A DNA stretch of 42,651 bases from a virus, in the IMG/VR virus record IMGVR_UViG_3300037558_000671, positions 1-42,651 of that record, one strand, 5' to 3'. A program made the position numbers and the translations under genes. The notes below the pieces were generated by a model. It was not told where the DNA came from and made no database searches. It was given only the letters and a program-made list of their open reading frames with translations. Shown here in pieces: positions 1 through 42,651 of the stretch (the first letter of the stretch is position 1; every line of letters starts with the position of its first letter).

Positions 1-49
1 GACCCCCTTACTTCCAACTCCTGAACATTACCTTTACAACCTAATAACC

Positions 50-328
50 ATGACATCCTCTGAAGCCAAGCGCCTTTGGAGGCGCAGTATTAAAGAACAC
101 TTTGGCTGCACATGCGTTTATTGCGGAAAAACTTATGAACTACATCAACTTACTTTGGACCATGTACATCCTCGTTCTCTTGGGGGCAAAGATGTCAATA
201 CAAATGTCGTACCAGCATGTACCAGATGTAATCAGGATAAAGGAAGTGACTATTGGCGCTCTTGGATGAGAAAGCGTTTTGGACATAATCTTCTCAGAGA
301 ATCACTAATTCTTTCACATATTAAATAA
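50..328 (+). CDS. HNH endonuclease
   Basis: Small HNH-family nuclease. Two zinc-type cysteine pairs frame the active site: C22 and C25, then D37-H38 (LDHVHPRS), an Asn near residue 52, and C57-x-x-C60-N-x-x-K64. This is the layout of free-standing phage HNH enzymes. Such genes often sit next to terminase and can assist packaging or act as homing endonucleases; the position two genes before terminase fits the first role, but that is inference. Its stop overlaps the next start (TAATG). The reading frame stays open upstream to base 2 with no start inside the window. If the window is circular, an in-frame ATG at 42650 would add 17 residues and overlap the stop of the last gene, so the true start may lie across the junction. 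Confidence 0.85.
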   Translation: MTSSEAKRLWRRSIKEHFGCTCVYCGKTYELHQLTLDHVHPRSLGGKDVNTNVVPACTRCNQDKGSDYWRSWMRKRFGHNLLRESLILSHIK

Positions 329-1164
329 TGAGTGACAAAAAAAACTTGTCAATACAAGACCGTGCTAATTTACTTTTTAAGTTAGGTCAACCTACTGCTG
401 GTCAACCTACTCCAACTGCTAGAGAGGCATTAAGTATTCTAGACAGTTTGCAACAAAATACACCTAAAGAATACCCATCAGGAAGAGGTCTTCATCTTAA
501 AAATCCAGTTACTGGAATAGACGTTCAAATGGCTCCTAGGACAAAAGGTAATTATTTACTTTTTCAAAACACTGATAGCTCTTTTAACCGACCCAGTAAA
601 CTATCTTCTAAAATAATGCAATTAGGTATTCGTGCAACTGTTAATCAAATGATTGACGAAATACCAACCGCTCGGGGTGATAAAAGATTAGATTCTCGTT
701 ATACATTTGAACCTTTAGATGATAGCCTTGAGGATACTAGGTTTAAAAATTATCGAGGTAAAACTAATGCGCGTAATAAGGCATACGATCGTTTTACTAA
801 AGGTGCGTTCAAAGCTTACCCAAGAAAAAATGAACTAGGTTTAGCGGGATATGGTAATCGTATTTCAGAAGATACTTGGCAACCCCGCACTCAAGGTGGT
901 AAATATGGTAAATATGTTAAATTTGATACAACAGATGTTGTTAGGCGTCTAGGTAAAGCTGCTGTTGGAAGAGCTGTTGGAATTGTCCCAAGGATGGGTC
1001 CATACATGCAATCACTAATGATTGGTGATCAGCTTATTGAAGGCGTAACTGGAACTAGTCCTTATAAATCTTTTGTAGAATATACCAAACAACAGTTTGC
1101 AAAAGAGGATCCTAAAAAACCAGAAACCTGGGTTCCTCGACCAATGACATTAATGATTAAATGA
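328..1164 (+). CDS. Hypothetical protein upstream of terminase
   Basis: 278-residue protein that I do not recognise. It is basic and polar, with an N-terminal repeat-like stretch (GQPTAGQPTPTA, about residues 20-31) and a C-terminal part rich in Gly and Ala (about 200-250: GRAVGIVPRMG) that could form an amphipathic helix. There is no signal peptide and no obvious catalytic motif. It is locked between the HNH gene (TAATG overlap) and terminase (ATGA overlap), so it is translated with the packaging genes. Its codons are clearly more A/T-ending than those of the neighbouring terminase. The position would suit a small terminase subunit or a late structural protein, but no sequence feature shows either. 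Confidence 0.7.
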   Translation: MSDKKNLSIQDRANLLFKLGQPTAGQPTPTAREALSILDSLQQNTPKEYPSGRGLHLKNPVTGIDVQMAPRTKGNYLLFQNTDSSFNRPSKLSSKIMQLGIRATVNQMIDEIPTARGDKRLDSRYTFEPLDDSLEDTRFKNYRGKTNARNKAYDRFTKGAFKAYPRKNELGLAGYGNRISEDTWQPRTQGGKYGKYVKFDTTDVVRRLGKAAVGRAVGIVPRMGPYMQSLMIGDQLIEGVTGTSPYKSFVEYTKQQFAKEDPKKPETWVPRPMTLMIK

Positions 1165-2891
1165 CCAACGTCCTAACCGCCCTACAAGACGATTTTAAGC
1201 TGTTTCTACAAGCACTGTGGCAACAGCTTGATTTACCTGAACCAACCAAAGCACAATATGCAATCGCAGAATATCTTCAGTCTGGACCTAAACGTCTTCA
1301 AATTCAAGCTTTTCGTGGAGTGGGAAAAAGCTGGATTACTGGAGCCTTTGTTCTGTGGACGCTTTTCAATAACCCTCAAAAAAAAATTATGATTATCTCG
1401 GCCTCTAAAGAGAGAGCCGATAACATGTCTATTTTTTTACAGAAACTAATTATTGAAACACCTTGGCTTTGTCACTTACAACCTAAGTCTGACGATGCAC
1501 GTTGGTCACGTATTAGTTTTGATGTTAACTGTTCACCAAGCCAAGCACCTTCTGTTAAATCAGTTGGTATCACTGGACAGTTAACTGGTAGTCGTGCAGA
1601 TTTAATGATTCTTGACGACATCGAAGTACCTGGTAACTCAATGACAGAAATGATGCGGGGTAAGCTTTTACAATTATGTACTGAAGCTGAATCTATCTTG
1701 ACACCTAAAGATGATTCCCGTATTATGTACCTAGGTACACCCCAAACCACATTTACAGTGTACAAAAAGCTTGCAGAACGCAACTACAAGCCCTTTGTGT
1801 GGCCTGCTAGAGTGCCTCGTAAGATGGCTAACTATGAAGGCATCATAGCTCCTCAGCTACAAGCTGACATTGACAACGGAGCAGTACCCTGGGATGTAAC
1901 TGACCCTGACCGCTTTAGTGCTGATGACTTACTTGAACGTGAAGCGTCTATGGGACGCAGTAACTTCATGCTTCAGTTTATGCTCGACACGAGCTTATCT
2001 GACGCAGAAAAATTCCCCCTTAAAAACGCTGACCTTATCGTTACTAGCGTCAACCCTACCTCTGCTCCTGAATCCGTCGTCTGGTGCTCAGACCCGAAAA
2101 ATTGTATCAAGGAACTCCCCACTGTCGGACTCCCTGGAGATTATTTCTACTCTCCAATGCAACTCCAAGGAGAATGGGATGTTTACAACGAAACAATATG
2201 CTCAGTTGACCCGTCGGGCCGTGGATCGGATGAGACAACAGCAGCTTATATATCCCAACGAAACGGTGTCTTGTACTTGCACGAGATGCGTGCTCACAAG
2301 GACGGATACTCAGACACTACGCTTTTGGACATTCTAAAAGGTTGTCGTAAATATAACGTTACGACACTCCTTATTGAATCCAACTTTGGTGACGGTATTG
2401 TAGCAGAGTTGTTTAAAAAACACATTATACAAACTAAACAAACACTAAACGTAGAAGAAACACGGGCTAACGTCCGTAAAGAAGACCGTATTATTGACAC
2501 ACTGGAGCCTATTCTTAACCAGCACCGGTTAGTGGTTGATAAATCCGTTATTGAATGGGATTATGCGTCTAACCCAGACACAGCACCTGAAAAACGTCTA
2601 GAATACATGCTGTTCTATCAAATGAGCCGTATGTGTCGTGAAAAAGGTGCGGTTAGACACGACGACCGTATTGACGCTCTTGCACAAGGTGTACAATATT
2701 TTATTGATGCACTAAGTATTTCTGCACAACAAGAAATAATTACAAGACGTCAAAGAGATTGGCAAGACATTATTACACACTGGGAAGACGACCTTGATTG
2801 TTTTGCAGATCATCTAGTTTTTAACTTAGATATGGACCAAAGACGACAGTCAAGAGGCGAAGCTAGAAACGGTGTTGAGAACTGGGTTTAG
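1161..2891 (+). CDS. terL: Terminase large subunit (T7 gp19-like)
   Basis: DNA packaging motor: ATPase plus nuclease that translocates DNA into the prohead and cuts concatemers. The ATPase domain has Walker A at residues 52-57 (RGVGKS) and Walker B at about 148-155 (LMILDDIE), followed by the TPQT coupling motif at about 193. The nuclease domain has its first acidic residue at D350 (CSVDPSGRGSD), an ESNFGD segment, and a terminal DDRIDAL motif. 576 residues, close to T7 gp19 (586). The start overlaps the preceding stop by ATGA. It is followed by a hairpin and a strong terminator, marking the right end of the late transcription unit as in T7. Confidence 0.96.
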   Translation: MTNVLTALQDDFKLFLQALWQQLDLPEPTKAQYAIAEYLQSGPKRLQIQAFRGVGKSWITGAFVLWTLFNNPQKKIMIISASKERADNMSIFLQKLIIETPWLCHLQPKSDDARWSRISFDVNCSPSQAPSVKSVGITGQLTGSRADLMILDDIEVPGNSMTEMMRGKLLQLCTEAESILTPKDDSRIMYLGTPQTTFTVYKKLAERNYKPFVWPARVPRKMANYEGIIAPQLQADIDNGAVPWDVTDPDRFSADDLLEREASMGRSNFMLQFMLDTSLSDAEKFPLKNADLIVTSVNPTSAPESVVWCSDPKNCIKELPTVGLPGDYFYSPMQLQGEWDVYNETICSVDPSGRGSDETTAAYISQRNGVLYLHEMRAHKDGYSDTTLLDILKGCRKYNVTTLLIESNFGDGIVAELFKKHIIQTKQTLNVEETRANVRKEDRIIDTLEPILNQHRLVVDKSVIEWDYASNPDTAPEKRLEYMLFYQMSRMCREKGAVRHDDRIDALAQGVQYFIDALSISAQQEIITRRQRDWQDIITHWEDDLDCFADHLVFNLDMDQRRQSRGEARNGVENWV

Positions 2892-2892
2892 T

Positions 2893-2914
2893 GCAAGCCC
2901 TGCCTTATACAGGG
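2893..2914 (+). repeat. 22-bp direct repeat, copy 1 (intergenic)
   Basis: These 22 bases, immediately after the terminase stop, recur exactly at 8413-8434 inside the RNA polymerase gene. The unit contains an inverted pair CCCTG...CAGGG around CCTTATA. After one mismatch the next three bases (GAA) also match. The 3' half (TTATACAGGG then A/G-rich) looks a little like the initiation part of T7-type promoters, but no other copy was found, so promoter function is unproven. Confidence 0.8.
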
Positions 2915-2934
2915 GGAAGGGTGGACCTCCTGTA
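2908..2934 (+). other. RNA hairpin overlapping the repeat
   Basis: TACAGGGGG (2908-2916) pairs with CCTCCTGTA (2926-2934), with one G-T pair. It competes for the same bases as the CCCTG/CAGGG stem of the 22-bp repeat, so the transcript end has two mutually exclusive folds just before the terminator. Role unknown; RNA processing or attenuation are possibilities. Confidence 0.5.
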
Positions 2935-2936
2935 CT

Positions 2937-2959
2937 AGGGACTCTTCGGGGTCCCTTTT
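2937..2959 (+). terminator. Rho-independent terminator after terminase
   Basis: An 8-bp stem AGGGACTC/GGGTCCCT closed by a C(TTCG)G tetraloop, one of the most stable RNA loops, followed by TTTT. It sits 46 bases after the terminase stop and would end the late transcript before thyX. Confidence 0.85.
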
Positions 2960-2998
2960 ACTAAGACCACCGCAGTAACTAGATTACTGAGACAATAT

Positions 2999-3019
2999 CT
3001 TTTATTTTTGTAATAAAAG
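2999..3019 (+). other. A/T-rich perfect hairpin upstream of thyX
   Basis: CTTTTATT (2999-3006) and AATAAAAG (3012-3019) form a perfect 8-bp stem around TTTGT. It lies in the 160-bp gap between terminase and thyX. It could be an operator, a promoter element or a processing site; nothing in the sequence decides. I see no convincing -35/-10 pair here. Confidence 0.4.
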
Positions 3020-3049
3020 CAGTGACGATTAAAACACCCTTACTACTGT

Positions 3050-3673
3050 ATGTCCACCGTTAAACTCATCCATTACACCCATGATGGTGATGACCTTGTG
3101 TCGTATATGGCACGAGTATCTAACCCTGATAATCAAAACAACACTGAGACCAGTGCTAAGTTAATTAAATATCTCATTAAACACAAACATTGGTCACCAT
3201 TTGAAATGGTTAACATGTGTGTAGAGATTAATACCACACGGTCTATCGCAGCACAAATACTGCGTCACAGATCATTCAGCTTTCAAGAGTTCTCACAACG
3301 TTATGCTGGAGTAACTGACAAACCTGATGCCCTTAACATTAGACGTCAAGATGGTAAAAACAGACAAAATAGTATTGATGACATAGATCCTTATACACAA
3401 CAAGACTTTCAAATAAAAGCAAGTCAAGTATATGATATGGCCTATACGCTCTATAACGAGATGCTGGCCGCTGGAGTGGCTAAAGAGTGTGCTCGTGAGG
3501 TTTTACCCCTAAGTACGCCTACAAGGCTGTACATGAACGGTACATTGCGGTCCTGGCTGCATTATACTGGGTTAAGATGCGCTAACGGTACACAGGTTGA
3601 ACATCAAGAAATTGCACAACAGTGTCGTGATTTGATTCAACAGTGTTATCCACAGGTTTATGCAGCATTATGA
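3050..3673 (+). CDS. thyX: FAD-dependent thymidylate synthase ThyX
   Basis: Makes dTMP from dUMP using methylene-tetrahydrofolate and NADPH through a flavin, in the cytoplasm. The ThyX signature RHRX7S is exact: R72-H73-R74 then S82, continuing Q-R (RHRSFSFQEFSQRY). An N-terminal HWSPFEM segment (about 47-53) is also typical of the family. 207 residues, normal for phage ThyX. It supplies thymidine nucleotides for phage DNA together with the RNR at 15.7-17.8 kb. There is no clear ribosome-binding site before the ATG. The stop overlaps the next small gene by ATGA. Confidence 0.95.
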   Translation: MSTVKLIHYTHDGDDLVSYMARVSNPDNQNNTETSAKLIKYLIKHKHWSPFEMVNMCVEINTTRSIAAQILRHRSFSFQEFSQRYAGVTDKPDALNIRRQDGKNRQNSIDDIDPYTQQDFQIKASQVYDMAYTLYNEMLAAGVAKECAREVLPLSTPTRLYMNGTLRSWLHYTGLRCANGTQVEHQEIAQQCRDLIQQCYPQVYAAL

Positions 3674-3762
3674 TTGTTTGGTCCGTTATATGGATGGTTG
3701 TCATCTTGTTTATAGGTGTATCATACGTTATTTATTGGATACTTAATTATGACAATAATTAG
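3670..3762 (+). CDS. 30-residue single-span membrane peptide
   Basis: Tiny ORF starting in the ATGA overlap with the thyX stop. It encodes 30 residues, almost all hydrophobic (VVILFIGVSYVIYWIL in the middle), ending in a polar NYDNN tail. It would be a single transmembrane segment with almost no loops. Its tail overlaps the start of the next ORF. Tight coupling to thyX suggests it is real, but its length makes this uncertain. Function is unknown; a holin-like or membrane-modulating role is only speculation. Confidence 0.5.
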   Translation: MIVWSVIWMVVILFIGVSYVIYWILNYDNN

Positions 3763-3919
3763 TTATGTTGTAGGTATGTGGGTAGCATGTACGTCAAGCT
3801 GGTTTAATGCAGGTCAATGCATACGTGTCTGGGAGTATATACCGGCATATACCAATGATTACATCCAGTTTGTACTGCATGAACCGTATCATACTGAGAA
3901 AGAAGCTCTTAAAAAATGA
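3749..3919 (+). CDS. Small hypothetical protein
   Basis: 56 residues from the ATG at 3749; the frame can extend to a GTG at 3716, but the ATG overlapping the preceding gene is preferred. The N-terminal third is hydrophobic (TIISYVVGMWVA), followed by two cysteines and aromatic residues (WEYIPAYTNDYIQF) and a charged end. It may be a membrane-anchored peptide. Not recognised. It is the last gene before the long non-coding stretch. Confidence 0.45.
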   Translation: MTIISYVVGMWVACTSSWFNAGQCIRVWEYIPAYTNDYIQFVLHEPYHTEKEALKK

Positions 3920-4306
3920 CATAAATGTCTGAAGTCAATACGCATATACAGGCGGCCAAAGATTCACCCCTGGGGGGGGGGTCTTCCGCGCACAGAAACC
4001 GGCCACATCCCAGTGATACCAACCGGTTTGGCCCAGTATTTTACTGCATTTAACCGGGTTAACTGGGAAGCCGTAGTGTGACTTGGTATCGTGACTAACT
4101 ACCGCACCCGCACGCGCGTTATATGTGCATCAATCTTGCGCGATCTGTTGGCACGGTTAACCCCAGTTATCAATGGGATCAACACTGATAAGCAAAGATA
4201 ATAACCGTTGGTATGACTGGCTTTGTACAGTACAGCACACGGTGTTGTATCATTTGGTCTTGACCTTTGGCTTCGGATCGGTTATTAGTAGATCAACGCC
4301 GCAACG
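3920..4306. other. 387-bp gene-free region with palindromes and G10 tract
   Basis: Longest non-coding stretch in the window, between the last rightward gene of the late side and the first early gene. It contains a run of ten G (3972-3981), a near-palindrome CCAACCGGTTTGG, arms TTAACC/GGTTAA, and a dispersed inverted pair GATACCAA (about 4015) and TTGGTATC (about 4084) with a third partial copy near 4209. It also holds TAACTGGG and CCCAGTTA as another inverted pair. A 42-codon ORF (3925-4053) running through the G tract is not convincing. Position and structure suit the linear genome ends or terminal repeats, an origin, and early promoters; none is shown directly. Confidence 0.55.
4260..4288 (+). 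promoter_or_regulatory. Candidate host sigma-70 promoter for early genes
   Basis: A -35 box TTGACC (4260-4265) and -10 box TATTAG (4283-4288) are separated by exactly 17 bp, 18 bp before the first early ORF. It matches the consensus at 5 of 6 and 4 of 6 bases. It is located where a T7-like phage needs promoters read by the host polymerase. If transcription starts here the first gene has a very short leader. Confidence 0.45.
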
Positions 4307-4654
4307 ATGCCATGGCTAGCGGCGTATCAACGAGCTAGTAGAATCTCACCAGGTAACCGAACGCTCGCCACCTATCACCCTTTCACTGTTCCTGCTTTGC
4401 TTATTCGGATCTCTCACCGCACATCGAAATGTGTTGATGTAATCTACGTTGACCCAGTCAAGGCAACCGTTGAGGTTGCGTTCACTGGCGGTTCAATCTA
4501 TCGCTACACTCACGTATCACGCCGTGCTATCCTTAACCTGTTGATTAATCCCTTGATCAGCCTAGGTTTATGGGTCAACCATAACCTCACGGCGTACGAC
4601 TCCAAAACCGCAACGTGGGGTACGTATACAAAACTAGATTCATTGTTCTCCTGA
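4307..4654 (+). CDS. KTSC-domain-like early protein
   Basis: 115 residues. The second half looks like the short KTSC domain: a beta-rich VDVIYVDPVKATVEVAF segment, a G-x-x-Y-x-Y motif (GGSIYRYTHV), and then S-x-G-x-W-V-N near residue 93. KTSC domains are small modules of unclear function found in phages and in fusions with RNA- or DNA-processing proteins. The first about 40 residues are not typical, contain no further Met, and may be non-coding if a downstream TTG is used. First gene of the early block. Confidence 0.5.
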   Translation: MPWLAAYQRASRISPGNRTLATYHPFTVPALLIRISHRTSKCVDVIYVDPVKATVEVAFTGGSIYRYTHVSRRAILNLLINPLISLGLWVNHNLTAYDSKTATWGTYTKLDSLFS

Positions 4655-4655
4655 C

Positions 4656-5252
4656 ATGCTTAGCCAAAATCAAAAGCACATCCAAGCCGTTCTTGATCTT
4701 GCATCAGTTGCCGATGTGGTAGCTGGACAGGATTGGTACGACAAAGCCAGGGACGCCGCCGTTGCATTGTCTGACAGGTACGGTGTGGACGTCACCACTG
4801 CTTGTGGTGTGATCGCCGCACTAAGCCCGCGCAACAAATGGACGCGGAACCTTATCGACGCCGAGAACTTGATCAACGTTTACGCTACCTCAGGAGCTGA
4901 AGCTTGTGACACAGTCAAAGTATGCACATTCGGTAAGAACAAAGACAAAGCTCTGCGGATTCTTGCTGCTGTCCCTACTCTTGATATGGTCGAAAGTATT
5001 CTTTCAGGTCCTAAGTTAACTGAATTCTTTCGATGTATAATCGGACAAAACGATGTTTGTATTGATGGTCACGCCTACTCTATTTGGTTTGGTGATCGTG
5101 TCACACTGGCAAACGTACCATCCATTGGTGTCAAGTTACGCCGACAGATTAAGGCGGATTACATAGCTGTTGCTCTCAAGAATGACATGCCTGCCTATGA
5201 ACTCCAAGCCATTACTTGGGTCACACATAGGCGTTTACATTCCGTTGCCTAA
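4656..5252 (+). CDS. Conserved phage-type protein, possibly DNA-glycosylase-like
   Basis: 198 residues, mostly helical. A segment ACGVIAALSPRNKW (about 49-62) and a later DVCIDGHAYSIWFG (about 132-145) are the most distinctive parts; the second places an acidic residue where helix-hairpin-helix glycosylases carry the catalytic Asp. I have seen this pattern in phage proteins annotated only as hypothetical, so a base-excision role is a weak inference. It is followed by a strong terminator, so it and the KTSC-like gene form the first early transcription unit. Confidence 0.6.
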   Translation: MLSQNQKHIQAVLDLASVADVVAGQDWYDKARDAAVALSDRYGVDVTTACGVIAALSPRNKWTRNLIDAENLINVYATSGAEACDTVKVCTFGKNKDKALRILAAVPTLDMVESILSGPKLTEFFRCIIGQNDVCIDGHAYSIWFGDRVTLANVPSIGVKLRRQIKADYIAVALKNDMPAYELQAITWVTHRRLHSVA

Positions 5253-5255
5253 CTT

Positions 5256-5283
5256 AAAAGGGGACTCAACCTCCCTTTTTTTT
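5256..5283 (+). terminator. Rho-independent terminator in early region
   Basis: AAAAGGGG (5256-5263) pairs with TCCCTTTT (5272-5279) with one G-T pair, followed by an eight-T run (5276-5283). It starts four bases after the preceding stop codon and separates the first two early genes from the rest. Confidence 0.85.
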
Positions 5284-5318
5284 GTGCCCATTCACACTCA
5301 CCACATGCAAGGACGCAG

Positions 5319-5621
5319 ATGACGACTGACCTGTACAACACGTTATGTGATCGATTTGATGACATGAACGAAGTCAAAGAGATAGCCGAGTGGGGCTGCT
5401 CTGCTAGTGTCTCTGGTTTTGAGCTTGTCGAGTTCTTCAACAAGCACGAGGACGAGATCGAGTTAGAGCTAGACGCCCTTGGTTACAGGTTCCATGATCT
5501 TGTGGACACAAGCAAGTTCTACACTATGCAAGACATCAAGGAGAAGGCCGTAAGTACGATAATTGAAAAGTTTTGTCACAACAGGCTGCCAGAGGGTTCT
5601 CTTGCTGTAGTCTGGTCCTAA
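5319..5621 (+). CDS. Conserved early protein, unknown function
   Basis: 100 residues, acidic, no Cys motif beyond a single CSASVSGF segment (about 28-35) next to an EWG turn and followed by a very acidic helix (NKHEDEIELELDAL). The arrangement resembles small phage proteins of a domain-of-unknown-function family in which a G-C-x-S-G-x-x-G-F turn precedes a helical acidic part. An AAGGA site six bases before the ATG supports the start. It is the only gene between a terminator and the hairpin at 5649. Confidence 0.6.
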   Translation: MTTDLYNTLCDRFDDMNEVKEIAEWGCSASVSGFELVEFFNKHEDEIELELDALGYRFHDLVDTSKFYTMQDIKEKAVSTIIEKFCHNRLPEGSLAVVWS

Positions 5622-5648
5622 GAGCTAGCCTGATCCGTTCAAGCGGTT

Positions 5649-5669
5649 GACAAGGTGCGAACCCTTGTC
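5649..5669 (+). other. Perfect 7-bp hairpin with T-loop-like loop
   Basis: GACAAGG (5649-5655) and CCTTGTC (5663-5669) enclose TGCGAAC. The loop is reminiscent of a tRNA T-loop (TTCGAAT), but no acceptor, D or anticodon arm can be built around it, so it is not a tRNA. There is no T-run, so it is not a typical terminator. A processing site or transcript stabiliser between early genes is possible. Confidence 0.4.
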
Positions 5670-5708
5670 CAGGTATTGCCCACGCACTGAGCGGGGCTAC
5701 TGATTACA

Positions 5709-5906
5709 ATGATCCACACGGACACACGCTATTCACAGCCAACCGTGTTTAAACTCACCACTAGCTTGGATGACAAGCACATACAGCTTGACACACATGG
5801 TGACGTATCAAGGATGGAGAGCATCACAGGTAAGATAGGTAACATGTACATGCGTGTTGCCTCTTATGTGTCCAACGATGCCGCTGTGTACGAGCACTCA
5901 TGGTAA
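5709..5906 (+). CDS. Small hypothetical early protein
   Basis: 65 residues, beta-prone (TVFKLTTSL, KHIQLDTHG, NMYMRVASYV), with no recognised motif. The alternating pattern suggests a small beta-sheet fold. It is the first of a run of about ten small early genes each overlapping the next by a few bases, so they are probably co-translated. Function unknown. Confidence 0.5.
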   Translation: MIHTDTRYSQPTVFKLTTSLDDKHIQLDTHGDVSRMESITGKIGNMYMRVASYVSNDAAVYEHSW

Positions 5907-6085
5907 GGTTATCACCTACCCTTCACAGGTACGCTATCATGTACAACTCTGAGACCAATGTTGAAGACAACCTTGATTTCTGGTATGATAGCCTGAATGA
6001 CTGTTATGCTAATGACATGCCGATCGATATGATCTGCACTTATGTCGAAGCTATCACGGACTCTGACCCATCCTTTTTCAACTGA
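5900..6085 (+). CDS. Small acidic early protein
   Basis: 61 residues from the ATG at 5900, which overlaps the previous stop; an internal ATG at 5939 giving 48 residues is equally possible and begins just before the conserved-looking part (NVEDNLDFWYDSLNDCYAND). Strongly acidic and Asn/Asp-rich, ending SDPSFFN. Small acidic early proteins in T7-like phages often bind host enzymes or nucleases, but nothing here shows a target. Confidence 0.45.
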   Translation: MVRLSPTLHRYAIMYNSETNVEDNLDFWYDSLNDCYANDMPIDMICTYVEAITDSDPSFFN

Positions 6086-6312
6086 TGAACTACTACCACC
6101 TCAAGTCTAACGACGATCGCGTGTTTCAACGTGTCCCACGTGTACGCTATACGCGTTCCTTCCGCACTGAGATCTCAGCCATGGCCTCATCGCTTGGTTG
6201 GTCAGAGAGTAAGTGTGTAAACTACTTACACCGCAAACTCGAAGACAAAAGACACAAGTCCATGAAGGTCCAGACTATGCATCGATTCAACAATCGTTTA
6301 GTTGCTGCATGA
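6085..6312 (+). CDS. Small basic early protein
   Basis: 75 residues, basic, starting in a TGATG overlap with the previous stop. Middle part RSFRTEISAMASSLGWSESK looks like a short helix-turn-helix-sized pair of helices, followed by a Lys/Arg-rich stretch (RKLEDKRHKSMK). It could bind nucleic acid, but no family is recognised. The next gene starts in its stop (ATGA). Confidence 0.5.
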   Translation: MNYYHLKSNDDRVFQRVPRVRYTRSFRTEISAMASSLGWSESKCVNYLHRKLEDKRHKSMKVQTMHRFNNRLVAA

Positions 6313-6485
6313 ACTACGTATTCAAGGACGCAGAAGCAACGCACCGCTTGTTGTGGATGCAAGGTCAATCACAACTAGCAGCACAATGTAAGCTGCCTAT
6401 TGGTACCTGGTCGTGCTTATTCAAGGACGATGATGGCACCATCTACAACGCCAACTCTGACAACACATTCACCCGTATCAACTGA
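6309..6485 (+). CDS. Small hypothetical early protein
   Basis: 58 residues beginning at the ATGA overlap at 6309 rather than at the upstream in-frame codons, which would overlap the preceding gene by 100 bases. The sequence MNYVFKDAEATHRLLWMQ then GTWSCLFKDDDGTIYNAN looks like a short helix plus a beta hairpin. The stop again overlaps the next start. Not recognised. Confidence 0.5.
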   Translation: MNYVFKDAEATHRLLWMQGQSQLAAQCKLPIGTWSCLFKDDDGTIYNANSDNTFTRIN

Positions 6486-6712
6486 TGAACGTTTACGTGC
6501 TACGCTACCGGACCGAGTACTCAGACAGTGACATGGTTTCTGTCTATTCTAACCTTCGTGCTGCCCTGAATCGCCTTGAGATTAGTGACCTGCATGGTAA
6601 CTTTGACGAAGGCGAAACCATGACTATTGAGTGCATGGAGGTGACAACTGAAGAAGAATCACTCGAACGCCTCAACAACATCCGTAAACACTACGCTGAG
6701 AAAAACAAATGA
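6485..6712 (+). CDS. Small acidic early protein
   Basis: 75 residues. It begins with a beta strand (NVYVLRYRTEYSDSDMVSVYSN) and a helix with Arg/Leu spacing (LRAALNRLEISDL), then an acidic middle and a charged C-terminal helix. The pattern of a strand, then an -S-D-M-V-S-V-Y-S-N-L-R-A-A- segment, is like small phage proteins that read as single alpha/beta modules. Unknown function. Coupled to genes on both sides by one- to four-base overlaps. Confidence 0.5.
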   Translation: MNVYVLRYRTEYSDSDMVSVYSNLRAALNRLEISDLHGNFDEGETMTIECMEVTTEEESLERLNNIRKHYAEKNK

Positions 6713-6828
6713 TCTGGAACGAAAGCACCATCATCCTCGCCATCGTCGGTATGGTAGGATTGTTCAGCACTGCTGTCATCTGGCAGCGTGCTAACCGTAT
6801 CACAGGGAGGTACTATGGGAAACGTTGA
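6709..6828 (+). CDS. 39-residue single-span membrane peptide
   Basis: Short ORF starting at an ATGA overlap. After a polar start (MIWNEST) it has one transmembrane segment (IILAIVGMVGLFSTAVIW) and then a basic tail ending GRYYGKR, so the tail should face the cytoplasm. It fills an otherwise empty 100-base gap exactly between its neighbours, which supports it being real. T7-like phages carry comparable early membrane peptides of unknown role. Confidence 0.55.
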   Translation: MIWNESTIILAIVGMVGLFSTAVIWQRANRITGRYYGKR

Positions 6829-7027
6829 AACACATGATGACAATTACTTTATCAAGAACGCTGTTCTTTGTTGGCTGCATCACTACGGTGATCAAGGTCA
6901 CAAATGGGATAGCATTTACAAGGAGCTAGCCCAACGGAATGCATACACAAGCCTGGAGTTTAATGATGACAAGCCAAAGCCACGTCCAGCCAGACGACGC
7001 AAACCAAAAGCCTCTACCAACACTTGA
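6815..7027 (+). CDS. Small hypothetical early protein
   Basis: 70 residues from ATG 6815, chosen because GGGAGG lies 4 bases upstream; the frame's earlier ATG has no such site. The N-terminal two thirds are globular (DDNYFIKNAVLCWLHHYGD then KWDSIYKELAQRN) and the C-terminus is Pro/Lys/Arg-rich (KPKPRPARRRKPK), a likely nucleic-acid-binding or disordered tail. Overlaps both neighbours. Not recognised. Confidence 0.5.
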   Translation: MGNVETHDDNYFIKNAVLCWLHHYGDQGHKWDSIYKELAQRNAYTSLEFNDDKPKPRPARRRKPKASTNT

Positions 7028-7190
7028 TCTTTCACACTCACCTTTGCGTGAGTATGAGGTGACCCTGTCAAGTGGCGAGTGTATGTATATTCTCGCCGCC
7101 GACTCCGAGCAAGCCGCATGGGATGCTTTAGAGTTGTCCATGGACAGATCTAGCACACTGATCAACATAGCACGTACTCATGAGTGGTAA
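6963..7190 (+). CDS. Small hypothetical early protein
   Basis: 75 residues from ATG 6963 (6966 is also possible). The part after residue 28 (REYEVTLSSGECMYILAADSEQAAWDALEL) has a strand-strand-helix pattern seen in small phage proteins with an E-V-x-x-x-x-G-x-x-Y-x-x-x-A-x-S-x-x-x-A core. The first 25 residues overlap the preceding gene in another frame and may not be translated. Function unknown. Confidence 0.45.
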   Translation: MMTSQSHVQPDDANQKPLPTLDLSHSPLREYEVTLSSGECMYILAADSEQAAWDALELSMDRSSTLINIARTHEW

Positions 7191-7509
7191 AAAACCTAAA
7201 CCGTATTTTCCAAACAACTGGAAGAAATTTAAAGATGCACCTCCAGAAGCTTTTTTCGATCATCTCTTCATTGAGGTGATGGACTGGAAAATAGCAGGGT
7301 GGGAGATACCATCCAACGTGGCTTGCATGATTCGCGCTACAAACTTAAAGAATGGTAAAGTCAAAGAGCACATCTACAAACGTCAGCACGCTGCTGAGGC
7401 TAAGGTTGTAGATTACATGAACAAACAGACTCATGAGTTCGTTGTATGTACTCATGACGCCATCCATTACATTCACCCTGACCGACTCGATGACGCCAAC
7501 GACCTTTAA
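7180..7509 (+). CDS. Conserved early protein, unknown function
   Basis: 109 residues, basic, with many aromatic residues (PYFPNNWKKFKDAPPEAFFDH at the start, then FIEVMDWKIAGWEIPSN). The second half reads RATNLKNGKVKEHIYKRQHAAEAKV, a beta hairpin followed by a helix. No catalytic motif recognised. It is the largest of the small early genes before the RNA polymerase gene and overlaps both neighbours. Confidence 0.55.
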   Translation: MSGKKPKPYFPNNWKKFKDAPPEAFFDHLFIEVMDWKIAGWEIPSNVACMIRATNLKNGKVKEHIYKRQHAAEAKVVDYMNKQTHEFVVCTHDAIHYIHPDRLDDANDL

Positions 7510-7618
7510 CTTCCTACTGGACACCTTGATGGATGAGATTGAAATGCATCCACACCGTGACGAATTGATTCAACTCATGCACGAACAGCAGGAGGATGAC
7601 AATAGCGACCCCGTTTGA
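7490..7618 (+). CDS. Short acidic protein just before RNA polymerase
   Basis: 42 residues from ATG 7490; upstream in-frame ATGs lie deep inside the previous gene. The sequence is one long acidic helix (FLLDTLMDEIEMHPHRDELIQLMHEQQEDDN). It overlaps the RNA polymerase start by 23 bases, so its translation would feed ribosomes onto the polymerase gene, whose own Shine-Dalgarno is too close to the ATG. It may be a translational-coupling leader as well as a protein. Confidence 0.45.
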   Translation: MTPTTFNFLLDTLMDEIEMHPHRDELIQLMHEQQEDDNSDPV

Positions 7619-9941
7619 GATTGACAGACAAGTCAAGCTTGAGCGTGATCAGATACGACAAGGACTCAAGCAGCTACGAGACGACACAGCCAACCTGGAG
7701 GGCAAACAGTACGCATCAGCTAGTGTGTATGGCGTGGCTTCTATCGAGCAACTCATGCCTCTTGTGGCTGATCGTATCCAAGCCACTGGTGCAGCTATAA
7801 GAGAGCGGCATAACGGCAGGTTATTTAAAGAGAAGATGCTGTACCTTTCAGACATCGAGCCTGAAGCTGCTGCTGCTATTTCTTGCAAGGTCACCTTTGA
7901 CAAAGTGTTCAGCCACAAACCTAAGTCTAGCCTCGTACAAAATGTGACCGACGCAATCGGCACAGCAGTAGAAAACGAGTGTATGATGCGTTACTACGAA
8001 CGTAACGTGCCTGGTTTGTTGAAATACATCAAGGACAACTATTGGCACAAGTCATCTGGTACACATCAAAAGGTGAAAAATGTAATTACTTTGATGAACA
8101 GAGTTGACATCGAACACTGGCAACCTTGGGGTATTCAACTACGAATTAAGCTAGGTGGCTGGTTGTTAGACTGCATCTGCGAATCATCGCAATGGTTCAT
8201 GACACAGCAGCGCCGTGAAGGACGTAAGACCTTCATTGATGTGGTGCCTACACCTGAGTTCATGGTGATCAAGGAGCAGGTGTTAGCCAACGCTGAGCTG
8301 TTTAGCCCGTTGACTTGGCCGATGCTGATCGAACCAAACGACTGGACCAATGAAAACCCTGGTGGCTACTTGCTTAACGAGGTTATGCGTGGCCATCACA
8401 TGGTACGCAGGGGCAAGCCCTGCCTTATACAGGGAGAAACACCGATCGCCTTTCTGAACAAGATTCAGAAGGTAGGATATACTCTCAATAATCACGTAGT
8501 AGATGTCGCAAAAACATTTCAAGAACGTGGTGTTGAAGTTGGTAAGTTTATCCCTGTTGTGGACATGCCTCTACCACCTAAGCCCGTAGACATCGCAAAC
8601 AATGCGGAGTCCCGCAAGGACTACCGTAGGAGGGCTGCAGAGGTATGTAACATAAATGCACAAGCGTTCATGAAGTCATGTCGTACAAGGATGACAATGA
8701 ACGCAGTAAAGATCTTCTCTAAGTATAAGAAGTTCTATATTCCATGGTCGTTTGATTACCGTGGACGTGCTTACCCTATACCTGCATTCTTGACACCCCA
8801 AGATACAGATTTTGGTAAGTCACTACTTAAGTTTCATGAGCAGTCGTTCATGACACCCGAAGCTGAAGCATGGTTAGCCTTCCAGGTCGCCACCACCGCT
8901 GGTCTGGACAAGGCAACCATGCAAGAAAGACAGCAGTGGGTAAAGGACAATCAATCTCTTATAGCTCGTGTCGCAAAGGATCCGATTAGGAACTTAAGTG
9001 ACTGGGATGAGGTTGACGAGCCATGGCAGTTCATGGCAGCATGTGAAGAATACCACGCATGTGTAATGACGTGTACTAGACAGCACACATCCCTGCCAGT
9101 GGCCTCAGACGCTACATGTAGTGGTCTCCAGATACTGGCTGGCCTTGCCAAGGACGCATCTACTGCTAAGCTGGTCAATGTCCTACCATCTGATACACCA
9201 CAAGATGCTTACAAGGTAGTCGCAGAGAAAGCTGCCCCACATGTACCTGATACAATCAGGCCATACATGGACAGAAAAACTGTCAAAAGGGTAGTGATGA
9301 CCGTACCTTACAATGCTAAGCCCTTCTCTAACCGAGGCTACATACGTGAAGCCTTGAAGGAGAAGGGTGTCGAAGTAGAGAAGGGTGACCTAACCACTAC
9401 CGTCAAGGCAGTACGTGATGCTATGGACGTCATTGTCCCTGGCCCCATGGCTGTTATGTCTTGGATCGAGTCAGAGGTCAGCAATGCCATTGACCGTGGT
9501 CTCACAGAACTTACATGGACAACACCATCTGGTTTCTCAGTTACACAACGACTGATGAAACCTGAGATTAAACTTGTTGAATTACAGTTGTTAGGTAGGT
9601 GTCAAATCAAGGTGTCTACAGGTGCAAGCGACAAGGTTGATAAGGCTCACCACAAAAACGCAACAGCCCCCAACCTTATCCATTCACTTGATGCAAGCCT
9701 CCTACACCTATCTGCACTGCGCTTCGACGCACCTATTTCACTAATACACGACTCGGTTCTATGTCGTGCTACTGACATGCCTGTTCTTTCAGACATTGTC
9801 CGTGAAACATACATGCACCTATTTGCGGAGCATGAGTACCTAACAACCTTTGCTCAACAGATTGGCGCAGAGACCGACCCACCGATGTGTAACACACTAG
9901 ATCCTGCATCGGTTATCAATTCCACCTATTTCTTTTGTTAA
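7596..9941 (+). CDS. rpoT: T7-like single-subunit DNA-directed RNA polymerase
   Basis: Phage RNA polymerase that transcribes the replication and late genes. 781 residues, shorter than T7 gp1 (883) mostly in the N-terminal domain. Catalytic residues align well: Asp505 (ASDATCSG, T7 D537), R560-x3-K564-x7-Y572 (T7 R627/K631/Y639, same spacing), and H718-D719-S (T7 HDS, D812). GGAGG lies one base before the ATG, too close for normal initiation, so coupling with the preceding small gene is likely. The coding sequence contains the second copy of the 22-bp repeat (GKPCLIQG, about residue 274-281). Confidence 0.97.
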   Translation: MTIATPFEIDRQVKLERDQIRQGLKQLRDDTANLEGKQYASASVYGVASIEQLMPLVADRIQATGAAIRERHNGRLFKEKMLYLSDIEPEAAAAISCKVTFDKVFSHKPKSSLVQNVTDAIGTAVENECMMRYYERNVPGLLKYIKDNYWHKSSGTHQKVKNVITLMNRVDIEHWQPWGIQLRIKLGGWLLDCICESSQWFMTQQRREGRKTFIDVVPTPEFMVIKEQVLANAELFSPLTWPMLIEPNDWTNENPGGYLLNEVMRGHHMVRRGKPCLIQGETPIAFLNKIQKVGYTLNNHVVDVAKTFQERGVEVGKFIPVVDMPLPPKPVDIANNAESRKDYRRRAAEVCNINAQAFMKSCRTRMTMNAVKIFSKYKKFYIPWSFDYRGRAYPIPAFLTPQDTDFGKSLLKFHEQSFMTPEAEAWLAFQVATTAGLDKATMQERQQWVKDNQSLIARVAKDPIRNLSDWDEVDEPWQFMAACEEYHACVMTCTRQHTSLPVASDATCSGLQILAGLAKDASTAKLVNVLPSDTPQDAYKVVAEKAAPHVPDTIRPYMDRKTVKRVVMTVPYNAKPFSNRGYIREALKEKGVEVEKGDLTTTVKAVRDAMDVIVPGPMAVMSWIESEVSNAIDRGLTELTWTTPSGFSVTQRLMKPEIKLVELQLLGRCQIKVSTGASDKVDKAHHKNATAPNLIHSLDASLLHLSALRFDAPISLIHDSVLCRATDMPVLSDIVRETYMHLFAEHEYLTTFAQQIGAETDPPMCNTLDPASVINSTYFFC
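8413..8434 (+). repeat. 22-bp direct repeat, copy 2 (inside RNA polymerase gene)
   Basis: Exact second copy of 2893-2914, in the same orientation and read here as codons for K-P-C-L-I-Q and flanking residues. One copy is coding and one is not. It probably arose by recombination or capture, or both sites serve the same sequence-specific function. Confidence 0.8.
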
Positions 9942-10508
9942 ATGACACGCAACACTATTGTGACTGAACAGCCCGTTGTACTAGAGGGCTTCCAAGCTGT
10001 GATGAAACCTGGCAAGTTTGGCTTTAGCTTGAAGGCTATTGTCAACCAAGAAATCATTGATCAACTTGAACCTGACCGCACTGAATCTTTAAAGTGGGCA
10101 GAGTCTAAGCTCAAGAACCCGAAGCGTTCTGTGCTGAAGCCTGAGCCTTGGGAAGAGGTATCGGAAGGTAAATACATTGTCAAGTTCTCATGGAACGATG
10201 ACACTGCACCTCCGATCGTTGACACGGAAGGATCACCTATCATGGATTCTGATACACCTATCTACGGTGGATCAAAGGTAAAGCTAGCTCTGTTCCAAAA
10301 ACCTTACATCCTCAAGGATGGTGTGACCTACGGCACAAGCCTGAAGCTTAAGGCTGTGCAGGTTGTCTCCCTATCTAACTCTGCTGGTGTTGACACTGGT
10401 GACATGAGCGAGACTGATGTAGCTGAGCTGTTCGGCTCTACGCAAGGTTTCAAGGTCTCTGATCCCAATGTTACCCTTAAAGAAGCAGCTCCAGCAGACG
10501 ACTTCTAA
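9942..10508 (+). CDS. ssb: Single-stranded DNA-binding protein (T7 gp2.5-like)
   Basis: 188 residues. Length, position directly after the polymerase gene, and the acidic C-terminus ending in a terminal Phe (ADDF) match T7 gp2.5, in which that tail contacts DNA polymerase and primase-helicase. The middle has the beta-rich pattern of an OB fold (KYIVKFSWNDD, SKVKLALFQKPYIL, TSLKLKAVQVVSL). Role: coats ssDNA at the fork and promotes annealing. It shares one base with the next start (TAATG). Confidence 0.88.
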   Translation: MTRNTIVTEQPVVLEGFQAVMKPGKFGFSLKAIVNQEIIDQLEPDRTESLKWAESKLKNPKRSVLKPEPWEEVSEGKYIVKFSWNDDTAPPIVDTEGSPIMDSDTPIYGGSKVKLALFQKPYILKDGVTYGTSLKLKAVQVVSLSNSAGVDTGDMSETDVAELFGSTQGFKVSDPNVTLKEAAPADDF

Positions 10509-10861
10509 TGGCTTTCCGATCTGGACTCGAAGAGAGGGTCGCTGACCTTCTCGTCGAACTGGGTGTCAAATACGAATACGAGAGCACTAAGGTCCCGTAT
10601 GTAATTCAACACAACTACACGCCTGACTTCATTCTTCCGAATGGTATATGGCTAGAATGTAAGGGTTATTGGGACAGTGCTGATCGAAAGAAGGTCAAGT
10701 CTGTTATTCAACAGAATCCTGGCGTCGATCTTCGTATGGTGTTTCAAGCCCCCTATAACAAAATCTCTAAGAAATCTAAGACAACTTATGCTGCCTGGTG
10801 TGATAAGCTAGGTATCAAATGGGCTGTCTTCTCAAATATCCCATTAAACTGGCTACTATGA
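10508..10861 (+). CDS. Endonuclease I, Holliday-junction resolvase (T7 gp3-like)
   Basis: Resolves branched DNA and degrades host DNA. 117 residues against 149 in T7, lacking the basic tail. The core aligns clearly: FRSGLEERV, KVPYVI, YTPDFILPNGIWLECKG, WDSADRKK. Catalytic residues map to E8, D40, E50 and K52 (T7 E20, D55, E65, K67). Active as a domain-swapped dimer in the family. The stop overlaps the primase-helicase start by ATGA. Confidence 0.94.
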   Translation: MAFRSGLEERVADLLVELGVKYEYESTKVPYVIQHNYTPDFILPNGIWLECKGYWDSADRKKVKSVIQQNPGVDLRMVFQAPYNKISKKSKTTYAAWCDKLGIKWAVFSNIPLNWLL

Positions 10862-12441
10862 CCAGTGAGTTTGTCCAGCACATGGAGTGCCCACACTGCG
10901 GGTCGTCAGATGCAGCTAGCCTGTATGACGACGGCCACGTTTTCTGTTTCAGGTGCTATACTCATACACCTGGGGACAGTACCGACGTTATCCACACTCA
11001 CCACATGAACGATGTACGATTACAAGGCTCAGCCGGAAGGTTGCAGAAACGGCGTATTTCAGAAAAAACCTGTGAGTTCTTCAAAGCATATAAAGATGGA
11101 GAACAACTACGCTTCCATTATTTCAACAGCTCTGGCACGCTTGTCGGAGCAAAGATAAAAACTAAAGATAAGAACTTCCGATGTGAAGGTGAAGTCAAAA
11201 CCTTGTTCGGGATGCAGAACTTCCGTAAAAAAACTACAGGCAAGTCAAAGAAGCTAGTAATTTGCGAGGGCGAGATGGATGTACTATCCGTCTGGGAGGC
11301 ACAGCCCAACTGGGACGTGGTCTCCATACCGAACGGTGCACCTGCTGCAAAGAAAGCACTCAAGCATAACTACGAATGGATTAACACCTACGACAAAGTA
11401 GTTATTTTCTTTGACAACGATGAGGCCGGCCAGAAGGCCGCGATCGAGTCGGCAAGTGTATTGCCACCTGGCAAGGTTTACATCGGCTTTCTAGAGGGTT
11501 ACAAGGACGCCTCAGACGCTATCCAAGCACACGACGAAGAGGCAATACGTGCTGTTTGTAATTATGATCACTTTCAGTACAAACCTGACGGTATTGTTGA
11601 CGCTAAGTCACTGATCGATGTAATCACAACACCTACTCCTCCATCTGATCATGACTACCCATTCCAGGGTTTACAAAACAAGCTTCACGGGATCCGGTAC
11701 GGTGAGCTAATCACGATTACCTCAGGATCTGGAATAGGGAAATCGTCCTTCTGTCGTGACTTATGCACTAACCTGCTCAACAAAGGCGAACGGGTCGGTT
11801 ACTTGGCACTCGAAGAATCAAACCGCCGCACAGCTCTCGGACTTATGTCCACAGCCGTCGGACGAAATCTCCACCTTGGAGAGCATGATCGATCTGAGTT
11901 AGTCGAAGCATTCGATAGCACGATTAAAAACTGGGACCTGCACTTGTTTGATGGGTTCGGGTCGTATGACCCTGATCACATTTACGAACGGATTGAGTAT
12001 ATGGCATCTGGTCTCGATACCCGTGTTGTATTTCTTGATCACCTGTCTATTCTGCTCAGTGGCCTTGACGGTGACGAGCGGAAGATGATTGACCAAACAA
12101 TGACTAAACTTAGGTCGCTAGTTGAGCGAACAGGTATTTCATTATTCCTTGTATCACATTTACGGAGAACTACATCCGATGTCAACCATGAAGAGGGAGC
12201 TAGAGTTACACTTGGACAACTCAGAGGATCCGCTGCTATTGCTCAACTCAGCGATGGCTGCATTGCGCTCGAGCGAGATCAGCAGAGTGGATCTAAATCA
12301 AGCTCTACAACTGTGCGAGTACTTAAAAATCGATATTCAGGCGAAGTTGGTGTCGCTTGCCAACTAAGTTACGACCTTTCTACCTGTAAATTCAATGAAA
12401 CCAAAGCAGAATCAGAGTTCGACCCAACAACAGATTTCTGA
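10858..12441 (+). CDS. DNA primase-helicase (T7 gp4-like)
   Basis: Replication-fork enzyme joining primase and hexameric helicase. Start taken at the ATGA overlap (10858), giving 527 residues (T7 gp4A 566). Zinc finger C11-x2-C14 ... C30-x2-C33 at the N-terminus (CPHCGSSD, FCFRC) for template recognition; Toprim segment around VICEGEMDVLSVWE with VVIFFDNDEAG; RecA-like helicase with Walker A G290-S-G-I-G-K-S296, Walker B VVFLDH, and SLFLVSHLRR with the arginine finger nearby. The full zinc domain means primase as well as helicase should be active. Overlaps a small ORF at its 3' end. Confidence 0.96.
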   Translation: MTSEFVQHMECPHCGSSDAASLYDDGHVFCFRCYTHTPGDSTDVIHTHHMNDVRLQGSAGRLQKRRISEKTCEFFKAYKDGEQLRFHYFNSSGTLVGAKIKTKDKNFRCEGEVKTLFGMQNFRKKTTGKSKKLVICEGEMDVLSVWEAQPNWDVVSIPNGAPAAKKALKHNYEWINTYDKVVIFFDNDEAGQKAAIESASVLPPGKVYIGFLEGYKDASDAIQAHDEEAIRAVCNYDHFQYKPDGIVDAKSLIDVITTPTPPSDHDYPFQGLQNKLHGIRYGELITITSGSGIGKSSFCRDLCTNLLNKGERVGYLALEESNRRTALGLMSTAVGRNLHLGEHDRSELVEAFDSTIKNWDLHLFDGFGSYDPDHIYERIEYMASGLDTRVVFLDHLSILLSGLDGDERKMIDQTMTKLRSLVERTGISLFLVSHLRRTTSDVNHEEGARVTLGQLRGSAAIAQLSDGCIALERDQQSGSKSSSTTVRVLKNRYSGEVGVACQLSYDLSTCKFNETKAESEFDPTTDF

Positions 12442-12559
12442 ATTTCAAGCTATGAAGCTCCACAAGCCTAATCCTCCCACGCCTGAGATGGTAGAGCGTG
12501 CAAAATTTGTAGACAAAACTCACATTTGGAAACATGCTCGTATTCGATCTGGAGACTAA
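12395..12559 (+). CDS. Small overlapping ORF between primase and polymerase
   Basis: 54 residues in a different frame, overlapping the end of the primase-helicase gene (47 bases) and the start of the exonuclease gene (26 bases); an inner ATG at 12452 would give 35 residues with no primase overlap. It would fill the only 92-base gap in this block. Polar and basic, with a PNPPTPEMVERAKF segment that looks protein-like. Function unknown, and it could also be untranslated leader. Confidence 0.4.
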   Translation: MKPKQNQSSTQQQISEFQAMKLHKPNPPTPEMVERAKFVDKTHIWKHARIRSGD

Positions 12560-13049
12560 CGGCTTTTTAGATGATGTTACCTGCATTCACTGTCTTGTTA
12601 TCTATGACTCAGAAACTAACGAGACCATTTGCTACAACGATAAAGGTGATTGCGAGCCGATTTCCCGTGGCGTACAACGCCTTGAGGATGATAAAATCAT
12701 TGCCGGACACAACGTCATCGGCTTTGACCTACCTGTGCTCAGTAAGATTTACCCGTGGTTCAGGCCCACCGCCTTGGTTGTAGACACACTGCTTCTGTCA
12801 CGCTTGTTTCACACAGACATGCTTGATGTAGATCGCAAGCACGAGTGGAAGCACATGCCGCTCCAACTGCAAGGACGCCATTCACTCGAATCGTATGGCT
12901 ACCGCCTTGGAGAATACAAGGGCAGCTTTGGTAAAGAGGCTGACTGGAAAGAGTGGAGCCAAGAGATGCAGGATTACTGCGTCCAAGATGTAAACGTTAC
13001 AGTAAAATTATGCGACCATTTCCGCCCATACCTGACTGGGTCGCTTTAG
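12534..13049 (+). CDS. DNA polymerase 3'-5' exonuclease domain (separate ORF)
   Basis: 171 residues matching only the N-terminal proofreading domain of T7 gp5. Exo I motif FDLETNG (D5, E7), Exo II GHNVIGFDLP, and Exo III DYCVQDVNVT are all present, with the T7-like SLESYGYRLGEYKG between them. The ORF ends soon after Exo III, where T7 gp5 continues into the polymerase. The polymerase domain follows in another frame with a 40-base overlap. It either acts as a separate subunit or is joined by frameshifting. Confidence 0.9.
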   Translation: MLVFDLETNGFLDDVTCIHCLVIYDSETNETICYNDKGDCEPISRGVQRLEDDKIIAGHNVIGFDLPVLSKIYPWFRPTALVVDTLLLSRLFHTDMLDVDRKHEWKHMPLQLQGRHSLESYGYRLGEYKGSFGKEADWKEWSQEMQDYCVQDVNVTVKLCDHFRPYLTGSL

Positions 13050-14278
13050 AACATCAGGTTTCACAGATCCTTACACAACAACAACTTCATGGATGGTACT
13101 TTGATGAACAGGCTGCATGGAAACTTGCATCTACTCTCAGAAGACAACTTGAAGAAACTTGTCAGTTACTACGTGACTGGTATCCTTTCGTCTACGGATC
13201 AAGCTTTACTCCTAAAGCAAATAACAAACGATATGGATACATAAAAGGCTGTGAAGTCACAAAATTAAAGGACCTAAACCCAACCTCTCGCGACCATATC
13301 TCATGGATCCTGCAAACATTTCATGGCTGGAAGCCAACCCAGATGAGTCCTACTGGGAAGCCCATCATCGACGAAGTAATTCTCAAGGATATTGGGACAG
13401 ATGTAGCCCTGGCTTTTCTGAAATGTCTAGATATTACGAAGAAATTGGGGATGATCTCGGAAGGCATGAACGCATGGCTGAAGCTATGTACGAGTGCTAA
13501 TCGTATCCATCACCACTGCTCCGTTGCTACAAACACACATAGATGTGCACATCGCTCACCAAACCTTGGGCAAGTCCCATCAGACCATGACTACAGACAA
13601 TTATTTCAAGCATCCCCTGGTCAAGTTATGGTGGGTGCCGATCTTAGCGGCATTGAGTTACGGATGCTCGCTCACTACCTCGCTCGATACGATGCGGGAC
13701 GCTATGCGGACATTCTCCTCAACGGAGACATCCATCAAGTCAACGCAGACAAAATTGGAATCTCTCGGAGACAAGTCAAAACAGTTACCTACGCTTTCCT
13801 CTACGGTGCAGGTGATGCCAAAATTGGACACTCCTTTGACTCTTCCTTAAATGATAGCAGTGCTAAACGTAAAGGTAAGGAGATCAGAGCCGCTTTTGTT
13901 ACGGCTATCGATGGGCTTGCAGAGCTTCTTACGGCGATCAAAGAGGTATCTAGTCAGAAAGGCTCTATACGATCACTAGATGGTCGTAAAATTATTGTTG
14001 ATAGCTCGCACAAGGCTTTGAACTATTTGCTCCAGTCAGGAGCGGGTGTAGTTGCGAAGCGTTGGATGACCATCAACCACGAGAACATTCAAGAGTTGTG
14101 TTGTTCACAGCTCGCTTTCATACATGACGAACTACAATTCGAGTGCCATCCCGATCACGTACAAGCATTATCAGCATCCCTGGTACAAAGCTCTACAGCG
14201 GCTGGCGAATACTACAACATGCGACTTCCCATCGCAGCCGAAGCCACCAGCGGTAGAACCTGGGCAGACACACACTGA
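13010..14278 (+). CDS. DNA polymerase, A-family polymerase domain (separate ORF)
   Basis: Replicative polymerase domain of the T7 gp5 type. From the ATG at 13010 it has 422 residues. Motif A ADLSGIELR (D211), motif B RRQVKTVTYAFLYGAGD, and motif C IHDELQFE (D373) are intact, so it should be catalytically competent. The early part ALEHQVSQIL...WYFDEQAAW lines up with the T7 segment just after the exonuclease domain. The thioredoxin-binding loop of T7 gp5 is much reduced or absent. No ribosome-binding site precedes the ATG. Relative to the exonuclease ORF it is in the -1 frame; no canonical X-XXY-YYZ slippery site is seen in the overlap. Confidence 0.93.
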   Translation: MRPFPPIPDWVALEHQVSQILTQQQLHGWYFDEQAAWKLASTLRRQLEETCQLLRDWYPFVYGSSFTPKANNKRYGYIKGCEVTKLKDLNPTSRDHISWILQTFHGWKPTQMSPTGKPIIDEVILKDIGTDVALAFLKCLDITKKLGMISEGMNAWLKLCTSANRIHHHCSVATNTHRCAHRSPNLGQVPSDHDYRQLFQASPGQVMVGADLSGIELRMLAHYLARYDAGRYADILLNGDIHQVNADKIGISRRQVKTVTYAFLYGAGDAKIGHSFDSSLNDSSAKRKGKEIRAAFVTAIDGLAELLTAIKEVSSQKGSIRSLDGRKIIVDSSHKALNYLLQSGAGVVAKRWMTINHENIQELCCSQLAFIHDELQFECHPDHVQALSASLVQSSTAAGEYYNMRLPIAAEATSGRTWADTH

Positions 14279-15039
14279 TGAAACTACTTATTGACGCAGA
14301 CTACATTGTTTACAAAAGCTGCGCTGGAGCTGAAGAAGATTTCGATTGGGGCGATGACGTCGTCATGGTCGTTAGTCGGTTTTCCGATGCAATGAAGAAC
14401 GTTCAGCGAGAGCTGACAAAGATCAAAAATGAGTTTATGTGGGACCTACCTGAACTGGTACTGTTCTTTTCTGACTCTATAAATTTCCGCAAAAAAATTT
14501 ACCCTGCTTACAAGGGTCATCGAAACAGAAAAAAACCCTGTGCTTATAGACGCGTCATATCTGCCTTACAAAGACAGTATGAGGTCATCCGTATGCCAGA
14601 ACTAGAAGCAGATGATGCTATGGGTATTTATGCCACGGCTAATCCTGGTAACATTATTGTCTCGCCTGACAAAGACATGCGCCAAATCCCTGGTAAACTA
14701 TTCAACCTTGATGAAATTGTTGAAGTCACTGCAGAAGAAGGACAACGGTGGCATTTGATACAAACAATGGCAGGCGACCAGACTGACGGCTATAGTGGAG
14801 TCCCCGGTATAGGAATCAAACGTGCAGTCACATTGTTTGAGGAGCATGGGTACAACTGGGATACCGTAGTCACTGCCTTTGCTGACAAAGATCTAAATGA
14901 AGACGTTGCACTCACAAATGCAAGGCTTGCTAAGATTCTCACTTGTGACGATTATGACACCACAAAACAAAAGTTCATACCTTGGACCCCCACCTCCAGT
15001 GTTGGAGCTGACAATGGAGCAGCAGTTCAAGCTACGTAG
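14278..15039 (+). CDS. 5'-3' exonuclease (T7 gp6-like, FEN family)
   Basis: 253 residues. FEN-type active-site acids are visible: LLIDADYIVY at the start, ELEADDAMG in the middle, SPDKDMRQIPG, then MAGDQTDGYSGVPGIGIKRA, the helix-hairpin-helix DNA-binding part with its acidic cluster. Role: removal of RNA primers, host DNA degradation and concatemer processing. It begins one base after the polymerase stop and overlaps the NblA-like gene at its 3' end. Confidence 0.92.
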   Translation: MKLLIDADYIVYKSCAGAEEDFDWGDDVVMVVSRFSDAMKNVQRELTKIKNEFMWDLPELVLFFSDSINFRKKIYPAYKGHRNRKKPCAYRRVISALQRQYEVIRMPELEADDAMGIYATANPGNIIVSPDKDMRQIPGKLFNLDEIVEVTAEEGQRWHLIQTMAGDQTDGYSGVPGIGIKRAVTLFEEHGYNWDTVVTAFADKDLNEDVALTNARLAKILTCDDYDTTKQKFIPWTPTSSVGADNGAAVQAT

Positions 15040-15190
15040 GATCAATGATCTACTACCTGAAGCTAACAAAAAGGACATCATTACCTTGTTTGAAGCCTTA
15101 CAGCATCAAAACTTTGTTTTATCTAACACTGTTTCTAACCTAGTTAAACAATGGCCGAATCACCCACCCACTACACACGTGGAACCATAG
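15014..15190 (+). CDS. nblA: NblA-like phycobilisome degradation adaptor
   Basis: 58 residues from ATG 15014, with GGAG six bases upstream. The sequence fits the NblA pattern: E-Q-Q-F-K-L-R at residues 2-8, an Ala-rich linker, then a second helix (LFEALQHQNFVLSNTVSNLVKQW) ending in L-x-K-x-W, as in cyanobacterial NblA (F-K-L-R ... L-L-K-x-W). NblA is a helical-hairpin dimer that delivers phycobiliproteins to the Clp protease. Viral NblA proteins have been reported in marine cyanophages. It lies inside the replication block, overlapping the exonuclease and the DUF3310 gene, so it should be expressed in mid infection and release amino acids and reduce light capture. The first 26 bases overlap the preceding gene. 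Confidence 0.7.
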   Translation: MEQQFKLRRINDLLPEANKKDIITLFEALQHQNFVLSNTVSNLVKQWPNHPPTTHVEP

Positions 15191-15432
15191 AAGTATGGGA
15201 CTTTATCCGCGACCAACAGTTAAACTACCACCTCGGCAATGCTATTAAGTATATTTGCAGAGCCGGTTACAAAGGTTCTAAAAGAGAGGACCTTCACAAA
15301 GCTATCCACTATCTTGAAAATGAACTCCTACATTCACCAGAGTCTTATGGATCAAGCGGACCAGTTCCGCTGTTCTTACAAGATCCCGAATGGACCGGAC
15401 AAGAGGACGACCCAGAAGTCTTTGATCGATGA
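15151..15432 (+). CDS. DUF3310 protein
   Basis: 93 residues. The N-terminal 55 residues match the DUF3310 pattern: HYTRGTIEVWDFIRDQQLNYHLGNAIKY, I-x-R-A-G-Y-K-G, and a DLHKAIHYLENEL helix. This short helical domain is widespread in phages, often beside nucleotide-metabolism genes; its activity is not established. The acidic tail (QDPEWTGQEDDPE) is variable. It overlaps the genes on both sides. Confidence 0.85.
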   Translation: MAESPTHYTRGTIEVWDFIRDQQLNYHLGNAIKYICRAGYKGSKREDLHKAIHYLENELLHSPESYGSSGPVPLFLQDPEWTGQEDDPEVFDR

Positions 15433-15688
15433 AGAATGGTCTGAGTTCCACGAGGCATATCACTTCGAGGATCCAGAACATCAGCTAAAAGAATTAGCTG
15501 ACCTGGTGTATGTATGTTTTCAATTCGCCGCGTCCCAAGAATGGGACCTAGACGAAGCGATGACCAGAGTTCATAAATCGAATATGTCGAAGCTCGGAGA
15601 AGATGGCAAACCTATCTATCGAGATGACGGCAAAGTCTTGAAAGGACCTAACTACAAACCACCTCAATTATCTGATCTAGTTAAATGA
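15320..15688 (+). CDS. MazG-like nucleoside triphosphate pyrophosphohydrolase
   Basis: All-alpha NTP pyrophosphatase fold. The metal-binding motif is EEWSEFHEAYHFEDPEHQLKELADL, split as E-E-x-x-E and later E-x-x-D: it has the EExxE...ExxD spacing of MazG and PRA-PH enzymes. The C-terminal VHKSNMSKLGEDGKPIYRDDGKV segment is characteristic of the phage subgroup. Likely substrates are dNTPs or NTPs. 122 residues from ATG 15320; ATG 15347 (113 residues) is equally plausible. It sits between DUF3310 and RNR, consistent with nucleotide-pool control. Confidence 0.82.
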   Translation: MNSYIHQSLMDQADQFRCSYKIPNGPDKRTTQKSLIDEEWSEFHEAYHFEDPEHQLKELADLVYVCFQFAASQEWDLDEAMTRVHKSNMSKLGEDGKPIYRDDGKVLKGPNYKPPQLSDLVK

Positions 15689-17067
15689 CCACCGCATCTT
15701 ACATCTCAAGGACTGGCCGTGTTCAGTCCTGGCTTGACGCACCCACCTCCCGCCTACCTGTTAGCTGCACAGTATTTGTAGTACAAGACTCAATGGAGGG
15801 TCCCAATGGAATCGAAGCAAGCTGGAGATTTGCTTCTCATGCTTTACGAAATGGAGCAGGCTGCGCGATCCACTTGTCGGAGCTGCGACCCAAAGGAACG
15901 GAATCAACAAAAGGAAATGACAAGCTCGTTGCAAGCGGACCAGTATCATTCGCCAAAATCTACAGCACCTTAAATGAGATCCTGAGGAGGGGCGGCACCT
16001 ACCGTAATGGCGCGATAGTGTGCCACCTCGATCTCCGGCACAGTGATGCTCTTGAGTTCATTACTGTCTCACGATCAGAGTTGCCTTGGGTCAAACGATG
16101 CATCAACATCACAGATGAGTGGTGGCAGGAATGTACATTCAAAGATCAACTTCTCTTTGCTATTAAGTCTGGAGATGTATGGCTAAACAAAGTTAAGTAC
16201 GACAAATTTGGAGAAAGAATTCGTGGAAATGTATGCCTTGAAGTGTACCTGCCAAGCAGAGGTACCTGTCTCTTGCAACATATCAATTTCGGTGCCTGTG
16301 AATTTGACGACATTCCAAGAGCTTTCTCTGAAGGGATGTCAGAACTGTGCCAACTCCATGGTCGAACTGGCGTTGGCGATTCAGGAGAATATCTCCCAAG
16401 TCGAACAGACAGACAAGTCGGACTGGGAGTACTCGGCCTCGCAAATCTCTTACGGAGGTACGGCGTAAAGTATGAACAGTTTGGTGAAGCACTCCGCTGC
16501 CTAAATAATAGTGAGGTTGTACGCACACCAGCCTATGAACTAGCAGTACAGATCAAGCTAGGTATCAACATTGCAGCACGTGTAGCTGCGTCACACAATA
16601 TGGACAGGGCGTTTGCAATTGCGCCTACTGCATCGTGTAGCTACAGGTCAAAAGATCTTGATGGCTTTACGTCTACCCCTGAGATTGCACCACCTATCAG
16701 CCGTACGGTTGACCGTGATAGCGGCACGTTCGGTGTACAAACATACAATTATGGTGATGTTGAGATTGCATCAGAAGTCGGATGGGATGCCTACCGGGCT
16801 GTCGCAGATGGACTGATGATACTGTTCAACAACACAGGGCTTCTTCATGGATATAGCTTTAACTCTTGGAGTGACGTTGTAACCTACGACAATGAATTCG
16901 TGGAAGAGTGGCTACGGTCCCCGCAAACTAGCCTCTATTACAGTTTACAGGTAATGCCTGATACACAAGATAAGTCTGATGCTTATGCAGCATTAGCCGA
17001 TAGTGATATTGAACAGTATTTAGGGGACATTTTAAATGAAGAACCTCAATGTGATTGTCAAGAATGA
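15685..17067 (+). CDS. nrdA: Ribonucleotide reductase alpha subunit, minimal class I
   Basis: Reduces ribonucleotides to deoxyribonucleotides. 460 residues, far below the usual 700-850, and without an N-terminal ATP cone. Key parts: RLPVSC near the start; N-V-C184-L-E186 carrying the thiyl-radical Cys and adjacent Glu; FGAC; GLGVLGLANLL; IAPTASCS; and a C-terminal CDCQE with the redox-active Cys pair. This matches the small cyanopodovirus RNR group once annotated as class II and later argued to be class I because a beta subunit follows. The stop overlaps the beta gene by ATGA. Confidence 0.9.
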   Translation: MTTASYISRTGRVQSWLDAPTSRLPVSCTVFVVQDSMEGPNGIEASWRFASHALRNGAGCAIHLSELRPKGTESTKGNDKLVASGPVSFAKIYSTLNEILRRGGTYRNGAIVCHLDLRHSDALEFITVSRSELPWVKRCINITDEWWQECTFKDQLLFAIKSGDVWLNKVKYDKFGERIRGNVCLEVYLPSRGTCLLQHINFGACEFDDIPRAFSEGMSELCQLHGRTGVGDSGEYLPSRTDRQVGLGVLGLANLLRRYGVKYEQFGEALRCLNNSEVVRTPAYELAVQIKLGINIAARVAASHNMDRAFAIAPTASCSYRSKDLDGFTSTPEIAPPISRTVDRDSGTFGVQTYNYGDVEIASEVGWDAYRAVADGLMILFNNTGLLHGYSFNSWSDVVTYDNEFVEEWLRSPQTSLYYSLQVMPDTQDKSDAYAALADSDIEQYLGDILNEEPQCDCQE

Positions 17068-17777
17068 ATCCTTACCAGAAACTACTAAACCGAAAACGAA
17101 AATGGACACCAGTACAGACGACTGCTGGTACATGCAAGGAGGGTGCACACGAAACATTACTTCGTGCACTTGCATTGCGACACATGGAACTACCTGTGGG
17201 AGATTTTATCCGTGATGCATTGGTTGCCGACGTACCGGAGTCATCACGAGAACTTCTTGAGTCAAACATCAAAGATGAAGAGAACCACGACCTGGCACTT
17301 AGTTACATTGCCACTGCTTACGGTGTTGATAAAAAGGCTGAAGCTGAGGCGCTACGGCTACGTGATGCTTGGACAGCGCATCCAGATCACACGATCCTCA
17401 AAGCGATGGTTGCCGAGCGTGCAATTTTCTTCGTTCTTCTACCATTGCTCCGCGCTAATGGTGACCCTGGAATGCGTACCGTAAGTGCTGATATCTCCAG
17501 AGATGAACAAATCCATGTTGCGTGTAACTCACTTGTATGTAGAGAACTAGGGCTGGAGATCTCTCCAAGCCTGGACAAGCTACGTAAAGCGACTATCAAT
17601 TGGGTGATGCAACCACTCGGTAGCAACACCGATAAATATTTAGACAAGAAATTTTGGCTGGATTCTAGTGACAACTTGATGTATCAAGGTAAGGCTCCTG
17701 AGCTTTCCTTTACTAAGTCTGCACGTATGCCAGCCTTCTTCGAGCACTCAAATGTTAACCTCCCCCAATACGCTTGA
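17064..17777 (+). CDS. nrdB: Ribonucleotide reductase beta subunit, compact, no Tyr at radical site
   Basis: Ferritin-like radical-generating subunit. 237 residues from the ATGA overlap. Metal-ligand motifs visible: E42 (HMELP), E72-E-N-H75, E118 (AERAIFF), and E148-Q-I-H151 (SRDEQIH), together one E/D and two E-x-x-H sites plus a lone Glu. Four residues after the first His, where class Ia/Ib enzymes carry the radical Tyr, there is Leu79. The enzyme therefore cannot use the classical tyrosyl radical at that site. The short C-terminus (NVNLPQYA) would dock on alpha. Works with NrdA to supply dNTPs. Confidence 0.85.
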   Translation: MNPYQKLLNRKRKWTPVQTTAGTCKEGAHETLLRALALRHMELPVGDFIRDALVADVPESSRELLESNIKDEENHDLALSYIATAYGVDKKAEAEALRLRDAWTAHPDHTILKAMVAERAIFFVLLPLLRANGDPGMRTVSADISRDEQIHVACNSLVCRELGLEISPSLDKLRKATINWVMQPLGSNTDKYLDKKFWLDSSDNLMYQGKAPELSFTKSARMPAFFEHSNVNLPQYA

Positions 17778-17937
17778 GGCAATCTTAGGACCAACCCTTG
17801 AGCAAGTTCTCCATGAATTGGAGGACATTTTTCCGCCCGTTACCCCCACGCCAGATAATAGCTTAAGCCAGATTATGTATAAGTCTGGACAACGCTCTGT
17901 TATTGAGTGGATTAACCAACGTATTTCTAAAGACTAA
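17752..17937 (+). CDS. Small conserved protein before the head genes
   Basis: 61 residues, acidic first half (LGPTLEQVLHELEDIFPPVTPTP) and a helical second half (SLSQIMYKSGQRSVIEWINQR). The C-terminal motif with Y-K-x-G-Q-R-x-V-I-E-W resembles small proteins found near portal genes in T7-like marine phages, but the role is not known. Overlaps nrdB by 26 bases and the next gene by one base. Confidence 0.55.
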   Translation: MLTSPNTLEAILGPTLEQVLHELEDIFPPVTPTPDNSLSQIMYKSGQRSVIEWINQRISKD

Positions 17938-18203
17938 TGTGTATTTTTAGTTCACCGTCACCACCACCAGCACCAAAACCTGCAGCACCACCACCACCGG
18001 CACCATCGCCACCACCGGCACCAAAAGCTTTGCCTCAACCTACTCCTTTGGAAAAAGAAAAAGAACGTCGTCCAAAGGTGCAATACGGACGTAAGAGAGC
18101 AGCCTCTGATAAAGGACGTGCTGCTTCTCGTGGTGCAAATGCTCTACGTATCCCTCTCAACACCCCCACTGAAGGTGGGTCTACTGGAGGATTAAATGTC
18201 TAA
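17937..18203 (+). CDS. Proline-rich gp7.3-like tail assembly protein
   Basis: 88 residues. Residues 6-40 are a run of Pro, Ala, Ser and Lys (PPPAPKPAAPPPPAPSP and more), then charged, then a basic RKRAASDKGRAASRGANAL part and a Gly-rich end (GGSTGGLNV). T7 gp7.3, a tail or host-range assembly protein encoded at the same place before the portal, has a similar R/K/A-rich part and ends GGGINI. The match is short but position supports it. Ends in an overlap with the portal gene. Confidence 0.6.
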   Translation: MCIFSSPSPPPAPKPAAPPPPAPSPPPAPKALPQPTPLEKEKERRPKVQYGRKRAASDKGRAASRGANALRIPLNTPTEGGSTGGLNV

Positions 18204-19746
18204 TGCACGTATGGCTTACGACCGCCTATCAACTGGACGTAATCAATTCTTAAATACGGCTGTTGATTGTGCGGAACTGACGTTGCCATACCTGCTGACT
18301 GAAGATACAAATACGCCTAACTCCAAACGTAAGCTACCTATGCCGTGGTCTTCCGTTGGAGCAAAGGCGGTTGTGACGCTGGCATCAAAACTAATGCTAG
18401 CATTACTGCCTCCCCAAACAACGTTCTTCAAACTGCAAGTCCGCGAAGATAAGCTAGGTGAACTTGACTCGCCCGAACTCCGTAGTGAGTTAGATCTTTC
18501 TTTTTCAAAAATTGAAAGAACTATCATGGACTACATCGCTGCGTCTAACGACCGAGTGGTGGTCCATCAGGCTATCAAACACCTCATTGTCAGTGGCAAC
18601 GCCCTTATCTTTATGGGTAAGGAAGGTCTAAAGAATTTTCCACTTAACCGTTTTGTTATCAATCGAGATGGTAATGGTAATGTCCTTGAGATCGTAACAA
18701 AAGAACTCATCAGTAAAGATCTGATGGAACCAATCATTGGTCGAGATGATCCTATGCGATCAGTCAGTGACGGTATGTCGGCTGATGATGAATGCGAGGT
18801 ATACACTCATTGTCGTCTAGAAAATGGACGCTGGGTGTGGCACCAAGAAGTACATGATAAAATTATCCCTAACAGCCGTAGCACTGCTCCTAAAAATGCA
18901 AGCCCTTGGCTCCCTCTGCGGTTCAACACTGTGGATGGTGAAGACTATGGACGTGGTAGAGTAGAAGAGTTTCTTGGAGACTTCCGTTCTTTAAATTCTT
19001 TAAGCCAAGCACTTATCGAAGGCAGCAGCGCAGCGGCAAAGGTTGTGTTTATGGTATCACCATCTAGCACAACTAAGCCTAGCACTCTTGCTAAAGCAGG
19101 GAATGGTGCTATCATTCAAGGCAGACCTGAAGATGTTAGTGTTGTTCAGGTTGGTAAAACTGCCGACTTTGGCACCGCTGCTAACATGATACAGGCTATC
19201 GAACGCCGTATTGGCGAAGCGTTCTTGCAACTGAACATCCGTCAGTCAGAGCGCACCACTGCTGAAGAGGTGCGACTTACACAACTAGAACTTGAGCAGC
19301 AGCTAGGTGGTTTATTTAGCCTACTGACTGTAGAGTTTTTAGTACCATATCTCGACAGAATCATGCTTGTCCTTCAACGTAACGGACAGCTACCTAAGAT
19401 TCCTAAAGAATATGTACGTCCATCTATTGTTGCCGGTGTTAACGCTCTTGGTCGCGGCCAAGATCGTGAAAGCTTGGCACAGTTTATGGGAACCATAGCT
19501 CAAACGCTTGGTCCAGAGGCATTGTTGTCTTACATCAATCCATCAGAAGTTATCAAACGTCTCGCTGCTGCACAAGGTATTGATACATTAAACCTTATCA
19601 AATCTGAAGAGCAGATGCAGCAAGAAATGGAGCAAGCAAAAACAGATCAGCTAAACCAATCTTTGACTGATCAAGCTGGTCAACTTGCAAACTCCTCTAT
19701 GGCTGAGCAAGCCATGCAATCAAACCCACCTATGACTAATGGCTGA
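18196..19746 (+). CDS. Portal protein (head-tail connector, T7 gp8-like)
   Basis: 516 residues, near T7 gp8 (536). Dodecameric ring at the vertex through which DNA enters. Typical opening (NARMAYDRLSTGRNQFL), ELTLPYLLT and the conserved RTTAEEVRLTQLELEQQLGG helix (about residues 351-370) are present, and the C-terminus is Gln-rich and probably disordered. GGAG seven bases upstream of ATG 18196 supports the start. Followed with an 8-base overlap by the scaffold gene. Confidence 0.95.
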   Translation: MSNARMAYDRLSTGRNQFLNTAVDCAELTLPYLLTEDTNTPNSKRKLPMPWSSVGAKAVVTLASKLMLALLPPQTTFFKLQVREDKLGELDSPELRSELDLSFSKIERTIMDYIAASNDRVVVHQAIKHLIVSGNALIFMGKEGLKNFPLNRFVINRDGNGNVLEIVTKELISKDLMEPIIGRDDPMRSVSDGMSADDECEVYTHCRLENGRWVWHQEVHDKIIPNSRSTAPKNASPWLPLRFNTVDGEDYGRGRVEEFLGDFRSLNSLSQALIEGSSAAAKVVFMVSPSSTTKPSTLAKAGNGAIIQGRPEDVSVVQVGKTADFGTAANMIQAIERRIGEAFLQLNIRQSERTTAEEVRLTQLELEQQLGGLFSLLTVEFLVPYLDRIMLVLQRNGQLPKIPKEYVRPSIVAGVNALGRGQDRESLAQFMGTIAQTLGPEALLSYINPSEVIKRLAAAQGIDTLNLIKSEEQMQQEMEQAKTDQLNQSLTDQAGQLANSSMAEQAMQSNPPMTNG

Positions 19747-20512
19747 AACACTTACATTTGAAAACACTCCCAACACTGAAGTACTGACTGAAGAAGAACA
19801 GGACTCTCTTGCTGTTGGTGAAAAGATGATGGCAGACCAGGATCAACTTCTGGCTGGTAAATATAAAAATGCTGAAGAGCTTGAGAAAGCATACATGGAG
19901 CTGCAGTCTAAGCTGGGATCCGGCGAAGAAGCAGAACCTACTGACGAGCAGGATCAAGAGGAAGAGCAGGAGACTGAGGTGTCTCCTGCACAAACTCTAA
20001 TCACAGAGGCTTCTACACAGTACGCAGAGACCGGTAAGGTATCTGAAGAAATGATGGCGCAGTTTTCTGAGATGGACAGTCAAGATCTAGTCCAAGCTTA
20101 TATGGCTATGCAAGGTGATGCACCACAGATTCAACAGGCTGTAGAGTTGTCTGACAAACAAGTCAACAACATAAAAAACTCTGTTGGAGGTGAAGAAGCT
20201 TACGGCGAAGTAATGGCTTGGGCTGGTCAAAACATGGATCAAGATCAGATTGATGCTTTTGATAACATCATTGCTACTGGTAATGAGCATACAATTCAGA
20301 TGATGGTTGATGGTCTCAAAGCTCAGTACGAATCAAACAATGGTTACGAGGGACGTATGTTGTCTGGTAAAGCATCTGACGGAGGACAAGCTAACGTGTT
20401 CCGTAGTCAAGCTGAGCTTGTCAGCGCTATGAGTGATCCTCGCTATGACTCTGACCCTGCATATCGTATGGATGTGCTGGAAAAACTCGACCGATCTGAC
20501 GTTAATTTTTAA
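19739..20512 (+). CDS. Capsid assembly scaffold protein (T7 gp9-like)
   Basis: 257 residues, very acidic and Gln/Glu-rich, predicted largely helical with an extended acidic stretch (GEEAEPTDEQDQEEEQETEV, about residues 62-81). No catalytic motif. The C-terminal part has a helical region (RMLSGKASDGGQANVFRSQAELVSAM then DPRYDSDPAYRMDVLEKL), the sort of basic/helical end that binds capsid protein in the family. Position between portal and capsid genes is as in T7, except that an accessory island here separates it from the capsid gene. Confidence 0.9.
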   Translation: MAETLTFENTPNTEVLTEEEQDSLAVGEKMMADQDQLLAGKYKNAEELEKAYMELQSKLGSGEEAEPTDEQDQEEEQETEVSPAQTLITEASTQYAETGKVSEEMMAQFSEMDSQDLVQAYMAMQGDAPQIQQAVELSDKQVNNIKNSVGGEEAYGEVMAWAGQNMDQDQIDAFDNIIATGNEHTIQMMVDGLKAQYESNNGYEGRMLSGKASDGGQANVFRSQAELVSAMSDPRYDSDPAYRMDVLEKLDRSDVNF

Positions 20513-20703
20513 TGACAGTCATTAACGAAGACGTCGGTCGTACAAACATCTACGCAATTGAACCTCCTATCACACTTATTGACGTGCACGATTTACACAA
20601 CGAAAACGCTGAAAAACTAAACGGTCGTCTGGCTATGCTAGGCGTCATGGCTGCGCTTGGAGCGTATGCAATCACTGGTCAAATTATCCCCGGAGTCTGG
20701 TAA
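20512..20703 (+). CDS. hli: High-light-inducible protein (Hli)
   Basis: 63 residues. The chlorophyll-binding motif ENAEKLNGRLAMLGVMAAL (E-x-x-N-G-R-x-A-M) and one transmembrane helix ending AYAITGQIIPG are typical of cyanobacterial and phage Hli proteins, which act at thylakoid membranes by binding chlorophyll and dissipating light energy. It begins one base into the scaffold stop (TAATG), so it is translated with the head genes. Host-derived auxiliary metabolic gene. Confidence 0.95.
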   Translation: MTVINEDVGRTNIYAIEPPITLIDVHDLHNENAEKLNGRLAMLGVMAALGAYAITGQIIPGVW

Positions 20704-20837
20704 TGCCACAAGGTAAAGGAACGTATGGTTCAAAGGTTGGTCGTCCCGCAAAGTCGGGTGCTGCTGCTAAAATGAAAAAGAAAGGTGTGCCTGCCGCTGT
20801 GCGTAAGGCCATCGTAAAAAACATGAAGAAGAAGTGA
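20703..20837 (+). CDS. 44-residue Lys-rich basic protein
   Basis: Starts in the TAATG overlap with hli. Sequence is Gly/Lys/Ala-rich (MPQGKGTYGSKVGRPAKSG, then KMKKKGVPAAVRKAIVKNMKKK), with a net charge above +12. Similar small basic proteins (MPQGKGTYGxxxGRP start) are common in marine phages and of unknown function. Likely nucleic-acid or membrane binding. First of three small basic ORFs in a row. Confidence 0.65.
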   Translation: MPQGKGTYGSKVGRPAKSGAAAKMKKKGVPAAVRKAIVKNMKKK

Positions 20838-20838
20838 C

Positions 20839-21096
20839 ATGGCACGTACGAAGGTCCGCAAGAAAAATGTCAGTCTAAAGATTGGCAAACATAAATCTCG
20901 CTCCGGTGGCTTGACAAAGGCTGGCCGTGAGAAGTACAATAGAGAAACAGGATCAAAGCTCAAGGCTCCCCAGCCTGGTGGCGGTCCTCGTAAGCGGTCC
21001 TTCTGCGCCCGCATGTCTGGTAACAAAGGACCAATGAAAGACAGTAAAGGTCGTCCTACACGGAAGGCTCTTGCATTACGTAAATGGAAGTGTTAA
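20839..21096 (+). CDS. Basic DUF6321-like protein
   Basis: 85 residues, strongly basic. The segment SGGLTKAGREKYNRETGSKL, then FCARMSG and GRPTRKALALRKWKC, is the DUF6321 pattern seen in many marine phages. Two conserved cysteines (in FCARM and the terminal Cys). It may bind nucleic acid or package with DNA; function is not established. One base separates it from the preceding gene. Confidence 0.75.
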   Translation: MARTKVRKKNVSLKIGKHKSRSGGLTKAGREKYNRETGSKLKAPQPGGGPRKRSFCARMSGNKGPMKDSKGRPTRKALALRKWKC

Positions 21097-21098
21097 TC

Positions 21099-21251
21099 AT
21101 GCCTGCTAAACGTGGCTTATATGCCAACATTCATGCTAAGAAAAAAAGAATCGCTGCTGGTAGTGGCGAGAAAATGAGAAAGCCTGGGGCCAAAGGAGCA
21201 CCTACGGCTGCGAACTTTAAACGCTCCGCTAAAACTGCAAAGAAGAAATGA
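21099..21251 (+). CDS. 50-residue Lys-rich basic protein
   Basis: Two bases after the preceding stop. MPAKRGLYANIHAKKKRIAA then SGEKMRKPGAKGAP and a terminal KRSAKTAKKK: a pattern (L-Y-A-N-I-H-A-K-x-K-R-I-A-x-G-S-G-E-x-M) that recurs in marine phage small proteins. Very basic, no hydrophobic core, probably extended on nucleic acid. Function unknown. Stop overlaps the next start by ATGA. Confidence 0.7.
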   Translation: MPAKRGLYANIHAKKKRIAAGSGEKMRKPGAKGAPTAANFKRSAKTAKKK

Positions 21252-21382
21252 AACTCTTTATCATTGCCTCACTCTTTTTCGGCTCTGCTGCACACGCGCA
21301 CATTGTCGGACACCATCACGATCACGACGCTGAAGTTATTCAAATCGAACTGATCGAATACAAAGAAGAAATTAATTCCTGA
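21248..21382 (+). CDS. Small exported His-rich peptide
   Basis: 44 residues. Residues 1-16 form a signal peptide (MKLFIIASLFFGSAAHA, with A-H-A for signal peptidase I). The mature part starts with a metal-binding-like cluster GHHHDHD (about 21-27) and continues as one acidic helix. It should be periplasmic and could bind Ni, Zn or Cu. Unlike the cytosolic proteins around it. Unknown function; the gap to the next gene is 17 bases. Confidence 0.6.
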   Translation: MKLFIIASLFFGSAAHAHIVGHHHDHDAEVIQIELIEYKEEINS

Positions 21383-21399
21383 ACATTTATTAACCTCTT

Positions 21400-21747
21400 A
21401 TGAAATCTATTATCGTTGCTGGTCTACTTCTCGGCTGCGCTCATGGCGTCCAAGCTGGAGAGAACTATGTACAAACTGAACTGAACACTGCCATTGGTGG
21501 TGACAGTACAACTGAGATCCATGTGGGTCGTCAGGGTGGTACAGACAAAGCAAGCTGGTTTGTACAAGGTGGTCCTGTAATCACCAGTACAGGTTCATCT
21601 GATTCCACTGACATGTCTGTCAAGATTGGCGGCGGTGTCAGTGATGTACTCACTCACGGCCTGGACTTCTATGGAGAAGTATCAGCAGTTGCCGCAAACG
21701 AAACGAACTGGGCTACCAAGGTTGGTGCCAAGTTTCATTTTCACTAG
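21400..21747 (+). CDS. Exported protein, probably beta-rich
   Basis: 115 residues with a signal sequence (IIVAGLLLGCAHGVQA); cleavage after VQA is possible, and LLGC also resembles a lipobox. The mature part alternates hydrophobic and polar residues with many Gly and Thr (TELNTAIGGDSTTEIHVG, ASWFVQGGPVIT, MSVKIGGGVSD, WATKVGAKFHFH), ending in an aromatic-terminated strand as in outer-membrane barrels. Possibly a small barrel or periplasmic fold in the host envelope. Not recognised; role in late infection or lysis is speculation. Confidence 0.65.
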   Translation: MKSIIVAGLLLGCAHGVQAGENYVQTELNTAIGGDSTTEIHVGRQGGTDKASWFVQGGPVITSTGSSDSTDMSVKIGGGVSDVLTHGLDFYGEVSAVAANETNWATKVGAKFHFH

Positions 21748-21760
21748 CTAAATAGAATAA

Positions 21761-21784
21761 GGGAGGTGCAATTCCTCCCCTAGC
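21761..21784 (+). repeat. Hairpin repeat A, before psbA
   Basis: GGGAGG (21761-21766), loop TGCAATT, CCTCCC (21774-21779), then CTAGC. It matches 23339-23362 at 22 of 24 bases. The stem is intact in both. There is no U-run, so it is not a simple terminator. The pair brackets the psbA-to-peptide segment. Confidence 0.75.
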
Positions 21785-21851
21785 TCTAGCCAGCCAAGGC
21801 TTAAAACTGGTCTTACTTAACTTACTTACCCAACCATGAACTCTTACTTAA

Positions 21852-22928
21852 ATGACCGCTGTACTTTCAAGACCACAAAAACTAAATAACTGGGAAGCCT
21901 TTTGTAACTGGGTTACCTCTACTAACAACCGTCTGTATGTCGGTTGGTTTGGAATCCTAATGATTCCTACGTTGCTTGCTGCAACCACTTGTTTCATTAT
22001 CGCCTTCGTTGGCGCACCACCTGTTGACATTGATGGCATTCGTGAACCAGTTGCTGGATCGCTCCTCTACGGAAATAACATTATATCGGGAGCAGTTGTC
22101 CCGTCTTCAAATGCAATCGGCCTGCACTTCTATCCCATCTGGGAAGCAGCCAGTCTCGATGAATGGCTATACAACGGTGGACCATTCCAGCTTGTTGTCT
22201 TCCACTTCCTTATCGGTATCTACGCTTACATGGGACGCGAATGGGAACTTAGCTACCGGCTAGGTATGCGTCCATGGATCTTTGTTGCTTACTCAGCACC
22301 TGTAGCTGCGGCTAGTGCTGTCTTCTTGGTATACCCCTTTGGACAAGGTTCTTTTTCAGATGCGATGCCTCTTGGCATTTCCGGCACCTTCAACTACATG
22401 CTTGTCTTCCAGGCTGAACACAATATCCTTATGCACCCTTTTCATATGCTTGGTGTTGCCGGCGTATTTGGTGGGTCTTTGTTCAGTGCTATGCATGGTT
22501 CTCTTGTCACAAGTTCCCTTGTTAGGGAGACGACCGAGAATGTATCTCAGAACTATGGGTATAAATTTGGACAGGAAGAAGAGACATATAATATTGTCGC
22601 TGCTCACGGGTACTTTGGACGATTGATCTTTCAATATGCTTCTTTCAATAATTCTCGCAGCCTTCACTTCTTTCTTGCTGCTTGGCCCGTTGTTGGGATT
22701 TGGTTTACCGCTTTGGGTGTTTCCACAATGGCATTCAACCTTAACGGTTTCAACTTCAATCAGTCAATCGTTCATGGCGGACATGTCGTTAATACCTGGG
22801 CTGACATCCTTAATCGGGCTGGCTTAGGTATGGAAGTAATGCATGAGCGTAATGCTCATAACTTCCCACTTGATCTAGCAGCAGCATCTACCACTGAGGT
22901 AGCACTGACTGCTCCATCTATTGGCTAA
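21852..22928 (+). CDS. psbA: Photosystem II reaction-centre protein D1
   Basis: 358 residues, full-length D1 that replaces damaged host D1 in thylakoids so that photosynthesis supports infection. Five transmembrane helices. Key residues present: Tyr161 (YZ), D170, H190, and H331-E332 with D341, shifted by one because of a one-residue deletion in the loop near residue 303-310. Residue 130 is Glu, the high-light-type form of D1. The C-terminal extension after Ala343 is 15 residues. No intron. It follows a 104-bp gap containing hairpin repeat A and lies 3 bases before the next ORF. Confidence 0.98.
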
Positions 22929-22931
22929 TAA

Positions 22932-23144
22932 ATGATCGAACTTTTCACCTACTACATTATTGGTGGTGCACTTATTATTGGTGCACCTTCTGTATTTCTA
23001 TTCATCGCCTTTATGCCTGCATTGCAGAACACGAAGGGACGGATGGTTGGATACAAGGATCACAAACTATACGGTGACATCTCATCTTATGAGAATACAC
23101 CAACTGATCAGTCTAAGTTCTACTTAGTATTATCAGATAACTAA
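22932..23144 (+). CDS. 70-residue membrane protein downstream of psbA
   Basis: One or two hydrophobic segments (YYIIGGALIIGAPSVFLFIAF, residues 7-27, written here as ranges) followed by a polar, probably cytoplasmic or lumenal tail with many Tyr, Ser and Asp. Size and the G-A-P-S-V-F-L-F segment recall small photosystem II subunits such as PsbM, but the long polar tail does not, so I do not name it. Starts 3 bases after psbA, so it is co-transcribed with it. Confidence 0.6.
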   Translation: MIELFTYYIIGGALIIGAPSVFLFIAFMPALQNTKGRMVGYKDHKLYGDISSYENTPTDQSKFYLVLSDN

Positions 23145-23146
23145 AA

Positions 23147-23218
23147 GTCCGTTCATCCCGCAAGGGACGCATGACATGAGGTGACATGGAACGGGGTCCC
23201 TCAGTTCTCTATTGGAGG
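23147..23218 (+). promoter_or_regulatory. Candidate glutamine-II (Downstream-peptide) riboswitch
   Basis: The outer stem CCGTTC (23149-23154) pairs with GAACGG (23189-23194). Inside it is a CCC-GCAA-GGG hairpin (23157-23166), then GACGCATGACATGAGG and TGACATGG, where CATG repeats can pair. This is the arrangement I recall for the Downstream-peptide motif, now known as the glutamine-II riboswitch, found in cyanobacteria and their phages. A CCTC (23199-23202) after the aptamer can pair with GAGG of the ribosome-binding site GGAGG (23214-23218), which gives a plausible way to control translation. A 33-codon ORF begins 4 bases after GGAGG, as expected for this class. Confidence 0.75.
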
Positions 23219-23222
23219 ATAT

Positions 23223-23324
23223 ATGCCAAACGTTGAATTACGTCAGCGTGTGCGTGAGCAAGCCCAAGCTCTTAAAGAGCAGAAGCTTGTCTATCGCGGT
23301 GTGGCTTACCTTAAAAGCCGCTAA
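23223..23324 (+). CDS. 33-residue peptide under riboswitch control
   Basis: Short ORF with a perfect GGAGG. The first 20 residues are a charged helix (VELRQRVREQAQALKEQ), then KLVYRGVAYLKSR. The Y-R-G-V-x-Y ending is a motif seen in small cyanobacterial proteins (DUF4278-like) and, as I recall, in peptides downstream of this riboswitch. In cyanobacteria glutamine riboswitches control small proteins that tune glutamine synthetase, so a role in nitrogen assimilation is likely but unproven here. It ends 14 bases before hairpin repeat B. Confidence 0.75.
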   Translation: MPNVELRQRVREQAQALKEQKLVYRGVAYLKSR

Positions 23325-23338
23325 GTAGTTCTGTCATT

Positions 23339-23362
23339 GGGAGGTGCAAATCCTCCCTTAGC
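23339..23362 (+). repeat. Hairpin repeat B, after the psbA-peptide cassette
   Basis: GGGAGG (23339-23344), loop TGCAAAT, CCTCCC (23352-23357), then TTAGC. Differs from repeat A (21761-21784) at two positions, one in the loop and one after the stem. The arm-plus-loop also resembles a tRNA T-arm, but no tRNA can be folded around it. Confidence 0.75.
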
Positions 23363-23366
23363 AATT

Positions 23367-23409
23367 GGCACGAGCCGGGTACGCCCGATACCTCGCGCCG
23401 TCTAGACGG
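23367..23409 (+). other. Structured RNA element upstream of the capsid gene
   Basis: GGCACGAG (23367-23374) pairs with CTCGCGCC (23392-23399) apart from one A-C mismatch, and encloses CGGG-TACG-CCCG (23376-23387). Then CCGTC-TA-GACGG (23398-23409) forms a third, partly overlapping stem. The following 70 bases to the capsid start are A/T-rich with no classical ribosome-binding site. It may stabilise or process the abundant capsid mRNA. Confidence 0.5.
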
Positions 23410-23481
23410 TGGGATAGACCACAAAAATTTTGATCGATCGAATTAAGTACAATATTCATTTTCTTTTTTTAGTACATAACA

Positions 23482-24618
23482 ATGGCACATCAGTCTTCTA
23501 CGCTGACCACTAGCCTTACACGGCAAGGTCAAGCTAACTCTGCGGGTGACGCCCGCGCCCTTTATCTCAAGCTGTTCAGTGGCGAGATGTTCAAAGGGTT
23601 CCAGCATAACGCTATCGCTCGCGATCTTGTTATGAAGCGTACACTTACCAACGGTAAGTCTATGCAGTTCATCTACACTGGCCGCACCACGGCTGAGTAC
23701 CACACGCCCGGTAACGCCATCCTTGGCAACGGCGATGGTGCACCTCCGGTGGCCGAGAAGACCATCACTGTTGATGACCTTCTCATCAGCTCTGCCTTCG
23801 TGTACGAGCTGGACGAAACCCTTGCTCACTACGAGCTGCGCGGCGAGATCTCTAAGAAGATCGGCTACGCACTTGCTGAGAAGTATGACCGTCTAATCTT
23901 CCGTGCTGTCACCCGTGGCGCACGTGCTGCATCACCAATTACTAAGTCCAACTTTGTTGAACCCGGTGGTACTCAAATCCGCGTTGGTGCTACCACCAGT
24001 GCTTCTGATGCTTATAATGCTCAGAAACTGACAACCGCTTTCTTCGACGCCGCTGCTGCGATGGATGAAAAAGGCGTCAGTCAAGAAGGACGTGTGGGTA
24101 TTTTGAACCCCCGTCAATACTATGCTCTCATCCAAGAGGTGGGTAACAATGGTCTGATTAACCGTGACGCCCAAGGCTCTGGTCTGCAAAGCGGACAGGG
24201 CGTTGTGGAGATCGCTGGTATTAAGATCTTCAAGTCCATGAACATCCCGTTCTTCTCTCAGTACGGTACTAAGTTCGGCACCGGTTCTGCTACAAACCCC
24301 GGTACCACTAGCCCTGGCAACCTTGGCTCCTTTGTATCTGCTGCTGTCGAAGACGCTGCTGCCGACGTTACTGGCATCAACAACGAGTACGGTGAAGAAA
24401 CCGAATTCGCTAACTCCTGCGGGCTTATCTTCCAGAAGGAAGCCGCTGGTTGTGTTGAGGCTATCGGCCCACAGGTTCAAGTAACCAGTGGAGATGTATC
24501 CGTGGTTTACCAGGGAGACGTAATCCTCGGGCGACTCGCGATGGGGGCGGACTACCTGAACCCTGCTTGTGCTGTTGAGCTGTACGCTGGTACCGCTACT
24601 GCACCTGCTGCATTCTGA
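23482..24618 (+). CDS. Major capsid protein (T7 gp10-like)
   Basis: 378 residues, HK97-type coat protein forming the icosahedral shell. Typical cyanopodovirus opening (SSTLTTSLTRQGQANSAGD), then ALYLKLFSGEM, GRTTAEYHTPGN, and LAEKYDRLIFRAVTRGARA in the spine-helix region, plus ILNPRQYYALIQE in the later domain. Distinctly GC-rich codons compared with other late genes, as expected for a highly expressed gene. Preceded by the structured leader and followed 15 bases later by a strong terminator, just as T7 gene 10 is followed by its main terminator. Confidence 0.97.
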   Translation: MAHQSSTLTTSLTRQGQANSAGDARALYLKLFSGEMFKGFQHNAIARDLVMKRTLTNGKSMQFIYTGRTTAEYHTPGNAILGNGDGAPPVAEKTITVDDLLISSAFVYELDETLAHYELRGEISKKIGYALAEKYDRLIFRAVTRGARAASPITKSNFVEPGGTQIRVGATTSASDAYNAQKLTTAFFDAAAAMDEKGVSQEGRVGILNPRQYYALIQEVGNNGLINRDAQGSGLQSGQGVVEIAGIKIFKSMNIPFFSQYGTKFGTGSATNPGTTSPGNLGSFVSAAVEDAAADVTGINNEYGEETEFANSCGLIFQKEAAGCVEAIGPQVQVTSGDVSVVYQGDVILGRLAMGADYLNPACAVELYAGTATAPAAF

Positions 24619-24632
24619 TTTATTCTCTTATG

Positions 24633-24659
24633 GGGGTGGCTTTGGCTGCCCCTTTTTTT
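24633..24659 (+). terminator. Rho-independent terminator after capsid gene
   Basis: An 8-bp stem GGGGTGGC/GCTGCCCC with two G-T pairs around TTTG, followed by seven T. It is placed where T7 has its principal phage-polymerase terminator, so it should limit transcription of the tail genes relative to capsid. Confidence 0.9.
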
Positions 24660-24663
24660 ATCT

Positions 24664-25281
24664 ATGTCTACTCCCTCTACGATTTCACTCGATACCGAAC
24701 TATCCGCAGTCAACTCTATTCTGGGGAGTATCGGTCAAGCTCCAGTATCTAGCCTTAATTTTAACAACCCAGAAATCTCTTTGATTCACAACTTGCTTCG
24801 TGAAATCAATGTAGATGTACAAAGTGAGGGTTGGCATTTTAACTCAGATAAAAATGTAAAAACATCACCTGACGCTAATGGTTATTTTAACGTTCCTTCT
24901 AACGTGGTACGTTATGACATTACTGATGGTCAAGATAACAGAGATACAAACGTTGTTATCCGCAACGGAAGGTTGTTTGATAAGTACCACCGAACCGATG
25001 TGTTTACAGATGATAAGTACATTGATAGCGTAACACTATTTGAGTTCGCAGTCATCCCTTCTGTGTTTCGGCGCTACATCACTTACCGAGCTGCAGGACG
25101 TGCAGCAACACAACTTATTGCAAACCCACAGCTTGTACAGTTACTTGGATCACAAGAGGCTCAAGCTCGTGCAGCATGTATTGAATATGAATGCGAACAG
25201 GGTGACCATAACTTCATGGGCTGGCCTGATGGTACTTCGTATCAAGCTTATCAACCTTATCATGGACTCCGTCGTCACTAA
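24664..25281 (+). CDS. Tail tubular protein A (T7 gp11-like)
   Basis: 205 residues (T7 gp11 196). Forms the upper ring of the tail between portal and nozzle. The recognised opening is TELSAVNSILGSIGQAPVSSL, followed by an INVDVQSEGWHFN segment and a C-terminal helix (RAAGRAATQLIANPQLVQLL). No leader gap: it begins 5 bases after the terminator T-run. The stop overlaps the gp12-like gene by one base. Confidence 0.93.
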   Translation: MSTPSTISLDTELSAVNSILGSIGQAPVSSLNFNNPEISLIHNLLREINVDVQSEGWHFNSDKNVKTSPDANGYFNVPSNVVRYDITDGQDNRDTNVVIRNGRLFDKYHRTDVFTDDKYIDSVTLFEFAVIPSVFRRYITYRAAGRAATQLIANPQLVQLLGSQEAQARAACIEYECEQGDHNFMGWPDGTSYQAYQPYHGLRRH

Positions 25282-28073
25282 TGACAAGCATTACTCAGAC
25301 CATCCCTAGCCTTACTGGTGGTATCTCACAACAGCCTGACGAATTGATGCTACCAGGTCAGGTAAAAAACCTTGTAAATGCACTTCCTGACATTACAGAT
25401 GGTCTGGTAAAGCGTAATGGCAGTCGTTTTATCGACTCTCTATCCGGTGCTACCAGCACTGGAGCGTGGTTCAGCTACTACCGTGATGAATCAGAAGGTG
25501 CTTATATTGGACAGGTACAGACTAATGGCTCAGTTAATATGTGGAAAGTATCTGATCCTAGCGTAAGTATAAGTATAACTAATAACGTTAGCAGCTATCT
25601 AACTACTGCTGCTACTAATCTCAAGTTCCTTACTGTAAACGATTACACCTTTGTCACGAATACTACTAAAACAGTGACAATGGATACTGCGACTGCTACT
25701 GCTAAACTGCACTCGTACTATGCATTTGTAGAACTGAGGCAGTTGCAACATGGTAGAGAATATAATCTAAACTTATTCAACTCTTCTTCTACTGAAACTG
25801 TTCTTTCAGGTTCTGGTAAAGGTAAAGCAACGCTTATTCAATTAGACGCTAGTTACACCATTGCCTATCCGACTGTTGCTAGAGGTAACAGCCAAACAGG
25901 AATCAGTCCAAGCTTACCTGATCAAGGTACAGAAGTGTACATTGAAGATGAGACTGGTAGTGGCGCTACTGGTAAAAACCTTGCATTTAGAATTACTAAT
26001 ACAGGTCAGGTTCAGATTCAAGAGGGGGCAGGTACCGATGAAGACATCAAATCAGACGACTATGTAGGAATCTATAATCCTACGATTGAACTTCTAAACG
26101 GTGGTTACGGTTGGGCTGTTAATGACACAGTTGATGTAACTCTTAAGGGTGTTACGTATCGAGTCAAGGTCCTTGAAATACAAGAAATTAAACTAAAGCA
26201 AAACATCGGTGTATTCAGACCTAAACCTACTACCTTTAATGGTAACATGACGTTGTCGGCTGAGGACATCCTTAGTCAAGCAGCATCATCCGCTTTAGGT
26301 GTTACAGTTGAACGGGTTGGTAATGGTTTATATCTATCTAGTTCTAGCGAATTTAGTGTAGGAACAAGCCAGCCAGATTTATGGCGTATTCTAGGTGCCA
26401 CTGTAAACGATACATCTTTACTACCTTCTCAATGTAAACATGGTTATATTGCAACCGTATCTAACAGTCAGATAGCTAGTGAAGAAGATTACTATCTTAG
26501 GTTTGTTGGGGACAATGGCATCAGCGGTATTGGCAGTTGGGAAGAGGTAGCTGAGCCTGGTATTAAAATTAGAATTGACAATAGTAAGTTGCCAGTAACT
26601 ATACGTAGGTCTGGTACTAATGCTTTTGTTGTTGATACATTTAAGTTACAAGCTGAAGATGGTACGTTCAGTATCAGTGCTTGGAGTGACCGTGCTGCTG
26701 GTGACGAAGATACTAACCCATTACCATCTTTTATAGGAAACAAGATTTCACAAACATTTTTCCATCGTAACCGTTTAGGTTTTCTAAGCAATGGTAATGT
26801 TATCTTAAGTTCTTCTGGTGATTTGGGTAGATTCTTCAACCAAACTGCTTTGCTGGTTAACCCTAACGATCCTATTGATATTGCAGCTAGTTCTACTGAA
26901 CCTACAGTATTTATTGATAGTATAGAAACAAACACTGGTTTAGTTATTTTTGCTGAAACACAGCAGTTCTTATTACACACTGATAGTGACAACCTATCAC
27001 CAAACACAGGTAAGCTATCAAACATCTCTACTTATCGATACAGTCCTGATGCATCACCTATTTCATTAGGAACTACGATTGCATTCTTAGACAACGCTGG
27101 TGTTAAAGCCAGATTCTTTGAAATGTTTGACGTACGGCGTGAAGGTGAACCGCAAATTATAGAACAAACAAAAAGTGTTCCTGCATTACTTCCAAACGAC
27201 ATTGATGTAATATCAAACAGCAGGGAAAACAATACTGTATTTTTTGTAAAGACAGGTGCTGCTGACATCTATGGATATAGATACTACAACACTGGAGATA
27301 GACGAGTACAATCTGCTTGGTTTAAATGGACTTTACCTCATAACATTGAATACTGTTTTGTTCTGGACGACTCTTTTTACGTAGTGTCTTCTGACTTTAA
27401 ATTATTAGAACTTGTGCTACAAAACAAAGATACACTTAGAACTGTGTCTGGTGATGATTTCTACGGAACAAACAGTTCCTTTGATTATCGTATCCACCTT
27501 GACTCGTCTAGGTCTATCACTGCTGGTTCTTACGATGCTAGTACAGGTGAGACTACTGTTACGTGGTCAAACGCTGTAGGTACTGGTACGGCTGCTGTGG
27601 TTAATACAACTACAGGTGCTGTGTATGTGCAAGCTTCTAAATCAGGTAGTACATATAAATTTAATGGTGACTTCAACGGTCAAACAGTAGTTATTGGATT
27701 CTTGTTTGACATGTCAGTAGAACTTCCTAAATTGTTTCTCAAAAAGAAATCAAACGATATTGTTGTAGCAGACACTAGAGCTGCACTGACCATCCAACGT
27801 GTTAACTTTAGGTTTGGACCTGTTGGTCAGATCGACGTTGAGCTAAAACGTTTAGGTAAATCTTCATTTACTAATACTTTTGATGCTGCATTTCTTGATT
27901 CTTATGATGCAGGAGAAGCACCATTTGTTGCTGAACATACGCACTCTGTTCCTGTATATGAACGGAATCATAATTGTAATGTTATTCTTAAGTCCACACA
28001 CCCTGGCCCAGCAAGCGTCCGCTCCTTGACTTGGGAGGGTGACTATACCCAAATGTTCCACCGACGTGTCTAA
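25281..28073 (+). CDS. Tail tubular protein B, nozzle (T7 gp12-like)
   Basis: 930 residues (T7 gp12 794). Beta-propeller-type nozzle through which DNA leaves. Recognisable parts: PSLTGGISQQPDELMLPGQV at the N-terminus, DGLVKRNGSRF, and FHRNRLGFLSNGNVILSSSGD in the middle. The extra length is in internal beta-rich inserts. Overlaps the gp13-like gene by 35 bases at its frame's first GTG, or 8 bases at the preferred one. Confidence 0.94.
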   Translation: MTSITQTIPSLTGGISQQPDELMLPGQVKNLVNALPDITDGLVKRNGSRFIDSLSGATSTGAWFSYYRDESEGAYIGQVQTNGSVNMWKVSDPSVSISITNNVSSYLTTAATNLKFLTVNDYTFVTNTTKTVTMDTATATAKLHSYYAFVELRQLQHGREYNLNLFNSSSTETVLSGSGKGKATLIQLDASYTIAYPTVARGNSQTGISPSLPDQGTEVYIEDETGSGATGKNLAFRITNTGQVQIQEGAGTDEDIKSDDYVGIYNPTIELLNGGYGWAVNDTVDVTLKGVTYRVKVLEIQEIKLKQNIGVFRPKPTTFNGNMTLSAEDILSQAASSALGVTVERVGNGLYLSSSSEFSVGTSQPDLWRILGATVNDTSLLPSQCKHGYIATVSNSQIASEEDYYLRFVGDNGISGIGSWEEVAEPGIKIRIDNSKLPVTIRRSGTNAFVVDTFKLQAEDGTFSISAWSDRAAGDEDTNPLPSFIGNKISQTFFHRNRLGFLSNGNVILSSSGDLGRFFNQTALLVNPNDPIDIAASSTEPTVFIDSIETNTGLVIFAETQQFLLHTDSDNLSPNTGKLSNISTYRYSPDASPISLGTTIAFLDNAGVKARFFEMFDVRREGEPQIIEQTKSVPALLPNDIDVISNSRENNTVFFVKTGAADIYGYRYYNTGDRRVQSAWFKWTLPHNIEYCFVLDDSFYVVSSDFKLLELVLQNKDTLRTVSGDDFYGTNSSFDYRIHLDSSRSITAGSYDASTGETTVTWSNAVGTGTAAVVNTTTGAVYVQASKSGSTYKFNGDFNGQTVVIGFLFDMSVELPKLFLKKKSNDIVVADTRAALTIQRVNFRFGPVGQIDVELKRLGKSSFTNTFDAAFLDSYDAGEAPFVAEHTHSVPVYERNHNCNVILKSTHPGPASVRSLTWEGDYTQMFHRRV

Positions 28074-28500
28074 GTACATTCACAAGCTTACACCGCAGGT
28101 TGCCTATGAGGTAGCCTGCAACCTTTTACCAGAAGATCGTAAAGAGGTTGAGGAAGGTCATGGACATGATCCAAAAATCATCCTACCTATAGGTGCTAAA
28201 ACACACAACGCTGTTTACTTTAATGTACCTAATGGAGATCTTGCTGGCTGTGCAGGGGTAAACAAACAAGGCGCTATTTGGATGCTTTGTACTCCTGCCA
28301 TTCATAAATATCCAATTACTTTCGCCAGAGAAGCGAAACGCTATGTAGAAGGTCGGTCAGAAAAACTTCTCTGGAACATAGTTGACAAGCGAAACACCAC
28401 CCATCTAAAGCTTCTCAAATTCTTAGGTTTTAAGTTCTTACGCGAGTTAGAGCATGGACCTAACAAACTAACCTTTATAGAATTTTGCCGTGTGCGCTGA
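28066..28500 (+). CDS. Internal virion protein gp13-like (GNAT-fold family)
   Basis: 144 residues from GTG 28066; the frame also has a GTG at 28039 (153 residues) preceded by GGGAGG. Residues SKYIHKLTPQVAYEVACNLLPED and later NAVYFNVPNGDLAGCAGV, then the NTTHLKLLKFLGFKFL helix-turn and TFIEFCR strand, match the phage Gp13/DUF2833 family with an acetyltransferase-like fold and no clear acetyl-CoA motif. In T7 gp13 is needed for morphogenesis. Located between nozzle and gp14 as in T7. Stop overlaps the GTG of the next gene. Confidence 0.82.
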   Translation: MSKYIHKLTPQVAYEVACNLLPEDRKEVEEGHGHDPKIILPIGAKTHNAVYFNVPNGDLAGCAGVNKQGAIWMLCTPAIHKYPITFAREAKRYVEGRSEKLLWNIVDKRNTTHLKLLKFLGFKFLRELEHGPNKLTFIEFCRVR

Positions 28501-29251
28501 ACCCGTAACCATGTTGATGGGGGCAAGCCAAATGGTTGGGGCCATTGCAGGTCATAACAACCAGGTTGCTCAAGTTGACGCTCAAAACAGAAACATTTTA
28601 TCAGGATATAACCAACGAAAAGCAGCATACGAAAAAAGCAACCTAGATAGGGTTGGTTTGTATGCAGCTAAGCTGATTGACGTAGACATCGGTCAAGACG
28701 AAGCCGCACTGTCTGCTAGAAAAGCGGAGTCACAAGTTGATTTAGAGGAAGACATGGCACTTCGTGCTATCCTGGCACAAGACGAAGAACTGCAACTAAA
28801 ACAAATGCAGGCTATGAGCTTTGCTAACGAAGGCGGTAGAGCTAGGAGCTACGGTGTTAACCAGGCTCGTTTAGCTAGCCGTCAACGTGGTAAGCTAGAT
28901 GCAGCCGCTGATGAGTTAGCTATCCAATCATACATTAACAAGCGACAAGCCCGTCAGAAGGGCGACAAGGCTCGCTTAGATCTTTACCGTAATGTCAACC
29001 AAGGGGCTGGTGTTGCTGGTCCTGCTCCAGATGTTCCTGAGTACTTAGATTATCCTAGCCCTATTGGTGCTATTGCTGGTGTAGCTATGGGCGCACTGTC
29101 TGTTGCTTCTGGCGCTGGTGCATTTAGTAATCTTGGCAGCGGAGCCGGAGCCGGAGCCAGTGAGATTATAAACCCAGGAGTGGCTAACATTAACGCAAAT
29201 AACATCGTTACCCCACAAGGTTTGACTAACTTTAACCCCTACGTTGGCTAA
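28490..29251 (+). CDS. Internal virion protein gp14-like
   Basis: 253 residues starting with GTG (MCAEPVTMLMGASQ...), like T7 gp14 (MCWAAAIPIAISG). N-terminal hydrophobic patch, then a long Gln/Ala/Glu-rich helical part (about residues 20-165), and a Gly/Ala-rich end with a possible membrane segment (GAIAGVAMGALSVASGAGAF). In T7, gp14 leaves the core and lodges in the outer membrane to open the ejection channel. Position and pattern fit. Confidence 0.85.
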   Translation: MCAEPVTMLMGASQMVGAIAGHNNQVAQVDAQNRNILSGYNQRKAAYEKSNLDRVGLYAAKLIDVDIGQDEAALSARKAESQVDLEEDMALRAILAQDEELQLKQMQAMSFANEGGRARSYGVNQARLASRQRGKLDAAADELAIQSYINKRQARQKGDKARLDLYRNVNQGAGVAGPAPDVPEYLDYPSPIGAIAGVAMGALSVASGAGAFSNLGSGAGAGASEIINPGVANINANNIVTPQGLTNFNPYVG

Positions 29252-29285
29252 GAATGCAATCGTACTATGTACCAAGTAATTACAC

Positions 29286-31847
29286 ATGAGTTACGCACAA
29301 CAATTTTCAGACCAAACACAATCTTATAATGCTGGTCTGAACTCTTACTTTGCAAGCGTACAGGCTAATTATGAAACTGAAGTAGCTAACGCTGGACGTG
29401 TTGGTGATGACTTAACGGCTTTTGCTGAACTAGGTCAAACAGTAGCAGGTAAGCTTGAAGAACGTAAGAACTATCTAATCAAACAATCAAAACTTAAATA
29501 CTATAACGCTGCACGTGAATTGGTAGCTACTGGTCAGTTTGATCTTCCTAGTGGTGAGTCACCAGAAGAAAAAGAAGAGTTTAATCTTCGTATTAATCAG
29601 GCCATCAAAGCACGGCAAGAGGGAAAACCTGTTGAGTTTGGACACAAACTGCTAAACATTGGTAAACATGACCGTCGTCATTTCCAACAAGGACTTATTG
29701 CTGATGTTGCTGCTCAGCAAGATACCCTTATGAGGCAAATCATCAAGGATGAAAAACTTCCTACTGGAACTGAACGTGAATTAGCTGGCAGCATGTCCAC
29801 TGCTTTTACTAAGTTTATGGACCAAAACCTCATGAACTTTGATGAGCGTGTTGTTTTTTCAGCTATGCCTAACTTTAGCAAAACTATGCAAAAAGTTAAG
29901 CAAAGCTACACCTCTGCTAATAATATTCGTAACTCAGAATTTACGTTACAACGTACTAAAGCTGAGTTTGGGCTTGGTATAACTGACTACGGTCAGGCAT
30001 TAAAACTGCTACAGACAGTGGTCAACCCTAAAAACGGTAAGCCTTACACAAGTGCTGACGCAAATAAAATTATGGTTGACCACCTAAAAAACTTAGCAGG
30101 TCAAGGTGCTTTGTCTCGTGAGGTTGAAAATAGGTATTTTAGCACTAAGCCTGAATGGAGTCCCGACAGGACTTTGGCAGAGCTAAAGCCTGAGTTGTAC
30201 AATGAGATACAAGCTCTTAAGATTGATTATCAATCTAGCAAAGCTGACACTGTTACTAAACAAGCTGCACGTCAAGCAAGGGCTGATGCTGATGCAATCA
30301 TGGGTGACTATTACAGCAAGCTTGAGGCAGGAAAACGTCCTACTGATGCTTGGCAAGAGCTACAGCTTGACAAATGGCGGCAAAAGCATGTTGGTCAAAA
30401 TGAAGACTGGCTTGCTACTTTGATCACCCAAGAAGAGTTTACACAGCTTGAAAAGTTTGAGAACGCTGAAGGCATTGCTGAGCGTGATAGTTATATCATT
30501 GATACTCATCCTGATCTAAAGGGTCTTACTACTAATCAACGCAATGCTTTGTCTCCGTTTATCAAAAGTGAAACTGAAGTAAAAGCAATTGATAAAGAAA
30601 AAAAATTTGCTGAACAACGTATTGATGCTAAGATCAAAACAGTACCTGAAAGTTATGGTACAAATACAAAAGAATTTACGGAGCGAGGCATTGTTATCAG
30701 ACAAAACGCTTTGCGTGAATTAGATCGACAAATTGCAATAAGAGTAGGTAAAGGTGAAAGCTACCAAGATGCTATCCAAAACGCTGCACAAGACATTGTA
30801 GATACTGTAATTACCGTTGATGAAAAAGGAAGAAGCGTACCTAACCCTCAGTTTGATAAATATACTAACAACAGGGTTGATACAAGCGCTTTTAGACAAA
30901 ACCTTTCCACACTTGGTCATGCTATGCAGGACACCCCGTTTGACTCTTTAACGCCTGGTCAATACAAAGTACCACAAGATCTAGCTAAGCATCTAGAACG
31001 ACAAGCTAAAGGTTTGGAAAAAGAAGATCATCCTCTTGTTAAGTCTTTAGCTGAGCTTAATCCTAGGATGTCTAGGCAAGATGTCAAACGTTGGATGCAT
31101 AAAAACCTTAGTACTCCCTACAAACCACAACCTCTTGATGAAGCGATGGAACAAATATCGTACGCTAACCCTACATTACGTGACGTTTATACAGGAAGCC
31201 CTGCTGCAATTACTCGGATGCAGATTAAAAGTGGTAATACAATGCTGACTTTTAATCACCCTGAAACTGTGCATCCTGCTTTACGTGCTAGTGCGGAAGA
31301 CCCTTACTACCATGGTATCGGTATAAACGAAGGCAACCTAGATCAAGCAGGACGTCCTACCGTAAATTATGGTGGACATCTAGATCCTGGTGACAACGCT
31401 CAAAACTTTGGTATTTTTAGTGCATCTAACTCTAGGCAGTCATCTCAATTTAAGACTCCACAAGAAGCAGATGCATATCACAAAGCCCGTTTAGAAACAG
31501 TTAGACAACAATATCGTCCTATATTGGCAAGCTACGGTGTACCAATAACTACTGACGATTATCATTTGTTTATGTTTAACGTTTTGGATCTACACATTCA
31601 ATCCCCCGCTGCTGTTCCTGATTTTGTACGTAGTTTAAAAACTGTTATTGGTCTTGGATTACGTGATGAAGAGCTAGTTGAAGCGGTAGGCTATCAACGT
31701 GCTAGATCTTATATTAATCCAAAAACAGGTAAACTTGAAACGTCCTTCAAAAGTTTTGAGGACTTACAACGTGACCAAACAGATCGGGCTGGTACTATTT
31801 TATCAGGACAAAGAGGTGTGAGAACACGGGGTACTTATTCACTTTAA
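29286..31847 (+). CDS. Internal virion protein gp15-like with C-terminal murein-hydrolase-like domain
   Basis: 853 residues (T7 gp15 747). The N-terminal about 600 residues are a helical rod as in gp15, which forms part of the ejection channel. The last about 190 residues look different: HGIGINEGNLDQAGRP with E682, NYGGHLDPGDNAQNFGIFS with H698 and D700, then YHKARL. This G-x-x-E-G ... Y-x-G-H-x-D-P-G ... N-x-G-x-F-S pattern recalls a muramidase-type domain of cyanobacterial and phage proteins. In T7 the transglycosylase is in gp16, so the activity may be moved to gp15 here. Assignment of the domain is from memory and moderate. Confidence 0.85.
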   Translation: MSYAQQFSDQTQSYNAGLNSYFASVQANYETEVANAGRVGDDLTAFAELGQTVAGKLEERKNYLIKQSKLKYYNAARELVATGQFDLPSGESPEEKEEFNLRINQAIKARQEGKPVEFGHKLLNIGKHDRRHFQQGLIADVAAQQDTLMRQIIKDEKLPTGTERELAGSMSTAFTKFMDQNLMNFDERVVFSAMPNFSKTMQKVKQSYTSANNIRNSEFTLQRTKAEFGLGITDYGQALKLLQTVVNPKNGKPYTSADANKIMVDHLKNLAGQGALSREVENRYFSTKPEWSPDRTLAELKPELYNEIQALKIDYQSSKADTVTKQAARQARADADAIMGDYYSKLEAGKRPTDAWQELQLDKWRQKHVGQNEDWLATLITQEEFTQLEKFENAEGIAERDSYIIDTHPDLKGLTTNQRNALSPFIKSETEVKAIDKEKKFAEQRIDAKIKTVPESYGTNTKEFTERGIVIRQNALRELDRQIAIRVGKGESYQDAIQNAAQDIVDTVITVDEKGRSVPNPQFDKYTNNRVDTSAFRQNLSTLGHAMQDTPFDSLTPGQYKVPQDLAKHLERQAKGLEKEDHPLVKSLAELNPRMSRQDVKRWMHKNLSTPYKPQPLDEAMEQISYANPTLRDVYTGSPAAITRMQIKSGNTMLTFNHPETVHPALRASAEDPYYHGIGINEGNLDQAGRPTVNYGGHLDPGDNAQNFGIFSASNSRQSSQFKTPQEADAYHKARLETVRQQYRPILASYGVPITTDDYHLFMFNVLDLHIQSPAAVPDFVRSLKTVIGLGLRDEELVEAVGYQRARSYINPKTGKLETSFKSFEDLQRDQTDRAGTILSGQRGVRTRGTYSL

Positions 31848-31854
31848 TTAAACT

Positions 31855-34800
31855 ATGGAACAAGATTACTCTACGGAGGATATTGTCGAAGCACGTCTAA
31901 ACCAAATAGACGAACACTTAAACACAGAAACACAAGCTGATGAAGTAGCTGTTGAAGATCTACCAGACTTACCTCAAGTAGAACCTGCTATTGAGCCACC
32001 AGAAGACGTTAAAGTTAGAGGTGCTGAAATTGCTCCTCCAGAAAATTACCAACCTGGTGATGTTCCCTATCATTTAATTGGTCAAGAACCTCCTGATAAA
32101 AATGACGTTGGACGTCAATTGGTAGAGTCTTTAGACAAACCAGCAGAAGAGTATGGTTTAAAAGAAAATATTCTTGAAGGTTCGATGGCTCTTGTACAGG
32201 GTCATCTTACTGGATTACGGTCTTTAACAACTTTAAAAGAACGTTATGAAGACATGTTGGCCGGCGAAAACGTTGGCGGTAAAGAATATACTCCTGAATG
32301 GGATCCTTTACAAAATATTAGTACTCCTATTTTAAAATCAAAATGGGGGCCTTATCTTGAAAACGTTGCTCACTATAGCACTATTGGTGCACCGATGGCT
32401 GTTACTGGCTTAGGTCCATTAGCTGTAACTGGTTTATCTGCTGCTATGTCAGACAAGTCACAGCAAGCTGATACAGATCTTATAAGCGGACTCCAAGCAC
32501 TTATGCCTTTTCTCAACGACGTTCCGTTGATTAGAGACCTAGATGTAGAAGACATCGATCATCCGCTGCTAAAAACAGCTAAGCACATGCTGCAAGAGAT
32601 GGGTATAGTTTTTGGGTTGAATAAAGCTATTGAAGCTTTGTTTCCCGGTAACCCTAAACTCAAAGATCTTCATGCTGCTGAACAAGCTGACATGGACCGT
32701 CAAATTGGTGAAATGGCTATTGAACAGGTACGTGTACGAGATTTAGGTCCTACACCACTTGGGCAAATAGCTGGTCAAGGTGATGTGCCTAGACTGCCTC
32801 CTGCAGAATTCCAAGGTTATGCTAACAAACCTGTTGCTGAATTACACCAAGGCAATGCATCTCCTACAGGCAAACCTAGTAAAGTGCTAGACCAGCTTAA
32901 CCGCATTGACAAAGAAAACATTACTAATGGCACTACTGATCCTATTTTTACCCGTGCTCAAACACGTCGCATGGCTAACGAAAACGGAATGGGTGCTGAC
33001 GAGATGCGTGACATTGCTCAAGACCTTATGTCTAGTGAGCGTTATGCTGATCTTGTAGAAGAAGCTACCACAGCACGTAAAACTGTATCTGAAGTGTTCG
33101 AGCCTTCTTACAGACGGATGCAACAGATCATTGGTCACGATGCAATGAAATTGCCTCCAGAAGAATATTACAAACTTATTCTAGATGATGCTCCGATGCA
33201 AACAGGTGCAGGCCCTGCTACCGGTAATATTGCTTCTATTTCTAGCGAAAACGTTGTGGTTACCGACCTGGTGGTCAGTCACTTGCTTAAGCAAGCACAG
33301 ACTCAAGCTAAAGCTGCTCGTGAAATTATGGAGTACGCTGATATTTGGGCTATCGATGGTCCGATGACTGGAATACGTGACAACATTGTATTTGGCTTAG
33401 GACAAGCACGCCGTGCTCGTAAACTTGCATCTTACAATCTTTCCAAGTTACGCCAAAAAGATGGTCCACTTAAATTTAATTCTCCTGATCTTACCCCTGA
33501 AGAGTTTGTTAGAAACCTTGATGAAGATTTTGCAAGCACACGTGCAAATATTGACTTTTTCTTTCAAGTTGTAGAAGAGATGGGAGATCCAGATCTTAAC
33601 AAAGCTATTGTTGACATATTCTCTTCTTCAGAAAACACTCGCAACTGGCTTGACCTTGAAGCTTACATGCGTAAAAAAGTACGTGGTGGTGATTTTGTAG
33701 TATCTACTAAAGGAGATTTACGTAAAAAATCTGGCGCTTTGATTCGTGAAATGCAAGGCGTGTGGATGAACAGCGCACTAAACAGCCCTAAGACTCCTCA
33801 ACGTGCTATGATTGGTACGGCTGAACTTACGTTTTTCCGTGCTCTTAGCCGTATGATGGGTGCTCATGCCCGTAAACTTGTAGGTGCTGGTGATGAAGCA
33901 GGGTTTGATGCTATTGAAGCTACCGCTGAGTTTGCAGCATTTTTTGAAGCATTGCCTGATGCTTGGAAAATTTTCGCTTCTCGTACTAAACAAAATTATA
34001 GTAATGGTGGTTCTTACAGCAGCCGATTCCAGCGTTATAACAAAGATGAATTTAACTGGGATTGGGCAGATAAGTTTTACAGCCAACGTGGTAGTAAAGC
34101 TGACAAAGCTTGGTATAATACATCTAAAGCGTTTAGGTGGTTTAACTCATCTACCAAAATTCCTGCACTTATATCGTCTTATGCACCCCGTATAATGGGA
34201 CCAATGGATGAAGGTTGGACATTTGTTGCTGCTAAAATGCGTTCAAAAGGTTTAGCATATCGTGCTGCTTTAGAGGAGCAAGCACGTGGTAGCTTGGCTG
34301 AAATTACACCTGAAGTAATAAAACGTGCTGATGAATTATATTTTAATAAGTTATTAGACTCTGAGGGTAACATTGATATATTTAAAGATCCTTATCTTGC
34401 TAAACGTGTGCAAGAAAACACTCTTACAACACCACTAGAAGGTATTCCAAAAGGGTTACAGTCGTTCATGAACAGTCATCCTATTCTTGGCCGAATGATG
34501 GCATTTGCTACCCCTGGATTTAACGATATTAAACTCAACTTAGATAACATCCCTCTTACTGGTGCTGCTTTTGGTGAGCAAAAAGCTATTCTTAAAGCTA
34601 CACCAGAAAATTGGCAAGAAACAGTTGGACGTTACGGTATTAAAAACCTTGGAGATTTAGAAGCTGCAAAAAGTGATGTAGTGGGTCGTCAAATTATCGG
34701 CACTATGGTTGCCATGAAATATGCTCATGATTATCTACAAGGAGCAGCATCTGGTGGGGGTGACATCGACCCAGCTCAAGAACGTGCTTTAAGAGCAGCA

Positions 34801-35820
34801 GGTGCAAGAACAGATCAAATAAGAGTAGGTCCTGTCGGTATTCCTATCAGCTTAATACAAACTCATCATCTTATGCTTAGATTAATGTCTGTTATAGGTG
34901 ATAATGCACACAAGATGGGAACTGAGTGGGTTGATAGTGCACATGTTAAGCTTATTGCTGCACTGGCTGATGCTATTACCAGCAGTTCTATGTTAAGTCA
35001 ATTAAACGACTTAATTGATCTTATTACTTTTCAACCTGATGCTAGTGTTGGACGTGTTATTGCAAGTCAAGTCAATACACAATTTCCTTATGGTGGGTCG
35101 CGGAATGATCTTGGAAACGTGCTAAATCCTTATTTAAAAGAAATTAACGCGGACATTATATCTTCTGTTTTAAACCGTAACAAATTTCTTGGAAGTGTTG
35201 GTGGGGAAAACAATCCGTTTGAGTTACCTGATAAAACAAACATTCTTAACGGTAACAAACTAAATCAACAACCACCTTTTATCAAATTTTTTAACGCTGT
35301 ATCTGCTGTACCTTTAGACCTTAGTAGTGAGTCTAAAGCTTTAGATTTATTGCTAGATTCTAATTACAACATGCGTACGTTGACTTTTAATTCTCCTGAT
35401 GGTATTTCTTTACAGGATAATCCTGACGTTCGAGCTGCATATCAAAAAGCTATCGGTGATTGGAGAGGCAGTAAACCAGGTGAGAGTGGAAAGAGCATTG
35501 AAGAAATATTAAACATGTATGCTGAACGGGAAGAAGTACAAAATTCTATTCGCATGATGAAAACAGAAGTCGGTTATTTAACTAAATTTAACGCTGTGTT
35601 TGGAGATAAAAAAGCTCAACAATTACTTAAACGTGACCCTATGAAGTACACTCACAACAAACTTATTCATAGTTTGTTTAACCGTGCTCGTAACGAGGCT
35701 TGGCAAAGCCTAGGTGACCGTGAAGACGTACAACAACTAGAGGCTGAAGCACAAGACCTTAGAGCAGCAGAATACCAAATGGGATTACTCCAACCCGTCC
35801 TTGACTTTAACAATCCATGA
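31855..35820 (+). CDS. Internal virion protein gp16-like (largest core protein)
   Basis: 1321 residues (T7 gp16 1318). Ejected into the host with the genome and pulling DNA in, by family knowledge. The N-terminus (residues 1-80) is acidic and Pro-rich, and I do not see the lytic transglycosylase motif of T7 gp16. A hydrophobic Gly/Ala stretch near 175-200 (TIGAPMAVTGLGPLAVTGLS) may insert in membrane. The remainder is mostly helical and ends in the tail-fibre overlap (ATGA). A/T-rich codons throughout. Confidence 0.88.
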   Translation: MEQDYSTEDIVEARLNQIDEHLNTETQADEVAVEDLPDLPQVEPAIEPPEDVKVRGAEIAPPENYQPGDVPYHLIGQEPPDKNDVGRQLVESLDKPAEEYGLKENILEGSMALVQGHLTGLRSLTTLKERYEDMLAGENVGGKEYTPEWDPLQNISTPILKSKWGPYLENVAHYSTIGAPMAVTGLGPLAVTGLSAAMSDKSQQADTDLISGLQALMPFLNDVPLIRDLDVEDIDHPLLKTAKHMLQEMGIVFGLNKAIEALFPGNPKLKDLHAAEQADMDRQIGEMAIEQVRVRDLGPTPLGQIAGQGDVPRLPPAEFQGYANKPVAELHQGNASPTGKPSKVLDQLNRIDKENITNGTTDPIFTRAQTRRMANENGMGADEMRDIAQDLMSSERYADLVEEATTARKTVSEVFEPSYRRMQQIIGHDAMKLPPEEYYKLILDDAPMQTGAGPATGNIASISSENVVVTDLVVSHLLKQAQTQAKAAREIMEYADIWAIDGPMTGIRDNIVFGLGQARRARKLASYNLSKLRQKDGPLKFNSPDLTPEEFVRNLDEDFASTRANIDFFFQVVEEMGDPDLNKAIVDIFSSSENTRNWLDLEAYMRKKVRGGDFVVSTKGDLRKKSGALIREMQGVWMNSALNSPKTPQRAMIGTAELTFFRALSRMMGAHARKLVGAGDEAGFDAIEATAEFAAFFEALPDAWKIFASRTKQNYSNGGSYSSRFQRYNKDEFNWDWADKFYSQRGSKADKAWYNTSKAFRWFNSSTKIPALISSYAPRIMGPMDEGWTFVAAKMRSKGLAYRAALEEQARGSLAEITPEVIKRADELYFNKLLDSEGNIDIFKDPYLAKRVQENTLTTPLEGIPKGLQSFMNSHPILGRMMAFATPGFNDIKLNLDNIPLTGAAFGEQKAILKATPENWQETVGRYGIKNLGDLEAAKSDVVGRQIIGTMVAMKYAHDYLQGAASGGGDIDPAQERALRAAGARTDQIRVGPVGIPISLIQTHHLMLRLMSVIGDNAHKMGTEWVDSAHVKLIAALADAITSSSMLSQLNDLIDLITFQPDASVGRVIASQVNTQFPYGGSRNDLGNVLNPYLKEINADIISSVLNRNKFLGSVGGENNPFELPDKTNILNGNKLNQQPPFIKFFNAVSAVPLDLSSESKALDLLLDSNYNMRTLTFNSPDGISLQDNPDVRAAYQKAIGDWRGSKPGESGKSIEEILNMYAEREEVQNSIRMMKTEVGYLTKFNAVFGDKKAQQLLKRDPMKYTHNKLIHSLFNRARNEAWQSLGDREDVQQLEAEAQDLRAAEYQMGLLQPVLDFNNP

Positions 35821-38800
35821 CTATTAGAACTCCAAACAACTCTTACTATGTAAGCGGTGCTTCGGGCGGGCAGAACCACACACTCCCGTTTGGTGCGGAC
35901 CGCTTTGAAGACGACGACCTTTTTGTGTATGTATGGAATGCAGGCACAGAAGCTTGGGACAAAAAAACAGTAACAACCCATTACACTGTTAGCTCAACAC
36001 AGGTATCATTTACTTCTAGCCACATTCCTAGCACGCGGGTCATTGTACTGCGTAAAACTGATGTAGACGAAGATCATCCTAAGTCTGATTTTGTAGCAGG
36101 TGCATCCATCAAAGCACAAGATCTCGACAACAACCAGATCCAAGCATTACGTGGTATTAAAGAACTGCGTGATCAAAAGTTATCGGCAGTTCCATCTATT
36201 GCGGAAGACGGTACTCCGTCAAACCCTAAAATGTATGTCAATCTTGACATGAATGGCTATAAGGTTATTAACCAACCTGCCGGCTATATCACATCAACTG
36301 ACATTTTTGATGGCACCATTGTTACAGCAGATTTAGCAAATAGTTCTGTTACTGATAATAAACTAGCTTCAGACGCAGTAACTACTGACAAGATTAATGA
36401 CGCAGCAGTAACTACTGCAAAGCTGGCAAACAACTCTGTTACCTCAGCCAAGATTGCTGACGGTGGTATTGCTACTGCTGACCTTGCAAATGACGCTGTT
36501 ACCAGTGCCAAGATCGAAGACAATGCAGTCATCGAATCTAAGATTACTAATGGTGCTGTAACAACCAACAAGATTGCTGACAACAATGTCACGACTGCAA
36601 AGATACTTGACGCGAATGTCACCACTGCAAAGATTGCCGATGCGAATGTCACCACCGATAAGGTGGCTGACTCTGCGGTAACTACGGCAAAGATTGCAGG
36701 TGATGCAGTCACCAGCGCAAAGCTGGCTGATTCTGCTGTGACCTCGGCCAAGATTGCTGATGGCACGATCAGCAGTGCTGACATCGGTGATGGTCAGGTG
36801 GCTACGGCCAAGCTGGCTACTGGTTCAGTAATCGAAGCCAAGATTGCTAACGATGCAGTCACGAACTCGAAAATTGCTGCTGGAGCTGTAACTCAGCTTG
36901 AACTGGCTTTGAGTGCTGTCACTACAGATAAGATCGCTGACGATGCGGTTACATCAGCAAAAATTGCTGATGATGCTGTTGTTACTGCTGCTATTGCTGA
37001 TAATGCCATCACTTCTGCACAGATCGCTGCCAACGCTGTTGGGGCTACTGAGTTAGCTAATAATGCAGTCGATGGTCCTGCTATTGCTAACAATGCTGTT
37101 GGTTCTGACAAGATTGTTGACGGCAACATTACTACGGCCAAGCTGGCTACTGGTTCTGTAACCTCCGGTAAGATTGCCAATCTTGGTGTTACTACTGGAA
37201 AGATTGCTAATAACGCTGTAACCGTTGACAAAATCAACGATGGTGAAATTACAGTCGCTAAGATGGATGGTGCTGCTGTTGTTATTAACAGCGAGCAAGC
37301 TGCAAGTACTCCTAACGACACGTCGTTCTTTACGACCTCTGCAAGTGACGGTCGCTACTTCCGACAGGACAGCACTGAGACTATTAGCTCTGGTGTGGCC
37401 TGGTCTGGAAGCGATACGAAAATTGCAACTACTGGAGCCATTGATGCACGTATTGTTGACCTTGTGGAAGAGGTTGGTGGATTCGTTCCTATTGCTAACG
37501 AGACCAGTTTTCCGGCTCTTAACCCTGATGTTAATAACGGTGCAGGTACTATCGTCAGCGTTTCGGCTATTGGTACATCTCGTACTCCTAGCTCGGGATC
37601 AGTCACGATTGCCAACGGAGCAGGATCAGGAAACACAGTAACTATTACTGGTGTTGGTTCTCAGGTGCTTACCGCTGGTTTTGGCATGTTGGTCGAAACA
37701 ACCGGAACACTACATACATATGCGTTCCATCGTCTGTCGGCTCCTGCCACCAACGTAAACACAGTCGCGACAAACATCACCTCGGTTAATACTGCTGCGG
37801 TAAACATCAATAGTGTTGCTAACTTTGCTGATGTCTATCAGGTAAGTGCACAAGACCCCACAACTCGTGGAACTGGCGGAAACGTTGTAGAGGGTGACCT
37901 GTATTACAACACTGCTCAGAACGTCATGAAGGCGTACAACGGTAGTTCGTTTGACAAGATCACTCCTGACGGGTCACAGCTAAATGACATCGCCATTGTT
38001 GCTAATGACATGTCTACTGTCAGTGACTTAGGTTCTGTAGGTGACGCTCTACTGTCTGGTCAGACTGGTGGTGCATTGGAGATTTGTGGAGATAATATCT
38101 CTGATATTCAGGCTGTAGAGAACTCTATTGCTAACGTCAACATTGTTGCCGGTAATACTACCAACGTAAATACTGTTGCTGGTATCTCTGCAAACGTAAC
38201 GACTGTTGCTGGTGTTGCAGCGAATGTAACTACCGTTGCTGGTAATAACTCTAACGTAACTGCCGTAGCTGGTAACGCTACTAACATCAATACTGTTGCT
38301 GGTAATAACGCTAACGTAACTAAGGTTGGTGTTATTGATAGTGATGTCACTGATGTTGCTGCTATCGACAGTAATGTAACTACGGTTGCCGGTATAGCTA
38401 GCAATGTCACTACTGTCGCTGGCGTATCTGCAAATGTCACTACTGTTGCTGGTATTTCTGGCAACGTGACTGCTGTTGCTAACAGTAATGCCAACGTTAC
38501 TACTGTTGCTGGGTCTATCAGTAACGTCAACACGGTTGCGACCGGTATAGCAGACGTAAATCGTTATGCAAATGAATATGTCATTCAAGCCGGTATTCCT
38601 AGCAGCCCGTCTGCTGGCGACCTTTGGTACAACACCAGTGGAAACACGCTGAACTACTACAGCGGTTCAGCCTTTGTGGGCATTGCTCCAGGTATTTCTT
38701 CTGTCTCTAATGACAGCAGCCCTATCCTTGGTGGCAATTTAAACGCAAATAACAGGGACATTACAAATGGGGGTACATTTACTGCTGCCTCGTTTGTTGG

Positions 38801-38900
38801 TGCACTTACTGGCAATTCAACTGGTCTTAGCGGTACTCCGAATATCACTGTCGGAACTGTTGACGGTTCAAATCTTTCTATCGACTTCGGCACTCTCTAA
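35817..38900 (+). CDS. Tail fibre protein (T7 gp17-like N-terminus) with long repeats
   Basis: 1027 residues. Residues 1-130 match the T7 gp17 tail-attachment domain (NNSYYVSGASGGQNHTLPFG, VIVLRKTDVDEDHPKSDF, NNQIQALRGIKELRDQKL). Residues about 170-475 are roughly 30 copies of a decapeptide-like unit of the form A-V-T-T-A-K-I-A-D-x, and about 750-890 hold a second family of N-V-T-T-V-A-G-x-x-A units. Both should form trimeric beta-helix or triple-beta shafts. Between them is a globular part with FFTTSASDGRYFRQDS. The C-terminal tip is short. Overlaps gp16 by ATGA. Confidence 0.92.
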   Translation: MTIRTPNNSYYVSGASGGQNHTLPFGADRFEDDDLFVYVWNAGTEAWDKKTVTTHYTVSSTQVSFTSSHIPSTRVIVLRKTDVDEDHPKSDFVAGASIKAQDLDNNQIQALRGIKELRDQKLSAVPSIAEDGTPSNPKMYVNLDMNGYKVINQPAGYITSTDIFDGTIVTADLANSSVTDNKLASDAVTTDKINDAAVTTAKLANNSVTSAKIADGGIATADLANDAVTSAKIEDNAVIESKITNGAVTTNKIADNNVTTAKILDANVTTAKIADANVTTDKVADSAVTTAKIAGDAVTSAKLADSAVTSAKIADGTISSADIGDGQVATAKLATGSVIEAKIANDAVTNSKIAAGAVTQLELALSAVTTDKIADDAVTSAKIADDAVVTAAIADNAITSAQIAANAVGATELANNAVDGPAIANNAVGSDKIVDGNITTAKLATGSVTSGKIANLGVTTGKIANNAVTVDKINDGEITVAKMDGAAVVINSEQAASTPNDTSFFTTSASDGRYFRQDSTETISSGVAWSGSDTKIATTGAIDARIVDLVEEVGGFVPIANETSFPALNPDVNNGAGTIVSVSAIGTSRTPSSGSVTIANGAGSGNTVTITGVGSQVLTAGFGMLVETTGTLHTYAFHRLSAPATNVNTVATNITSVNTAAVNINSVANFADVYQVSAQDPTTRGTGGNVVEGDLYYNTAQNVMKAYNGSSFDKITPDGSQLNDIAIVANDMSTVSDLGSVGDALLSGQTGGALEICGDNISDIQAVENSIANVNIVAGNTTNVNTVAGISANVTTVAGVAANVTTVAGNNSNVTAVAGNATNINTVAGNNANVTKVGVIDSDVTDVAAIDSNVTTVAGIASNVTTVAGVSANVTTVAGISGNVTAVANSNANVTTVAGSISNVNTVATGIADVNRYANEYVIQAGIPSSPSAGDLWYNTSGNTLNYYSGSAFVGIAPGISSVSNDSSPILGGNLNANNRDITNGGTFTAASFVGALTGNSTGLSGTPNITVGTVDGSNLSIDFGTL

Positions 38901-38902
38901 TA

Positions 38903-40537
38903 ATGGCAAAACTACTTAAACTTCGACGCGGAACCACCTCTCAGCACAGCTCATTTACAGGTGCCGAAGGTGAACTAACAGTCGATACAACTAAAGACAC
39001 AGCCGTCGTACATGACGGATCTACAGCGGGCGGTCGTCCGCTTCTAAGAGAAGACCTCGACAACATGCCTGCCTCCGGTGTGAGTGCAGGTACTTATGGT
39101 TCAAGCTCTGCTATTCCTGCACTTACGGTTGACGCAAAGGGTCGAGTAACTGGGGCTACTACCACTGCAATCGACAGCACTGCTATCACTAATGGCACGT
39201 CAAACGTGTCAGTGGCATCTAACGCTGACATTACTTTTACCCGTAGTGGTACAGAAAGATTCCGTGTCGATAGCAGTGGCGGAAGGTTGCTTGATGGCAA
39301 CAAAATGCAGTTTGGAGATGCTAACGACCTCCAGATTTATCACAATGGAACTAATACTTACCTAGACAACAATACAGGTGGTATTATTATACGAAATAAT
39401 GTTGATGCAGACGTAGGCGGTGATATTTATATCCAGGCTAAGTCTGGAGAAAATAGTATTGCATGTTATGATGATTCTACTGTAGAACTTTACTACGACA
39501 ACTCCAAGAAATTTGAAACCACTAATGTTGGTGTTGCCGTAACAGGAAACATCACACTATCAGGAACAGTTGACGGTAGAGATGTAGCTGCTGACGGTAC
39601 TAAATTAGACAGTATTGAAGCTTCAGCTACTGCTGACCAATCTGCTGCTGAAATCCTTACTGCAATTAAAACAGTTGATGGTAGTGGTTCTGGTCTAGAT
39701 GCTGATTTGCTTGATGGTCAGTCTTCTGCTTACTACCGCGATGCAAGCAACCTGAATGCAGGCACAATCTCTGCATCACGACTACCAACAATCAACTCTG
39801 TGCCTACTGGTGCAATCTTCTTGTGGTCTGGTGCTGCTAACTCCCTTCCTACTGGTTATGTCTTGTGTAATGGAAGTAATAGCACCCCTAACCTTCAGAA
39901 CCGTTTTGTTATAGGTGCTGGTGATAGCTATGCAGTTGATGCAACTGGCGGTGCTACTACCGTAACTTTGGCGACTGCTAACCTGCCAAGTCATACGCAC
40001 TCGACTGGCAACCACACACACAGTGTTGGTAACCACAGTCACAACGTTAATAACCACACCCACAGTTTCGGCAATCATAGTCATAACGTAAATAACCATA
40101 CGCACTCGACGCCGAATCATAACCACAATATGAATAGCCACACACACAGTACCAACAATACTGGTGGTCATACTCATAACACTACGTTCTACAGCTTTGA
40201 AAACAATTATCCAAACCAGAATGGCGTTCCTGTAAGGTACTCAGCTAATCACCAGGCTGGTAATTTCGCTACGAGTAGTACAGGTAACCACTCACACAAC
40301 ACTAACTCTGGTACTTCAAACACCAACGCAAGTGGTGGTGGAAATACTGGTAACTCTGCGCCTAGTACCAGCAACACAGGCGGTGGAACTACTGGTAACA
40401 CTGCTCCAAGTACCTCTAATGCAGGTGCCCTAACTTCCGGCGCTACAAGTGCAGGAACTACTGGGGGAACTGGTAGTGGGTCTGCTGTTAATAAGCTACC
40501 TCCCTACTATGCACTGTGTTACATCATGAAGACCTGA
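38903..40537 (+). CDS. Second fibre / tail-collar-like protein with His-rich repeats
   Basis: 544 residues. The N-terminus (LLKLRRGTTSQHSSFTGAEG, ELTVDTTKDTAVVHDG) is the fibre-attachment module also found in tropism-determinant-type proteins. Residues about 295-350 form a tail-collar-like region (GAIFLWSGAANSLPTGYVLC, then NRFVIGAGDSYAVDATGG). Then comes a His-rich region with H-x-H motifs repeated about every 6-7 residues (SHTHSTGNHTHSVGNHSHN and on), of the kind that coordinates iron along T4 gp37, and a Ser/Thr/Asn/Gly-rich C-terminal part ending PPYYALCYIMK. Probably the receptor-binding tip. Begins 2 bases after the gp17-like stop. Confidence 0.85.
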   Translation: MAKLLKLRRGTTSQHSSFTGAEGELTVDTTKDTAVVHDGSTAGGRPLLREDLDNMPASGVSAGTYGSSSAIPALTVDAKGRVTGATTTAIDSTAITNGTSNVSVASNADITFTRSGTERFRVDSSGGRLLDGNKMQFGDANDLQIYHNGTNTYLDNNTGGIIIRNNVDADVGGDIYIQAKSGENSIACYDDSTVELYYDNSKKFETTNVGVAVTGNITLSGTVDGRDVAADGTKLDSIEASATADQSAAEILTAIKTVDGSGSGLDADLLDGQSSAYYRDASNLNAGTISASRLPTINSVPTGAIFLWSGAANSLPTGYVLCNGSNSTPNLQNRFVIGAGDSYAVDATGGATTVTLATANLPSHTHSTGNHTHSVGNHSHNVNNHTHSFGNHSHNVNNHTHSTPNHNHNMNSHTHSTNNTGGHTHNTTFYSFENNYPNQNGVPVRYSANHQAGNFATSSTGNHSHNTNSGTSNTNASGGGNTGNSAPSTSNTGGGTTGNTAPSTSNAGALTSGATSAGTTGGTGSGSAVNKLPPYYALCYIMKT

Positions 40538-40581
40538 TAAAAAACTACTCTTTTTGTACGAAACAAGACGTGTCTCAGTCA

Positions 40582-41007
40582 ATGGTTTTGACTAAGCGCG
40601 TCTATTGTTCTCAACCAGAGTTGTTTGTAGAAAGCCTTACACGGTTGCAATCTGAGGATTTTAATCGTGTAAAAATCCCCTTATTTGATTTTAAAATTAA
40701 AGACAATATTTTGACTATAGAAGTTGAGTACATCAAAGGTTATGCCATTGGTACTTGCTCTACGTTTCGCAAAACGATTTTAGAAGACGTTGTTCAACGT
40801 GATTCTGAATGGACTTTTGACGATTACATGTTCCACAATTTTGTTATACCGACGAGTCTAGACAGTGTATATGCCGTTGACTTGCTTTCATATAGACATT
40901 TCCCTGACATGAATGTACGTCATTCTCGTTGGTTCCAACAAAGAAACCCCCACACTCTACGATCCCTTTTCCACCATGAAATTTTTGGCCCGCAACCTGT
41001 TTACTGA
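40582..41007 (+). CDS. Conserved cyanophage protein, possibly degenerate kinase-like
   Basis: 141 residues from ATG 40582; the frame is open back to a GTG at 40516 inside the fibre gene. Segments LTIEVEYIKGYAIG (about 50-64), FDDYMFHNFVIP and YAVDLLSYRHFP resemble the hinge, the D-x-x-x-x-N catalytic loop and the metal-binding D of small kinase-like folds. The N-lobe is short and the Gly loop is missing. So it is a compact or degenerate kinase-like protein at best, or an unrelated conserved family. It overlaps the dioxygenase gene by 32 bases. Confidence 0.5.
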   Translation: MVLTKRVYCSQPELFVESLTRLQSEDFNRVKIPLFDFKIKDNILTIEVEYIKGYAIGTCSTFRKTILEDVVQRDSEWTFDDYMFHNFVIPTSLDSVYAVDLLSYRHFPDMNVRHSRWFQQRNPHTLRSLFHHEIFGPQPVY

Positions 41008-41716
41008 AAGCATTCTCCAACTTCCTAATCAACTAACGCGAGAGTTCTGTAAATCTTGCATTGAAAAATACGAAACAGATTTACGTAAAACAAGCGGTCG
41101 AACGGCTGCTGGTCACGATGTAAAAGTAAAACAATCTACTGATCTAATGATTTCTCAGTTAGATGACTGGCATATCGAAGATGATACATTTAATGAAGCT
41201 CTTTCAAATGGATTGGAAAAGTATAATGCTCATATGAGGAAAGTTTTTTCTGAACATATGGCTGGCGATTTTTCTGCTGGTTTTGACACAGGGTATCAGA
41301 TCCAACGTACTACTCCAGGTGGTTTTTATGACTGGCACCACGATGCATGTGATACTCGGTATTTAACTTTCATCTTTTATCTTAACGACATTAAACATAA
41401 GGGTTACACGGAATTTATTGATGGAACACGTGTCCAGCCTAAAGCTGGAAAATTGTTGATATTTCCTGCAACAAACCAGTATGTACATCGTGGTGTTGCT
41501 CCTAAAAATGAGGTTAAGTATTTAATGACTGGTTGGATTTATAGCCGACTTTCAGGCGACCCTCAGGTCATGGATTCTTCTAACGAATACAAGGATATGA
41601 AACAAAGAATTGTTGATTTAGAAGCCTGCCTTCCTGAAAATAATCATCATGAAGAGCACATTGGTGGTCATACTCCGCCAGAAGGTGATATTGCTAATTC
41701 ATACGGACACTCCTAA
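40976..41716 (+). CDS. 2OG-Fe(II) dioxygenase, prolyl-4-hydroxylase type
   Basis: Uses 2-oxoglutarate and O2 to hydroxylate a protein or nucleic acid substrate. 246 residues from ATG 40976, preferred over the upstream in-frame ATG at 40913, which would overlap the preceding gene by 95 bases. Iron ligands: H121-x-D123 (DWHHDAC) and distal H171 (YVHRGV), with R172 or K181 as the likely 2OG anchor. The TFIFYLND, GYTEFIDG and GKLLIFPA strands between them are typical of the double-stranded beta-helix. Acidic tail with a Glu/His-rich end. Common in cyanophages; target unknown. Confidence 0.88.
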   Translation: MKFLARNLFTESILQLPNQLTREFCKSCIEKYETDLRKTSGRTAAGHDVKVKQSTDLMISQLDDWHIEDDTFNEALSNGLEKYNAHMRKVFSEHMAGDFSAGFDTGYQIQRTTPGGFYDWHHDACDTRYLTFIFYLNDIKHKGYTEFIDGTRVQPKAGKLLIFPATNQYVHRGVAPKNEVKYLMTGWIYSRLSGDPQVMDSSNEYKDMKQRIVDLEACLPENNHHEEHIGGHTPPEGDIANSYGHS

Positions 41717-41725
41717 TTTTTTAAT

Positions 41726-42061
41726 ATGACTATTTCTACAACTTGGTCTATAGCTCAATGCAACCGCGAGGTATCTACAGGAAAGATTCTACAGGTTGAA
41801 GCTCAATGTGTTGCTACAGATTCTGAAGAGCCAACTATTGATGATGGCAAAACTCAACTTGCAGGCGTTTGTTCTGTAACTGTTGATTTTCTGGGCGAAG
41901 TGACTATTGCTTATGATGACGTTACACAAGATGATGTGATTGGCTGGGTCAAATCACAACTGGGTGAAGATTCAGTTGCTGGTTTTGAAACAGCAGCACA
42001 AGAGCTTCTTACGAGCCAATCCCGTAAAACTTCCCTTGGCCTTCCTTGGGTCACCGACTAA
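41726..42061 (+). CDS. Conserved cyanophage protein, unknown
   Basis: 111 residues. TWSIAQCNREVSTGKILQVEAQCVAT then GKTQLAGVCSVTVDF and a C-terminal helix (DVIGWVKSQLGEDSVAGFETAAQELLTSQ). The layout of a strand pair, a polar loop and a V-I-x-W-V helix is shared by small cyanophage structural-region proteins. Likely a beta sandwich or virion decoration protein, but no function is known. Followed by a 20-base gap to the next start. Confidence 0.65.
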   Translation: MTISTTWSIAQCNREVSTGKILQVEAQCVATDSEEPTIDDGKTQLAGVCSVTVDFLGEVTIAYDDVTQDDVIGWVKSQLGEDSVAGFETAAQELLTSQSRKTSLGLPWVTD

Positions 42062-42081
42062 TACACCTAATCTTTTTTATT

Positions 42082-42252
42082 ATGATCACCCTTATCCGTC
42101 CTATCCTTTTCTCTTTTCTACAGTCTCAAAAAGTTAAGCTACTCATTGTAGATATGCTGACCAAACTGGCTGAATCTACTGATAACGATGTAGATGATAA
42201 AGCCGTGGAATTCATCCGTAACGGTCTATTCCCTGCTAAGCCTCTGGACTAA
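42082..42252 (+). CDS. 56-residue conserved small protein
   Basis: From ATG 42082; upstream in-frame starts lie in the previous gene. N-terminal half is hydrophobic (MITLIRPILFSFLQSQKV, then LLIVDMLTKLAE) and the second half is acidic with D-N-D-V-D-D-x-A-V-E-F-I-R. This pattern is common in cyanophage small proteins near the end of the tail module. The hydrophobic start could be amphipathic or membrane-attached. No function known; holin is possible but unsupported. Stop overlaps the next start (TAATG). Confidence 0.6.
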   Translation: MITLIRPILFSFLQSQKVKLLIVDMLTKLAESTDNDVDDKAVEFIRNGLFPAKPLD

Positions 42253-42651
42253 TGGACTTAGGTGAGCCACCTGTACTTCCGTATATACGGCTCCCTGAGG
42301 CATTGTCATTACCACGTCCAGTACTTGACATACCACGAGCGGAACTACCTTATTACAAGCCGCTTGTGGTGCCTCCTAGCGACCTCAGGCCACCTCCGGG
42401 CGTCAAAGGAACTACAGAATCCGACAAAGAGAAACCTAAACCTAAACCTCCCCCGGTAAAACTACCGGACATACCTCAAGACACACGAGAGATAGACATT
42501 CCATTTACGGATGTCACGATGCCCCTCCCGTCTAACGAAATACTTGTCACGGCTGGTACTACTGCCACCGTGTCTGTTGCAGCCACCCTTACAGCAACAG
42601 CAGTCTTTAAATGGACTGTAACTGCTTTGAAGCCAATACTTAAACAGACAT
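42252..42651 (+). CDS. Proline-rich protein with C-terminal membrane segment, reaching the window end
   Basis: 133 codons, with no stop before the window ends. N-terminal 75 residues are Pro-rich with repeating L-P-x-x-x-L-P units (LPEALSLPRPVLDIPRAELP), then a Lys/Pro linker (KEKPKPKPPPVKLP), then EILVTAGTTATVSVAATLTA, a likely transmembrane helix, and VTALKPILKQT. Homologous proteins in cyanophages end with a similar membrane helix and K-P-x-x-K-Q. Joined to base 1, the next codon is TGA, so the protein is probably complete at 133 residues. Function unknown; membrane location would fit lysis or host-envelope interaction. Confidence 0.65.
   Translation, partial: MDLGEPPVLPYIRLPEALSLPRPVLDIPRAELPYYKPLVVPPSDLRPPPGVKGTTESDKEKPKPKPPPVKLPDIPQDTREIDIPFTDVTMPLPSNEILVTAGTTATVSVAATLTATAVFKWTVTALKPILKQT

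Follow-up and report, generated by a model that had tools for sequence, protein, structure and literature searches.

The locus at positions 23147 to 23324 of the window (the whole 42,651-nucleotide stretch of viral DNA analyzed here) is likely a translational switch, carried by a phage and turned on by glutamine, that controls a YRG micropeptide with a single repeat; it would be a T7-like cyanophage copy of a picocyanobacterial cassette. The membership of its aptamer in a known riboswitch family, the covariation in the aptamer, the coding character of the small open reading frame (ORF), the conservation of the cassette, and its place ahead of the capsid gene were all computed directly. The features of this region are as follows.

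22932 to 23144: 70-aa ORF (phrog_961) between psbA and the aptamer.
23147 to 23203, + strand: Glutamine-II (type 2; RF01704) riboswitch aptamer (cmscan, 39.9 bits, with the gathering threshold at 33; P1 and P2 covariation among homologous aptamers).
23149 to 23154 and 23189 to 23194, + strand: pseudoknot strands CCGTTC/GAACGG.
23156 to 23159 and 23164 to 23167, + strand: P1, TCCC/GGGA, closed by GCAA.
23177 to 23181 and 23199 to 23203, + strand: part of P2, TGAGG/CCTCA.
23183 to 23185 and 23196 to 23198, + strand: part of P2, GAC/GTC.
23204 to 23222, + strand: leader and putative expression platform (from sequence and folding), with the Shine-Dalgarno (SD) sequence GGAGG at 23214 to 23218 in a predicted hairpin, GTTCTCT/GGAGGAT.
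23223 to 23324, + strand: 33-codon ORF, MPNVELRQRVREQAQALKEQKLVYRGVAYLKSR, a single-repeat YRG (DUF4278-like) micropeptide (97% identical annotated homologue; coding signal across relatives; DUF4278 score of 17.5 bits, below the gathering score of 25.3).
About 23319 to 23423, + strand: conserved structured RNA outside the riboswitch, consisting of a tRNA-like part with a T-loop hairpin and then GGC...GATACC...GCCGTCTAGACGGTGGGATAGACCACA (no credible Rfam match).
23482 to 24618, + strand: major capsid protein, Gp10A-like (Pfam PF21703, 251.7 bits; synteny).

The assignment of the aptamer to the Downstream-peptide/glutamine-II class, proposed in a preliminary description of this DNA, was borne out by an Infernal-type search of the whole window, in which the RF01704 covariance model matched the aptamer with E = 2e-6 and no other Rfam family reached its gathering threshold. 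The glnA (Glutamine-I, type 1) model gave the same aptamer just 16.2 bits, under its gathering score of 35, which makes this a type 2 aptamer, and all elements of the aptamer class are kept in the window copy. The CCC-GCAA-GGG hairpin of the preliminary description corresponds to P1; the CCGTTC/GAACGG pairing is present as well, but it is the pseudoknot of the class and not an “outer stem.”

Both helices are supported by comparison with the aptamers of relatives, where compensatory changes involving both partners are seen at all 4 positions of P1 and all 7 positions of P2. Every one of the 136 fully parsed aptamers can form an uninterrupted run of 5 or more P2 pairs, compared with ~56/136 when partners are swapped. 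The pseudoknot strands CGUUC/GAACG are invariant among the parsed aptamers and, as the parser demanded these strands, this invariance is uninformative with respect to pseudoknot pairing. Among the 174 distinct YRG loci whose upstream sequence is long enough to judge, 25 lack the canonical 5' pseudoknot strand (CGTTC), and certain lineages may therefore have weakened or lost their control by glutamine. In these 25 loci, an upstream ORF seems to extend into the 5' half of the aptamer (e.g., in L014, L022, L035, L052, L055, L058, and L087), and GACGCAT, P2, and GGAACGG are retained. By eye, a P1-like hairpin and GTTC or GTTT are still seen in several of the CGTTC-less loci.

The capsid protein or the peptide led to 93 related records, of which 79 are viral contigs and 14 are named phages, and 54 of the 93 contain an aptamer scoring over the cut-off; many of the viral contigs are fragments, so that absences there are uninformative. 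Such aptamers are also found in 7 of 12 additional named phages, and the named T7-like cyanophages with such an aptamer number 17 of 26 in all. Carriers include P-SSP7, P-SSP2, P-SSP3, P-SSP6, P-SSP10, P-GSP1, NATL1A-7, and NATL2A-133, as well as SS120-1, S-RIP2, S-TIP37, S-TIP28, S-CBP1, and S-CBP4. S-SBP1 and S-CBP3 have weak matches below the cut-off, and no aptamer at or near the cut-off was found in Syn5, P60, 7B11-B, S-CBP2, S-CBP42, S-B28, or S-SRP01.

To describe the neighborhood of the aptamer, the viral collection was searched with a pattern derived from the aptamer core alone, so that neither capsid, psbA, nor peptide entered into the selection. Among the matches listed, the major capsid gene lies at most 1.6 kb downstream in 73 of the 76 loci with enough sequence, and psbA at most 1.5 kb upstream in 37 of 59. 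The distance from the aptamer to the capsid gene varies from ~240 to 1540 nt. When both sets are taken together, the aptamer is followed by an ORF of 13 to 43 residues with a YRG-like motif (recognized by script) in 169 of the 173 distinct aptamers among the matches listed. The remaining four look like cut or boundary cases: L299 and L328 stop at the sequence end, and in L272 and L330 the YRG codons lie right at the limit of the segment that was read. For two entries among the 169 (L238 and L280), the first ORF was in the wrong frame; on re-reading, L238 yielded a proper YRG peptide.

These counts rule out psbA as a constant partner. The near-constant neighbors are the peptide and the major capsid gene, and the link to psbA suggested in the preliminary description is incidental. 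That the cassette lies “next to psbA” is correct insofar as psbA is upstream, but in this genome the 70-aa ORF stands in between. This ORF has ~70 to 77% DNA identity to genes in many large (T4-like size) cyanophages, and the window is alone among the loci examined in having it at this place. MedDCM-OCT-S45-C4, which is the closest annotated relative, has the aptamer directly after psbA.

Pfam supports both psbA and the Gp10A-like capsid gene in the window, whose ORFs are presumably arranged in the order T7-type RNA polymerase, primase/helicase, portal, scaffold, psbA, major capsid, and tail tube proteins. This is a T7-like cyanophage gene order. Elsewhere in the window, a 26-nt repeat, GCAAGCCCTGCCTTATACAGGG(G/A)GAA, is found at 2893 to 2918 and 8413 to 8438 (96% identical), with one copy inside the RNA polymerase gene. 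Two different arrays of 30-nt periodic, decapeptide-like repeats (36376 to 37245 and 38102 to 38542) are located within a 1027-aa ORF at 35817 to 38900. The sequence GGTGGGATAGACCACA was considered as a repeated phage promoter and rejected, having a single occurrence in the window.

The second conserved RNA, between the peptide and the capsid gene, could not be equated with a known one, as Rfam yielded no credible match and ARAGORN detected no tRNA or tmRNA in the window. Its second part is near-invariant. A total of 201 distinct records contain the signature GACGGTGG..GACCAC, and in 196 of them the capsid gene is downstream, starting 66 to 126 nt from the element in 195 records and 999 nt in one; the other five records end too soon. 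An alignment of 24 sequences contains 6 pairs with changes on both sides. The first part is a T-loop hairpin in many relatives (with TGCRANT or TTCRANT loops) and is different in others; in NATL1A-7, a full tRNA-Gly occupies its position, directly 5' of the second part. An outer stem of at least 5 pairs is seen in the first part of 60 of 83 sequences, compared with 33.5 of 83 in the swapped-partner control, and at six pairs there is no excess over that control (18 versus 19.2 of 83). We suspect that the element may be processed by tRNA-maturation enzymes. Another copy of the T-loop hairpin, GGGAGGTGCAATTCCTCCCCTAGC, is found at 21751 to 21784, right after the stop codon of an outer-membrane-like ORF and ahead of psbA.

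The GGAGG and the 33-codon ORF that the preliminary description had placed after the aptamer were both recovered, with the ATG at position 23223. The ORF can be considered real because MedDCM-OCT-S45-C4 has an annotated 33-aa protein in the same place that is 97% identical to the window peptide and because the family shows a codon-position bias, with 1584, 1608, and 3612 differences at positions 1, 2, and 3, respectively, in 575 non-independent pairs. In the same non-independent pairs, the pN/pS ratio of ~0.35 points to purifying selection on the YRG ORFs. The Y-R-G-V-x-Y motif noticed earlier takes the form YRGVAY in the window peptide. A Tyr at +5 from the YRG Tyr is present in 113/113 unique phage peptides, which also all have Leu, Tyr, or Phe at −2 and usually a Lys or Arg at +7; Y-R-G itself was in effect demanded by the search that gave these peptides. 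The phage peptides have a single YRG repeat, in a total length of 13 to 43 residues. As a background, the 9843 small ORFs in these sequences include 56 with the YRG..Y motif. In 45 cases the aptamer core immediately precedes the ORF, and the remaining 11 proved, when inspected, to be extended or sequence-cut forms, so that each of the 56 is a cassette peptide or an upstream extension of one. The P-SSP7 peptide, MKVTFVYRGVAYTRVIG, is unannotated in the P-SSP7 record (AY939843.2), in which the homologous RNA lies from 20515 on. DUF4278 (PF14105) was the only Pfam domain that matched the window peptide, in a subthreshold alignment confined to the last 24 of its 57 positions, and all phage peptides tested fall below its gathering score.

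The ORF starts 19 nt downstream of the aptamer. The preliminary description had proposed that CCTC masks the ribosome-binding site; the 4 bp in question are possible but not favored, as folding of the window places the SD sequence in a stronger local hairpin formed by 23204 to 23210 and 23214 to 23220. In window-type leaders, the SD sequence is paired in the free and the simulated bound state alike, so that this secondary-structure folding, done with a program that models no pseudoknots, does not explain switching for such leaders. With the same pseudoknot-free folding, SD accessibility in the bound state compared with the free state showed a gain of >0.1 in 22 of 93 SD-bearing relatives and a loss in 2. 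Pairing of the P2 3' strand with the leader was rejected as a general OFF state, since the observed pairing was below that in shuffles; the pairing counted in folding is with the coding region. In the short-peptide class (77 sequences, related), pairing of the leader with the coding sequence amounts to 0.59 versus 0.45 in synonymous variants, and the unpaired fraction of the SD sequence to 0.31 versus 0.41. Coding-sequence pairing as the OFF state is thus backed for the short-peptide class alone; the long class, which includes the window, shows no such support, and this difference in the folding models suggests that there may be two kinds of expression platform among the phage copies.

Published work covered in a review (PMC6316151) shows that type 2 aptamers bind glutamine and that one from Prochlorococcus activates expression, and the crystal-structure paper proposes that a ligand-stabilized pseudoknot frees the ribosome-binding site (PMC6698751). 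The phage aptamer would be expected to bind glutamine as well, and by analogy with the published Prochlorococcus relative, as described in the same review, the phage switch would work in the ON direction.

Host picocyanobacteria encode 1 to 9 aptamer matches per genome, with scores of up to 74.8, as opposed to 39.9 in the window. In one Prochlorococcus group, all 41 of the 41 genomes have aptamers over the cut-off, as do 61 of the 101 genomes sampled across the family. The host peptides at the loci that were read mostly contain two or three YRG repeats, as in the 33-aa MSLTYRGLKYNQHKAVVEKQHVQLTYRGKSYQS, and the two that were tested pass the DUF4278 cut-off with 39.0 and 42.9 bits. A search of the phage records with the host two-repeat peptide gave no match. 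Its length and motif suggest that the double-repeat host peptide is the Yfr6 peptide (33 aa; PMC1242208 and PMC2518516). Phage-type copies L341 and L344, in single-cell Prochlorococcus assemblies, adjoin phage psbA and capsid genes and are therefore viral. Loci L184 and L185, likewise from Prochlorococcus single-cell assemblies, have phage psbA, portal, and capsid genes aboard and represent cyanophage contigs filed as host. A host Prochlorococcus aptamer subtype (L404 to L411), close to the crystallized RS01, precedes an unrelated conserved peptide, MNNLALTKKRIKKAERLHAAQ..., which has no YRG. The possibility that the crystallized aptamer itself (Prochlorococcus RS01; PMC6698751) is phage derived, raised by its GACGCATG, was rejected, as it had no match in viral contigs or phage records; close RS01 variants sit in host genomes, upstream of the different, non-YRG peptide.

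The window locus shares with the type 2 glutamine riboswitches (Downstream-peptide, RF01704) of Prochlorococcus and marine Synechococcus, including yfr6, the P1 helix, the pseudoknot, P2, the conserved core, and a short YRG ORF downstream. It differs from the host copies in being carried by a T7-like phage, in a cassette ahead of the major capsid gene. Further differences lie in the joining region, which is GACGCATG in most phage copies in contrast to the common host CGCAGTTCGA, in the single YRG repeat compared with two or three in the host peptides, and in the coding sequence, which appears to be paired with the leader in the short-peptide phage relatives. A phage occurrence of the glutamine-II motif was noted early. 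The paper in which the motif was discovered appeared in 2010 (PMC2864571), and type 2 glutamine riboswitches have been described as apparently confined to marine picocyanobacteria (PMC6316151). Other papers mention glutamine riboswitches in T4-like cyanophages (PMC9602691 and PMC9964418) and in marine myophages (PMC9004378); the claim in the preliminary description that few phages are known to sense glutamine therefore needs to be toned down. These phages resemble the T7-like ones in carrying a glutamine aptamer, but where the motif is specified (for S-CREM1 and Melnitz), it is of the glnA type and not the YRG micropeptide cassette of the T7-like phages. The glnA-type riboswitch of Melnitz adjoins a tmRNA. 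The riboswitch class is already known, and we found no description of the YRG cassette in T7-like cyanophages in the open-access literature that was searched. DUF4278, which also forms the N-terminal part of IF17, resembles the phage peptides in its YRG-x-x-Y motif and its association with glutamine riboswitches, in contrast to which the phage peptides, with their 13 to 43 aa and subthreshold scores, fit just the end of the profile.

In the mechanism that we favor, the mRNA upstream of the capsid gene would carry the aptamer, and binding of L-glutamine would fix both P2 and the pseudoknot in place. Ribosomes could then reach the beginning of the small ORF, and the peptide would be made when glutamine is plentiful. 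The peptide would correspond to the host YRG (DUF4278/Yfr6-type) peptides, reduced to one repeat, and, acting as their stand-in, would most likely replace them, or compete with them, in nitrogen-status signaling during infection. The same region could instead be viewed chiefly as a structured 5' or intergenic element for the capsid mRNA (affecting its stability, processing, or timing), with the ORF as a leader peptide that counts more for the act of being translated than for what it encodes. Such a role would fit the position of the major capsid gene in 73 of 76 aptamer-pattern loci among the matches listed and that of the second conserved RNA, 66 to 126 nt ahead of the capsid start in nearly all carriers. 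It is nevertheless unlikely, given the purifying selection on the peptide with its invariant Tyr five residues past the YRG Tyr, the varying distance to the capsid gene, and the occurrence of host cassette copies without one.

That the peptide directly inhibits glutamine synthetase, much as in the “mini regulator” suggested in the preliminary description, is compatible with the riboswitch part of the favored explanation and derives some appeal from IF17, a glutamine synthetase inactivating factor under a glutamine riboswitch in Synechocystis (PMC6316151). However, the N-terminal part of IF17 is reported to be dispensable for its function, and full-length IF homologues are reported to be lacking in marine picocyanobacteria (PMC6316151). 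The likeness of the phage peptide to DUF4278 is, moreover, below threshold and limited to less than half of the profile, which makes direct inhibition quite improbable; mimicry of host YRG peptides is the more economical explanation. We consider it very improbable that the aptamer is a decaying remnant acquired from a host, with glutamine sensing lost and the peptide produced constitutively: although 5' halves are degenerate in 25/174 relatives and the window aptamer scores below the host copies, compensatory variation in P1 and P2 is strong and every aptamer element is intact in the window.

The association of the aptamer with the peptide in many related viruses, beside the capsid gene, indicates that, with the favored switch, the carrier viruses probably read the nitrogen state of the host during infection. 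More speculatively, T7-like marine cyanophages, including P-SSP7, might use their own glutamine switch and a one-repeat Yfr6/DUF4278 mimic to hijack host nitrogen signaling, a pathway over which phage and host would themselves be in conflict during infection. When Prochlorococcus MED4 is infected by phage, two antisense RNAs are induced early: Yfr14, located opposite Yfr6, and one directed against another gene similar to the Yfr6 peptide (PMC2518516); the relation of Yfr14 induction to the phage YRG peptide is one of correlation only. The P-SSP7/MED4 pair is a system in which the role of the YRG peptide is directly testable. If the favored explanation is true, phages of major ocean primary producers would gauge the nitrogen status of their hosts during infection, through a widespread T7-like cyanophage copy of the switch, coupled with a conserved phage peptide that is among the smallest of its kind.
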